Part shown: positions 1 through 31,518 of the stretch, one piece after another | How the letters are laid out: every line of letters starts with the position of its first letter | Position numbering within the stretch: the stretch's first letter is position 1 | DNA from: a virus | Direction: 5' to 3' (one strand) | DNA length: 31,518 nt | Virus record (IMG/VR): IMGVR_UViG_3300020421_000089 | Coordinates: 1 to 31,518 of that record | Notes under the pieces: generated by a model | The model's database searches: none | Told to the model about the DNA's origin: nothing | Seen by the model: the letters and a program-made list of their open reading frames with translations, nothing else | Position numbers and translations under genes: made by a program

Positions 1-1
1 T

Positions 2-454
2 GATGAAAAAGAATTAAACAAGTTTGTAATTAATTTTAGAGAAGAGTTTCTTAAAGTAAAACCAGAAATGATTTCTTTTCCTAGGTCTGTCAATGGCCTA
101 TCAAAGTATTTTGATAGTGGTACAACATTTAAAAAGTCAACACCTATGCATATCAAAGGTGCTCTGATTTACAATCACAAAATCAAACAAAACAAACTTA
201 TTAATAAGTATCCTTTGATACAAGAAGGTGATAAGATTAAGTTTGTTTATCTTAAACAACCAAACCCATATACTTCAAATGTAATTACTTACATTACTAA
301 ATTACCTAAAGAGTTTGACATACACAGTTTTGTAGATTACGAATTACAGTTTGAGAAAGTTTTTGTTGAACCTTTAACATTAATATTAAACACAATCAGA
401 TGGAGTATTGATAGAACTTATGGTACTCAAGGTACATTGGAGGATTTCTTTTGA
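2..454 (+). CDS. 43: DNA polymerase, family B (T4 gp43-like), C-terminal fragment
   Basis: The reading frame is open from the window edge, so this is the last 150 residues of a longer protein; the first internal Met is at 68. The segments ISFPRSVNGLSKY, TPMHIKGALIYNH, GDKIKFVYLKQPNP and VDYELQFEKVFVEPL match the thumb and C-terminal part of T4-type replicative polymerases. The protein ends in GTLEDFF, a hydrophobic/acidic tail of the type that docks the polymerase on the gp45 sliding clamp. The polymerase and exonuclease active-site motifs lie outside the window. The codons for the final LEDFF also supply the Shine-Dalgarno (GGAGG, 439-443) and part of the TTG start of the next gene. The family call is confident; only the fragment is visible. 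Confidence 0.93.
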   Translation, partial: DEKELNKFVINFREEFLKVKPEMISFPRSVNGLSKYFDSGTTFKKSTPMHIKGALIYNHKIKQNKLINKYPLIQEGDKIKFVYLKQPNPYTSNVITYITKLPKEFDIHSFVDYELQFEKVFVEPLTLILNTIRWSIDRTYGTQGTLEDFF

Positions 455-1275
455 TAGCTAAATTACTTATAGAACACATAGAACAAAAAACAAATGAACA
501 AGAAGTTGCAGTATTATTATCAGGTGGAGTAGATTCTATATCTGTTGCATTTGCTGCACATCTTGCCTTTAAAAAGATTAGATGTTATAGTTTTCAACTT
601 GATAATAATCCATCATATGATTTTAAAAAGGCAGAAGAGATATGTAAAATAATGAAGTGGCCGTTCGTTGGTGTGAATGTACCAGTTGCCAATTTAGAAG
701 ATGATTTTAAAAGATTATTAAAACACGGATGTCAAAAGAAAACACATTTTGAGTGTGTGTATCCCTTTCTATATGTCTATGAATGGATAAGTGAAAAGTA
801 TGTATTATCTGGTTGGGCAGCAGATGGTTATTATGGTGTAAGTAAAAAGGCTTGTATGCATTTCAAAGAACCTAAATCATTGTTTGACCAATTCAGAAAT
901 GATTATTTTAAAAAAGAAAATCGTGCAGGTTATTTACAACATAAAAAACTTGCAGACAAACATAATAAAGTATTTGTAACACCATACTTAGACAAAGAAG
1001 TTAAAAATTATTTCTATCAATATGATTGGTATCAATTAAATAAACCATATCAAAAACATATGGTCAGAGATGCTTTCAAATCATACTTCAACAGAATAGG
1101 TAAAGTAAAGAATCATTTAAATTTACAATTAGATAGTGGCATAGCAAACCTGTTTGAAACTTTGCTAAATAATAATAAAATAAATTTTAATAAAAGAAAT
1201 CGCATGTTAGAGGTTTACAAAGACTGGAAAGTATGTTACAATGGTGACACTTCGTTGGAGAATTTTTTTGTATAA
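451..1275 (+). CDS. Stand-alone asparagine-synthetase-type PP-loop amidoligase (candidate DNA-base amidation enzyme)
   Basis: A 274-residue protein. The PP-loop LSGGVDS lies at 23-29. LSGWAADGYYGV at 119-130 matches the GEGADELFGGY region of asparagine synthetases. TPYLDKEVKNYF (about 177-188) matches their PFLD motif, and KHMVRDAF (202-209) followed by a KVKNHLNLQ stretch matches their C-terminal ReaF...K region. The N-terminal glutaminase domain of AsnB is absent, so free ammonia or another amine would be the nucleophile. The family adenylates a carboxylate and then forms an amide. A TTG start at 451 is set by GGAGG at 439-443 and a 4-base overlap with the polymerase stop. The C-terminus SLENFFV resembles the polymerase clamp tail LEDFF. 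It overlaps the next gene by 8 bases and heads the methyltransferase/CmoA cassette, so I infer its substrate is a carboxylated DNA base. A tRNA- or small-molecule-directed role is possible. Confidence 0.8.
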   Translation: MIAKLLIEHIEQKTNEQEVAVLLSGGVDSISVAFAAHLAFKKIRCYSFQLDNNPSYDFKKAEEICKIMKWPFVGVNVPVANLEDDFKRLLKHGCQKKTHFECVYPFLYVYEWISEKYVLSGWAADGYYGVSKKACMHFKEPKSLFDQFRNDYFKKENRAGYLQHKKLADKHNKVFVTPYLDKEVKNYFYQYDWYQLNKPYQKHMVRDAFKSYFNRIGKVKNHLNLQLDSGIANLFETLLNNNKINFNKRNRMLEVYKDWKVCYNGDTSLENFFV

Positions 1276-2422
1276 GAAGTATTTTATGAAAGATGTTATT
1301 GAAGCATCTAAAGAAGAAAAGTTTACAGTTATATCTACATTTGCTGGTGGTGGCGGTTCATCAACTGGTTACAGACTTGCAGGTGGTAAAATATTATTAG
1401 TAAATGAATTTGTTGAAGCTGCAAGACAAACATATAAAGATAATTATCCTGATACAGAAATATTACCACAAGATATAAAAGACTTAACAGGTTTTGATTT
1501 TTTAGATACTGCTGGTATAAAACCAGGTGAGTTAGACATATTAGATGGTTCACCTCCTTGTTCTGCATTTAGTATTGCAGGTAAAAGAGATAAAGGCTGG
1601 GACCAAGAGAAAGAATATTCAGATGGTAAGAAAGTAGAAAATATTGAAGACCTATTTCTAGAATATGTTAGAATAGCAAAAGAGATTAAACCAAAAGTTA
1701 TTGTTGCAGAAAATGTAAAAGGTATAACTGTTGGTGAAGCAAAACAGAAACTTAACGAGTTTATAAATGCATTTCAGAATATAGGTTATGATGTTACTTA
1801 CAAAGTTATGAATGCTGCACACTATGGTGTTCCACAAGCAAGAGAAAGAACTATGTTTGTTTGTGTAAGAGAAGATGTTTGTGAGTCTGTTGGTTTAAAT
1901 TTTATGACACTTGGTAATATATTTCCAAAAGAAAATGATGAGATGGTAACATTAAGACACGCACTTGAAGATATAGAAAACGATAAAGATGAAGAGCAAA
2001 TGTTATTAGATTATGTTCAAGCTGGTTTTCAAAAGAAATGGATAGAACTGTTAGAGTTTGACCCACCTAAACATTTAAAACCATCTGACGAAAGATTTAT
2101 TGATATTAATCCTAAAAGGTCTATGTTTAATATGATTAGGCCTTGTCAAGATTTACCTTGTCCTACATTGACACAAAGAGGTCAACAAACTGTAGTGTCT
2201 GGTGTATTTCATCCTATGAAACATAGAAAGTTTACTGTACCAGAACTAAAAAGAATTATGTCACTACCTGAAGATTTTGTAATGAAGTCAGATAAAGAAA
2301 CTGTAGCTAAAAGATTTGACCAAAGTGCTGAGAGAATTGGTCGTATGGTTGCACCTAAAATGATGGCATCACTTGCCGATGCAATTTATGTAAATATATT
2401 GGAGCCTTATAATAATGTATAA
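1268..2422 (+). CDS. C5-cytosine DNA methyltransferase paralogue A (predicted carboxymethyltransferase)
   Basis: A 384-residue C5-cytosine methyltransferase. Visible motifs are motif I FAGGGGSSTG, motif IV GSPPCSAFS with the catalytic Cys98, motif VI AENV, motif VIII QARERTMFV, a short target-recognition stretch around FNMIRPCQDLPCPTLT, motif IX KRIMSLPEDF and motif X ERIGRMVAPKMM. In motif X the usual Asn of GN.V.P is Arg (codon 2342-2344). This is the site where Asn-to-Lys makes other C5 enzymes accept carboxy-SAM. I chose the TTG start at 1268 over ATG 1241 or ATG 1286: GGAG at 1257-1260 is 7 bases upstream, and from TTG the N-terminus aligns residue for residue with paralogue B, placing the catalytic Cys at 98 in both. 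No restriction endonuclease is nearby. Methyl or carboxymethyl transfer cannot be settled from sequence alone. Confidence 0.9.
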   Translation: MYKKYFMKDVIEASKEEKFTVISTFAGGGGSSTGYRLAGGKILLVNEFVEAARQTYKDNYPDTEILPQDIKDLTGFDFLDTAGIKPGELDILDGSPPCSAFSIAGKRDKGWDQEKEYSDGKKVENIEDLFLEYVRIAKEIKPKVIVAENVKGITVGEAKQKLNEFINAFQNIGYDVTYKVMNAAHYGVPQARERTMFVCVREDVCESVGLNFMTLGNIFPKENDEMVTLRHALEDIENDKDEEQMLLDYVQAGFQKKWIELLEFDPPKHLKPSDERFIDINPKRSMFNMIRPCQDLPCPTLTQRGQQTVVSGVFHPMKHRKFTVPELKRIMSLPEDFVMKSDKETVAKRFDQSAERIGRMVAPKMMASLADAIYVNILEPYNNV

Positions 2423-3533
2423 ACCATATTATTTAAAAGATGTAATTGATAGTGAGAAAAGAGAATTGTTTACTGTAATGTCAACTTTTGCTGGTGGCGG
2501 TGGTTCATCAACTGGTTATAGATTGGCTGGTGGTAAGATACTTGCAATAAATGAGTTTGTTGAAGAGGCTAGAAAAACATATAGTGAGAATTATCCTAAT
2601 ACACCTATTATGCCTGATGATATAAAAGAGATTACAGGTAAAGATATATTAGATTTAATTAATTTGAAAGAGGGTGAACTTGATATACTTGATGGTTCAC
2701 CACCTTGTTCTGCATTTTCAGTTGCAGGTGCAATGGTACAAGGTGGTCATTCAAAAGGATTTAATCAGACTAAGAAATATTCAGATGGTAAAAAGATAGA
2801 GAATATAGAAGATTTATTTTTTGAGTATCTAAGAGTTGCAAAAGAAATCAAACCAAAAGTGATAGTGGGTGAGAATGTTGCTGGTTTGACTATGGGTGAA
2901 GCAAAAGAATACTATAACAAAATAACAAATACTTTTGAACAGATAGGTTATGATGTATCATCTAAAGTTTTAGATTCATCTCACTATGGTGTTGCACAAA
3001 CTAGAAAGAGATTAATTTTTATTGCAGTTCGTGAAGATGTAACTGCAGATGTAGGTTTAACATTTATGAATATATCAAGCGTCTTTCCTGAGAAGTTTAC
3101 AGATGCAATGACTTGTGGTGAAGTATTTGAAAACTTAGAGTATGATGAAGAAGAGATAAAAGAACTTACAGAATCATTTGCAAGAGGTTCACATTTTGAA
3201 ACAGCATCAAAGATGCCAAAAGACCCAGAGAAAGTTTTGACTGGTGCAAACTATCATCCTAAAGGCCACCACTTTAATATGAAAAGAATATCAAGACATA
3301 AACCATCACCAACGATTACAGCATCGGGTGGTTGTATTCACTGGTCTGATATGAGAAAATTAGCATTATGTGAAACAAGAAGAATAATGTCTTTACCTGA
3401 AGACTTTAAACTTACAGGTAAATGGAAACAAAAGAGTGAGCGTATGGGTAGAATGGTACCTCCTCTTATGATGAAAGCTATTGCAGAATCAGTATATGAA
3501 AAAGTATTGAAACCATACAAGGAGAAAAAATGA
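2415..3533 (+). CDS. C5-cytosine DNA methyltransferase paralogue B (predicted carboxymethyltransferase)
   Basis: A 372-residue tandem paralogue of the preceding gene, overlapping it by 8 bases. It has motif I FAGGGGSSTG, motif IV GSPPCSAFS (Cys98), motif VI GENV, motif VIII AQTRKRLIFI, a recognition stretch around HFNMKRISRHKPSPTIT, motif IX RRIMSLPEDF and motif X ERMGRMVPPLMM. Motif X again has Arg (residue 346, codon 3450-3452) in place of the family Asn. The N-terminal half is very close to paralogue A. The segment between motifs VIII and IX differs in sequence and length, and B has an insertion (AMVQGGHSKGF) after motif IV. That pattern suggests different target sequences with the same cofactor choice. 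The start ATG 2415 has GGAG at 2401-2404, a rather long spacing. Confidence 0.9.
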   Translation: MYKPYYLKDVIDSEKRELFTVMSTFAGGGGSSTGYRLAGGKILAINEFVEEARKTYSENYPNTPIMPDDIKEITGKDILDLINLKEGELDILDGSPPCSAFSVAGAMVQGGHSKGFNQTKKYSDGKKIENIEDLFFEYLRVAKEIKPKVIVGENVAGLTMGEAKEYYNKITNTFEQIGYDVSSKVLDSSHYGVAQTRKRLIFIAVREDVTADVGLTFMNISSVFPEKFTDAMTCGEVFENLEYDEEEIKELTESFARGSHFETASKMPKDPEKVLTGANYHPKGHHFNMKRISRHKPSPTITASGGCIHWSDMRKLALCETRRIMSLPEDFKLTGKWKQKSERMGRMVPPLMMKAIAESVYEKVLKPYKEKK

Positions 3534-4234
3534 CAAAGTATGATTTTACTTTTGCACACAGAGAAGAAGGATTTGACGAACACATAGAACACTCTATTCG
3601 TGGTTATTCTAATTTATTAGATGATGTTGTTAATCTTTCAAAATATTTTGTAGAACCAGATACCAAAGTTGTTGATGTTGGTTGTTCTACAGGTAAGGTT
3701 ACAAAAAGAATGATAGAATCACATTTAGATATAAACATTGATGATGTGATATATGAAGGTGTTGAACTGGCAAAAGGTTTTGAGAAACCATTAGAAAATA
3801 GAAGAAAAGAATTAAGTAAAGAATACCCAGAGAGTAATGTTAATTTTATAAATGATGATGTAAGATTTTATGAATTTAAGAATTGTTCTCTAGTAACTTC
3901 AATATTCACTTTACAATTTATGCCTATGAAAGATAGGTCTAAATTAATCTCTCAGATTTATGAAGGATTAAATGTTGGTGGTGGATTTATCTTTGCAGAG
4001 AAGTTATTATGTAGTAATGCAAAGATACAAGAAATGATGACTTTCAATTATTATGATTATAAGAGAAAACATTTTGAAGCAAAAGATATAATGGATAAAG
4101 AGAAAACATTAAGACATATGTTAAAACCAAATACTTGGAAACAAATAAAAGATATGATACTTGATGCAGGCTTTCAAGATGTACAATGTTTCTGGAGTAA
4201 TCATATGTTTGTTGGTGCATTGGCGTTAAAATAA
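3530..4234 (+). CDS. cmoA-like: CmoA-like carboxy-S-adenosylmethionine synthase
   Basis: A 234-residue class I SAM-fold protein that aligns along its length with E. coli CmoA. RGYSN (24-28) matches [14 protein letters not shown] (47-55) matches [17 protein letters not shown] (125-132) matches [18 protein letters not shown] (143-152) matches IYQGLNPGGA, FAEK (155-158) matches LSEK, and the ends FVGALALK and FGSLVALK agree. CmoA converts SAM plus prephenate to carboxy-SAM, normally for CmoB in wobble-uridine modification. No cmoB is in the window, and the gene is coupled (ATGA overlap, GGAG at 3521-3524) to two C5-methyltransferases. I therefore infer that its product feeds DNA carboxymethylation. 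The E. coli Arg199 region aligns with MDKEKTL (188-194), where the basic partner is most likely Lys192; this alignment is ambiguous and is the weak point of the call. A plain methyltransferase is the alternative. Confidence 0.85.
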
Positions 4235-4244
4235 AGGAGATAAT

Positions 4245-5291
4245 ATGACAGATTTTTTAAAAGATGTTATAAAAACAACTGGTAATGAATATGCTGCACT
4301 TGTTTCAGAAGGTGTTGAAGCTGGTGATGTAGATACATTTATTGATACTGGTTCTTATATATTTAATGCATTACTATCTGGTTCTATTAATGGTGGATTA
4401 CCTGCAAATAAAATCACTGCAATCGCTGGTGAGAGTGCAACAGGTAAAACATTTTTTGTTATGGGAATGTGTAAAAGATTTCTAGATGAAAATCCAGATG
4501 GTGGTGTTATATATTTTGAGAGTGAAAGTGCAATTACAAAACAAATGGTTATAGATAGAGGTATTGATGCAAATCGTATGGTAATACTTCCTGTAACCAC
4601 AGTACAAGAATTTAGAACACAGGCTATAAAAGTTTTAGATGCATATATAAATCAAGATGCAGCTAGTCGTAAACCTATGTTTCTTGCACTAGATTCACTT
4701 GGTATGTTATCAACAACAAAAGAAGTTGAAGATACAGCTGAGGGTAAAGAAACTAGAGATATGACTAGAGCACAATTACTCAAAGCAGCATTTAGAGTTT
4801 TAACTTTGAAACTCGGTAAAGCAAGAGTACCTATGGTAGTTACTAACCACACATATGATGTAGTTGGTTCTATGTTTCCACAAAAAGAAATGGGTGGTGG
4901 TTCTGGATTAAAATATGCAGCATCATCTATTGTTTATCTTTCAAAGAAAAAAGAAAAAGATGGAACAGAAGTTGTGGGTAATATTATACATTGTAAAAAC
5001 TTTAAATCAAGACTTACAGTTGAAAATAAAATGGTTGATGTAAGATTAACTTATAATAAAGGTCTTGATAGATATTATGGGTTACTTGAACTTGCTGAAA
5101 AGTATAAAGTGTTTAAGAAAGTTGCAACAAGATTTGAGTTACCAGATGGTTCAAAACAATATGGTAAAACTATTTTGAATGACCCAAAGAAATATTTCAC
5201 TCAAGATATTATGGACATTTTAGAAGAGTGTGCTAAGAAGGAGTTTAGATATGGCGGAACAGTTGAAGAACGCGAAACGAGCAGCGAATGA
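4245..5291 (+). CDS. uvsX: UvsX RecA-like recombinase
   Basis: A 348-residue RecA-family strand-exchange ATPase. Walker A GESATGKT is at 62-69. The Walker B-like strand is [12 protein letters not shown], and the DNA-binding loop region lies around NHTYDV and [12 protein letters not shown], as in T4 UvsX. UvsX loads on single-stranded DNA and drives recombination-dependent replication and repair in T4-like phages. A ribosome site, AAGGAG, precedes ATG 4245. The gene opens the replication block and directly follows the cytosine-modification cassette. Length and motifs fit the marine T4-like UvsX group. Confidence 0.95.
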
Positions 5292-5658
5292 TAGAACTAA
5301 ACAGTTTTTAGGTGTAGTGGCTGATGACTACGCATTTGTAGAAAACAAAGGTAAAACTAAAACAGAATGTATTGGTATCAAAGGCGGAAAGTATGATGGT
5401 ATTGTTTACAGATATGGTAAAGTTGCCGCAGTTGAAGACCAAAATAGAGTAGGTCTAGAAGCCACATTAAAATTTCAGTATAATATTGTTGACTATAATG
5501 GACTAAAAGAAGAGCACATAGGTGACGATTTTAGAAATCTAATAGGTGATATTTTATGTGATATAGTTGATACTTATTATACTTACAAACCAAAGGAAGA
5601 AAATGAATCTGGAAAATCAGACGATAGAAAAGACGACCCTAAGTCAACTGATACATAA
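5251..5658 (+). CDS. Conserved hypothetical protein between uvsX and helicase 41
   Basis: A 135-residue protein beginning [19 protein letters not shown]. The start ATG 5251 is chosen because GGAG at 5240-5243 precedes it; the upstream in-frame Met at 5230 would extend it into uvsX. It overlaps the end of uvsX by 41 bases and the start of the helicase gene by 56 bases. I recognise no domain. The middle ([28 protein letters not shown] is the region at about 28-55) is beta-rich, and the tail is short, acidic and disordered. Its position between uvsX and gene 41 is where T4 has gene 40 and suggests a replication accessory role, but I see no similarity to T4 gp40. Confidence 0.8.
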
Positions 5659-7009
5659 TGAAAACTTTAATAGAAAGGTAATACCTTTTCTAAAAAAAGG
5701 TTATTTTAAAGAGAGAAGCGAACAGATTCTTTTTGAAGAAATAAATGATTTTGTAGAAAAGTATTCTAACCCACCGACAAAGGAAGCGTTAGAGATTGAG
5801 ATTGACAATAGAAAAGATTTGTCAGATACCGAACATAAACAAACTGTTGAACTATTAAAAACACTAAAACATAATGATGTAGATTTTAAGTGGTTAACAG
5901 ATAGTGTTGAAAAGTTTTGTAAAGATAGAGCAGTATATAATGCTGTTGTAGATAGTATTAGAATTATTGATAACAAAGATAAAGATAATACACCAGAATC
6001 TATACCATCAATATTATCAGATGCTTTATCTGTATCTTTTGATAATCACATTGGACACGATTATATAGAAGAAGCTCAAAAGAGGTATAATTATTATCAT
6101 ACAGTAGAAGATAGAATACCCTTTGACTTAGAATATTTTAATAAAATTACTAAAGGTGGTTTACCGAATAAGACATTAAACATTGCACTTGCTGGTACAG
6201 GTGTTGGTAAATCATTATTTATGTGTCATATGGCTGCATCAACATTGATGCAAGGTAAGAATGTATTGTACATTACACTAGAGATGGCAGAAGAAAAGAT
6301 TGCAGAAAGAATAGATGCAAATCTTATGAATTTGTCTATAGATGATTTACACGAATTACCAAAGAAAATGTTTGATGATAAGATTAATAGTATATCAAAG
6401 AAGACAGTTGGTAAATTAGTAATAAAAGAATATCCAACTGCATCGGCACACAGTGGCCATTTTAAAAGTTTAATCAAAGAACTTGCATTAAAGAAAACAT
6501 TTAAACCTGATGTTATTTTTATTGATTATTTAAATATATGTTCATCATCAAGGTTCAAAGGTAATGCAAGTGTCGGTTCTTATTTTTACATAAAGGCAAT
6601 AGCAGAAGAATTAAGAGGATTAGCAGTTGAGTCTAATGTTCCGATAGTTTCTGCAACACAAACAACAAGAAGTGCATATACTTCTACAGATGTAGGTTTA
6701 GAAGATACTTCAGAAAGTTTTGGTTTACCAGCAACTGCAGATTTAATGTTTGCATTAATATCCACAGAAGAGTTAGAAGATTTAAATCAGATAATGATTA
6801 AACAATTAAAAAACAGATACAACGACCCAACAATGAATAAAAGATTTATTTTAGGAATTGATAGAGCTAAAATGAGATTATATGATGTTGAACAAGTTGC
6901 TCAAAAAGATGTTGTTGACTCAGGTCAAGATGAACCAGTCTTTGATAATACAAGTGTAGGAAATAGATTGGAGAAGTCTTATGAGAAATTCTCGGACCTC
7001 AAAATATAG
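5603..7009 (+). CDS. 41: Replicative DNA helicase, DnaB-like (T4 gp41-like)
   Basis: A 468-residue RecA-fold hexameric helicase. Walker A GTGVGKS is at 198-204, Walker B is PDVIFIDYLNIC, and the helicase motif ISATQTTRSAY follows. The N-terminal domain, about 1-150, is of the DnaB/gp41 type. The start ATG 5603 has AAGGA five bases upstream. The upstream in-frame ATG 5567 lies deep inside the preceding gene and lacks a ribosome site. The helicase unwinds the lagging-strand template and recruits the primase, which here is encoded separately at 24134. The gene end overlaps the next small gene by 29 bases. Confidence 0.95.
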   Translation: MNLENQTIEKTTLSQLIHNENFNRKVIPFLKKGYFKERSEQILFEEINDFVEKYSNPPTKEALEIEIDNRKDLSDTEHKQTVELLKTLKHNDVDFKWLTDSVEKFCKDRAVYNAVVDSIRIIDNKDKDNTPESIPSILSDALSVSFDNHIGHDYIEEAQKRYNYYHTVEDRIPFDLEYFNKITKGGLPNKTLNIALAGTGVGKSLFMCHMAASTLMQGKNVLYITLEMAEEKIAERIDANLMNLSIDDLHELPKKMFDDKINSISKKTVGKLVIKEYPTASAHSGHFKSLIKELALKKTFKPDVIFIDYLNICSSSRFKGNASVGSYFYIKAIAEELRGLAVESNVPIVSATQTTRSAYTSTDVGLEDTSESFGLPATADLMFALISTEELEDLNQIMIKQLKNRYNDPTMNKRFILGIDRAKMRLYDVEQVAQKDVVDSGQDEPVFDNTSVGNRLEKSYEKFSDLKI

Positions 7010-7205
7010 AAAAAATAAAATAAAATATTATGTTGATGTCACTTGGAGAAACAAAGAAGCAGTTTATGTTGTTGTTGAATTACCAACAAATGATGTTGTC
7101 AAAACATTTAAGTTTAAGGAAGACGCTGAAGATATGGCAGAACAATTAATGAAAGTTAAACCTTTTGGTCATCAACCATTACCTAAATTCTTAAAGGAAC
7201 AATAA
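6981..7205 (+). CDS. Small hypothetical protein
   Basis: A 74-residue basic protein starting MRNSRTSKYRKNKIKYYVDV. It is preceded by GGAG at 6970-6973 and overlaps the end of the helicase gene. It has a short beta-rich core (YYVDVTWRNKEAVYVVVEL) followed by a helix with FKEDAEDMAEQL. I recognise no family. Coupling to the helicase and the oxygenase genes (TAATG junction at 7203-7207) makes it a real gene. Its function is not inferable. Confidence 0.75.
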   Translation: MRNSRTSKYRKNKIKYYVDVTWRNKEAVYVVVELPTNDVVKTFKFKEDAEDMAEQLMKVKPFGHQPLPKFLKEQ

Positions 7206-7780
7206 TGAACTATAATGAACGAAAAAGATATAAAGATGCAAAGTTTTTTAAGTTTAGTGAAGAATATCCTGTAATTATGAAAACATATCCTGATTGGAAA
7301 GAAATAAATCCTATTCTTGAAAAATATATCAGAGAACAAGGTGATAGAAAAAATAAAAGAACTAATGTAAAAGCATCAATGACAGAGTGGAATATGCAAG
7401 TTGAAGCTGGCGGTGAACACTTTCAAAAGATATGTGATTTTGCAAGAGAGTTGTCTTTAGAAAATTCACCTGTACAATTTATTCCAGATGTTTATGATTG
7501 TTGGGGTGCAGTTTATAGAAAAGGTGAATTTACTCAATCACACGACCACTGGCCATCTATTTGGAGTTGGTGTTATTATGTAAATGTTTCTTCTAAGTGT
7601 TCACCACTACATTTTAAGAATGCAAGTGGTATTCTTAATGAACCACTTAATGTACAACCAAGTAATGGTTTGATGGTTATATTTCCAGGATGGGTTAAAC
7701 ACGAAGTTAAACCACAAATGTGTGACCACGAAAGAGTTATGATTGCTGGTAATATAAATGCAAGAGGTGCTGCATTTTAA
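7205..7780 (+). CDS. 2OG-Fe(II) oxygenase-like protein, paralogue 1
   Basis: A 191-residue double-stranded beta-helix oxygenase of the small phage type. The iron-site region QSHDHWPS holds His113, Asp114 and His115. FPGWVKHEV supplies His166, and HERVMIAGNI supplies Arg177 for 2-oxoglutarate. The shape (HxH/HD early, FP.W..H late, then R) resembles the putative 2OG-Fe(II) oxygenase family common in marine phages. The substrate is unknown. The gene is followed by a diverged tandem copy with a 1-base overlap (TAATG), so the two may form a heteromer or have split substrates. Confidence 0.8.
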   Translation: MNYNERKRYKDAKFFKFSEEYPVIMKTYPDWKEINPILEKYIREQGDRKNKRTNVKASMTEWNMQVEAGGEHFQKICDFARELSLENSPVQFIPDVYDCWGAVYRKGEFTQSHDHWPSIWSWCYYVNVSSKCSPLHFKNASGILNEPLNVQPSNGLMVIFPGWVKHEVKPQMCDHERVMIAGNINARGAAF

Positions 7781-8313
7781 TGAAAGAAGTTACTTTTACA
7801 AAAAGGGTAAAAATTGTAGAATCAATTTATGATGACCACGAAACATTAAACCCTAAATTAGAAAAGATAATTAGAGAACAAGGTGATAGACAAAATTATC
7901 GTACAGCTTTAAAAGCACATATGACAGAAATGAATATGTTAAAAGAAGATAATAGTGAGCCTTTTCACGAATTATCTGATTACATATACAAAGAATCATT
8001 AAGTATATCTCCTGCAGTTTACAAACCAACTTTTATAGATTGTTGGGGTGGTTTATATAAAGTTGGTCATCACGCTGAAATACACGACCACTGGCCTGCT
8101 TTATATAGTTTTGTGTATTATGTTAATGTGTCTGAAGAGTGTTCACCACTTGTGTTAACAGATTGTGGGTTTCATTATATCAAACCAAAGAATGGTTTAC
8201 TTACAGTATTTCCTGGTTGGATTAAACATTTTGTACCAAAACAAGAAAGTTCACACGAAAGAATAATAGTTTCAGGAAATATATCACCAAAAAACATTTA
8301 CAATTCCACTTGA
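7780..8313 (+). CDS. 2OG-Fe(II) oxygenase-like protein, paralogue 2
   Basis: A 177-residue tandem paralogue of the previous gene. It shares IIREQGDRQN (30-39), IHDHWPALYSFVYYVNVS (101-118), a late FPGWIKHFV with His150 and ERIIVSGNIS with Arg161. The candidate iron ligands are His102, Asp103 and His104 plus His150, all kept, so both copies look catalytically intact. Its stop codon overlaps the -35 element of the downstream promoter. No substrate can be assigned; peptide proline hydroxylation and base or nucleotide oxidation are both possible for small phage oxygenases. Confidence 0.8.
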   Translation: MKEVTFTKRVKIVESIYDDHETLNPKLEKIIREQGDRQNYRTALKAHMTEMNMLKEDNSEPFHELSDYIYKESLSISPAVYKPTFIDCWGGLYKVGHHAEIHDHWPALYSFVYYVNVSEECSPLVLTDCGFHYIKPKNGLLTVFPGWIKHFVPKQESSHERIIVSGNISPKNIYNST

Positions 8314-8338
8314 CAATAGTTCTTTTTATAAATATAGT
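8310..8338 (+). promoter_or_regulatory. Sigma70-like promoter before the internal-protein block
   Basis: TTGACA at 8310-8315 and TATAGT at 8333-8338 are separated by 17 bases. It lies in the only sizeable gap after the tightly packed replication genes and points at the gene starting at 8365. The predicted start is near 8345. Confidence 0.75.
8327..8334 (+). promoter_or_regulatory. T4-late-type promoter element
   Basis: TATAAATA matches the T4 late promoter -10 octamer exactly and overlaps the sigma70-like spacer and -10. It would start transcription near 8340, upstream of a gene whose product looks like a packaged head protein, which fits late expression. Confidence 0.6.
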
Positions 8339-8364
8339 ATATACAGAAATGGAAAAATTGAACT

Positions 8365-9603
8365 ATGTTAACATTCAAAGAATTCTTATTAGAAGATAAG
8401 GGTGGTAAAAATTTACACCTTGAACATATAGAAGATGAGATACTTAATTATGGTATCACTGGTGGTCGTGCTTCTATAAACTTCATACAATCATTAAGAG
8501 ATATGCTTGCTGGCACATCATCTGGTTCTGTTAATATGACAGTTAAATGGGATGGTGCACCTGCAATCTTTGCTGGCATAGACCCATCAGATGGTCAATT
8601 TTTCGTTGCTAAAAAATCAGTATTTAATGTAAATCCAAAACTTTATAAAAAAGAATCTGAAATAGATGTATCAGGTTCTTTAAAAGAGAAGTTTGCGATT
8701 GCATTACAAGAATTTAAAAAACTTGGAATCAAAGGTGTAATACAAGGCGATTTAATGTTTACATCTGGTGATTTGAAAAAGGAGAAAATAGATGAACAAG
8801 ATTTTATTTCTTTTCAGCCTAATACTATCGTGTATGCTGCACCTATGGGTTCTGAACTTGCTAGACAGTTCACTCAAGCAAAAATTGGAGTCGTATGGCA
8901 CACAACCTATTCGGGTGATAACCTGGCAGATATGAAAGCATCCTTTGGTGTTAATATAAAAGGATTAAAAAAGATAAGTAGTGTATGGATGGATGATGCT
9001 ACTTATAAAGATGTATCTGGTAGAGCAAAGTTCACTAAATCAGAAACAGAAAAAGTAACTTCTGTATTATCTGAGGCCGGTAGTATTTTCAGAAGAATCA
9101 ATTCTTCATTATTAGAAAAATTTATAAGACTACAAAATTCATTCACAGGTAACTTGGCTGGAGCAAGTCTAAAAACTTACAACAATATTTCTGTAAGACA
9201 AGGACAAACAGTAACGAATGTGAGAAAACATGCAGATGGCTATCTGACTCATATTGAAAATCATTTTAAAAAGCTTCAGGACAAAGTTAAAACATCAGGG
9301 GCCAAGGATAAGATTGAAAGAAATAAGAAAGAGTATCTGAGAGAGTTTAAAAAACATATCAGAAACATAGAAAATGTCATTTCTTTCCAAAATGCTCTGG
9401 TGAACGCTAAAAATATAATTGTTAGAAAGTTGAATTCAGTAAGACAGCTTGCTAATACTTTCATACGAACAGATAAAGGTTACAAAGTTACAAACCCAGA
9501 AGGCTATGTCGCTATTGACAAAGAAGGAAAAGCCGTTAAACTAGTTGATAGAATGGAATTTTCATTCAATAACTTTACAGCTAGAAAGGCGTGGGATAAA
9601 TGA
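8365..9603 (+). CDS. Ligase-superfamily-like nucleotidyltransferase with capsid-targeting-like N-terminus
   Basis: A 412-residue protein. The N-terminus MLTFKEFLLE ends in Glu10 like the T4 capsid targeting peptide. Motifs fit covalent nucleotidyltransferases of the DNA/RNA ligase type: motif I KWDG with Lys61, a motif III-like FFVAKKSVF (79-87), a motif IIIa-like GVIQGDLMF (124-132), motif IV EGYVA (379-383) and motif V VKLV (391-394). A long lysine-rich helical insert (about 290-350) separates the first and last motifs. I recall related T4-like phage proteins grouped as a domain of unknown function (DUF6267), which I cannot confirm here. I infer an injected or packaged nucleic-acid end-joining or capping enzyme. 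A degenerate, non-catalytic fold is the alternative. Confidence 0.65.
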   Translation: MLTFKEFLLEDKGGKNLHLEHIEDEILNYGITGGRASINFIQSLRDMLAGTSSGSVNMTVKWDGAPAIFAGIDPSDGQFFVAKKSVFNVNPKLYKKESEIDVSGSLKEKFAIALQEFKKLGIKGVIQGDLMFTSGDLKKEKIDEQDFISFQPNTIVYAAPMGSELARQFTQAKIGVVWHTTYSGDNLADMKASFGVNIKGLKKISSVWMDDATYKDVSGRAKFTKSETEKVTSVLSEAGSIFRRINSSLLEKFIRLQNSFTGNLAGASLKTYNNISVRQGQTVTNVRKHADGYLTHIENHFKKLQDKVKTSGAKDKIERNKKEYLREFKKHIRNIENVISFQNALVNAKNIIVRKLNSVRQLANTFIRTDKGYKVTNPEGYVAIDKEGKAVKLVDRMEFSFNNFTARKAWDK

Positions 9604-10964
9604 TAAACTTTAAGACATATATTAGTGAAGCTACATTAGACATAAAAACTATGAACAAACAACTTGCTGGTATTCAAAGGTCTGCAATATTAGCTAAAGC
9701 AATATTAAGTGGTAATAAGTTAGAAACAAAAAAAGGTAATGTATCGTTAAGTTGGATTAGTGACCAAGATAAAAAAGCATTTGATATGAATGATTTTCAA
9801 AATGCATTTAAAGATGGTAATAATTATAAAAATGTTTTTGTATCACCAGACGGTGATGAGGTTAAATTAACTGATGTTATTAAAACAGCAATGTTTGGTG
9901 GTGGTGCCGGTTCAGGTGGTGGTTCAAAAAATACTGCAAAAGTAGAAAGTGGTCAATGTGTATATTTAGCAGCATTATATAATGGTAGAAAATTTGCAGA
10001 TGTATCTGATAGTTTAGATGATGCAGAGATGTCTGCTGCTGCATCTAAGTATAATATATCAGTTAGTTTAGATGAAGTTGCAACTATGAATGATGATTGG
10101 ATTCATTCTTCAATAATTGTTGCACAAGCTCTCAAACCATTTTTAGGTAATAAAAGTTATGTTTTTCATCATCAATCACCATTTGTTAAAAATTTGTATG
10201 GTGCATATTCTAAGTTAAATAAAAAACTACCTTCACCATTTAGAAAACCAGATAAATGGAACCCAGCTGATATATGGGCTGTAGATGGTGTTGAAAATCA
10301 CGATTGGTATCAATATAATTCATTAGCTGAAATGAATAACGAATTAAAAGAAATGTATGTAAAAAGACAATGTGTTGGCATCTCACTTAAACAAGCTGCA
10401 GGTAATGTTACTTTATTAGAAAAAAATACTGATGGTTTTATTAGAAGACCTATAAGAATGATTGATTATGATATTGGTAGAAAGGGTGTTTTTGATTCAA
10501 AACATTGTACTATATTTGGAACAGAAAACTTTATTATGCCAATGAGAGTTTATGATGGTTTATTTGGTGGGTTTGCAGGCGAAGTAAAACTAAAAAGAGC
10601 ACAGGGTGGTAAAGTAAAAGGAACACTTATTGACCAATTACTGAAAGTTAGACCAAAATTTGATGATAGAGAATTAGCAAAAAATGTACAAAGACCAAGT
10701 CCAAACTTTATTGAAGAATGTTATAATACATATCTTGCTGTTACGAAAAACAAAAGAGAGTTTAAAAACAAAGATGATTTTATAAAACAATTTAAAATCA
10801 ACGCAAAGAAAAATAAATCTTTAGTTTTTAGTAAATGGAAAGCAATGGATATGGTTGGAAGATTAATTAATTCAAGAAATAAAAAACACGAAGTCGTAGA
10901 TGCTTTGGCTGCATATGCTATGTCAGAGTCAAAAGACTCAGGACCATATGTGATAGCGAAATGA
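9600..10964 (+). CDS. Putative internal head protein with possible PD-(D/E)XK-like core
   Basis: A 454-residue protein starting MINFKTYISE, again a capsid-targeting-like decapeptide with Glu10, and coupled to the previous gene by ATGA. The centre carries KWNPADIWAVDG followed, after a helix, by CVGISLKQAAGN. The P-A-D and S-L-K spacing resembles a PD-(D/E)XK nuclease core, but I cannot confirm the fold. A glycine-rich linker (GGGAGSGGGS) at about 100-109 separates an N-terminal part from the rest. Function is unknown. If the nuclease reading is right it could be an injected anti-host nuclease. Confidence 0.6.
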   Translation: MINFKTYISEATLDIKTMNKQLAGIQRSAILAKAILSGNKLETKKGNVSLSWISDQDKKAFDMNDFQNAFKDGNNYKNVFVSPDGDEVKLTDVIKTAMFGGGAGSGGGSKNTAKVESGQCVYLAALYNGRKFADVSDSLDDAEMSAAASKYNISVSLDEVATMNDDWIHSSIIVAQALKPFLGNKSYVFHHQSPFVKNLYGAYSKLNKKLPSPFRKPDKWNPADIWAVDGVENHDWYQYNSLAEMNNELKEMYVKRQCVGISLKQAAGNVTLLEKNTDGFIRRPIRMIDYDIGRKGVFDSKHCTIFGTENFIMPMRVYDGLFGGFAGEVKLKRAQGGKVKGTLIDQLLKVRPKFDDRELAKNVQRPSPNFIEECYNTYLAVTKNKREFKNKDDFIKQFKINAKKNKSLVFSKWKAMDMVGRLINSRNKKHEVVDALAAYAMSESKDSGPYVIAK

Positions 10965-11155
10965 TAAAAGACGGACCAATGAAAGACCATATTAATAATA
11001 GTAAAGAAGGTGTAGTGAAAGCTGAGTACATCACTTATACGAAGAGAGATGGCTATCTTATGAAAGAAACAACTATTAGAAAGTTTCTAGGTAAAGATGG
11101 TAATTATATAGATTCTTATATAACTGAACCTTTAACGGAGGTAAAAGATGATTGA
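10961..11155 (+). CDS. Small hypothetical protein
   Basis: A 64-residue hydrophilic protein wedged between two larger genes with ATGA-type overlaps at both ends. The start is uncertain: ATG 10961 overlaps the upstream stop but has no clear ribosome site, and ATG 10980 would give a product six residues shorter. TTIRKFLGK near the middle faintly recalls the capsid-targeting peptides of its neighbours, but without the terminal Glu. No domain recognised. Confidence 0.6.
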   Translation: MIKDGPMKDHINNSKEGVVKAEYITYTKRDGYLMKETTIRKFLGKDGNYIDSYITEPLTEVKDD

Positions 11156-13733
11156 AGAACCTAGAATACCTAGAAAGAAAGGTCAACCAGCAGGTAGTGA
11201 TAAGCATTCTGATTTATATACAGATGAGAATCCTAAAGGCACTATACACGGATTAGGTTTTAAAGATGTTACGACAGCTAATGCCAGTGTTAAAAAGATT
11301 GAGAATAGTGGTAAAACACATGCACATAAAATACAAGCTGCAATTGCTATGGAACAAAGAGCTAAAGTTATGGGTAAAACTGCAGAAGCTGCAATTTATA
11401 GAAAGTTCATAGAGAAGATGAAAAAGATTACTAAACAAAAACAACAAAATGAAGAAAAGATGGCCTGTCCTGCTGCAACTCAAAATTTAAAGTTGAATAC
11501 TAAGAATAGAGATGCCACGATTAAAAGTTATAATTATGGTCCATTAAATGTTGATGAACCTGGTGATTATTGGAAAGATATTGCTAAGTATTGGAAAACA
11601 ACTGAAACTGCTGCAAAGAAGTCTGTATGTAATAATTGTGTTGCATTTGATGTATCACCAAGAATGTTAGAGTGCATGCCTGGCGAAACATCTGATGAAG
11701 ATGGTCGTTTAGGTTATTGTTGGATGCATCATTTTAAATGTCATTCTGCAAGAGCGTGTCACACTTGGGCAAAAGGTGGACCAATAACCACTGATGAAAA
11801 ATCTTATGATTGGCAAGAAAGAGGCCAGAAAAAAGAATCTGTTACTTTTAGAAAGTTCAATGAAAAAACAGAAGCAGTAGTATTTACATTTGGTAGATTT
11901 AATCCACCAACTACTGGCCACGAAAAATTAATACAAAAAGTAGCAAAAGTTGCGGGTGGTGATGATTTTTATATATTTCCATCTCACTCACAAAATCCAA
12001 AGAAAGACCCATTACCACTTGCTAAAAAAGTTGCATATATGAGAAATATGTTTCCTAGATACAAAAGAAATATTTTAGCTACTAATATGAAAACAGTATT
12101 AGATATTGCAGTTTACTTTCACGAACAAGGTTATAAACAAATTAAAATGGTTGTAGGTTCTGATAGAGTCGCTGAGTTTAATAAGTTATTGACAACATAT
12201 AATGGAAAAGACGCAAGGCACGGGTTTTATAATTTTAACAATATACAAGTATTAAGTGCTGGGGATAGAGACCCAGACGCAGAAGGCGTAACAGGAATGT
12301 CTGCATCAAAAATGAGAGCTGCAGCTTCTTCTAATGATTACGAAAGTTTTAAAAAGGGGTTACCAATGTCATTTAAAAATGGAGAAAAGTTATTTAAAGA
12401 TGTGCGTAAAGGTATGGGTTTAAGAGAAAATTCTACATATTCTGAAGTACAAATAGAAAGAGATTTATATATTAGAGGCGTGTTATATCAGATAGGTGAT
12501 ATAGTTGAAAATATTGATGATGGTACATCTGGTAAAGTTGTTCGTAGAGGAACGAATTATGTACAATATGCTGAAGATGGTAAAGTATATAAAGCATTCT
12601 TGTATCACATAAGAGAGAAAAAAGAAAAAGAAAAACAAGATGTAAAACAAGACAAAGAAATTAAAGATAGAGAAGGTACACAACCTGCTAAGTATTATGC
12701 AAAAGATGCAGAAGGTGACGATATGGCTAAATCAACAAAACAGGCTCGTGCAAGACACTTTGCAAAGTATGGTAAAAAAGATGATGATACTGATAAAAAT
12801 TACAAACAAGCACCTGGTGATGCTAATGCAAAAACTAAACCTTCTAAACATACAAAGAAATTTAAACAAATGTATGGTGAGGATGGTCCGTGTTGGGATA
12901 CTCACAAACAAGTTGGTATGAAAAAGAAAGGTGGTAGAATGGTACCTAATTGTGTGCCAAAAGAAGGAAATATAGAAGAAAAGATTGATGGTCTTGTTAA
13001 GAAAGCAGAGAAGTCAGGTATGCCTTATGGTGTTCTTAAAAAAGTATATGATAGAGGTATGGCTGCTTGGAAAACTGGACATAGACCAGGAACAACACCA
13101 CAACAATGGGCATTTGCTAGAGTTAATAGTTTTGTAACTAAATCAAGTGGAACTTGGGGTGGTGCAGATAAAGACTTGGCAAAACAAGTCAAAGGTAAAA
13201 AAGAAGCTTATGAGATAGGACAAGATTATGCTAAACACACTTTTTCAGTTACACCAGGCCAGAACTATAATCAGGCCCTTAAAAAGAAAGCAAGTAAACG
13301 AAACATCAAAGACTGGTTTGAAAGGGAATCTACTAGAAAAGAGTATCAAGAAAGATATAAAAATGAGTGGGAAGAAAGACTTAAAGAAACTTATGATAGA
13401 ATGTTAAACAAGCTTGAAGATAGTCAAGATAATAAATATATAGAGAAACTTGAGATTGTAGAATCTGAGTATCAAGGTCGTAAAGTTAAGTTAAATGACC
13501 CATTTAGATTACCATCTGGAAGTGGTAAAAAATTTGGTGTTTATGTAAAAAATGAAAAGGGAAATGTCGTTAAAGTAACTTTCGGTGACCCTAATATGGA
13601 TATCAAAAGAGATAGTCCTGAAAGAAGAGCATCGTTTAGAGCCAGACATAATTGTGACAATCCTGGTCCAAAAACAAAAGCACGATATTGGTCTTGTTAT
13701 CAATGGAGAGCTGGAGCAAAGGTTGACAATTAG
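11148..13733 (+). CDS. Mosaic multi-domain protein with HxGH-type nucleotidylyltransferase domain
   Basis: An 861-residue protein made of separable modules. Residues 1-98 are a conserved SDLYTDENPKGTIHGLGF domain. Residues 105-210 are Cys/His-rich (CNNC at 161-164, then CWMHHFKCHSARACHTW) and probably bind metal or a cluster. At 231-242 there is a capsid-targeting-like SVTFRKFNEKTE. Residues 244-425 form a cytidylyl/adenylyltransferase fold with FGRFNPPTTGH (248-258) and SASKMR (385-390). Residues 441-490 are a small beta domain (GDIVENIDDGTSGKVVRRG). Residues 511-577 are a Lys-rich KYYA...STKQARARHF module, then a PCWDTHKQVGMKKKGG module, then 608-690 with VYDRGMAAWKTGHRPGT. Residues 815-861 have RRASFRARHNCDNPG. 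I infer a precursor or packaged multifunctional protein. Shuffled modules like these recur in marine phages, from memory. Confidence 0.7.
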   Translation: MIEEPRIPRKKGQPAGSDKHSDLYTDENPKGTIHGLGFKDVTTANASVKKIENSGKTHAHKIQAAIAMEQRAKVMGKTAEAAIYRKFIEKMKKITKQKQQNEEKMACPAATQNLKLNTKNRDATIKSYNYGPLNVDEPGDYWKDIAKYWKTTETAAKKSVCNNCVAFDVSPRMLECMPGETSDEDGRLGYCWMHHFKCHSARACHTWAKGGPITTDEKSYDWQERGQKKESVTFRKFNEKTEAVVFTFGRFNPPTTGHEKLIQKVAKVAGGDDFYIFPSHSQNPKKDPLPLAKKVAYMRNMFPRYKRNILATNMKTVLDIAVYFHEQGYKQIKMVVGSDRVAEFNKLLTTYNGKDARHGFYNFNNIQVLSAGDRDPDAEGVTGMSASKMRAAASSNDYESFKKGLPMSFKNGEKLFKDVRKGMGLRENSTYSEVQIERDLYIRGVLYQIGDIVENIDDGTSGKVVRRGTNYVQYAEDGKVYKAFLYHIREKKEKEKQDVKQDKEIKDREGTQPAKYYAKDAEGDDMAKSTKQARARHFAKYGKKDDDTDKNYKQAPGDANAKTKPSKHTKKFKQMYGEDGPCWDTHKQVGMKKKGGRMVPNCVPKEGNIEEKIDGLVKKAEKSGMPYGVLKKVYDRGMAAWKTGHRPGTTPQQWAFARVNSFVTKSSGTWGGADKDLAKQVKGKKEAYEIGQDYAKHTFSVTPGQNYNQALKKKASKRNIKDWFERESTRKEYQERYKNEWEERLKETYDRMLNKLEDSQDNKYIEKLEIVESEYQGRKVKLNDPFRLPSGSGKKFGVYVKNEKGNVVKVTFGDPNMDIKRDSPERRASFRARHNCDNPGPKTKARYWSCYQWRAGAKVDN

Positions 13734-13741
13734 GAAAGAAT

Positions 13742-14557
13742 ATGACAAGTTATAGAAAAAATATGGCAGAATCGTATCAACAAGTTAGGGAAAGAGAACT
13801 AACACCTAAAGAGTTGAAACGAAGAGAAGAGATAGCCAAAGAATTACCAGACAAAGAATTTAAAGATAGATATGGTAAAGATTGGATGTCTGTAAAAATG
13901 GCAACAGCAACAAAGATGGCAAAGAAGGAAACCAATGAATCTAGATATGTTCAGGCATTACCTCCGAAAGAAGCCATAGTTGCAAGAATTGCTCAACTTA
14001 TGAAAAGAAAAAACCCAGACCCTTTACAGGCAAGAATAGAGGTGGGTAATTATATAGAACTTAAAGCACCAGCATTATTTAAGTATTATCGTGAATTACA
14101 AAAAAAAGGTATTACAAAGGGTCCTGAAATTAAAAAGTTTGATAAACAATTAATGAAGGCACTTGAAAAGAAATATGGTAAAGATAGTTCTAAAGGTGTT
14201 GAAAAAGCATTAAAAGAAGAACTTAAAGAAGATGGACACGAAGATGTTCCTTCTGCAGTTAGACAATGTAAAACAGTTATTGAAGATGCAAATGAGATTA
14301 TGAATAAACTTAATTCTATGAGTGAACAAGAACTACCAAGTTGGTGGACTAATAAGTTAGCAGTTGCATCTAATAGTATGAATAAAATGAGAGATTATCT
14401 ATTAAATCCATCTGAAGTTTCTGAAACAATGATTAAAGAAGCAGAAGGTGATTTAGAAGATTTAAAAAATATTGTAAAAGAACTTGAGGGTGCTTCTAAA
14501 ATGCATCTAGGTCAATCAAAAAGAATTGCTAAACATATTAGCATGATGGAGAAATAA
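13742..14557 (+). CDS. Modular hypothetical protein, probable virion-associated
   Basis: A 271-residue charged protein of helical modules. The N-terminal module ELTPKELKRREEIAKEL...FKDRYGKDWMSVKMATATK covers about 19-60. A middle RIEVGNYIELKAPALFKYY region follows. The C-terminal helical part includes VPSAVRQCKTVIEDANEIM (174-192) and MHLGQSKRIAKHI near the end. Similar modules occur in other proteins of T4-like marine phages, from memory, but no enzymatic motif is visible. It sits between putative packaged proteins and is spaced only 8 bases from the previous stop. A structural or internal head role is the best guess. Confidence 0.65.
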   Translation: MTSYRKNMAESYQQVRERELTPKELKRREEIAKELPDKEFKDRYGKDWMSVKMATATKMAKKETNESRYVQALPPKEAIVARIAQLMKRKNPDPLQARIEVGNYIELKAPALFKYYRELQKKGITKGPEIKKFDKQLMKALEKKYGKDSSKGVEKALKEELKEDGHEDVPSAVRQCKTVIEDANEIMNKLNSMSEQELPSWWTNKLAVASNSMNKMRDYLLNPSEVSETMIKEAEGDLEDLKNIVKELEGASKMHLGQSKRIAKHISMMEK

Positions 14558-14559
14558 AA

Positions 14560-15384
14560 ATGACTTATTTAAAACATAAAAATGGAAGTCTTGAAGATAA
14601 AGTTTTAGAGGCTATGGACCCTGTAAACAAAAAGGCTTTAAAAAAAGACTTTGATGATAGAAAAGACAAAGATGTTGATAATGATGGAGATGTTGATGCT
14701 TCAGATAAATATCTTGTTAAAAGAAGAAAATCTATATCAAAAGCTATAGCTAAAGAAGGTAACAAATTTACTATGGCACTTAAACAAGCTAGAGATAACG
14801 GTGAAGACGAAATGGTTGTTTCTGGTAAATCTTACAAAGTAAAGGAAGTTGAGGAAGCTATGAAAGAAAATATGAAATCAGAAACTACATATTTCAAAGT
14901 TTCTTCTATGAGAGATGCTCTACATAAAGTTTGGAGTGAATCTGTTAAAGAAGAGAAAGAAGAGATAAAAGAATTTGTTAAATCTGACGGCTCTAAAAAA
15001 AGAGTTAAAGAAGGTGACAATCGTTTAAAAACAAATAAATCTAAAGTTGAAGACATTTCACAATCACCCAATCCTGCTAATTCACAGCATTTATGTGCTA
15101 AGAATGTAGTACACGAAAAATGGGGTAGAGGTAATACAATCTTTTCAATGCATGCAGACCCAGACAATAAAGGTTTAATTGAATGGTATGATGTATGGTT
15201 CCAACACGGAATTGAAAAAAGAGTTCCGACTTCTGATTTAGAAATTGTTACTGAGGCAAATCACGAAAATCACGGTAAAGATAAAGATAAAATGATTAAG
15301 TCTGGTAAGAAAATGAAAAAAGAAAAAACTGATACAGGTAAAGAAGTTAACTCTGTTGAAGTAAATAAGGTTGAAAACAAATAA
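14560..15384 (+). CDS. Hypothetical protein with EF-hand-like calcium loop
   Basis: A 274-residue, strongly charged protein. Residues 38-49, DVDNDGDVDASD, have acidic residues at positions 1, 3, 5, 9 and 12 with Gly at 6. This is the layout of an EF-hand or dockerin-type calcium loop. The second half has LCAKNVVHEKWGRGNTIFSMHA and GLIEWYDVWFQHGIEKRV, a compact beta domain that recurs in marine phage proteins, from memory. The tail is Lys/Glu-rich and disordered. Context suggests a virion-associated or packaged protein; no enzyme motif seen. Confidence 0.65.
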   Translation: MTYLKHKNGSLEDKVLEAMDPVNKKALKKDFDDRKDKDVDNDGDVDASDKYLVKRRKSISKAIAKEGNKFTMALKQARDNGEDEMVVSGKSYKVKEVEEAMKENMKSETTYFKVSSMRDALHKVWSESVKEEKEEIKEFVKSDGSKKRVKEGDNRLKTNKSKVEDISQSPNPANSQHLCAKNVVHEKWGRGNTIFSMHADPDNKGLIEWYDVWFQHGIEKRVPTSDLEIVTEANHENHGKDKDKMIKSGKKMKKEKTDTGKEVNSVEVNKVENK

Positions 15385-15677
15385 TGAAATCATTTAAACA
15401 ACATATTAGTGAAAAGAGAAAAGTGACATCTGCTCAAATACAAAAGTTTGCTCAAATGACAGACCAAAATCAACATACTGAAGTAAGACTTCAGATTGCA
15501 AAAATTGTTGGTGATAGAGGTTTAATTAAAAAGTATGAAAAACTTAGTAAAGACCAAGATAGAGCTGGTTCATTAACAGAACCTTTACAGAAAACAAGAC
15601 AACGACTTGATAAAGAATTATTATCAAAAGCGTTTGATGAAATAGGTAATGCTAGAGAACTAATGAGAGCTTTATAG
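15384..15677 (+). CDS. Small putative internal head protein with capsid-targeting-like N-terminus
   Basis: A 97-residue helical, basic protein starting MKSFKQHISE, with Phe4, Lys5, Ile8 and Glu10 matching the pattern seen in three other proteins of the window and in T4 internal proteins. The small size and high charge after the peptide resemble T4 IPI-IPIII. The gene overlaps its upstream neighbour by 1 base and is followed by a sigma70-like promoter. Confidence 0.65.
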   Translation: MKSFKQHISEKRKVTSAQIQKFAQMTDQNQHTEVRLQIAKIVGDRGLIKKYEKLSKDQDRAGSLTEPLQKTRQRLDKELLSKAFDEIGNARELMRAL

Positions 15678-15680
15678 GGG

Positions 15681-15708
15681 TTGACAATAACAATAATTAT
15701 GTTATACT
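15681..15708 (+). promoter_or_regulatory. Sigma70-like promoter
   Basis: TTGACA at 15681-15686 and TATACT at 15703-15708 with a 16-base spacer, just after the stop codon at 15677 and before the GTG-started gene at 15737. The predicted start is near 15715, leaving a short leader with the ribosome site GAGAGG. Confidence 0.75.
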
Positions 15709-15736
15709 GTAAGTAGAATAAAAAAAGAGAGGTAAA

Positions 15737-16264
15737 GTGAAAAATTTTAATTATGTTTATAATTCTACATTAAGTGAAGAAAGTGAATTACCGACTTTGT
15801 ATTGTGATATGGACCAAGTTTTGGTCAACTTTATAGGTGGGGCTGATAAAGAGTTAGGCCAATCATTTATAACGACAGACAAAGACAAAAGATGGTCGGA
15901 GATTCATAAGAACAAAAGTTTTTGGGAAAATTTAGAATGGATGCCTGGTGCTAAAAGATTATGGAGTTTTGTGAGTAAATATAACTCACATATATTATCT
16001 GCATATACACCCGCAGATAGTAATTCTACACCAGGTAAGATGAAATGGTTGAGAAAGAATTTGAGATTGACACAAAGAAGTAGAATACATCTAGTGTTGA
16101 GGTCCCAAAAACAGAATTTTGCTATGACGAATAATAAACCTAATGTTTTGATAGATGACCACGAAAAAAACATAAGAGAGTGGGAATCAAAAGGTGGAAT
16201 TGGAGTACATCATATATCTGTGAGTAATACATTAAACGAACTAAAAAGATTAGGATATAAATAG
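15737..16264 (+). CDS. HAD-fold phosphatase, 5'(3')-deoxyribonucleotidase-like
   Basis: A 175-residue protein starting at GTG 15737, with GAGAGG at 15727-15732. LYCDMDQVLVNF (22-33) is HAD motif I with the two catalytic Asp, SAYTPAD is a motif II-like Ser region, and NVLIDDHEKNI with the IDD pair is motif IV. These fit the small deoxyribonucleotidase group, which dephosphorylates deoxynucleoside monophosphates, though the substrate is not proven. The N-terminus MKNFNYVYNSTLSEE is a loose, extended version of the capsid-targeting pattern. It has its own sigma70-like promoter, unlike its neighbours. Confidence 0.75.
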   Translation: MKNFNYVYNSTLSEESELPTLYCDMDQVLVNFIGGADKELGQSFITTDKDKRWSEIHKNKSFWENLEWMPGAKRLWSFVSKYNSHILSAYTPADSNSTPGKMKWLRKNLRLTQRSRIHLVLRSQKQNFAMTNNKPNVLIDDHEKNIREWESKGGIGVHHISVSNTLNELKRLGYK

Positions 16265-16288
16265 TTATAAAACTATAAGGAGAAAACA

Positions 16289-17791
16289 ATGAGTTTATGG
16301 AGTATGAATGACGGCTCCTCGTTGACTGGTACTCACACTTTCACAAATGCAAGTGCGATTGTACAAGCTAACGCTAGTGGAGTCTACAAAACTGAAGTAA
16401 AAGTAGGTGATGTAATAACTACAGCTGGTGGAGAAAAAGTGAGAGTTAAAAACCTTACACCACCTAGAACAGTTGCTACATCTTCTGTGAACGCAAGTAA
16501 TGAAAGAATTACCATTACTGCACACGGATATACTGCAAACACACCTTTGACATATAGTGCAGAAGGTGGAACTGCAATCGCTGGACTAACAGATGGACAA
16601 ATCGTATTTGTTAAAACTGTTCACGATGCAAATACAATAGATGTATCTGCAACTGCTGGTGGTGCTGTAATTGATTTAACTGGAACTGGTAACAATTCAC
16701 AAACATTCGTTGGTGAAACAAATACTGGTATGACATTAACATCAGCTTTTGGTGGAAGTACAGAAAGTGGTGTTGCCGCAACTGTATCAAGACCACCAAT
16801 AAGCGGCCATGGCGGAACTATTGATAGTACTGTATTTGGCGTAGATGAAGGTGAATCAGTTGCTGGTGTTGATAATGTAACTGATATCGCATTGTCTGAA
16901 GATGGTGCAAGATATGTACAAGCACCAACTGTAACTGTTGCTGCACCAACTGCAAGAACGATTGCACAATCAGCCATTGATGAAACAACAAATGTATTTA
17001 CTGTTGCTGGTCATAATATGAGAACTGGTACGAAGTTAACATATACATCAAACGGAACTAATATTGTAACTAGTGCAGGAACTCTTGCAGATGCTACAGC
17101 AGTTTTTGTAGTTAGAGTTTCTGATGACACTTTTAAAATTGCAAGTAATCTTACTAATGCAGAAGCTGGTACTACATTAGGTATTTCAAATGATGGTAAT
17201 GATAGTAACTCATTTGTAGGTGATACTGCAACTGCAACTGCCACAGTTTCTGGTGGAGTAGTTACTGCAGTTACTGTAACAGCTGTAGGTTCTGATTATC
17301 AATCTACACCTGCTGTAACAGTTGAAGTTCCTAAAATGACAATTCCAACTGGTAATGTAAATGCTGGTACCAATGTAATCACATTTACTGCACACGGATT
17401 ATCAGATGGTGACCAAATCACTTACAACCAAGTAGGTGGTGGTACTTTGATGACCAATGTAACTAACGGACAAACTGTATTTGTTAGGGATAAGACTGCG
17501 AATACATTTAAGATTGCAGCCACTGATGGTGGAACTGCAATTAATATTGGTACTGGTCACAGTGCTCAAACATTTACTATCGTAACTGGTGCAACACAAG
17601 CAACTGCTGTTGCCTCAACTGGTTTAGGTAATGATGGTGATACTAACACAACTGAATTATCGCATGTTGGTTGGGTTAAGAAAACAGTAGGTTCTGGTGG
17701 TCGCGCAGGTAGAGTTCATTATGAAACTCTAGTTGCTGCTTCAAGTATTTCTGGTGATGCGGCTGATGATATCGCTCTACCAGATAGCTAG
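16289..17791 (+). CDS. Virion structural protein with three beta-repeat domains
   Basis: A 500-residue Thr/Ala/Gly/Val-rich protein with very few charged residues, typical of phage surface proteins. The N-terminus MSLWSMNDGSSLTG resembles a family of marine T4-like virion proteins starting MSLWGK, from memory. Three repeats of about 72-80 residues lie at 71-141, 232-311 and 359-431. Each has an N..T..(A/G)H pattern, L.Y, FV(K/R) and a (N/D)TFKIA-like strand. They are separated by Y..(A/T)PTVTV mini-repeats at about 207-218 and 335-347. A decoration or fibre role is likely; attachment site unknown. A good ribosome site, AAGGAG at 16277-16282, precedes ATG 16289. Confidence 0.75.
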   Translation: MSLWSMNDGSSLTGTHTFTNASAIVQANASGVYKTEVKVGDVITTAGGEKVRVKNLTPPRTVATSSVNASNERITITAHGYTANTPLTYSAEGGTAIAGLTDGQIVFVKTVHDANTIDVSATAGGAVIDLTGTGNNSQTFVGETNTGMTLTSAFGGSTESGVAATVSRPPISGHGGTIDSTVFGVDEGESVAGVDNVTDIALSEDGARYVQAPTVTVAAPTARTIAQSAIDETTNVFTVAGHNMRTGTKLTYTSNGTNIVTSAGTLADATAVFVVRVSDDTFKIASNLTNAEAGTTLGISNDGNDSNSFVGDTATATATVSGGVVTAVTVTAVGSDYQSTPAVTVEVPKMTIPTGNVNAGTNVITFTAHGLSDGDQITYNQVGGGTLMTNVTNGQTVFVRDKTANTFKIAATDGGTAINIGTGHSAQTFTIVTGATQATAVASTGLGNDGDTNTTELSHVGWVKKTVGSGGRAGRVHYETLVAASSISGDAADDIALPDS

Positions 17792-17814
17792 AATTTAAAT
17801 TATAGGAGTATATT

Positions 17815-18039
17815 ATGACTTTAGAAGAACTTGAGTCGCGAAAACAAGAATTACAAGGTGAGCTCTCAAAATGTGATGCTCAACTTGTAGAGGCCCTAAA
17901 GACAGTAGAATCGTTGAAACAAACTAAATTCTCTATCGCAGGTGCCATAGCTTTAAATAATGAGTATATTGAAAAAACAAATGATGTCGGTGAAAATGCC
18001 GACAGTAGCATTCCCCCTGCACAAATAGCGGGGGTTTAG
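17815..18039 (+). CDS. Small coiled-coil protein
   Basis: A 74-residue protein. Residues 1-35 (MTLEELESRKQELQGEL onward) form a predictable coiled coil, followed by a short helix and an acidic tail. AGGAG precedes ATG 17815. Its 3' end is built into two RNA hairpins (17986-18003 and 18013-18034). It lies between two structural genes and may be an assembly or trimerisation factor, but I recognise no family. Confidence 0.7.
   Translation: MTLEELESRKQELQGELSKCDAQLVEALKTVESLKQTKFSIAGAIALNNEYIEKTNDVGENADSSIPPAQIAGV
18013..18034 (+). terminator. GC-rich hairpin at gene end, terminator-like
   Basis: CCCCC (18013-18017) pairs with GGGGG (18030-18034), and GC (18019-18020) with GC (18028-18029), around an AT-rich loop. 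A TTTA follows. The T-run is short, so partial termination or transcript protection is as likely as full termination. A second stem, GTCGG/CCGAC, sits at 17986-18003. Confidence 0.5.
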
Positions 18040-18056
18040 ACCATAGGAGATAAGAT

Positions 18057-18521
18057 ATGGCTGATAAGAAAATTACGGCGTTAACGGATTTAGGTTCGGG
18101 TATCGCTTCTGCAGATTTATTCCATGTGGTTGATGACCCAACAGGTACACCAATCAACAAGAAAATTTCTGCTGCGAATGTATTCAATTACATTCCAACT
18201 TTTATAGCAACAAACAGCACAGAAAGTTTAACTAACTCTTCTTCTGCTGCTTCTGTTTCAACTGCTGTTTCATTAGTAGATTCATCTGGTGGTGCAACTG
18301 GACTATCACTTGCTGCTGGTGTAACTGGCCAAATTAAAACAATTATTTGCACAACTGCTGGTAACAATATTACTATTACTCCAGCTGCCACAGTAGGTTC
18401 TGGTACAACTATCGTATTAGATGCTGCTGGTGAGTCAGTAACACTTATGTACACTGGTTCAGCTTGGGCTGCAATTGCAACATCATCTTTCGCTTCAAGT
18501 ATTTCTACTGTAATCCAGTAA
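18057..18521 (+). CDS. Virion structural protein, probable
   Basis: A 154-residue Ser/Thr/Ala-rich, nearly uncharged protein starting [15 protein letters not shown]. The N-terminal 50 residues ([27 protein letters not shown]) resemble a short attachment module I recall from marine phage tail or fibre proteins. The C-terminal part is a low-complexity beta-rich region with many short valine/isoleucine strands. AGGAG at 18044-18048 precedes the start. It probably shares a particle location with the 500-residue repeat protein upstream. Confidence 0.7.
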
Positions 18522-18694
18522 TGTCTGACTTGAAAATGAAAGGTAAAAAGATGGGTGACCATCTTGATGATATGTTGAAAAAATATAAGAGGGGTGAAAA
18601 AATTGGTTTCACCGCTCTTGCCAGATTAAAAGCACGAGGACTTATTCCTCGTGCTGATGGCACAAAAGAAAAAGGTAAATTAGGAAAGTCATAA
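18521..18694 (+). CDS. Small basic conserved phage protein
   Basis: A 57-residue protein starting at ATG 18521, with a 1-base overlap with the previous stop. It contains MGDHLDDMLKKYKRG, IGFTALARLKARGLIPR and a Lys/Gly tail. I recall close relatives in Pelagibacter and cyanophage genomes, always without assigned function. The coding sequence is folded into two strong perfect or near-perfect RNA hairpins, so selection acts on RNA as well as protein. Confidence 0.75.
   Translation: MSDLKMKGKKMGDHLDDMLKKYKRGEKIGFTALARLKARGLIPRADGTKEKGKLGKS
18588..18618 (+). other. RNA hairpin inside coding sequence (first)
   Basis: AGAG (18588-18591) with CTCT (18615-18618), and GGTGAAA (18593-18599) with TTTCACC (18607-18613), with one G-G mismatch and a 7-base loop. 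It lies wholly inside the 57-residue gene, in a genome where such G+C-rich pairing is rare. Confidence 0.65.
18631..18655 (+). other. Perfect 10-bp RNA hairpin inside coding sequence (second)
   Basis: AGCACGAGGA (18631-18640) pairs perfectly with TCCTCGTGCT (18646-18655) around a 5-base loop CTTAT. No T-run follows, so it is not a simple intrinsic terminator. A processing site or 3' stabiliser for the structural mRNA upstream is plausible. Confidence 0.7.
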
Positions 18695-19122
18695 TGAAAA
18701 CTTTAAAAGACATAATGAATGAAAGCGGAATGAATCCTGCTCATAATCATTCAAAGCATGACTCTGACCACGATATGGTTGATGTTTCAGATGACAATGT
18801 AGTAAGAAGATTAAATTCTTTTCTAGGTTGTATTGCTGATATGGACCATATGTTACCAGAGCAGACTATAGAAGTAGTAAGAAGAAGATTAGCTAATATT
18901 GGACTTTCTTTTCCAACTGCAGAAATTGTAGAAGATAATGGTAACATTAGTTTACCATTAACACAATTTGGCGGAAGATTTGGTAAAGATATTGACACTC
19001 CTCATAATGAATTTATTAAAGATGATGGTATATCACATAGAGTTGAAGGTGGGCGTTCTATAAACTTTGTTTATGAAAAAAAAGAAAACGGAAAGTTTAA
19101 AGTTACTGCCGAAATAAAATAA
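18694..19122 (+). CDS. Putative internal head protein with capsid-targeting-like N-terminus
   Basis: A 142-residue protein starting MKTLKDIMNE, which matches the Glu10 pattern (Lys5, Met8). A His/Asp-rich stretch (HNHSKHDSDHDMVD, 17-30) follows and could bind metal. The rest, including VVRRLNSFLGCIADM and a C-terminal beta-rich part, is unrecognised. It overlaps its neighbours by 1 base at both ends, so it belongs to the same transcript as the next three genes. Confidence 0.65.
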   Translation: MKTLKDIMNESGMNPAHNHSKHDSDHDMVDVSDDNVVRRLNSFLGCIADMDHMLPEQTIEVVRRRLANIGLSFPTAEIVEDNGNISLPLTQFGGRFGKDIDTPHNEFIKDDGISHRVEGGRSINFVYEKKENGKFKVTAEIK

Positions 19123-19484
19123 TGTTTGAGTCTATAAGACCTGACAACTACATAATGTTTGCGATGAAACATTATAAAAATCCTCAAGGTGATTCTGAAA
19201 AAGAGTTTTATGAGGATATGAAAAGATTTAAATATATCAAAAGACTTTTGAGAAAATACAATGATTCTAAAGAGTTAAAAGAAAGATTAATTTTAAATCA
19301 TATAATAGTTTTAAATAATGTTTTTGGTCCTGAAGCTTGTTCTACTTTATTATTATTTAAATTAGAACAAGAGTTATGGCCTATCATCAAACCCTTTATG
19401 GAATATTTGAGTTTGATTCCAAATGAAGAGTTGAAAGACATAAAAGGTAATGATGAAGTAATACAAAAGTTAAAGGCGATTTAA
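19122..19484 (+). CDS. Conserved T4-like marine phage protein of unknown function
   Basis: A 120-residue helical protein with NYIMFAMKHYKNPQG, EDMKRFKYIKRLLRKY, LKERLILNHIIVLNNVFGPEAC and a C-terminal hydrophobic helix pair. I recall this family in cyanophage and pelagiphage genomes, always near virion genes and of unknown function. It is coupled to the next gene by a TAATG junction. Confidence 0.75.
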   Translation: MFESIRPDNYIMFAMKHYKNPQGDSEKEFYEDMKRFKYIKRLLRKYNDSKELKERLILNHIIVLNNVFGPEACSTLLLFKLEQELWPIIKPFMEYLSLIPNEELKDIKGNDEVIQKLKAI

Positions 19485-20125
19485 TGGGAAGAGCGATAGA
19501 TTTATTTGTTACATATAGATTTGTAAAACTATTAGTAACACCGTTCAATAAAACAGAAGCATACAAGCTTGGCATTATTGATGAAAAAGGCCTTCGCAAA
19601 AGAGTAGAAGGTACAAACAAAGCAACACCTTTGAACACATCAAAAGAAAAGAATGCATATACTGTTCTTCACAAATTAGTTTTTAACATAAAAAGAATAT
19701 TTAATAAAGTACCAGGTTTAGGTTCTAAATTAGGAACTTACGCTGCAGCAATTTTTTTATTGAAGGATACATTTAAAGAAGAAGTGAATCCTGATATGTT
19801 TGAAAGAGAATTTTTAAAGTATATAAAAGAGAATGATATAAAATTAGATAATAGTATAACAGAAGAAGTTGAATTAGATGGTGATTTATTACCTAAAGGT
19901 ATGTACAAACTATCTACTGATATTGTTGTTGATGAAGAAGATGAAGATATACCTGTTGTTGAAGCAGGAGATGAAGTAGATGTATTTGATGACACTGCAC
20001 CAGTTGATACAATACTAGGTGTACCTGTTTTTCCTGTTATACATAATAGTACAAAACAAAAAATATATGTCAGTTTAGACGATATAGAAAAAGTAAGTTT
20101 TGATGACGCTCTAGGAGAGATTTAA
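19484..20125 (+). CDS. Conserved T4-like phage protein, probable head-associated
   Basis: A 213-residue protein. The N-terminal half (RAIDLFVTYRFVKLLVTPF, then TVLHKLVFNIKRIFNKVPG and LGTYAAAIFLLKDTF) is helical and amphipathic. The second half carries a very acidic patch (DEEDEDIPVVEAGDEVD, about 151-167) and a small beta domain. I recall relatives in marine T4-like phages that always follow the 120-residue family, as here. Acidic helical composition suits a scaffold or head-core role; no direct proof. Confidence 0.7.
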   Translation: MGRAIDLFVTYRFVKLLVTPFNKTEAYKLGIIDEKGLRKRVEGTNKATPLNTSKEKNAYTVLHKLVFNIKRIFNKVPGLGSKLGTYAAAIFLLKDTFKEEVNPDMFEREFLKYIKENDIKLDNSITEEVELDGDLLPKGMYKLSTDIVVDEEDEDIPVVEAGDEVDVFDDTAPVDTILGVPVFPVIHNSTKQKIYVSLDDIEKVSFDDALGEI

Positions 20126-21552
20126 TGTCGGAATACAAAGAAATGAATCCATTTACTGGAAAAGAGATAGATGAAGATGCACCTGCAAATGCAAGTGGTT
20201 CATCTGTTGCAGGAACAGGTGATGACAATACGGTTCACACAATGAGAAAAAAGAAAAAGAAAACTTTGTATGACGGAAGAACCAAAATAGCTAAAAAGTT
20301 TATTGAAAGAATAATGAAACAAAGAGAAGCAAGACTTAAAACTCTTACAAAAGAAGAAGTAGTTAAAGAAGAAAATTTGATGGAAAAAGTTGATAAGAAA
20401 CTTGCACTCAAGATTCTGTCAATGATGAAGAACCAGAAGTTTAAAAAGATATCTGGTGATTTTGTACCACAAATTTATTTGAGTGGTATGGATAGAGATA
20501 AACTAAAAAAAGAATTTGGAAGATTACCAAGAGGATTACCTAGTTCATCTTCTGGTGTTCCAGTTGTTGATTTTATTAATTATGCAATGGGTATTTCTAA
20601 AACTGTAGATGGTATTGATACAGAAGATGGTGACAAACCTCAACCAAAACTTTATGATTATCGTAGTGGTAAGGTAATAGGTAAACCTAGAACAGTTGGT
20701 GATGCTGCAAAAATGGCAGGACTTAGACTTGAAGAAGTTGAACTTGATGAAGCTGTTAGTGCAAAAGATAAAAAAGTTATAGATGATTTTGTACAAGGAA
20801 AAAAAGGTACTGGTGCACAGAACTTTACTAAACGAGGAAACATTGTAGATTATGAAGGAAGTAGTTTAGAGAAAAGTGGTATGGGTGCACAACAGATTGC
20901 AAGTGTTTCTGCAAGTGGCGTAAAGATACACGCAAAAATGGATGGTAGGTCAACTCAATCTATAGTTAGTTATCTTAAAAAAAGTGCTAAAAAACATAAT
21001 GTAAAAGTTACTGAAGAAACCGATATAGAAGAGATGCCTTACTACAGAAAGATTTATGATAAAATACATCAAATAACACATCCAAAAGGTTATGATAAGA
21101 TTATGAAAATGTATGTTGATTTACATAAACAAGGACATAGAAATCCTGCACAAGCAGTTGGACAACAAGTTAGTGGTGTTCAAGCTAGAGATGTGGCTTA
21201 TTACATAAATGGTTTAATTAAAAAAGGTAAGTTACCAAGTGCATTAGCTGCAGAAGTAGAACCTAAAAAGTTTTCACAAAAAGTAAAAGAACAAGCTGAT
21301 AACTTTGGTAAAGAATGGGAACTTGTTGAAAACAATTTAAAAATATTACAAAATATTGTAAAGAAAAAACAGAATCAAAATGTAAGACTTGATAATAAAA
21401 ATGTTAAAGTTGATTTATATACAGCGTCTGCCATTATGAATGTTTATAATGCTGTAAGTAGAGATAACAAAAAGAAAATGGAAAAGATGATGAATGGTAA
21501 TTTAAATCAGTTTCTAAAGTTACAAGGTGCAGCATTCAAGTTAAATAGGTAA
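20125..21552 (+). CDS. Modular protein with basic and helical domains, probable virion-associated
   Basis: A 475-residue protein starting MSEYKEMNPFTGKEIDED. A Lys-run (KKKKKK-like) lies near residues 42-47. The second part (about 88-220) has VDKKLALKILSMMKNQKF and a small conserved region around LYDYRSGKVIG. A third module (about 225-290) includes GTGAQNFTKRGNIVDYEG and SYLKKSAKKHNVKV. The fourth (about 300-370) has PYYRKIYDKIHQITHPKGYDK followed by QARDVAYYINGLIKKGKLP. The last helical domain ends QFLKLQGAAFKLNR. The module order is mosaic, like the 861-residue protein upstream. Function unknown. Confidence 0.65.
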   Translation: MSEYKEMNPFTGKEIDEDAPANASGSSVAGTGDDNTVHTMRKKKKKTLYDGRTKIAKKFIERIMKQREARLKTLTKEEVVKEENLMEKVDKKLALKILSMMKNQKFKKISGDFVPQIYLSGMDRDKLKKEFGRLPRGLPSSSSGVPVVDFINYAMGISKTVDGIDTEDGDKPQPKLYDYRSGKVIGKPRTVGDAAKMAGLRLEEVELDEAVSAKDKKVIDDFVQGKKGTGAQNFTKRGNIVDYEGSSLEKSGMGAQQIASVSASGVKIHAKMDGRSTQSIVSYLKKSAKKHNVKVTEETDIEEMPYYRKIYDKIHQITHPKGYDKIMKMYVDLHKQGHRNPAQAVGQQVSGVQARDVAYYINGLIKKGKLPSALAAEVEPKKFSQKVKEQADNFGKEWELVENNLKILQNIVKKKQNQNVRLDNKNVKVDLYTASAIMNVYNAVSRDNKKKMEKMMNGNLNQFLKLQGAAFKLNR

Positions 21553-21556
21553 AAAA

Positions 21557-22051
21557 ATGAGATTCAAAGAATACTATAATTTTCCATATTCAGACATAAG
21601 TCAAAAACCTATGGCTGATTTAAATGCATCTAAAAAGAAAAAAGAAAAAAAAGTTAATGAGAAAATTAATATTCCTGATGCAACTTATGCAGCAGATATG
21701 CATTCAGATGGAACTATGAGTGTCCAAAAGGTAATGGGTAAACCAGTTTTAATTATGAAAAGTTATCATAAAGAAAAAGATGGTCAAGACTTTGCAAAAG
21801 CTTATGGTTATAAAGTAAAGAATTACAAGAAGACACCAAGAGGTTCAAGAATGGATATTTCAGAAAAAGTTGAATTAAATGAAAAAAGAGTTGCACAAGG
21901 TAATGTTGCAATTTCTTTTGATGTTGATTCTTTCGGTGGTAAGAAAGCAACATTGTTTGTTAAGGGTACTGGTATTATTGATATTCCTGCAAGTCAAGGT
22001 AAAAACTTTTTAGCAGTTGTTAAAAAATTAAGAGATAGTGATTTTAAATAA
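21557..22051 (+). CDS. Small basic modular protein
   Basis: A 164-residue protein starting MRFKEYYNFPYSDIS. The start is only loosely like the capsid-targeting peptides and lacks Glu10. A Lys-rich linker (KKKKEKKVNEK) follows, then a DGTMSVQKVMGKPVLIM region and a C-terminal beta domain with AISFDVDSFGGKKATLFV. Spacing is 4 bases from the previous stop, and there is a 1-base overlap with the spanin gene. No family recognised. Confidence 0.6.
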   Translation: MRFKEYYNFPYSDISQKPMADLNASKKKKEKKVNEKINIPDATYAADMHSDGTMSVQKVMGKPVLIMKSYHKEKDGQDFAKAYGYKVKNYKKTPRGSRMDISEKVELNEKRVAQGNVAISFDVDSFGGKKATLFVKGTGIIDIPASQGKNFLAVVKKLRDSDFK

Positions 22052-22524
22052 TGATTTTTAGTCAAATTAAAATGGCAATGACTATTATTCTATTAGTCGG
22101 TATTAGTGGAGCTGTCATATATGTTATGAAGCTTCGTTCAGATAATGCCATTCTCAAAGCAAATCAAGTAAAATTAGAAGCCGCAGTAGAAACTCAAAAA
22201 GAAGCATTAGAACAACAAAAGAAAGACTTTGATGCTATTATGATAGCTAATAAGAATCTTACTGAATTGAATAACAATTTAAGAAAAGATTTAAATGAAC
22301 TAGACAAAAGATTTAATAAAAAAGAAAGAGATATAGGTAAACTAGCAATAGAAAGAACAAAGGCAATTGAGAGAGTAATAAATAAAGCGAGCAAGAGTGC
22401 TAAAAGATGTGTTGAGATTGCATCAGGTGCACCATTAACTGAAGAGGAAAAGAATGCAACAAAGAAAAGTGAAATCAATAGGGAATGTCCTTCTATCGCT
22501 AATCCTAATTATGTTCCTTACTAG
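22051..22524 (+). CDS. Rz: Rz-like inner-membrane spanin subunit
   Basis: A 157-residue protein. One N-terminal transmembrane helix (about 9-27, MTIILLVGISGAVIYVM) is followed by a long coiled coil (about 29-120) and a Cys-containing C-terminus. This is the architecture of i-spanins, which link to an outer-membrane partner and fuse the two membranes at lysis. The overlapping downstream lipoprotein gene in another frame is the classic Rz/Rz1 arrangement. There is no sequence identity claim to lambda Rz; the call rests on layout. Confidence 0.75.
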   Translation: MIFSQIKMAMTIILLVGISGAVIYVMKLRSDNAILKANQVKLEAAVETQKEALEQQKKDFDAIMIANKNLTELNNNLRKDLNELDKRFNKKERDIGKLAIERTKAIERVINKASKSAKRCVEIASGAPLTEEEKNATKKSEINRECPSIANPNYVPY

Positions 22525-22834
22525 TTGTTCAACGATTAAACAATTAGAAATATTTTCAAAACCAATAGAAAGACAACCACTTGCACTAGAAGACCCTGTG
22601 CTACCAAAACTTGAAGATATAAAATGGTATATTATAACTTCAGAAAATGCAGAAGAAGTATTTTCTAAATTAAGTGAAAAGGGTATAGACCCTGTCTTAT
22701 TTGGTTTGACAGACTCAGACTATCAGTTAATAGCAAAGAACTTTGCACAAATTCGCAATCATATGAAAATGCAAAATGATATTATTAAACAATACAAGAA
22801 TTACTATGAACCGCCTAAAAAGAAAGAAAAGTAA
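22454..22834 (+). CDS. Rz1: Rz1-like outer-membrane spanin lipoprotein
   Basis: A 126-residue protein. A basic start (MQQRKVKS) precedes a hydrophobic stretch and the lipobox LTSC with Cys25, so the mature protein would be lipidated. It overlaps the Rz-like gene by 71 bases in a different frame. It is longer than classical Rz1 and not especially proline-rich apart from its PIERQPLALEDPVLPKL segment. An envelope lipoprotein of other role is the alternative. Confidence 0.72.
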   Translation: MQQRKVKSIGNVLLSLILIMFLTSCSTIKQLEIFSKPIERQPLALEDPVLPKLEDIKWYIITSENAEEVFSKLSEKGIDPVLFGLTDSDYQLIAKNFAQIRNHMKMQNDIIKQYKNYYEPPKKKEK

Positions 22835-23424
22835 TGGAGTTTATTTTAGATTTAGCAGTTAGATTTTGGATGTGGACAGTTGTCATAATTTTAATAATTA
22901 TTGGTTTAATTATTAATTTTATAGATAAAAAACAAATCAATAAACCAAGAGTTAATTTTAAATATAAAGACTACCCACATATGAAACCAATTAGAATTGC
23001 TACTAAAGATAAAGGTTTTTGGTCAGCTGTGATAATGTGGTTATTAGGTGGTAGAAGATGGGAAATATCAAAAGATTTTGTTTATGAACTAAACGGTGTT
23101 AATTATGTTATACCAAAAGGATTTACCTTTGATGGTGCAAGTGTACCTAAATTTCTAGCAACATTTTTGTCACCTGTCGGTGTTTTGTTGTTAGGTGGAT
23201 TAATACACGATTATGCTTATAAGTATGCTGCATTGAAACCAGCTTTACAAAAATCATCACTTTTAGTGTTGAATCAAAAACAAGCAGATAAAATATTTAG
23301 AGATATTAATATTGAAGTTAATGGTTTTTATTTTCTGAATTATCTTGCTTATTGGGCACTAAGACTTGGTGGGTGGTTAGCATGGAATGGTCATAGAAAA
23401 AGAAACGCAAAAATAGGAGAGTAA
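22834..23424 (+). CDS. DUF1353-type membrane protein
   Basis: A 196-residue protein. An N-terminal transmembrane helix (about 12-30) is followed by the DUF1353 signature: IPKGFTFDGASVPKFL (about 93-108), LIHDYAYKYAAL (128-139), ADKIFRDI (152-159) and a C-terminal WALRLGGWLAWNG. DUF1353 proteins are widespread in tailed phages, often near lysis or tail genes, with no proven activity. The conserved Asp, His-Asp and Asp residues look like a possible metal site. It sits directly after the spanins. Confidence 0.8.
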   Translation: MEFILDLAVRFWMWTVVIILIIIGLIINFIDKKQINKPRVNFKYKDYPHMKPIRIATKDKGFWSAVIMWLLGGRRWEISKDFVYELNGVNYVIPKGFTFDGASVPKFLATFLSPVGVLLLGGLIHDYAYKYAALKPALQKSSLLVLNQKQADKIFRDINIEVNGFYFLNYLAYWALRLGGWLAWNGHRKRNAKIGE

Positions 23425-23425
23425 A

Positions 23426-23611
23426 ATGAAAGAGTGGATGTCTGACGCAGTAGAATGGGTAAAAGATAGATGCCAAGAAAGAACATCATTGGATGGTGTT
23501 GTTTTAATCGCAATGGGTCTTATTGCCTTATTCTTTCAAGGATTAATTACACTAGCTGCATATGCTGCAATAGTATATGGAGCTTGGACAATATGGAAGT
23601 CTGAGTGGTAG
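23426..23611 (+). CDS. Small membrane protein in lysis cluster
   Basis: A 61-residue protein with an amphipathic N-terminus (MKEWMSDAVEWVKDR) and one or two closely spaced hydrophobic helices from about 23 to 57. AGGAG precedes the start. I recall similar proteins next to DUF1353 genes in marine phages. A holin-type role is possible from size and neighbours but is not shown. Confidence 0.65.
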   Translation: MKEWMSDAVEWVKDRCQERTSLDGVVLIAMGLIALFFQGLITLAAYAAIVYGAWTIWKSEW

Positions 23612-23671
23612 TGTCAATATTCTAACTATTTGATTTGTCAAATTATATAAGTAGTCAAATTTTTGAACATT

Positions 23672-23679
23672 TATAAATA
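23672..23679 (+). promoter_or_regulatory. T4-late-type promoter element
   Basis: TATAAATA, an exact match to the T4 late octamer, in the 73-base gap before the coiled-coil membrane protein gene. Measured from the octamer, transcription would begin almost at the ATG of the gene (23685). GTCAAAT is repeated at 23637-23643 and 23654-23660 just upstream. Confidence 0.5.
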
Positions 23680-23684
23680 ATATT

Positions 23685-24095
23685 ATGACAATCAAAACAG
23701 ATTTAGAACTATTAAAAAAAGATGTAGAGGATATGAAAAATATCCATACACGATTAGACACAGCCATTGTTAAATTAACAGATGTGTCTAATTGTGTGCA
23801 TCGTATGCTTGCAGTACACGAAGAAAAGATTGCAAGACAAGAAGAAGAAATAATACATAATGAGAAAGAAATAAAAAAAGAAATTCAAGAATTACATTCA
23901 AGAGTTACATCAAATTATAAAGAATTGGTTGTTCTAATAACAGAACATAATTCAAAAGATGAAGAAAGATTTCATAAGTTACAAAGAGATTTATCTAGTA
24001 GGGTAGGTATATTAGAAAAGTGGCGTTGGTTAATAATTGGTGGTTCTATAGTTGCAGGGTTTGTTTTACATAAAGTCATTTTGTTTGCCATATAG
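23685..24095 (+). CDS. Coiled-coil protein with C-terminal membrane anchor
   Basis: A 136-residue protein. A conserved start (MTIKTDLELLKKDVEDM) leads to a long coiled coil (about 40-110), then WRWLIIGGSIVAGFVLHKVILFAI, a single C-terminal transmembrane helix. No ribosome site is visible before ATG 23685. I recall this family in cyanophages and pelagiphages, sometimes called holin-like. The tail-anchored coiled coil could bridge membrane and a partner. The lysis role is inferred from position only. Confidence 0.7.
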   Translation: MTIKTDLELLKKDVEDMKNIHTRLDTAIVKLTDVSNCVHRMLAVHEEKIARQEEEIIHNEKEIKKEIQELHSRVTSNYKELVVLITEHNSKDEERFHKLQRDLSSRVGILEKWRWLIIGGSIVAGFVLHKVILFAI

Positions 24096-24097
24096 CC

Positions 24098-24126
24098 TTG
24101 ACAAATTTCAAAACATAATATATAAT
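24098..24126 (+). promoter_or_regulatory. Consensus sigma70 promoter for primase
   Basis: TTGACA at 24098-24103, a 17-base spacer, and TATAAT at 24121-24126, perfect in all 12 positions. The expected start is at 24133-24134, that is, on the A of the primase ATG. Confidence 0.85.
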
Positions 24127-24133
24127 TTACTTT

Positions 24134-25141
24134 ATGAATACTTTTATTGATATAAAATACATAGGATTACTGTCCCCAAAATTAGAACAATTTAAGAAAA
24201 AGAACGATGGTTTATATAACTTTCGTTGTCCATATTGTGGTGATTCTAAAAGAAACAGAACTAAGGCTAGAGGTTATCTTATTCACAATAAAACATTTTT
24301 TGTGTATAAGTGTCACAACTGTGAAAAGAGCACTGATTTCTCTAGTCTTTTAAAGTTTGTAAATACTGGTTTATATGATGAATATAATTTTGAAATGTAC
24401 AAAAACAAAGAATTATATATACAATCAGACGATAATAAAAAAGAATTAAATTTAACTAAACCAGCTTATTTGAAAGGGGACTCACCACTTAAAAATATCA
24501 AGAAAATCTCACAACTTAGTCCCTTTCACCCTGCAGTCAAATGGGTTAGAGATAGAAACATTCAAAGTCGTTTTCATTATAAGTTGTTTTTCTGTGATAA
24601 GTTTTTTAAGTGGGTCAATACTTTTATTCCAAACAAATTTCCATCTTTGAAAGGTGACCACCCTAGACTGGTGATACCTTTTCTTGATAAAGAAGATAAG
24701 ATGTTTGCACTACAAGGTCGTGCGTTTGGAAAAGAAGAACCTAAATATCTAACAATCAGATTAGATTATTCAAAAAAGTTATATGGTTTAGATACTATCA
24801 ACTGGAACAAAAAGATGTATGTCGTTGAGGGTCCTATTGATAGTTTGTTCTTAGATAATTGTGTTGCAACTGCACACTCTGATTTAAGAATTGATAAAAA
24901 AGAGAATGTAGTTTTGGTACCAGATAATGAACCTAGAAATAAAGAAATAGTAAAAAGAATTAAAAGTTTTATTGATGATGATTTTTCTGTATGTTTGTTT
25001 CCTGAAAACATTCAACACAAAGACATCAACGATATGGTCTCTTCTGGTGTAAGAGATATAAAAAAATTAATAGACGAAAACACATATAGAGGACTAGAAG
25101 CTAAAGTCCGATTTAACACTTGGAGAAAAGTAGATGCTTAA
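24134..25141 (+). CDS. 61: DNA primase (T4 gp61-like)
   Basis: A 335-residue primase. The zinc-binding domain has CPYC (32-35) and CHNC (60-63). The Toprim core has MYVVEGPIDSLFL with the catalytic Glu, then VLVPDNEPRN as the acidic D.D-type segment and HKDINDM. It makes lagging-strand RNA primers together with gp41. No Shine-Dalgarno precedes ATG 24134, and the perfect promoter places the transcript start at the ATG, so the mRNA is probably leaderless. An 11-base-pair stem with one bulge (24471-24482 with 24518-24528) lies within the gene. Confidence 0.92.
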   Translation: MNTFIDIKYIGLLSPKLEQFKKKNDGLYNFRCPYCGDSKRNRTKARGYLIHNKTFFVYKCHNCEKSTDFSSLLKFVNTGLYDEYNFEMYKNKELYIQSDDNKKELNLTKPAYLKGDSPLKNIKKISQLSPFHPAVKWVRDRNIQSRFHYKLFFCDKFFKWVNTFIPNKFPSLKGDHPRLVIPFLDKEDKMFALQGRAFGKEEPKYLTIRLDYSKKLYGLDTINWNKKMYVVEGPIDSLFLDNCVATAHSDLRIDKKENVVLVPDNEPRNKEIVKRIKSFIDDDFSVCLFPENIQHKDINDMVSSGVRDIKKLIDENTYRGLEAKVRFNTWRKVDA

Positions 25142-27050
25142 CGGAAAATTACCAACTAAATATCAAGAATTTATTCACCTGTCAAGATATTCAAGGTGGC
25201 TACCAAAAGAGGGTAGAAGAGAAACTTGGAGAGAAACAGTAACTAGATACTTTGATTTCTTTCAAGAACATTTAAAAGAAAGTTGTAATTATAAATTAGA
25301 TTCAAAATTAAGAGAAGAGTTGGAAGATGCTGTTATACATTTAGATGTTATGCCATCTATGAGATGTTTAATGACTGCAGGTGAAGCATTAAGAAGAGAG
25401 AATATCGCTGGATATAACTGTTCTTATGTTTCAGTAGATAGACCACAAGCATTTGATGAAATACTTTATGTATTGATGAATGGTACAGGTGTAGGTTTTT
25501 CAGTTGAAAGACAATTTGTAAGTAAATTACCAGATGTGGCTGAAGAGTTTCATCCTAGTGATACCACAATAGTTGTACAAGATAGTAAAATGGGTTGGGC
25601 TAAAGCTTTCAAAGAATTAGTCGCTATGTTATATCACGGACAAATACCAAAATGGGATTTAAGTAAAGTTAGACCAGCTGGTGCACCATTGAAAACATTC
25701 GGTGGTAGAGCATCTGGGCCAGAACCACTTGAGAGATTGTTTGATTTTACAAAAGAAGTTTTTCAAAATGCTGCTGGTAGAAAACTAAGTAGTATTGAGT
25801 GTCACGATATTGTTTGCAAAACAGCAGAGATTGTTGTTGTAGGTGGTGTTAGAAGAAGTGCATTAATAAGTTTATCAAATCTTTCTGATGATAGAATGAG
25901 AGTTGCAAAGTCTGGTCAATGGTGGCAAGACAATGGTCAAAGAGCTCTTGCTAATAATAGTGCAGCATATACAGAAAAACCAGACATTGGTATCTTTATG
26001 GATGAATGGAAGTCTTTGTATGAAAGTAAGTCAGGAGAAAGAGGAATATTCAATAGAGAGTCTGCACAGAAGATTGCAGAGAAAAGTGGTAGAAGAGATT
26101 CAGATTATGAATTTGGAACCAACCCTTGTTCAGAGATAATATTACGAAGTAGAGAATTTTGTAATTTATCTGAGGTTGTTGTTAGACCAAATGATACTGA
26201 AGAAAGTTTATTGAAAAAAACAAGACTTGCAACTATTCTAGGTACATTTCAATCAACACTAACAAACTTTAAATATGTAAGTAAAGATTGGAAAAAGAAC
26301 TGTGAAGAAGAAAGACTTCTTGGTGTATCACTTACTGGTATTATGGATAATAAATGGACTGCTGGTAAGATAAATGGTTTAGATGTGTTATTACAAAATC
26401 TAAGACAAATGAGTGTTGACACAAATAAAGAATATGCAGATGCATTAAAGATAAATCAATCAACAGCTATAACTTGTGTGAAGCCATCTGGTACTGTTTC
26501 TCAATTAGTAGATAGTGCAAGTGGTATTCACGCAAGACATAATCCTTATTATATCAGAACTGTAAGAGGTGATAAGAAAGACCCACTTACAAAGATGATG
26601 GTTGATTTTGGATTTCCAGCTGAAGATGATGTAATGAAACCAAAAGACACAACAGTATTTTCATTTCCTATAAAATGTAGTGAAGATGCAGTGTTTAGAC
26701 AGGATATGACGGCCATAGAGCAATTAGAATTATGGAAGACATATCAAGAACACTGGTGCGAACATAAACCATCGGTTACCATTTCGGTTAAGGAAAATGA
26801 ATGGATAGATGTTGGAGCTTGGGTTTATAAATATTTTGATTTGATGAGTGGAGTAAGTTTCTTACCATATAGTGAACATACATATAAACAGGCACCATAT
26901 CAAGATTGTGACGAAAATGAATATAAGGAGTTATTGAAAAAGATGCCTACTAATGTAGATTGGTCTAAATTATCTGATTATGAAACTTCAGATATGACAG
27001 TAGGTTCTCAAGAGTTAGCATGTTCTGCTGGTTCTTGTGAGATTCAATAA
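25134..27050 (+). CDS. nrdJ: Class II (adenosylcobalamin-dependent) ribonucleotide reductase
   Basis: A 638-residue monomeric RTPR-type reductase. The active-site finger TNPCSEIILRSREFCNLSE carries Asn330, Cys332, Glu334 and Cys343; GYNCSY carries Cys96. CVKPSGTVSQLVDSASG is a second conserved loop. The C-terminal CSAGSC (Cys630, Cys635) is the re-reducing pair. These correspond to the known residues of the Lactobacillus enzyme. It converts ribonucleotides to deoxyribonucleotides without oxygen or a small subunit, and it depends on host or environmental B12. GGAG precedes ATG 25134, and the gene overlaps the primase by 8 bases. Confidence 0.93.
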   Translation: MLNGKLPTKYQEFIHLSRYSRWLPKEGRRETWRETVTRYFDFFQEHLKESCNYKLDSKLREELEDAVIHLDVMPSMRCLMTAGEALRRENIAGYNCSYVSVDRPQAFDEILYVLMNGTGVGFSVERQFVSKLPDVAEEFHPSDTTIVVQDSKMGWAKAFKELVAMLYHGQIPKWDLSKVRPAGAPLKTFGGRASGPEPLERLFDFTKEVFQNAAGRKLSSIECHDIVCKTAEIVVVGGVRRSALISLSNLSDDRMRVAKSGQWWQDNGQRALANNSAAYTEKPDIGIFMDEWKSLYESKSGERGIFNRESAQKIAEKSGRRDSDYEFGTNPCSEIILRSREFCNLSEVVVRPNDTEESLLKKTRLATILGTFQSTLTNFKYVSKDWKKNCEEERLLGVSLTGIMDNKWTAGKINGLDVLLQNLRQMSVDTNKEYADALKINQSTAITCVKPSGTVSQLVDSASGIHARHNPYYIRTVRGDKKDPLTKMMVDFGFPAEDDVMKPKDTTVFSFPIKCSEDAVFRQDMTAIEQLELWKTYQEHWCEHKPSVTISVKENEWIDVGAWVYKYFDLMSGVSFLPYSEHTYKQAPYQDCDENEYKELLKKMPTNVDWSKLSDYETSDMTVGSQELACSAGSCEIQ

Positions 27051-27196
27051 TGCCAGGAAAAACAATTTATTGCGATTCCTGTGAAGCCGTATTTAAAATA
27101 AATCATACAATGGATGATGAGTATTATAAAATAACTCATTGTCCATTTTGCGGAGAAGAACTAGATGATGAGTATGTAGATGAAGACACAGAGTAA
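27050..27196 (+). CDS. Small zinc-ribbon protein
   Basis: A 48-residue protein starting at ATG 27050, coupled to the reductase stop (TAATG). CDSC (8-11) and CPFC (31-34) form a four-Cys zinc ribbon, and the tail is strongly acidic. It overlaps the following nuclease gene by 17 bases. Similar mini zinc ribbons accompany phage nucleotide-metabolism genes, but no function is known. Confidence 0.8.
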   Translation: MPGKTIYCDSCEAVFKINHTMDDEYYKITHCPFCGEELDDEYVDEDTE

Positions 27197-27515
27197 AAAA
27201 TCAAAAGGCAGAAGACTACAAAAATGGGTTAGAGAACAACTCATAGAAAAATTAGAGATACACGAAGAAGACATTGAAAGTCGTTCAATGGGTGCTGGTG
27301 GTGAAGACTTAATTATGGCGAGAGCTGCAAGAGAAAAGTTTCCGTATTCTATTGAGTGTAAAAATCAAGAAAAATTAAACATTTGGGAAGCATATAAACA
27401 GGCATCTGATAATGCTGGTAAGTATGAACCTATAGTTGTTATTAAAAGAAATAATCAAAAACCATTAGTTTTAATTGATGCGGAATATTTTATGAGGTTA
27501 CATAATGGACATTGA
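27180..27515 (+). CDS. PD-(D/E)XK nuclease, Holliday-junction-resolvase-like
   Basis: A 111-residue basic protein. GAGGEDLIM provides Asp43 and SIECKNQEK provides Glu59 and Lys61, the D...ExK pattern of the PD-(D/E)XK nuclease fold. An N-terminal KSKGRRLQKWVREQL helix precedes it. Size and motif order resemble small phage resolvase-like nucleases. It could process recombination or replication intermediates made by UvsX. DNA specificity cannot be told. Confidence 0.75.
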   Translation: MKTQSKKSKGRRLQKWVREQLIEKLEIHEEDIESRSMGAGGEDLIMARAAREKFPYSIECKNQEKLNIWEAYKQASDNAGKYEPIVVIKRNNQKPLVLIDAEYFMRLHNGH

Positions 27516-28062
27516 ACAACATTACATAGATTTATATAAAGTTATGCACCAAGATAAAAAGAATTATCAAGGTGTAAGCTTAATGAAAGAAACTCCAAAC
27601 ATTGCTAATATTGTATTAGAAACTAATTCACACACAGTTTTAGATTATGGTTGTGGAAAAGGTAATCAATATATTGAATCACATTTAAATATATTGTTTC
27701 ATATACCTGATGATAATATTTTTATGTATGACCCTGGATTTGATGAACATAAAAAATTACCAGATAGAAAATTTGATGGTGTAATATCCACTGATGTTAT
27801 GGAACATATACCAGAAGATATAATACCTAAAACATTAAATCAAATATTTGAGAGAGCAGAGAAGTTCGTATATCTTGCAATATGTACAAGACCGGCTATT
27901 GCTATATTACCAAATGGTGAAAATGCACATTGTACAGTTGAAAAACCTGATTGGTGGGAACCACATATCCTCAAAGCAAACAAGAATAAAGTATGGACAG
28001 AAGTAAATTGGTACGGAAATCACAGAGATTATAGGAAATATAATACCACCCTTGACAAATAG
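27505..28062 (+). CDS. SAM-dependent methyltransferase, class I
   Basis: A 185-residue protein. TVLDYGCGKGNQY (44-56) is the SAM-binding motif I, MYDPGFD is the acidic loop, and DGVISTDVMEHIP is the motif IV-like strand. The C-terminus has PNGENAHCTVEKPDWW. The family occurs in many marine phages with unknown substrate (small molecule, protein or lipid). It is 23 kb from the cytosine cassette and not coupled to it, so I do not place it in that pathway. The gene overlaps the nuclease by 11 bases, and its stop overlaps the next promoter. Confidence 0.8.
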   Translation: MDIEQHYIDLYKVMHQDKKNYQGVSLMKETPNIANIVLETNSHTVLDYGCGKGNQYIESHLNILFHIPDDNIFMYDPGFDEHKKLPDRKFDGVISTDVMEHIPEDIIPKTLNQIFERAEKFVYLAICTRPAIAILPNGENAHCTVEKPDWWEPHILKANKNKVWTEVNWYGNHRDYRKYNTTLDK

Positions 28063-28079
28063 ATAAAACCTGTTATTAT
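28052..28079 (+). promoter_or_regulatory. Sigma70-like promoter
   Basis: TTGACA at 28052-28057 and TATTAT at 28074-28079 with a 16-base spacer. It precedes the small-gene group that includes bS21, whose first gene has a GAGGT ribosome site at 28102-28106. Confidence 0.7.
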
Positions 28080-28109
28080 AAAATTATATTATTAACAAAG
28101 TGAGGTAAA

Positions 28110-28307
28110 ATGATATTTTTTTATAATACACACGAAGATATTCCGGCACACATTCAAGACTATGTTATGAAGTGTTCTGATGTATCTGACATCAAAAAAT
28201 TGTCTATTACAGACATTAATGCTTTTCTTACAGGCGTAGACCAGTATGAAGCTGAAGTAACTAATCAAGCAATGGAGGATATGTATGAGATTCAAACAAG
28301 CACATAG
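28110..28307 (+). CDS. Small hypothetical protein
   Basis: A 65-residue acidic protein starting MIFFYNTHEDIPAHI with a strong ribosome site (GAGGT). It is mostly helical, with no motif recognised. First gene after the promoter and overlapping the bS21 gene by 23 bases, it is probably expressed early. Confidence 0.7.
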   Translation: MIFFYNTHEDIPAHIQDYVMKCSDVSDIKKLSITDINAFLTGVDQYEAEVTNQAMEDMYEIQTST

Positions 28308-28551
28308 ATTTAATAAAAAGAGAAGAACTCCAGAGAAAAGATTACCTGGTACAGCTGTTGTAGTTGAGAATGGTAATGTTGATAAAGCTATTAGAAAATT
28401 AAAGAAAAAACTACAAAAAGAAGACTTCTTTAATGAGATTAGAAAAAGAGAGTCCTTTGAAACTAGAAATGAAAGAAAAAGAAAAGAGAAGGCTGCGAGT
28501 ACAAGAAGATGTATAAGAAAAATAGAAAAAGAAAAGATGTTAGAGGTTTAA
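28285..28551 (+). CDS. rpsU-like: Phage-encoded ribosomal protein bS21
   Basis: An 88-residue protein; its last 66 residues align with bacterial bS21. AVVVENGNVDKAIRKLKKKL matches the N-terminal VRENE..D.ALRRFKR part, FFNEIRKRESFE matches the EVRRREFYE helix, and ERKRKEKAASTRRCIRKIEKE matches the basic C-terminal helix. bS21 sits at the 30S platform near the anti-Shine-Dalgarno and affects initiation. Several marine phages carry it. GGAGG at 28274-28278 fixes ATG 28285. A 20-residue basic N-terminal extension is unlike the host protein. Confidence 0.85.
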   Translation: MRFKQAHRFNKKRRTPEKRLPGTAVVVENGNVDKAIRKLKKKLQKEDFFNEIRKRESFETRNERKRKEKAASTRRCIRKIEKEKMLEV

Positions 28552-28751
28552 AATGGTTTGGTTCTATCCTATTGTTGATAGGCTTATGTTTTACATCTTT
28601 TAATGTCTATCCTTTAAATCTTTACTTTATGATTATAGGCACTGGAACTTGGGTTCTAGTGTCTTACTATTGGAAAGACTATGCATTAATGTTACTAAAT
28701 GCCACTAGTTTTGTAATATCAGTAAGTGGTTTAATTAATTACTGGATATAA
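28509..28751 (+). CDS. Small integral membrane protein
   Basis: An 80-residue protein with a basic N-terminus (MYKKNRKRKDVRG) and three likely transmembrane segments (about 16-31, 36-52, 60-78). The pattern LKWFGSILLLIG...YPLNLYFMIIGTG resembles a small bacterial family I recall as DUF6552. It overlaps bS21 by 43 bases and has only a weak ribosome site, so it may depend on translational coupling. Possibly host-derived; role unknown. Confidence 0.7.
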   Translation: MYKKNRKRKDVRGLKWFGSILLLIGLCFTSFNVYPLNLYFMIIGTGTWVLVSYYWKDYALMLLNATSFVISVSGLINYWI

Positions 28752-28753
28752 AT

Positions 28754-29143
28754 ATGAGTATGACAAAGAAAAACAATGTTATCAAATTTCCTAAGAAGTA
28801 TTCGGGAAAAAGAAAGGTCAAGCTTCCAAGTCAAGATGTTATTAGATTAAATGAAGATATGGGGTTTGCTGACCAACTCACAGAGGCAATTATTGTACAA
28901 ATGGTGCATGTGTTGTCAGACAATGATATTAAAGTAAGTAATCCACAATTTGTTAAAGATTTATCTTTTGTGATTGAATCAATAAAATCTGCAGTATATA
29001 GAGATTTAGATTTACAACACGAAATACAACCTTTGGTTGATAAATTTATGGTACAAGAAAAAGATGAAAAGGGTAATACAAATACAATATTTAAAATGGA
29101 GTTGATACAGAAGTTGTTAAAGGCTGCTGCAAAAAAGAAATAA
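28754..29143 (+). CDS. Conserved hypothetical protein
   Basis: A 129-residue protein with a basic N-terminus (NVIKFPKKYSGKRK), then a helical domain (FADQLTEAIIVQMVHVLSDNDI, FVKDLSFVIESIKSAVYRDL). Two starts are possible, ATG 28754 or ATG 28760. I recall similar proteins before RNase H in marine T4-like phages. The TAATG junction with RNase H supports coexpression. Function unknown. Confidence 0.7.
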   Translation: MSMTKKNNVIKFPKKYSGKRKVKLPSQDVIRLNEDMGFADQLTEAIIVQMVHVLSDNDIKVSNPQFVKDLSFVIESIKSAVYRDLDLQHEIQPLVDKFMVQEKDEKGNTNTIFKMELIQKLLKAAAKKK

Positions 29144-29988
29144 TGATATTAGTTGATATGAATCAGGTTACTATTAGTAATCTAATGATACAAGTTAAAG
29201 CAGGTGATATAAACGAAGAGTTGGTTAGACATATGGTTCTCAACTCTATTCGTTCATATAGAACAAAATTCTCTAATGATTTTGGTGAATTAATATTATG
29301 TTATGATGATAAAAATTGTTGGAGAAAAGAATATTTTCCCTATTATAAATCAAACAGAAAAAAGACTAGAACAGAAAGTAGTTTAGATTGGAATGAACTA
29401 TTTACTATGTTGAATAGAATTCAAAAAGAAATAGAAGAAAATTTTCCATATCAAGTATTAAAGATAGAGGGTGCAGAAGCAGATGATATTATAGCAACGA
29501 TTGTCAAGTCTGTATCCACAACACCAGAATTGTTTGAAGATATTCTTATACTATCTGGAGATAAAGATTTCATACAATTACAAAAGTATGAAAATGTAAA
29601 ACAATATTCACCCACAACAAAAAAATATGTAAATGATTTAGACCCAAAACAATATGTGTTTGAACACATAATAAAGGGTGATAAAGGCGACGGAGTTCCT
29701 AATATATTATCTTCTGATAAAGTTTTTGTAGAACAATTAAGACAGAAACCTATTACAAAGAAGAAGTTAGGTGAGTGGAAAATGTTTGGTATACCAAAAG
29801 AAGAACACATTCAAAGAAACTATCAAAGAAATAAAAAACTGATAGATTTAGATGAAATACCAAACGATTTGAGAGAAATTATACATAATAGGTGGATAGA
29901 GAAAAAAATAAACGATAGAAGTAAGATACTTCCATATTTTATGAAATATAGATTAAAAGAACTTACTGAAAAATTAGGAGATTTTTAA
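29143..29988 (+). CDS. rnh: RNase H / 5'-3' exonuclease (T4 rnh-like)
   Basis: A 281-residue FEN-type nuclease. Acidic metal-site segments are ILVDMNQ (Asp5), LCYDDKNCWRKEYF with the K.NR bridge YYKSNRK, EGAEADDIIA and LSGDKDFIQLQ. KGDKGDGVPNIL is the helix-two-turn-helix DNA-binding part. It removes RNA primers and flaps from Okazaki fragments, completing the primase/helicase/polymerase set in the window. The length fits T4 RNase H. Confidence 0.92.
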   Translation: MILVDMNQVTISNLMIQVKAGDINEELVRHMVLNSIRSYRTKFSNDFGELILCYDDKNCWRKEYFPYYKSNRKKTRTESSLDWNELFTMLNRIQKEIEENFPYQVLKIEGAEADDIIATIVKSVSTTPELFEDILILSGDKDFIQLQKYENVKQYSPTTKKYVNDLDPKQYVFEHIIKGDKGDGVPNILSSDKVFVEQLRQKPITKKKLGEWKMFGIPKEEHIQRNYQRNKKLIDLDEIPNDLREIIHNRWIEKKINDRSKILPYFMKYRLKELTEKLGDF

Positions 29989-29989
29989 A

Positions 29990-30469
29990 ATGGTCGTTGA
30001 AGTTAGTAGACCTTTGATTAGTGAAATACTTGTAAAAGTTAATAATGCAAAGGACAAACCAAAGAAAATAGCAGTATTAAGACAATATGATTCATCAGGA
30101 TTACGAATGGTTCTTAAATCAAGTTTTGACCCAAAAATACAGTGGAGATTACCTGCAGGTGATGTACCATTCAAAAAGAATGATGCACCAGCTGGCACAG
30201 AACACACAAGATTAGAACAAGAAGCTAGAACATTATTTCATTACATAAAAGGTGGTAATGATAAATTAAAACAGATTAAATGTGAAGCAATGTTTGTACA
30301 ATTATTAGAAGGTTTACACGAAAGTGAAGCCGAAATGTTAATAGCAGCAAAAGATAAAAGATTACATCAAGTATATAAAGGGCTGTCAAAACAAGTAGTA
30401 CAAGAGTCTTTTAATTGGGACGAAGATTACTTAGATATGACACATAAAGATTATAAAAAAAGTGCATAG
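29990..30469 (+). CDS. Conserved T4-like marine phage protein after rnh
   Basis: A 159-residue protein with KPKKIAVLRQYDSSGLRMVLKSSFDP-type N-terminal region (23-48), WRLPAGDVPFKKN and a helical C-terminal half with MFVQLLEGLHESEAEMLIAAKDKRL. I recall the family (DUF6433-like) in cyanophages, always after rnh. In T4 this slot holds dsbA and gene 33; I see no similarity to either. A replication or transcription accessory role is a guess. The start at 29990 follows GGAG at 29979-29982. Confidence 0.7.
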   Translation: MVVEVSRPLISEILVKVNNAKDKPKKIAVLRQYDSSGLRMVLKSSFDPKIQWRLPAGDVPFKKNDAPAGTEHTRLEQEARTLFHYIKGGNDKLKQIKCEAMFVQLLEGLHESEAEMLIAAKDKRLHQVYKGLSKQVVQESFNWDEDYLDMTHKDYKKSA

Positions 30470-30475
30470 AGGGGG

Positions 30476-30504
30476 TTGACAACTATATCAACTTATGTTA
30501 GATT
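30476..30504 (+). promoter_or_regulatory. Sigma70-like promoter before small membrane gene and endolysin
   Basis: TTGACA at 30476-30481. The best-spaced -10 is TAGATT at 30499-30504 (17 bases). A better hexamer, TATAAT at 30504-30509, is too far (22 bases). The -35 is convincing, the -10 assignment less so. Confidence 0.55.
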
Positions 30505-30541
30505 ATAATAGATATTAATTTTTTTTATTTATAGGTATATT

Positions 30542-30700
30542 ATGTTTTATATGATTTTAGGTTTGTTATTCAGTATTGTTGCAGCAGGTGCAGTTGATGG
30601 TGATGCCTCTCTAACCACTCTTTCCATCGCATCTGTTGCTTCAATTGCGTTTATGATATTCGGAACTTACAAGATGAATAAAGATGAAGAAGACATCTAA
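30542..30700 (+). CDS. Two-TM small membrane protein, candidate holin
   Basis: A 52-residue protein starting at ATG 30542 (AGGT just upstream). Two hydrophobic segments (about 2-18 and 24-43) flank a short VDGD turn, and the tail is acidic (NKDEEDI). The size, two-TM shape and position directly upstream of a signal-anchored endolysin fit a small holin or pinholin. I recall similar proteins in marine phages without proven role, so this is tentative. Confidence 0.65.
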   Translation: MFYMILGLLFSIVAAGAVDGDASLTTLSIASVASIAFMIFGTYKMNKDEEDI

Positions 30701-30705
30701 ACGCA

Positions 30706-30736
30706 GGGTGAAAGGGGTTCAACCGAACCCCGCACC
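30706..30736 (+). other. Strong RNA hairpin upstream of endolysin
   Basis: GGGGTTC (30714-30720) pairs with GAACCCC (30725-30731) around AACC, extended by GGTG (30707-30710) with CACC (30733-30736). No T-run follows. It lies between the holin candidate and the endolysin ribosome site (30744-30752). Confidence 0.7.
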
Positions 30737-30758
30737 TATCCAAGAGAGAGGATATGCA

Positions 30759-31319
30759 ATGTATTTTAAATTAATGAATTGTATATTAGTGGGTTTGGTT
30801 TTTATTTATTCTATTTACAGACCAGAATACCCAAAACCAAAGTATATGGAAATCGTCACTTATGAGAATTTCATTGACGAAACAGAAATTGCTTGTCTTG
30901 CAAAGAATATGTATTTTGAGGCAAGAAACGAAGGTACTGCTGGGGTTTTGGCTGTTACAAATGTTGTATTAAATAGAGTACAAAGTGAAAAATACCCAAA
31001 CACAATTTGTGCAGTTATAGAAGAAGCTAAGATTTCTAAATGGTGGTTGAAAGAAAAAGGTATTAAAATGCCTATCAAACACCAATGTCAGTTTAGTTGG
31101 TTCTGTGATGGTAAACCTGATATTATTAAAAATCAGTATGTTTACAATCAACTGTATGATTTATCAAAAAGTATTATTGATTCAAACTTCAAAAACTTAA
31201 TGGACATTACAGATGGTGCATTATGGTACCACGCAGATTATGTACACCCAAAGTGGGCTAAGTCTTTTGAAAAAACAACTAAAATTGGTAGACATATTTT
31301 CTACAGAGAGAAGGGTTAA
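30759..31319 (+). CDS. Signal-anchored SleB-type cell wall hydrolase (endolysin)
   Basis: A 186-residue protein. An N-terminal hydrophobic helix (about 6-20, MNCILVGLVFIYSIY) is followed by the Hydrolase_2/SleB domain: EIACLAKNMYFEARNEG with catalytic Glu54, then AVTNVVLNRV, YPNTICAVIE and CQFSWFCDG. The family cleaves peptidoglycan glycan strands. I chose ATG 30759 because GAGAGAGGA lies at 30744-30752. The longer frame from 30684 would translate through the hairpin and has no clear ribosome site. The N-terminal helix suggests a SAR-type endolysin released into the periplasm. Confidence 0.85.
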   Translation: MYFKLMNCILVGLVFIYSIYRPEYPKPKYMEIVTYENFIDETEIACLAKNMYFEARNEGTAGVLAVTNVVLNRVQSEKYPNTICAVIEEAKISKWWLKEKGIKMPIKHQCQFSWFCDGKPDIIKNQYVYNQLYDLSKSIIDSNFKNLMDITDGALWYHADYVHPKWAKSFEKTTKIGRHIFYREKG

Positions 31320-31518
31320 TGAATATATTTAAAACTAATGAAGACCCAAGAATTGCTGCACAAGAACATTGTGATAAGCATGTTGTCAAAATGTGTGTAG
31401 AGTATGCACAATTATTATCTACTGCACACAGAATGATAGATGGTGAGATGTATTATTCTTTATCTAAAAATAATCGTAGAATTAGAAGATACAAACACCC
31501 AAATAAAAGACTTGATGA
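31319..31518 (+). CDS. Conserved phage protein, 5' part only
   Basis: The frame opens at ATG 31319 (TAATG junction with the endolysin) and runs off the window edge; 66 residues are visible. They include DPRIAAQEHCDKHVVKM and YAQLLSTAHRM, a Cys/His-bearing pattern I recall from a family frequent in marine T4-like phages and without known function. The His/Cys/Asp cluster hints at metal binding. Confidence 0.75.
   Translation, partial: MNIFKTNEDPRIAAQEHCDKHVVKMCVEYAQLLSTAHRMIDGEMYYSLSKNNRRIRRYKHPNKRLD

Follow-up and report, generated by a model that had tools for sequence, protein, structure and literature searches.

The window, a 31,518-base viral fragment from IMG/VR to which the gene absences given below apply (other parts of the phage lie outside its scope), carries four genes on the plus strand at positions 451 to 4234. 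They encode an amide ligase (CmoY), two DNA cytosine C5-transferases (CmoX copies 1 and 2), and a CmoA homologue, with overlaps of 4 to 35 bases between adjacent genes. The original prediction had described this stretch as four overlapping genes for an AsnB-type ligase, two C5-cytosine transferases, and CmoA, and matches to PF00733, PF00145, and TIGR00740 bore it out. The features are given below, with the active-site codons placed by alignment with SpCmoX, the CmoX of Synechococcus phage S-B43.

451..1275, plus strand: CmoY-type ATP-dependent amide ligase, 274 amino acids (Asn_synthase PF00733, 1.1e-13; TTG start)
1268..2422, plus strand: CmoX copy 1, putative DNA cytosine carboxymethyltransferase of the X1 lineage (PF00145, 1.5e-54)
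1559..1561, plus strand: catalytic Cys codon (SPPC) of CmoX copy 1, aligned with SpCmoX Cys98
2342..2344, plus strand: Arg codon replacing the motif X Asn in CmoX copy 1, aligned with SpCmoX Arg350
2415..3533, plus strand: CmoX copy 2, putative DNA cytosine carboxymethyltransferase of the SpCmoX-like lineage, 372 amino acids (PF00145, 1.9e-55)
2706..2708, plus strand: catalytic Cys codon (SPPC) of CmoX copy 2, aligned with SpCmoX Cys98
3450..3452, plus strand: Arg codon replacing the motif X Asn in CmoX copy 2, aligned with SpCmoX Arg350
3530..4234, plus strand: CmoA, putative carboxy-SAM synthase, 234 amino acids (TIGR00740, 1.5e-34)

The TTG start codon of CmoY at 451 has the sequence GGAGG seven bases upstream. 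CmoX copy 1 would have 384 amino acids from a TTG at 1268 or 393 amino acids from an ATG at 1241; the TTG is the more likely start, because it fits the N terminus of the family and has GGAG seven bases upstream.

The gene order in the window is DNA polymerase, CmoY, CmoX, CmoX, CmoA, and uvsX, and genes of the three families CmoA, CmoX, and CmoY are adjacent to each other in a phage genome. The end of the DNA polymerase, UvsX, a DnaB-type helicase, a primase, and an RNase H are similar to those of Kyanoviridae and their relatives (Melnitz, HTVC008M, and P-SSM4), which indicates that the source of the window is a T4-like marine phage. As had been noted, neither cmoB nor a restriction enzyme was recognized next to the cassette. 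No cmoB was recognized among the scanned genes of the 31,518-base fragment, and no restriction endonuclease gene adjoins the CmoX genes, whose neighbors are DNA polymerase, CmoY, CmoA, and UvsX. The sole nuclease-like gene of a restriction kind that we noted is a PDDEXK_15 gene at 27180, 23 kb away. PADLOC assigned the CmoX proteins to generic type II methyltransferase models and to nothing else, and no Rfam matches or tRNAs were found in the window. Two tandem 2OG-Fe(II) oxygenase genes (PF13759) lie at 7205 to 8313, about 3 kb downstream of the cassette; they are common in such phages, and no link to the cassette was seen.

The original prediction had left it undecided whether this system is already published, which it is. 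In December 2025, Yang et al. described the same chemistry for Synechococcus phage S-B43 and its CmoA-CmoX-CmoY genes (Nat Commun, 7 Dec 2025; PMC12783734), the one study on the topic that the literature yielded. There, CmoA makes carboxy-SAM (Cx-SAM) with a kcat ten times that of the Escherichia coli enzyme, CmoX forms 5-carboxymethylcytosine (5cxmC) in GC motifs and requires Arg350 in the place of the motif X Asn, and CmoY joins the 5cxmC carboxyl group to glycine, the virion DNA containing 5gcxmC (PMC12783734). The predicted logic, in which CmoA provides Cx-SAM, C5-transferases with an active-site Arg form 5cxmC, and an AsnB-type ligase makes an amide of it, matches this biochemistry on orthologous proteins. 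One CmoX was assayed in that study, from a phage other than that of the window, and 5,615 candidate CmoX sequences were collected across IMG/VR, UniProt, and MGnify (PMC12783734). Since the window itself comes from IMG/VR, it may well be among these candidates.

The CmoA of the window scores 119.8 bits against TIGR00740, below the curated cutoff of 193.3, and we counted it as a member of the family by sequence. It is 61% identical over its full length to the assayed S-B43 enzyme (SpCmoA) and matches the CmoA structures 4gek and 1im8 with E values of 7e-27 to 3e-28. In E. coli CmoA, Arg199 forms a salt bridge with the carboxylate of Cx-SAM (PMC3663124). The equivalent position in the phage CmoA proteins is an invariant Glu (E191), and a nearly invariant Arg (R195) is found one helical turn on. 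SpCmoA, which is active, shows this arrangement too, so that the Glu need not speak against activity.

Both CmoX copies have SPPC, and the basic residue that had been predicted in the place of the motif X Asn is by alignment an Arg in each of them (R368 in copy 1, numbered from ATG 1241, and R346 in copy 2). The closest solved structure for both is 8YF3, that of SpCmoX (1.6e-111 for copy 1 and 2.2e-151 for copy 2), to which copy 1 is 54% and copy 2 is 63% identical over the full length. SPPC is present in all of 142 aligned CmoX-like proteins and the Arg in 140 of them, the two exceptions being a truncated sequence and the enzyme of phage Melnitz, which has a Leu. The cofactor residues of SpCmoX (F25, E47, F48, and D69) are invariant in all filled columns of the same 142 proteins. 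The AlphaFold model of copy 1 has a middling pLDDT of 78, and no conclusions are based on it. Together, these residues and identities are consistent with both copies acting as carboxymethyltransferases.

CmoY has an AsnB-type PP-loop synthetase domain with SGGxDS and has no glutaminase domain; its Asn_synthase match is limited to the PP-loop half. The AlphaFold model (pLDDT of 90) consists of the synthetase domain alone and resembles beta-lactam synthetase and asparagine synthetase with Z scores of about 23, the matches being confined to their synthetase domains. CmoY is 47.8% identical over its full length to the S-B43 ligase (SpCmoY). The window and SpCmoY agree in 52 of the 53 CmoY columns with a conservation of at least 95%, the exception being Lys173/Ile. 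The missing glutaminase domain makes glutamine-derived ammonia unlikely, and this absence, the orthology to the glycine-using SpCmoY, and the agreement in 52 of 53 conserved columns make glycine the likeliest amine. The expected product would be the glycine amide 5gcxmC (dC +115.03 Da) rather than carbamoylmethylcytosine (+57.02 Da). The original prediction had named 5-carbamoylmethylcytosine or another amide; the first is disfavored by the lack of a glutaminase domain and by the glycine-using ortholog, and a glycine amide falls under the second. The same pathway with a different amine at the CmoY step, either free ammonia to give 5-carbamoylmethylcytosine or another amino acid, seems unlikely to us. 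The identity to SpCmoY is modest, and ligase clusters with other predicted amines have been described, but the putative ammonia-using cluster has the glutaminase domain that is missing here (PMC12783734), and the near-complete agreement with SpCmoY in the strongly conserved columns also argues for glycine.

The two CmoX copies belong to two lineages. Their catalytic domains are 65% identical and their target-recognition regions 31% identical, and within the recognition region ASGGxIHW is common to copy 2 and SpCmoX, while copy 1 differs. In a maximum-likelihood tree of 61 CmoX proteins, copy 1 falls into a deep clade (99/91) with stand-alone enzymes of other phages (L018, L028, and L035), and copy 2 falls into a large clade (100/96) with the enzymes of S-B43 and S-CRM01. 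Each of the two lineages is also found alone in other phages. In two related phages (L010 and L011), copy 1 is 90% conserved, and the second CmoX is 62% identical to that of the window, as if it had been replaced. Another tandem arrangement of CmoX genes, of different lineages, is found in L079 and L157-L160, so that such pairs arose at least twice. Tandem CmoX genes are absent from the main text of the S-B43 study (PMC12783734). In another locus (L015, positions 4884 to 6004), a frameshift splits the second CmoX; L012, although nearly identical, does not share it, and it reflects either a sequencing error or decay.

Even less probable than a different amine is that one CmoX has changed to making plain 5-methylcytosine with SAM or has become inactive, so that a single CmoX matters. 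Copy 1 would be the candidate: its identity to SpCmoX is just 54%, and we know of no enzyme of the X1 lineage with known activity. However, it keeps SPPC, the Arg, and all cofactor contacts, it is more conserved in the kin phages than the second copy, which seems to have been replaced there, and in L018 and L028 an enzyme of its lineage is the sole CmoX accompanying CmoA and CmoY. We favor two active CmoX enzymes, for which the diverged recognition regions predict two sequence contexts. Since copy 2 has the same ASGGxIHW as SpCmoX, GC is its most likely target, too. Dinucleotide odds were considered as a clue to the target sites. The GpC odds are 0.98 in the window versus 0.71 in the S-B43 locus and 0.66 in the S-CRM01 locus, from which we draw no conclusion; the CpG odds are 0.37 in the window but are low in the S-B43 and S-CRM01 loci, too, and are uninformative on target sites. 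A wider proposal, on which we are evenly divided, is that the phage combines CmoX enzymes of two lineages with a single CmoA and a single CmoY, and so marks two sequence contexts with one carboxymethyl-amide chemistry. In kin phages the second enzyme would be exchanged, as though host nucleases were driving a reshuffling of specificity.

We investigated the cassette in a survey of 166 loci, a few of which share one contig and are hence counted twice. The order CmoY-CmoX-CmoA was found in 75 of the 166, and CmoX-CmoA in 32, some of them cut by contig ends. A minority of the cassettes have two CmoX genes. When loci were retrieved by CmoA alone, CmoX adjoined CmoA in 79 of 88, and in six of the other nine CmoA lies at or near a contig edge. 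Dozens of further viral contigs share the CmoY-CmoX-CmoA order, so that the cassette is not a chance arrangement. The automatic annotations of the homologues (DNA-cytosine methyltransferase, tRNA methyltransferase, and asparagine synthase) would fit ordinary uses of these genes, with the two transferases as methyltransferases of an orphan or restriction-modification type, CmoA in tRNA cmo5U formation, and the ligase as an asparagine synthetase that has nothing to do with them. Such uses are highly improbable given the adjacency conserved across phages, the lack of an adjoining cmoB, and the direct biochemistry on orthologs (PMC12783734). A plain methyltransferase or restriction-modification reading was rejected because of the Arg for Asn in CmoX, the lack of an adjoining restriction gene, and the published orthologs.

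The survey also showed variants of the cassette. In L046 (positions 1442 to 4752) and L047 (positions 492 to 3814), a ligase only 25% identical to the CmoY of the window is located between similar CmoX and CmoA genes, and these ligases are candidates for using another amine. A RimK-like ATP-grasp gene upstream of the cassettes in L012 and L015 was considered as a substitute for CmoY. This was not supported, as the gene is also found beside cassettes with CmoY, and Melnitz has it although it lacks such a cassette. In L028 (positions 3853 to 5822), CmoX-CmoY-CmoA is directly followed by genes for KdsA (3-deoxy-8-phosphooctulonate synthase) and serine hydroxymethyltransferase. The latter enzyme could supply glycine for CmoY there; as a regular glycine-supplying partner it was dismissed, being seen in L028 only.

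Further relatives of the cassette genes were found in bacteria. Two alphaproteobacterial contigs, L169 (positions 2276 to 7146; a SAR116 single cell, 148 kb) and L171 (positions 2769 to 7071; a metagenome-assembled genome, just after glmS), have in order a serine resolvase gene, a CmoA homologue (37 to 42% identical), a gene for a protein of about 325 amino acids, and a fused gene for a CmoY-like ligase and a CmoX-like transferase. The Arg is kept in the fusion of L169, and the L171 gene is cut off where its contig stops. Phage structural genes were not recognized near these two cassettes, which are perhaps a chromosomal mobile island with the same DNA modification. Prophage-like regions of Endozoicomonas (L168, positions 5424 to 7657, and L170, positions 5463 to 7674) have a ParB-like gene, a CmoX relative, which is interrupted in L170, and a distant CmoA (about 25% identical).

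We consider it very probable that the window, from a T4-like marine phage, holds a DNA hypermodification cassette of the CmoA-CmoX-CmoY type, with CmoX present twice, and that this cassette forms 5cxmC and then an amide of it. Each enzymatic step has been demonstrated for orthologs, and by analogy the four proteins of the window would act as follows. CmoA would convert SAM and prephenate to Cx-SAM. Both CmoX enzymes would flip out a DNA cytosine, the Cys of SPPC would attack C6, and the carboxymethyl group would be transferred to C5 to give 5cxmC, with the active-site Arg that replaces the motif X Asn holding the carboxylate. CmoY would adenylate the carboxylate of 5cxmC for coupling to an amine; with glycine, the most likely one, this would give 5-glycylcarboxymethylcytosine. 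With different recognition regions, the two CmoX enzymes would probably act in two sequence contexts. The presumed benefit to the phage is protection from host nucleases.

The original interpretation was thus supported in part, and that a published mechanism had been reached from the raw sequence alone shows that the reading of the genes was sound. 5cxmC was considered unnatural until 2025, so that each further cassette can readily supply new carboxymethyltransferases with which to label DNA at chosen sites. A second CmoX lineage with probably different target sites would be useful above all as such a source of labeling enzymes. The cassette also bears on the diversification of DNA protection in phages, as writers that can be exchanged for each other may work with a single cofactor enzyme and a single ligase.

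Compared with known systems, we infer that the cassette is a further member of the published one, with paired writers of probably different specificity as a modest extension. S-B43, also a T4-like phage related to Kyanoviridae, has the same three families as full-length orthologs with the same active-site residues (PDB 8YF3) and a ligase with the PP-loop domain only. It has, however, one CmoX and the order A-Y-X, whereas the window has two tandem CmoX genes of two lineages and the order Y-X-X-A. Synechococcus phage S-CRM01 (HQ615693) also has overlapping genes beside replication genes, with a CmoA 60% identical to that of the window and a CmoX 62% identical to copy 2, but unlike in the window, no CmoY adjoins the pair. 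The M.MpeI variant N374K, in which a basic residue for the motif X Asn enables the use of Cx-SAM (Wang and Kohli 2021, as cited in PMC12783734), differs from the CmoX copies in being engineered, in having Lys instead of Arg, and in its CG target. Methylophilales phage Melnitz (MZ577097) has a C5-transferase with SPPC, about 42% identical, after its DNA polymerase gene, but this enzyme has Leu where CmoX has the Arg, the phage gave no CmoA match, and a Tet/JBP oxygenase is encoded alongside. Its locus (L004, positions 3743 to 7823) encodes the C5-transferase, the Tet/JBP oxygenase, a protein of 427 amino acids, and a P-loop kinase-like protein. The Melnitz cassette probably makes a different cytosine hypermodification, and its enzyme serves as a natural contrast to the Arg-bearing CmoX.

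Follow-up and report, generated by a model that had tools for sequence, protein, structure and literature searches.

A predicted CmoY-type amide ligase beside two diverged CmoX genes in a T4-like marine phage

The 274-aa open reading frame (ORF) at 451-1275 of a T4-like marine phage fragment very probably encodes a CmoY-type amide ligase that acts on 5-carboxymethylcytosine (5cxmC) in DNA, as judged from homology and gene linkage. The ORF lies at the left end of the window (the whole 31.5-kb virus record analyzed here), in the gene order gp43-CmoY-CmoX1-CmoX2-CmoA-uvsX, with adjacent gene ends overlapping throughout from gp43 to CmoA. It is open, begins with TTG and shares its first 4 nt with the 3′ terminus of gp43, whose stop lies at 454. 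A sequence-only reading of this DNA had placed the ORF in a DNA-modification operon, and the neighbors we found beside it, two C5-cytosine transferases and a CmoA-like protein, are of that kind. The nearest named relatives of its UvsX among 50,697 phage records are those of four Methylophilales phages Melnitz (83%) and Pelagibacter phage HTVC008M (74%). A newly described carboxymethyl/amide DNA hypermodification can be placed, by prediction, in T4-like marine phages close to the Methylophilales/Pelagibacter branch.

The gp43-uvsX cassette and the S-B43 pathway

The cassette and its borders comprise the following features.

2..454, + strand: gp43 DNA polymerase, C-terminal part (phrog_262, E 2.7e-46); left cassette border, truncated by the window edge
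451..1275, + strand: predicted CmoY-type ATP-dependent amide ligase (PF00733, E 1.1e-13; 47.8% to S-B43 CmoY; fold match)
1241..2422, + strand: CmoX1, predicted C5-cytosine transferase with Cx-SAM signature (PF00145, E 1.5e-54; 8yf3, SpCmoX, E 2e-111; SPPC and Arg at the R350 column)
2415..3533, + strand: CmoX2, second, diverged predicted CmoX (PF00145, E 1.9e-55; 8yf3, E 2.2e-151; SPPC and Arg at the R350 column)
3530..4234, + strand: CmoA, predicted Cx-SAM synthase of phage type (61% to S-B43 CmoA; phrog_4752, E 1.7e-61; E. coli CmoA 4gek, E 7.2e-27)
4245..5291, + strand: uvsX recombinase (phrog_97 UvsX, E 1.3e-94); right cassette border

CmoX1 has an alternative in-frame ATG start at 1286.

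The first account of the CmoA-CmoX-CmoY system dates from late 2025 and concerns the cyanobacterial virus Synechococcus phage S-B43 (Yang et al., Nat Commun 2025;17:281, PMC12783734). According to the main text of that paper, S-B43 CmoA generates carboxy-SAM (Cx-SAM), CmoX transfers the carboxymethyl group via Arg350 onto cytosine C5 in GC motifs of DNA to give 5cxmC, and the AsnB-like CmoY was assayed and ligates glycine, not ammonia, to 5cxmC; the glycyl product is present in native S-B43 phage DNA. The same text assigns ammonia to another CmoY cluster, one retaining a glutaminase domain, reports clusters with differing pocket residues, and gives a CmoY SSN threshold of 1e-56, about 30% identity. 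The pelagiphage system with a thymine pyrophosphorylase outlined in mSystems (PMC9599517) appears to be a different system.

The window and S-B43 have in common the same three enzyme families encoded by adjoining genes, a CmoY without glutaminase, and a CmoX with SPPC and Arg350. They differ in layout: the window carries two diverged CmoX genes in the order CmoY-CmoX1-CmoX2-CmoA between gp43 and uvsX, whereas S-B43 has the order CmoA-CmoY-CmoX, 3′ of the primase-helicase. Window CmoY is 47.8% identical to S-B43 CmoY across 274/274 residues (E 7e-73), a value inside the SSN threshold of 1e-56 in the main text of PMC12783734, with the two E-values coming from different databases. Window CmoA shares 61% identity with its S-B43 counterpart over 99%, and identity to SpCmoX (8yf3) is 62.6% for CmoX2 and 53.8% for CmoX1.

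Following these homologies, CmoA (3530-4234) would convert SAM and prephenate to carboxy-SAM, and CmoX1 and CmoX2 (1241-2422 and 2415-3533) would place the carboxymethyl group on cytosine C5 in finished DNA. In the last of the three enzymatic steps, the PP-loop domain of CmoY (451-1275) would adenylate the new carboxylate with ATP, and the enzyme would couple the activated carboxylate with a small amine (glycine being the likeliest), yielding 5-glycylcarboxymethylcytosine. The window enzyme would need no glutaminase because the proposed amine is a free amino acid. Every step of this chemistry has been demonstrated in published work on the S-B43 homologs; in the window phage, we infer all of it from homology and gene linkage. 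The four proteins of the window are likewise presumed to be active, with a putative role in escaping restriction.

To follow the cassette in relatives, we scanned viral contigs with a profile and kept the best 80 of 501 CmoY relatives. With an earlier search these gave 84 loci, and dropping 9 contained or near-identical ones left 75, a set of nearest relatives rather than a random sample. Within this set, drawn from the best 80 of 501 plus the earlier search, CmoX is found near CmoY in 65/75 deduplicated loci and CmoA in 52/75. The sequence-only reading had named loss of the cassette link in homologous genomes as an outcome that would speak against it, and this did not occur: in the same set, CmoX lies beside CmoY in 59 of the 61 loci whose downstream sequence reaches at least 1 kb, and CmoA does so in 35 of the 36 where it reaches at least 3 kb. 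The exceptions despite sufficient room are L021 (both CmoX and CmoA) and L022 (CmoX). Upstream, gp43 precedes CmoY in 40 of the 57 loci of this best-80-plus-earlier-search set that have at least 1 kb on that side.

The genes also occur together in other genomic surroundings, adjoining or nearly so for all three in phage PaBG and Staphylococcus phage F1; CmoY relatives of PaBG were found at six loci in viral contigs, which played no further part in the analysis. In Dickeya AD1 and Erwinia Y3, CmoA is close to CmoY and a CmoX-like frame lies about 15-18 kb away, and Salmonella phage Sen-NF has a ligase relative with no CmoX match in its 108.5-kb record.

Window CmoA scores 119.8 bits against the bacterial CmoA equivalog TIGR00740, below the cut-off of 193.3. 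At the column of E. coli CmoA that we take to be Arg199, Glu is present in the window, in S-B43 CmoA and in 137/141 CmoA ORFs. We considered whether this residue marks a phage CmoA that has lost Cx-SAM synthesis and rejected the idea: the assayed, active S-B43 CmoA has Glu too, so the residue does not count against window CmoA.

The ligase and its amine

The protein encoded by 451-1275 scores 52.1 bits with Pfam Asn_synthase (PF00733; cut-off 21, E 1.1e-13), values that argue against a chance match. An AlphaFold2 model built from 52 aligned sequences has a mean pLDDT of 92. By VIA-align, model residues 1-270 superpose on residues 225-494 of beta-lactam synthetase 1mc1 (Z 23.3, rmsd 3.2, 255 aligned) and on residues 210-510 of E. 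coli AsnB 1ct9 (Z 20.2, rmsd 3.1, 258 aligned); the model also matches human asparagine synthetase (Z 22.9, rmsd 3.0, 256 aligned) and carbapenam synthetase (Z 22.1, rmsd 3.5, 253 aligned), in both cases over the synthetase half only. Because residues 1-270 align to synthetase halves only, the N-terminal glutaminase is absent and the remainder is complete. The Pfam match and the fold alignment together bear out the earlier proposal of an asparagine synthetase domain without glutaminase. AsnB, beta-lactam synthetase and carbapenam synthetase share with window CmoY the synthetase fold and PP-loop, and adenylation chemistry is expected; they differ in having an N-terminal glutaminase or glutaminase-like domain without counterpart in window CmoY, at 12-19% identity and with a different substrate.

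We aligned 58 CmoY sequences; besides those of the window and S-B43, they come from jumbo phages and metagenomic contigs. Fifteen columns are invariant: G26, D57, A61, K97, E101, C102, G121, D125, R149, N197, P199, K202, H222, Q226 and F235. The sequence-only reading had also stated that the PP-loop and AsnB-type C-terminal motifs are kept. The PP-loop is, as SGGVDS at residues 24-29; as for the C-terminal motifs, NKPxQK has its Lys (K202) in 58/58 sequences, and the column of Lys449, which we take to be the catalytic Lys of AsnB, falls past the stretch aligned for window CmoY. The gene is under purifying selection, with dN/dS values of 0.10, 0.10, 0.11 and 0.26 against four relatives.

Position 122 is Trp in window CmoY and Ile in S-B43 CmoY. 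The column aligns with the Glu of SGEGSD in AsnB and the Tyr of TGYGAD in beta-lactam synthetase, presumably Glu348 and Tyr348, respectively. Given this substitution, glycine is still most likely, yet the amine may differ. We regard glycine as probably the amine of window CmoY; this choice, together with the idea that the two CmoX proteins have separate target sequences, is the least certain part of the proposal.

The same enzyme might act on the same DNA substrate with another alpha-amino acid or small amine because its pocket differs from that of S-B43 CmoY, and the Trp at position 122, found in 48/58 aligned sequences, points in that direction, as do the clusters with other pocket residues reported in the main text of PMC12783734. 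Every invariant residue is, however, common to S-B43 CmoY, and the E-value of 7e-73 falls inside the glycine-cluster SSN threshold of 1e-56 of that text, database sizes differing; we hold a different amine to be unlikely. The sequence-only reading instead supplied free ammonia, which would give 5-carbamoylmethylcytosine. AsnB-like ligases without a glutaminase can use ammonia, and the product would be chemically the simplest amide. We judge this improbable, since the homolog that is 47.8% identical along its full length uses glycine and the ammonia-type cluster retains a glutaminase domain that window CmoY lacks (PMC12783734, main text). The amidation of 5cxmC itself, as that reading proposed, matches the assayed S-B43 CmoY; the simple carbamoyl product, modeled on tRNA ncm5U, does not agree with the use of glycine by this homolog. 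The guess is close to the result in the main text of PMC12783734, with ammonia standing in for glycine, and the chemistry is no longer new.

Other identities for the protein fare worse. An auxiliary gene for a true asparagine synthetase, or for another metabolic ligase working on a free small molecule, would explain why Asn_synthase is the best Pfam family, but the protein scores 39.6 bits against NCBIfam TIGR01536 (cut-off 267.1), the glutaminase domain is absent, and relatives show tight linkage to CmoX and CmoA; this reading is very improbable. Still less probable is a QueC-like enzyme of the 7-deazaguanine pathway: the PF06508 match of 24 bits is barely above its cut-off of 22 and covers only residues 20-77, which are the shared PP-loop, whereas NCBIfam QueC TIGR00364 gives 24.4 bits against a cut-off of 150.3 and the fold matches beta-lactam synthetase and AsnB along its full length. 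We rejected both identities on the NCBIfam cut-offs and fold coverage.

Two CmoX lineages

Both CmoX copies of the window have SPPC and an Arg at the R350 column. Because both retain this Arg, we rejected the possibility that the second transferase is an ordinary methylase. Counting CmoX-like ORFs of deduplicated loci that are 300 aa or longer, SPPC is present in 208/209 and the Arg in 207/209; the exceptions to the signature are L007 (GSPC, Gly) and L198 (a gap at the Arg column, at a contig end). L007 is Staphylococcus phage F1, in which the C5 transferase with Gly at the R350 column (6774-7778) lies beside CmoA and a CmoY relative.

CmoX1 and CmoX2 are 53.8% identical overall and 33% identical in the stretch matching SpCmoX 214-320, which we take as the recognition domain. 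In that stretch, identity to S-B43 CmoX is 45% for CmoX2 and 31% for CmoX1, and CmoX2 is the more S-B43-like copy. A FastTree phylogeny of 209 CmoX sequences puts the two window copies in separate clades (support 0.999 and 0.996); as they are diverged and fall in separate clades, they do not represent a recent duplication. Two full CmoX genes are present in 33 deduplicated loci, the window included. CmoX1 and CmoX2 presumably recognize different sequence contexts. The main text of PMC12783734 makes no mention of tandem or duplicated CmoX.

In L016, CmoY is 86% identical to that of the window, but the second CmoX (8542-9708) is only about 64% identical to window CmoX2, and the second CmoX slot seems to have been replaced there. 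Four further records (L113, L119, L129 and L132) have a CmoX with the Arg, with neither CmoA nor CmoY found in their 12-23 kb; in L119, this CmoX follows the genes for SbcD, SbcC and a peptide deformylase.

Cassettes without CmoY and the gp43-uvsX site

Five loci (L095, L165, L204, L207 and L209) have the arrangement gp43-CmoX-CmoX-CmoA-uvsX with no CmoY in the cassette; the second CmoX of L095 is split across two frames. CmoA was found in all five records, and CmoY was not found in them (19.8, 12.3, 9.5, 11.5 and 123.7 kb, respectively). A repeated CmoY search of four of these loci (all but L207) found it in 0/4 and recovered the positive controls in 4/4. The CmoY-less cassettes therefore suggest that the ligase step is dispensable in some lineages. 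Ligase loss would be expected if 5cxmC itself is the finished mark in those lineages.

The varying parts of the system are thus the two CmoX types, the presence or absence of the ligase, and one pocket residue. These natural variants, including relatives that apparently stop at 5cxmC, offer a direct way to test sequence specificity and the choice of amine.

At the same gp43-uvsX site, Methylophilales phage Melnitz carries a module that likewise starts with a C5-cytosine transferase. At the R350 column this transferase carries Leu in place of Arg, and a Tet_JBP oxygenase comes next (a TET-type module). The Melnitz segment between gp43 and uvsX (L249:154-4527) also holds a P-loop protein and a 427-aa protein without a Pfam or PHROG match. 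No Methylophilales record is among the 58 records with a CmoY match, and HTVC008M has a DruA-like gene at the gp43-uvsX site. The Melnitz arrangement suggests that the site exchanges cytosine-modification modules. Diverged tandem CmoX genes, CmoY-less sister cassettes and a TET-type module at the polymerase-uvsX site were not found in the main text of PMC12783734.

A joint reading, which we put forward as speculative and rather doubtful, is that the two CmoX lineages write 5cxmC in two sequence contexts and that a CmoY with a remodeled pocket (Trp122) caps both with a non-glycine amine, giving a cytosine hypermodification not yet observed, with this module and TET-type modules competing for the gp43-uvsX site.

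Elsewhere in the window, two adjoining, related 2OG-Fe(II) oxygenase genes (7205-7780 and 7780-8313; PF13759, phrog_81) lie 3′ of a helicase gene, and 11148-13733 encodes a protein of 861 aa that contains DUF5824 and a stretch resembling a cytidylyltransferase (PF01467, 21.7 bits).

Follow-up and report, generated by a model that had tools for sequence, protein, structure and literature searches.

Ordinary SAM-dependent DNA cytosine-C5 methyltransferases have an asparagine in motif X, but in methyltransferase A (enzyme A, or CmoX-A) of a 31.5 kb virus record, the whole of which is referred to here as the window, this residue is an arginine. The locus raises the question of whether enzyme A uses carboxy-SAM (Cx-SAM) in place of SAM; the original prediction was that the arginine would supply the positive charge for the carboxylate.

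A reference for these enzymes is the CmoA-CmoX-CmoY system of Synechococcus phage S-B43 (Yang et al., Nat Commun, Dec 2025; PMC12783734). In that system CmoA was shown to be active and produces Cx-SAM, CmoX is a monomer whose product is 5-carboxymethylcytosine in GC, and CmoY attaches glycine (PMC12783734). In the CmoX crystal structure with bound Cx-SAM (8YF3), Arg350 touches the carboxylate of the cofactor, and Phe25, Glu47, Phe48 and Asp69 make the other contacts; the wild-type enzyme takes only Cx-SAM, and the R350N protein is inactive and takes neither cofactor (PMC12783734).

The gene cluster and the motif X arginine

The gene for enzyme A was found to be one of four plus-strand genes that occupy positions 451-4234 of the window, between the end of the DNA polymerase gene and the uvsX gene, with each gene overlapping the next (Table 1). 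The encoded CmoY-like ligase, CmoX-A, CmoX-B and CmoA share 48%, 51%, 63% and 61% identity, respectively, with their S-B43 counterparts. The cmoA gene lies two genes downstream of cmoX-A in this run of overlapping genes and overlaps cmoX-B by 4 nt. TIGR00740 was the best NCBIfam match to the window CmoA, at 119.8 bits, which is under the curated 193.3-bit cut-off; the active S-B43 CmoA likewise scores under this cut-off. In comparisons with close relatives, dN/dS was about 0.1-0.26 across all four genes (0.10-0.26 for the cmoY-like gene and 0.11-0.25 for cmoX-A), and by this measure all four look to be under purifying selection.

Table 1. Features of the window in and around the motif X arginine codons
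Feature	Position	Strand	Basis
cmoY-like ATP-dependent amide ligase	451..1275	+	Asn_synthase domain, Pfam 1.1e-13; without glutaminase domain
cmoX-A, DNA cytosine-C5 carboxymethyltransferase homologue (methyltransferase A)	1268..2422	+	PF00145 1.4e-54
cmoX-A target-recognition region, approximate bounds	1892..2227	+	strongly divergent from cmoX-B, 31% identity
Arg359 codon CGT, motif X	2342..2344	+	aligned with M.HhaI Asn304 and 8YF3 Arg350
cmoX-B, second carboxymethyltransferase homologue	2415..3533	+	8YF3 E=2.2e-151; clade of S-B43 CmoX
Arg346 codon AGA of cmoX-B, equivalent motif X site	3450..3452	+	aligned column
cmoA, Cx-SAM synthase homologue	3530..4234	+	TIGR00740 CmoA 1.5e-34; matches to the structures of YecO and E. 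coli CmoA

The sequence ERIGRMVAPKMM was found in the translated methyltransferase A gene, and its motif X arginine is residue 359 when numbered from the TTG codon at 1268. This codon, which is preceded by GGAG 7 nt upstream, is most likely the start of the frame, rather than the ATG at 1241, which has no such site. In a profile alignment of 38 relatives, Arg359 fell on Asn304 of M.HhaI (QFGNSVVINV), with no gaps nearby; in the same column M.HaeIII has the asparagine of its IGNAVP, and 8YF3 has Arg350. The replacement of the motif X asparagine noted originally was thus confirmed by the M.HhaI alignment. The arginine was invariant in the column (38 of 38 aligned homologues) and is specified by a different codon in the paralogue CmoX-B; it therefore represents neither a chance substitution nor a sequencing error. 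Judged by homology to 8YF3, the residue would lie near the SAM methyl and carboxylate pocket, as had been proposed, and no placement elsewhere was found.

The tandem CmoX enzymes

CmoX-A and CmoX-B were 66% identical in their catalytic halves and 31% identical in their recognition regions; for the C termini the value was intermediate, at 46%. In phylogenetic analysis CmoX-B clustered with the CmoX proteins of S-B43 and S-CRM01 (support of 98), and CmoX-A fell in the other large clade (support of 80), its exact depth there being uncertain. The recognition region of CmoX-B was 46% identical to that of S-B43 CmoX, compared to 32% for CmoX-A. Since the two enzymes belong to separate clades, have diverged to 31% identity in the recognition region as against 66% in the catalytic half, and are apparently under purifying selection, they probably recognise and mark different sequences. 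Base composition was rejected as a guide to the target of enzyme A; in the window GC dinucleotides occur about as often as expected (0.98) and CG is under-represented (0.37), values that decide nothing.

It is less likely, although a reading of some weight, that the two enzymes duplicate each other or work only as a heterodimer, with no separate target sequences. Their genes are adjacent and co-oriented in the window lineage, and sequence alone is compatible with a heterodimer. However, most relatives have one CmoX, the S-B43 enzyme is monomeric (PMC12783734), and the divergence between A and B is concentrated in the recognition region. A different tandem, composed of two A-clade enzymes, was found on five contigs and also argues against this alternative, since in L042, L048 and L055 identity fell to 39-43% in the recognition region from 70-72%, the divergence lying mainly there.

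The pairing of A with B was observed on 13 other contigs, in some of which B is cut off or broken. Comparison of cmoX-B with a more distant gene (L009:6136-7302) gave a dN/dS of 0.43 and an identity of 64%, whereas the neighbouring genes were 82-90% identical; the difference was spread across the gene and was greatest in the recognition region. The lower identity of B relative to its neighbours suggests that this gene was replaced by another B-clade gene. The broader proposal, that one lineage carries two CmoX enzymes of separate ancestry and with different targets, placing 5cxmC or the amide in two contexts, and that related phages exchange the second enzyme like a restriction-specificity module, is in our estimate evenly poised between right and wrong. 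Tandem or paralogous CmoX enzymes are not mentioned in the main text of the S-B43 report (PMC12783734).

Cofactor use by enzyme A

The use of Cx-SAM by enzyme A is well supported by sequence evidence that is independent of the motif X residue. The best PDB match of the enzyme was 8YF3 (E=1.6e-111), which led the other structures by a wide margin for both A and B. The catalytic Cys98 of enzyme A, in an SPPC motif, and its Phe25, Glu47, Phe48 and Asp69 have the same residue numbers as in 8YF3 and were invariant in the 38 sequences. Among 80 viral loci with a gene for a relative of enzyme A, about 64 also have one for CmoA, a count that was read off the locus table by eye and refers to the stretch fetched per locus. 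Every readable motif X in these 80 loci had arginine, that of L073 being taken from the 38-sequence alignment. No A-clade enzyme is known to us to have been assayed. The original prediction of Cx-SAM use was strengthened by the nearby CmoA gene and by the closest structure, but the change on which it was based is not peculiar to enzyme A, being present also in enzyme B.

The A-type gene had no CmoA gene close by on 11 contigs, all of them fragments; nine of these had no CmoA gene anywhere on the contig available, and a CmoY match was found in none of the 11. The A-type genes for which neither CmoA nor CmoY was found were those of L033, L035, L038, L041, L049, L050, L051, L052 and L069. Such contigs either are fragments or derive from phages that use the CmoA of the host.

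In a panel of 18 named phages, each of which has a cytosine methyltransferase, arginine was found at motif X in seven of the nine with CmoA and in none of the nine without it, in which the residue was Asn, Met or Leu. The association was significant by Fisher's test (p = 0.002, or p = 0.005 with related phages collapsed), although the panel is small and non-random. The two exceptions were Staphylococcus phages with glycine in the motif X column, and arginine is therefore not a universal partner of CmoA. In these phages, SPbeta-like (L107:3986-5685) and vB-SscS-F1 (L108:3950-6468), CmoA adjoins a cytosine methyltransferase with GGVIN at motif X and GSPC at motif IV, and in vB-SscS-F1 a CmoY-like gene lies between the two. 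If these enzymes use Cx-SAM they must hold the carboxylate in another way, and they would be missed by the CmoX filter of SPPC plus Arg350 that was used previously (PMC12783734). At the sequence level, Cx-SAM use is well predicted by arginine at motif X.

Other motif X variants were also observed. Three cytosine methyltransferases of Bacteroidota phages (L100:1231-2298, L103:1510-2304 and L105:1240-2319) have methionine (GMSVPP), and CmoA was not found in the genomes of these three phages. In Moraxella phage Mcat8 (L095:1441-3148) a GRMVAP cytosine methyltransferase lies beside a gene that resembles cmoA but has diverged, scoring 62 bits against TIGR00740; the two genes are annotated as hypothetical.

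The possibility that enzyme A makes 5mC from SAM, as ordinary methyltransferases do, and tolerates arginine at motif X, with Cx-SAM being used only by enzyme B, was judged to be very improbable. In its favour, enzyme A is farther from CmoX than is enzyme B (51% compared to 63% identity), Leu or Met is tolerated at motif X in other phage enzymes, and in Methylophilales phage Melnitz the gene for a Leu enzyme stands ahead of one for a TET/JBP-type oxygenase, an arrangement that implies 5mC formation. The Melnitz case argues against taking every departure from asparagine at motif X as a mark of an unusual cofactor, and it limits that reading to arginine. Against an ordinary enzyme A, arginine was invariant in the aligned A-type sequences, an A-type enzyme was the sole CmoX between CmoA and CmoY in L017, L020, L043 and others, and S-B43 CmoX, which has the same arginine and contacts, takes only Cx-SAM (PMC12783734). 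Enzyme A very probably transfers a carboxymethyl rather than a methyl group to C5 of cytosine in DNA.

We infer that the cassette proteins have the activities of their S-B43 homologues and that the targets of A and B are not the same. In the proposed pathway CmoA would convert SAM and prephenate to carboxy-SAM. CmoX-A and CmoX-B would each flip out a cytosine, with Cys98 attacking C6, and pass the carboxymethyl group to C5 to give 5-carboxymethylcytosine. The motif X arginine (Arg359 in A, Arg346 in B) would grip the carboxylate and so favour Cx-SAM over SAM, the position of Arg359 being predicted by alignment to the solved homologue 8YF3. CmoY, with ATP, would then activate the carboxylate and couple an amine, probably glycine; CmoX-B probably targets GC, like S-B43 CmoX. 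We are highly confident that positions 451-4234 constitute a phage cytosine-hypermodification cassette, CmoY-CmoX-A-CmoX-B-CmoA, that works in this way. That the phage CmoA instead serves cmo5U modification of host tRNA, unconnected to the methyltransferases, is scarcely credible despite the classical role of CmoA homologues as tRNA-modification enzymes, given the 4-nt overlap of cmoA with cmoX-B and its closest similarity to S-B43 CmoA, whose product feeds CmoX (PMC12783734).

Phage context and comparison with known systems

The closest cultured relatives of the window phage, as determined by UvsX, were Melnitz, at 83%, followed by Pelagibacter phage HTVC008M, at 74%. Melnitz (L096:3869-6053) resembles the window in having cytosine-modification genes between DNA polymerase and recA/uvsX; it differs in having leucine at motif X and no CmoA, a TET/JBP-type oxygenase taking the place of CmoA and CmoY. 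In HTVC008M the DNA polymerase, uvsX and helicase genes follow one another as they do in the window, but its DNA polymerase-uvsX interval has no annotated methyltransferase. From these three genomes, related phages appear to differ in the cytosine-modification module that occupies the DNA polymerase-recA/uvsX interval. Elsewhere in the window, two adjacent 2OG-Fe(II) oxygenase genes (PF13759; 7205-7780 and 7780-8313) lie downstream of the helicase gene. The ribonucleotide reductase at 25134-27050 has its closest counterparts (66%) in phages that are not T4-like, among them Puniceispirillum phage HMO-2011, whereas T4-like phages are the nearest relatives in the uvsX region.

With this cassette, the range of a DNA modification described only recently widens to relatives of Pelagibacter and marine methylotroph phages, and CmoX enzymes with probably different targets would be useful for site-selective DNA labelling via the carboxylate handle. 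In the engineered carboxymethyltransferase M.MpeI N374K a positive residue likewise replaces the motif X asparagine (PMC12783734); there it is an engineered lysine in an enzyme with a CG target, whereas the arginine of the window is natural. The S-B43 system and the window have in common the three enzyme families in one cluster, the motif X arginine, SPPC and the reported Cx-SAM contacts. They differ in that S-B43 has one CmoX gene and the window two, in gene order (CmoA-CmoY-CmoX compared to CmoY-CmoX-CmoX-CmoA), in the recognition region of enzyme A, and in the phage itself, that of the window being a relative of the marine phages Melnitz and HTVC008M and not a cyanophage. The carboxymethyl chemistry is not new, having been published for S-B43 in December 2025; what the window contributes is another member, one with a tandem, probably dual-specificity arrangement.

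Follow-up and report, generated by a model that had tools for sequence, protein, structure and literature searches.

A probable CmoX-type DNA hypermodification operon with two putative cytosine carboxymethyltransferases in a fragment of a T4-like marine phage

The closest described system is that of Synechococcus phage S-B43 (record MN018232.1), reported in December 2025 (PMC12783734), in which carboxy-SAM is made by CmoA, 5-carboxymethylcytosine is formed at GC by CmoX, and glycine is joined to the product by CmoY; the activities were measured. In the structure of CmoX (PDB 8YF3), the carboxymethyl group of carboxy-SAM is contacted, through its carboxylate, by Arg350, the counterpart of M.HhaI Asn304. 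The wild-type enzyme accepts carboxy-SAM as its sole cofactor, and the R350N variant takes neither carboxy-SAM nor SAM (PMC12783734). The same paper names an engineered carboxymethyltransferase, M.MpeI N374K, which uses carboxy-SAM and acts at a CG motif, and gives an IMG/VR survey with 5,615 Arg-type candidates; since IMG/VR was surveyed, the proteins described below may be among them. The type of system is thus already published. The idea of the first-pass annotation of the present DNA, that an Arg at this position marks a methyltransferase with an altered cofactor, was right in substance and has been in print for S-B43 CmoX since that date (PMC12783734). Experimental proof that this Arg means carboxymethylation belongs to S-B43 CmoX; for the enzymes considered here the same chemistry is a prediction from their sequences.

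The DNA analyzed (the window, 31,518 bases) is a whole IMG/VR record, classed as linear, and its relevant features are collected in the table. The complete gene set lies in a single operon, in the order cmoY, cmoX-A, cmoX-B, cmoA, with ORFs that are adjacent and overlap or nearly do so: the last 8 bases of cmoX-A are also the first of cmoX-B, and the last 4 of cmoX-B are the first of cmoA. The ligase gene, the two methyltransferase genes, cmoA and the RecA/UvsX-like gene all run in one direction with small or zero gaps between them. The first ORF of the window, for which Pfam gave zero matches, is presumably the end of a gene for a T4-like DNA polymerase. We read the window as part of the genome of a T4-like marine phage that carries a CmoX-type DNA hypermodification operon, in which CmoA, CmoX-A, CmoX-B and CmoY would together write amidated carboxymethylcytosine at two sequence contexts, and we put the probability of this reading, phage assignment and whole mechanism taken jointly, at about 0.88. 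Elsewhere in the window, two 2OG-Fe(II) oxygenase genes lie side by side (7205-7780 and 7780-8313; PF13759), and a gene for a small class I methyltransferase (27505-28062) adjoins a weak match, below cut-off, to a phage PDDEXK nuclease family (27180-27515).

Table. Positions of the putative hypermodification genes, their motif X codons and the following gene in the window
Feature	Position	Strand	Characteristics and basis
cmoY-like ATP-dependent amide ligase, 274 aa	451..1275	+	PP-loop SGGVDS, TTG start; PF00733
cmoX-A, predicted C5-cytosine carboxymethyltransferase, paralogue A, 378 aa	1286..2422	+	motif X Arg353; PF00145
codon CGT, Arg353 of cmoX-A	2342..2344	+	sequence, translation, alignment
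cmoX-B, predicted C5-cytosine carboxymethyltransferase, paralogue B, 372 aa	2415..3533	+	motif X Arg346; PF00145
codon AGA, Arg346 of cmoX-B	3450..3452	+	sequence, translation; aligned with S-B43 Arg350
cmoA, predicted carboxy-SAM synthase, 234 aa	3530..4234	+	best PDB and NCBIfam matches are CmoA
RecA/UvsX-like gene	4245-5291	same direction, after cmoA	Pfam

Both methyltransferases were matched by Pfam PF00145 (A, E 1.3e-54; B, E 1.9e-55), and in sequence searches the best solved-structure match of both was 8yf3 (A, E 1.1e-110; B, E 2.2e-151). This structure was matched along the whole length of cmoX-B, which is 62.9% identical to S-B43 CmoX. The predicted model of cmoX-A (mean pLDDT 87.2) also had 8yf3 as its best Foldseek match (E 1e-36). 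At motif X, where an ordinary SAM-dependent C5-methyltransferase has Asn, Arg is found in both paralogues: Arg346 of cmoX-B sits in SERMGRMVPPLMM and Arg353 of cmoX-A in AERIGRMVAPKMM, and the codons differ. The Arg columns of A and B align with each other and with ERVGRMVPP of S-B43 CmoX. The first-pass annotation had singled out ERMGRMVPPLMM near the end of cmoX-B, with its Arg at 3450-3452, and had described the PPCS, ENV and Q.R.R motifs as intact in both proteins. Both points were borne out: the AGA codon encodes residue 346, SPPCS is kept in A and B, and the further motifs GENV/AENV and QTRKR/QARER are present in the two translations. The active-site Glu of ENV and the Arg residues of QxRxR (E153, R197 and R199), which act on the flipped cytosine, are invariant in an alignment of 7 Arg-type sequences.

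The presumed partner proteins were compared with those of S-B43 in the same way. The best PDB matches of the window CmoA are 1im8 (E 3.3e-28) and 4gek (E 7.2e-27), and its identity to the S-B43 CmoA is 61.0%. Its match to NCBIfam TIGR00740 (E 1.5e-34, 119.8 bits) falls below the curated cut-off of 193.3, as does that of the biochemically proven S-B43 CmoA (115.6 bits); since a proven CmoA misses the cut-off, this was not used to deny CmoA membership. The ligase is an asparagine-synthetase-type PP-loop ATPase (Asn_synthase, PF00733, E 1.1e-13) in which no glutaminase domain was found. Along 100% of its length it shares 47.5% identity with the product of an S-B43 gene (record positions 147774-148601) described as a putative asparagine synthase and located between cmoA and cmoX in that phage.

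In the mechanism that we propose, CmoA would convert SAM and prephenate to carboxy-SAM. CmoX-A and CmoX-B would flip out the target cytosine, with the Cys of SPPC attacking C6 as in ordinary C5-methyltransferases, and the motif X Arg, in place of the usual Asn, would hold the carboxylate of carboxy-SAM, so that 5-carboxymethylcytosine rather than 5-methylcytosine would be made. CmoY would activate the carboxylate with ATP and join an amine to it; as in S-B43, this amine is most likely glycine. A pair of CmoX enzymes with differing recognition regions, fed by one cofactor supply and followed by one ligase, would mark two sequence contexts, and the modification may serve to hide the phage DNA from restriction enzymes. 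The proposal draws on the observed genes, the residue and its conservation, the linkage to cmoA and the purifying selection on both copies, and, from the S-B43 relatives (PMC12783734), on the demonstration of the three reactions and of the contact made by Arg.

That two contexts would be marked is suggested by the way in which A and B differ. Their identity is 62% in the catalytic half (B residues 1-223), 27% over B residues 224-306, taken here as the recognition region, and 38% in the C-terminal part (307-372), in agreement with the earlier description of the recognition region as diverged between the paralogues. Compared with the recognition region of S-B43 CmoX, that of B is 45% identical and that of A 26%, and cmoX-B may read GC like the S-B43 enzyme. 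Across loci, A-type and B-type recognition regions form distinct classes. Among the matches listed, 156 loci have a full-length Arg enzyme of the close family; 36 of these have two and 120, many of which are fragments, have a single one. The arrangements found among the matches listed included cmoY-A-B-cmoA in 6 loci (the window included), cmoY-B-B-cmoA in 14 and cmoY-A-A-cmoA in 4. By locus number in our set, A has a different B as its partner in L082-L084 and L087, B is paired with B in many of L053-L080, and A with A in L111, L119 and L129-L131. Judged from these sequences, one cofactor supply and one ligase most likely serve two recognition sequences. We favor, at somewhat better than even odds, the more general view that two CmoX enzymes with one CmoA and one ligase place the same amide-bearing cytosine at two unrelated sequences, that the recognition region is exchangeable, and that pairs formed, or were re-assembled, on several occasions.

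In one alternative, A and B share a single target sequence, such as GC, and having two enzymes serves only to increase the dose or to give different timing. The closeness of B to the GC-specific S-B43 enzyme would fit this, as would the B-B pairs elsewhere, in which about 50% identity persists between the recognition regions; the window pair, in contrast, is far less identical in the recognition region than in the catalytic half, and the A-type and B-type regions are separate classes across loci, so that we consider a shared target rather unlikely. Base composition was also tried as a guide to the recognition motif and rejected, and no motif is named from it. The observed/expected ratio in the window is 0.39 for CG and 1.03 for GC, at a G+C content of 31.7%; for CG in other loci it is 0.40 where there is a single B, 0.33 with A and B, and 0.83 with A only. 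Because single-B and A+B loci share the strong CG depletion of the window and A-only loci differ, the depletion is a trait of the phage lineage.

In a 77-row tree, A and B fall into two separate supported clades (22 rows, support 95/82; 9 rows, 100/98), and cmoX-B lies on the same side as the enzymes of S-B43 and S-CRM01. With the clades separate and supported, a recent local duplication was rejected as the origin of the pair. The first-pass annotation had spoken of the same Asn-to-Arg change in both paralogues. Arg is indeed present in both, but the change was not made twice: A and B each belong to an older Arg-bearing clade. Purifying selection acts on both copies: in comparisons with orthologues, 5 for A and 6 for B, dN/dS was 0.11-0.25 and 0.11-0.15, respectively. 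Among the matches listed, 196 close-family sequences were aligned and all 196 have Arg at the site, while all six of its codons occur there in the virus loci (AGA 108, CGT 38, CGC 32, CGA 19, AGG 3 and CGG 1); such conservation is more than chance, and it upholds, together with the low dN/dS of A and B, the earlier claim that the Arg is under selection. We find it improbable, then, that a single carboxymethyltransferase is active and the other paralogue is decaying or regulatory. A lone CmoX does suffice in most of the loci counted above, many of them fragments, but SPPC, ENV, QxRxR and the Arg are kept in both window copies, pairs are present in several lineages, and decay of one copy was rejected on the intact motifs and the low dN/dS.

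The association of Arg with cmoA was examined in loci chosen by similarity, which are not a random sample. Virus relatives comprised the best 80 each of B, A, Leu-type and Met-type enzymes and 19 of the Asn type, the A and B sets sharing loci; to these were added ten regions of named phages and the best 80 loci from bacterial and archaeal genomes, found with an Arg-type profile. An alignment gave the residue at motif X, and homologues of cmoA, cmoY and TET were sought by BLASTP within 10 kb on each side. Among the matches listed, cmoA was found at 133 of 163 virus Arg loci and 35 of 39 genome Arg loci (168/202 together), against 0 of 215 Asn, Leu and Met loci in the fetched stretches (virus, Leu 81, Met 82, Asn 16; genome, Met 25, Asn 11), in a comparison biased towards agreement by the use of cmoA references taken from Arg phages and by the counting of weak matches at 21-28% identity. 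When sequences were clustered at 70% identity, cmoA accompanied 26 of 32 Arg clusters and 0 of 39 others (among the matches listed). Lys (GK) was found at the motif X column in none of the enzymes read. The residue was unreadable in 5 genome loci, 2 of which carry cmoA, and in 2 virus loci. These counts agree with the co-occurrence of Arg enzymes and CmoA that the first-pass annotation had proposed, and the opposite pattern, many Arg enzymes in genomes lacking CmoA, was not seen in these tests.

The exceptions are 34 Arg loci without a separate cmoA in the fetched stretch, many of which end at a contig edge just past the methyltransferase. The whole record or genome was searched for 18 of them, and cmoA was found in 5 (L117, L118, L346, L387 and L166); the 13 contigs in which it was not found are fragments of 4-27 kb. 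The same gene was absent from 14 whole records or genomes of the Asn, Met and Leu types and from the complete Melnitz genome. In L117 and L118, which are cmoX-A relatives, cmoA lies elsewhere on the contig, more than 10 kb off; the system need not form an operon. Several genome loci have cmoA matches of the weak kind, and for the 5 such proteins tested (L389, L347, L401, L366 and L158) the best NCBIfam match was the CmoA model, below its cut-off. Three Verrucomicrobia genomes each have several loci with an Arg methyltransferase and a CmoA-like protein (JAKQDD: L366, L368, L371, L389, L393 and L409; JABTUJ: L388, L397 and L403; JAOSKK: L386, L394, L400, L410 and L421).

In some bacterial genomes the partners are joined in one protein. 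In L387 (Reichenbachiella faecimaris), a single frame of 775 aa at 9083-11407 fuses a CmoA domain to an Arg methyltransferase, and this CmoA domain clears the curated cut-off (194.6 vs 193.3 bits). A CmoY-like region and a methyltransferase share a frame in L348 (8996-11134), L350 (8981-11119) and L383 (9119-11065); the ligase domain of L348 was seen by BLASTP and a weak NCBIfam match and was undetected by Pfam, and the L383 fusion, whose motif X residue is unreadable, was identified by BLASTP alone. That A and B are ordinary SAM-dependent C5-methyltransferases, with a neutral Arg at motif X and a cmoA that serves tRNA or something else, is very improbable: their catalytic motifs are ordinary, and Pfam and NCBIfam label both plain cytosine methyltransferases, but Arg is linked to cmoA and the other residues are not in the counts above, a CmoA domain that passes the cut-off is fused to an Arg enzyme, and S-B43 CmoX, 63% identical to B, refuses SAM (PMC12783734).

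On the tree, the residue and cmoA change four times each. Of the 77 rows, 7 (2 duplicate references and 5 fragments) were excluded from scoring, and in all 70 that were scored Arg and cmoA agree. The independent switch pairs on supported branches number 3, too few for a sign test to reach 0.05 (p 0.25). A single closed clade of Arg enzymes was rejected (AU p 1.6e-5), because the Asn row L264 and a Leu row fall inside; the placement of the Leu row is unsure because its branch is long (1.26). The Asn enzymes L264, L265 and L373 lie near the Arg group of Streptomyces phage TurkishDelight, and cmoA was not found in their whole records or genome (72 kb for L264). A return to ordinary methylation is possible in these three cases.

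Two other classes of enzyme were seen among the relatives. Methylophilales phage Melnitz-3 (L157, 4010-6194) and its relatives L167-L246 have Leu at motif X and no cmoA, and a TET/JBP oxygenase gene (PF12851, E 3.6e-11) lies beside the Leu enzyme in 65 of 81 loci among the matches listed. The link of a phage methyltransferase to a TET oxygenase is a known pathway. Since these Leu-type methyltransferases lie between the DNA polymerase gene and recA, near the position of the CmoX operon in the window, the two systems may share a genome site. No match to the Melnitz TET was found in any Arg locus, the window included, and TET-coupled hypermodification of 5-methylcytosine is not indicated there. 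The Met clade, with YLIGMSVPP at motif X (L163, L165, L266-L345 and 25 genome loci), had neither cmoA nor TET found nearby.

A single residue thus reports the partner genes of a phage C5-methyltransferase and hence, probably, its cofactor: Arg goes with cmoA, Leu (in the fetched set) with TET, and Asn and Met with neither. This makes it possible to predict the DNA chemistry of uncultured phages from their sequences. Should the two members of a pair read different motifs, such pairs would provide ready-made recognition modules with which a carboxylate or an amide could be placed at chosen DNA sites. Relative to the main text of PMC12783734, the one paper on carboxymethylcytosine in phages found in the literature searched, what is added here is the pairing of CmoX enzymes with diverged recognition regions, the Asn, Leu and Met negative controls, and the fusions; CmoX pairing was not found in that main text.

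Compared with the known systems, the window enzymes share the fold and catalytic motifs of M.HhaI and M.HaeIII, but these have Asn at motif X (Asn304 in M.HhaI) and use SAM as cofactor. They resemble M.MpeI N374K in that this motif X position is occupied by a basic residue; in that enzyme it is Lys by design, whereas all of the carboxymethyltransferase candidates read from nature carry Arg and none Lys. The Melnitz type resembles the window in that a related enzyme lies near a DNA polymerase and RecA, as the window operon lies near a RecA/UvsX-like gene; unlike the window, it lacks cmoA, has a TET_JBP gene alongside and carries Leu at motif X. The nearest likeness is to S-B43: the three gene families are all present in the window, together with the SPPC nucleophile and the Arg of motif X. 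Unlike S-B43, which has one CmoX and the order cmoA-cmoY-cmoX, the window has two, in the order cmoY-cmoX-A-cmoX-B-cmoA.

Follow-up and report, generated by a model that had tools for sequence, protein, structure and literature searches.

Bacterial CmoA is a tRNA-modification protein of the cmo5U34 pathway, in which its partner is CmoB. In this study, we asked what a CmoA homologue does in a virus, where its gene overlaps that of a DNA methyltransferase-like protein. The window, that is, the whole stretch of DNA analysed here, is the complete virus record IMGVR_UViG_3300020421_000089 of 31,518 bases; its left end is cut inside a polymerase gene, hence the record is a fragment. A sequence-only reading had proposed that this CmoA works outside tRNA modification, together with a DNA methyltransferase, and had doubted its use of prephenate and SAM. 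We believe that the CmoA of the window, with high probability, makes the cofactor in an operon for hypermodification of phage DNA.

Gene Organization of the Locus

Four overlapping genes on the same strand occupy positions 451-4234 (+) and encode a CmoY-like ligase, CmoX1, CmoX2 and, last, CmoA. The tandem pair of cytosine methyltransferase-like genes and the asparagine-synthase-like gene upstream of cmoA had been missed by the sequence-only reading. The ATGA overlap that it described between cmoA and the upstream methyltransferase gene is real. The start of CmoX1 is uncertain (ATG at 1241 or TTG at 1268), and TTG 1268 is aligned with the ATG of the copy in the related contig L012. The features of the locus are as follows.

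2..454 (+): C-terminus of family B DNA polymerase, left border of the slot (phrog_262)
451..1275 (+): CmoY-like AMP-forming amide ligase, 274 aa, TTG start (48% identity to S-B43 CmoY; Asn_synthase Pfam)
1241..2422 (+): CmoX1, putative DNA cytosine C5-carboxymethyltransferase, clade I (51% identity to SpCmoX; SPPC Cys107; Arg368)
1898..2224 (+): CmoX1 target-recognition region, residues 220-328, approximate limits (about 30% identity to SpCmoX and to the equivalent CmoX2 region)
2342..2344 (+): CmoX1 Arg368 codon, carboxylate-binding position by alignment (counterpart of SpCmoX Arg350)
2415..3533 (+): CmoX2, putative DNA cytosine C5-carboxymethyltransferase, clade II (63% identity to SpCmoX; Cys98; Arg346)
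3045..3350 (+): CmoX2 target-recognition region, residues 211-312, approximate limits (identity 46% to SpCmoX, 46% to the L008 copy, 79% to the L012 copy)
3450..3452 (+): CmoX2 Arg346 codon, carboxylate-binding position by alignment (counterpart of SpCmoX Arg350)
3530..3533 (+): ATGA overlap of cmoX2 stop and cmoA start (stop TGA 3531-3533, start ATG 3530-3532)
3530..4234 (+): CmoA, putative carboxy-SAM synthase, 234 aa (61% identity to SpCmoA; profiles; fold)
4100..4114 (+): CmoA Glu191...Arg195 (counterpart of E. coli Arg199...Glu203, charges exchanged)
4245..5291 (+): UvsX recombinase, right border of the slot (phrog_97)

Identity of CmoA and CmoY

The open reading frame at 3530-4234 belongs to the CmoA family by both sequence and fold, as the sequence-only reading had claimed. 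It matched the CmoA model TIGR00740 with an E-value of 1.5e-34 and 119.8 bits, below the curated bacterial-equivalog cut-off of 193.3, and phrog_4752 at 1.7e-61. Its best PDB sequence matches were the CmoA structures 1im8, 4gek and 4iwn, and the six best fold matches of its AlphaFold2 model were chains of the same three entries; the TM-score to bacterial CmoA (E. coli, H. influenzae) was 0.82-0.84 (query-normalised). The window CmoA shares 61% identity with CmoA of Synechococcus phage S-B43 and 29% with E. coli CmoA, and the SAM-binding Tyr, Asp, Gly and Ser positions of the latter are kept. By analogy with the 61% identical S-B43 enzyme, which is reported to be active, we regard it as a putative carboxy-SAM synthase.

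The protein encoded upstream of the CmoX pair has an asparagine-synthase-like ATP domain (Asn_synthase Pfam, 1.1e-13) without the glutaminase domain, and shares 48% identity with S-B43 CmoY (256 bits). A PDB sequence search with it gave no match at 0.01, and the best fold matches of its AlphaFold2 model (pLDDT 84.2) were beta-lactam synthetase and asparagine synthetase. From the 48% identity, we infer which amine CmoY of the window would join (glycine in S-B43).

CmoX1 and CmoX2 as Putative Carboxymethyltransferases

For both methyltransferase-like proteins, the top PDB match was the SpCmoX structure 8yf3 (E = 2.2e-151 for CmoX2). The text of Yang et al. (Nat Commun, 7 December 2025, PMC12783734) ties the use of carboxy-SAM to SpCmoX Arg350, which stands in place of HhaI Asn304 (the motif-X Asn), and reports that wild-type SpCmoX accepts carboxy-SAM only. 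Nine SpCmoX positions (Phe25, Glu47, Phe48, Asp69, Ser95-Cys98 and Arg350) are all kept in CmoX1 and CmoX2, with Arg350 represented by Arg368 and Arg346, respectively. Both proteins share the C5 methylase domain and the SPPC and ENV motifs with the M.HhaI-type C5 methyltransferases, whereas their motif-X Asn is changed to Arg. These residues point to CmoX1 and CmoX2 as putative DNA cytosine C5-carboxymethyltransferases.

An independent check was made with eight distant CmoX-like methyltransferases of annotated phages, drawn from 47 records besides six Synechococcus records; the remainder of the 47 were mostly near-identical Flavobacterium and Bacteroides phages. Arg was present at the 350 position in all three records with a CmoA match (Moraxella Mcat8, Streptomyces TurkishDelight and Pseudomonas PaBG), whereas the five records without a CmoA match had Leu, Asn, Met, Met and Met. 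Among 185 CmoX ORFs picked by similarity to the window, a biased sample that includes duplicate contigs and fragments, a motif search found Arg in 181; three of the other four are fragments without the region, and L168 reads ERIARMV, so Arg is there too. C5-methyltransferase relatives in L176, L178 and L179 (Cellulophaga, Flavobacterium and Phocaeicola phages) have Met for the motif-X Asn, and their records lack a CmoA match.

CmoX1 and CmoX2 also scored above cut-off against the profiles of the ordinary Dcm and C-5 methylase families, as would be expected if both were ordinary SAM-dependent C5 methyltransferases and CmoA a vestige. We consider this very improbable. Both proteins have Arg where HhaI has Asn304, and wild-type SpCmoX takes carboxy-SAM only (PMC12783734). 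A vestigial CmoA does not agree with its conservation either: the open frame is kept, and Asp49, Gly51 and Ser53 are found in 96 of 97 distinct copies, the remaining one having a gap.

Comparison with the S-B43 Pathway

The S-B43 pathway, as described in the text of Yang et al. (PMC12783734), consists of CmoA, which produces carboxy-SAM; CmoX, which forms 5-carboxymethylcytosine in DNA at GC motifs; and CmoY, which ligates glycine. According to the same source, the phage DNA contains 5-glycylcarboxymethyl-dC. The window has homologues of the whole set, with identities of 61%, 63%, 51% and 48% for CmoA, CmoX2, CmoX1 and CmoY, respectively. In both phages the genes form a same-strand block with overlaps, CmoY is glutaminase-free, and the Arg and the nucleophile Cys are kept. 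The window differs in having two CmoX instead of one, in its gene order (Y-X1-X2-A versus A-Y-X), and in its genomic slot, which lies between DNA polymerase and UvsX, whereas the S-B43 genes follow helicase and pyrophosphatase genes.

By this precedent, CmoA of the window would convert SAM and host prephenate to carboxy-SAM, and CmoX1 and CmoX2 would use it to carboxymethylate cytosines of the phage DNA at C5, each probably at a target sequence of its own. CmoY would then join an amine to the DNA carboxymethyl group, and the bulky product may shield the phage DNA from host nucleases. The steps themselves were demonstrated by others for the S-B43 set with its one CmoX; what can be read from the window and its relatives is the genes, their order and overlap, the residues, the paralogy and the CmoX2 replacement.

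Co-occurrence of CmoA with CmoX and the Absence of CmoB Matches

The co-occurrence tally covered 165 distinct contigs, including the window and five isolates, after seven second copies of the same contigs had been dropped; the bit thresholds for CmoA, CmoX and CmoY were 50, 100 and 50, respectively. Loci were chosen by similarity to the window proteins (best 80 per scan), and the frequencies hold for near relatives rather than for phages in general. CmoA was found in 142 of the 165 contigs, and CmoX was also present in 132 of these 142. In the best 80 loci fetched with the CmoA profile, CmoX occurred in 71 and CmoY in 36; in the best 80 fetched with CmoX1, CmoA occurred in 57 and CmoY in 52. 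Six of the nine CmoA loci lacking CmoX have at most 384 bases upstream of CmoA, and three (L061, L067 and L070) have more.

CmoA was absent nearby in 23 of the best 80 CmoX loci. When 12 of these were searched across the whole record, two (40.9 and 29.3 kb) had CmoA about 16 kb away, and ten fragments (9 to 23 kb) had none. Therefore, linkage is common but not required, or host CmoA may serve; E. coli CmoA can serve CmoX, according to the text of Yang et al. (PMC12783734). In L143, CmoX lies at 4499-5692 and CmoA at record positions 21603-22268, about 16 kb apart, and therefore cmoX and cmoA need not adjoin.

In bacteria, CmoA serves tRNA modification, and the name of the phage profile remains tRNA methyltransferase. 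On this basis, the CmoA of the window could make carboxy-SAM for the tRNA of host or phage (cmo5U34) and be only a chance neighbour of the DNA methyltransferases. The partner in the tRNA pathway is CmoB, and the sequence-only reading had stated that CmoB is not present. The CmoB model TIGR00452 indeed gave no match in the 31.5-kb window record, probably a fragment, nor in nine further records, five of them phage records titled complete genomes. We rejected the tRNA role on this result, and the presence of CmoX in 132 of the 142 CmoA contigs also stands against it, as does the nearest characterised homologue, which supplies a DNA enzyme (PMC12783734); we hold it to be very unlikely. The co-occurrence, the diagnostic Arg and the 61% identical precedent (PMC12783734) together favour the earlier proposal that CmoA acts outside tRNA modification, with a DNA methyltransferase.

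Candidate Carboxylate-Binding Residues of CmoA

In E. coli CmoA, Arg199 holds the carboxylate by a salt bridge to the carboxymethyl group, as described in the text of Byrne et al. (2013, PMC3663124). The sequence-only reading had aligned Arg199 near Lys192 of the window protein. The neighbourhood was right, and the exact counterpart in the alignment is Glu191, with Lys192 one residue on; the window CmoA thus has Glu in place of the salt-bridge Arg. The doubt about prephenate and SAM raised on this ground is weakened, since the Arg199 and Ser200 positions of S-B43 CmoA are likewise Glu and Lys, and this enzyme is reported to be an active synthase with a kcat of 2.33 per s, ten times the 0.23 per s of E. 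coli CmoA (PMC12783734). Given this S-B43 enzyme, the residue at the Arg199 position is no criterion for phage CmoA.

Each of Lys190, Glu191 and Arg195 is invariant in the 97 distinct phage CmoA sequences (97/97), whereas position 192 is variable (R 44, K 29, Q 13, V 9, I 1, H 1). Lys192 was rejected as a substitute for Arg199 because its position varies among the relatives, and the invariant Arg195 is the better carboxylate-binding candidate. Arg199 and Glu203 of E. coli are one helical turn apart, and the phage group has Glu and Arg at these positions (Glu191 and Arg195 in the window), that is, the charges are exchanged relative to bacterial CmoA; we propose that Arg195 takes over carboxylate binding. 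At the same two positions, the bacterial arrangement is found in PaBG, Ala and Arg in TurkishDelight, and Glu and Ser in Mcat8. Where E. coli CmoA has Asn132 and Asn90, the window protein has Ile and Leu, with the same or similar changes in S-B43 CmoA. The AlphaFold2 model of CmoA has a mean pLDDT of 81.1, the blocks over residues 171-200 average 51-66 and residues 176-180 are below 50, a confidence too low to judge the side-chain geometry of Arg195 from the predicted structure. With the invariant Glu191/Arg195 pair, a few mutants could be used to ask how phage CmoA holds the carboxylate in the absence of Arg199.

The Polymerase-UvsX Slot

Among named phages, the Methylophilales phages Melnitz come closest to the window by helicase (72%), followed by marine viruses and T4-like Kyanoviridae cyanophages. 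Both the polymerase end and UvsX were visible in 32 of the best 80 relatives fetched with UvsX. Seven of these 32 slots hold CmoA, CmoY and CmoX, and 25 hold none of the three. The substrate of TET-type phage oxygenases is the 5-methylcytosine of phage DNA. The Melnitz slot has a C5-methyltransferase and a Tet_JBP oxygenase between polymerase and UvsX, and this cassette shares the slot with the operon of the window (helicase 72%; UvsX 86% over 114 aa). In contrast to the window, Leu occupies the Arg position in Melnitz and a CmoA match is missing from its entire record, which suggests a different chemistry. The slot of other contigs carries an N6/N4-methylase-like protein with a PLP-enzyme-like protein (10 slot proteins from five contigs scanned). 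The polymerase-UvsX interval looks like a slot for DNA-modification cassettes. A defence-system profile scan gave generic methyltransferase matches only.

Several neighbouring genes were also observed. In Melnitz-3 (L183), the C5-methyltransferase with Leu at the Arg350 position and the following Tet_JBP oxygenase, annotated as hypothetical, lie at 4010-6194, and a RimK-like ATP-grasp gene is found upstream of polymerase. L186 (1694-7172) and L185 (5452-7987) encode UvsX about 90% identical to that of the window, but have different slot cassettes with an N6/N4-methylase-like protein (Pfam match for the L185 copy) and PLP-enzyme-like proteins. L186 additionally encodes D-2-hydroxyacid dehydrogenase-like and Asp/Asn beta-hydroxylase-like proteins, as well as a full asparagine synthase that includes the glutaminase domain. 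These cassettes may represent another DNA hypermodification pathway. In the window, two adjoining 2OG-Fe(II) oxygenase genes, TIGR02466-like, follow the helicase at 7205-8313.

Two CmoX Paralogues and Replacement of CmoX2

CmoX1 and CmoX2 of the window share 66.8% identity in the N-terminal catalytic part and 30.4% in the target-recognition region. In a tree of 165 CmoX sequences longer than 330 aa (the equality with the 165 contigs is coincidental), they fall into two deep clades, the split having support of 1.0 and 0.847 on its two sides. More than one CmoX ORF was found in 18 of the 165 contigs, which form three groups by sequence: in the window group of 12 contigs, one copy belongs to clade I and the other to clade II; in L133, L146, L153, L155 and L156 both copies belong to clade I; and in L071 both belong to clade II. 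One copy in each of L007 and L102 is incomplete or split and was left out of the tree. In L102 (8157-9277), a frameshift of the phage or of the assembly divides the second CmoX between two overlapping ORFs.

Compared with L100, a relative with the same slot, the window showed identities of 89.3% (polymerase C-terminus), 85.8% (CmoY), 89.6% (CmoX1), 64.0% (CmoX2), 82.5% (CmoA) and 88.5% (UvsX). Compared with the more distant L012, the corresponding values were 72.0%, 68.0%, 75.3%, 87.1%, 80.7% and 81.4% (partial), respectively. The trees agreed with these values. In the CmoX1 tree, the window groups with L008, L100 and L006 against L012 (support 1.0), whereas in the CmoX2 tree it groups with L012 and others against L008, L100 and L006 (0.995, a clade of 17 excluding them). 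The gene-by-gene identities and the agreeing trees therefore indicate that CmoX2 was exchanged as a unit in the L006/L007/L008/L100 lineage. The replaced CmoX2 is identical in its N-terminal and recognition regions in all four assemblies, which argues against an assembly error, and the replacement is one event, not four. As for its donor, among the 165 CmoX, besides the four identical copies, no sequence was more than 54% identical to the L008 copy over the recognition region, or more than 73% over the N-terminal part.

CmoX1 and CmoX2 might both be carboxymethyltransferases and yet be redundant, acting on the same target sequence. They share an operon and the same catalytic residues, their targets are not readable from sequence, and duplicates could raise dosage. 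However, redundancy fits poorly with a recognition region so much more diverged than the catalytic part, with the two deep clades, and with the replacement of CmoX2 alone in L006, L007, L008 and L100, where the recognition region of CmoX1 is still 92.7% identical. We regard redundancy as possible but rather unlikely. Two target sequences under selection by host nucleases would be the natural explanation for the CmoX2 exchange, and an arms race over specificity may lie behind the replacement.

Implications

The chemistry is already known from one phage, S-B43 (PMC12783734), and the finding of the sequence-only reading as first stated is thereby explained. In the literature on CmoX or carboxymethylcytosine, this was the only paper found on natural phage carboxymethylcytosine, and we found no discussion in its main text of two CmoX paralogues in one operon or of CmoX2 replacement. 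What this study adds is the dual-CmoX form in marine T4-like phages and the replacement of one CmoX alone. The window offers a natural carboxymethyltransferase pair whose target sequences can be compared directly, and if the two CmoX have different targets, they would make a set of tools for placing carboxyl handles at selected motifs in DNA. On an even balance of probability, we speculate that this is a two-specificity system, in which one synthase and one ligase would serve two CmoX, CmoX2 would be an exchangeable cartridge that changes the hypermodified sites, and T4-like marine phages would trade such cassettes in the slot between polymerase and UvsX.
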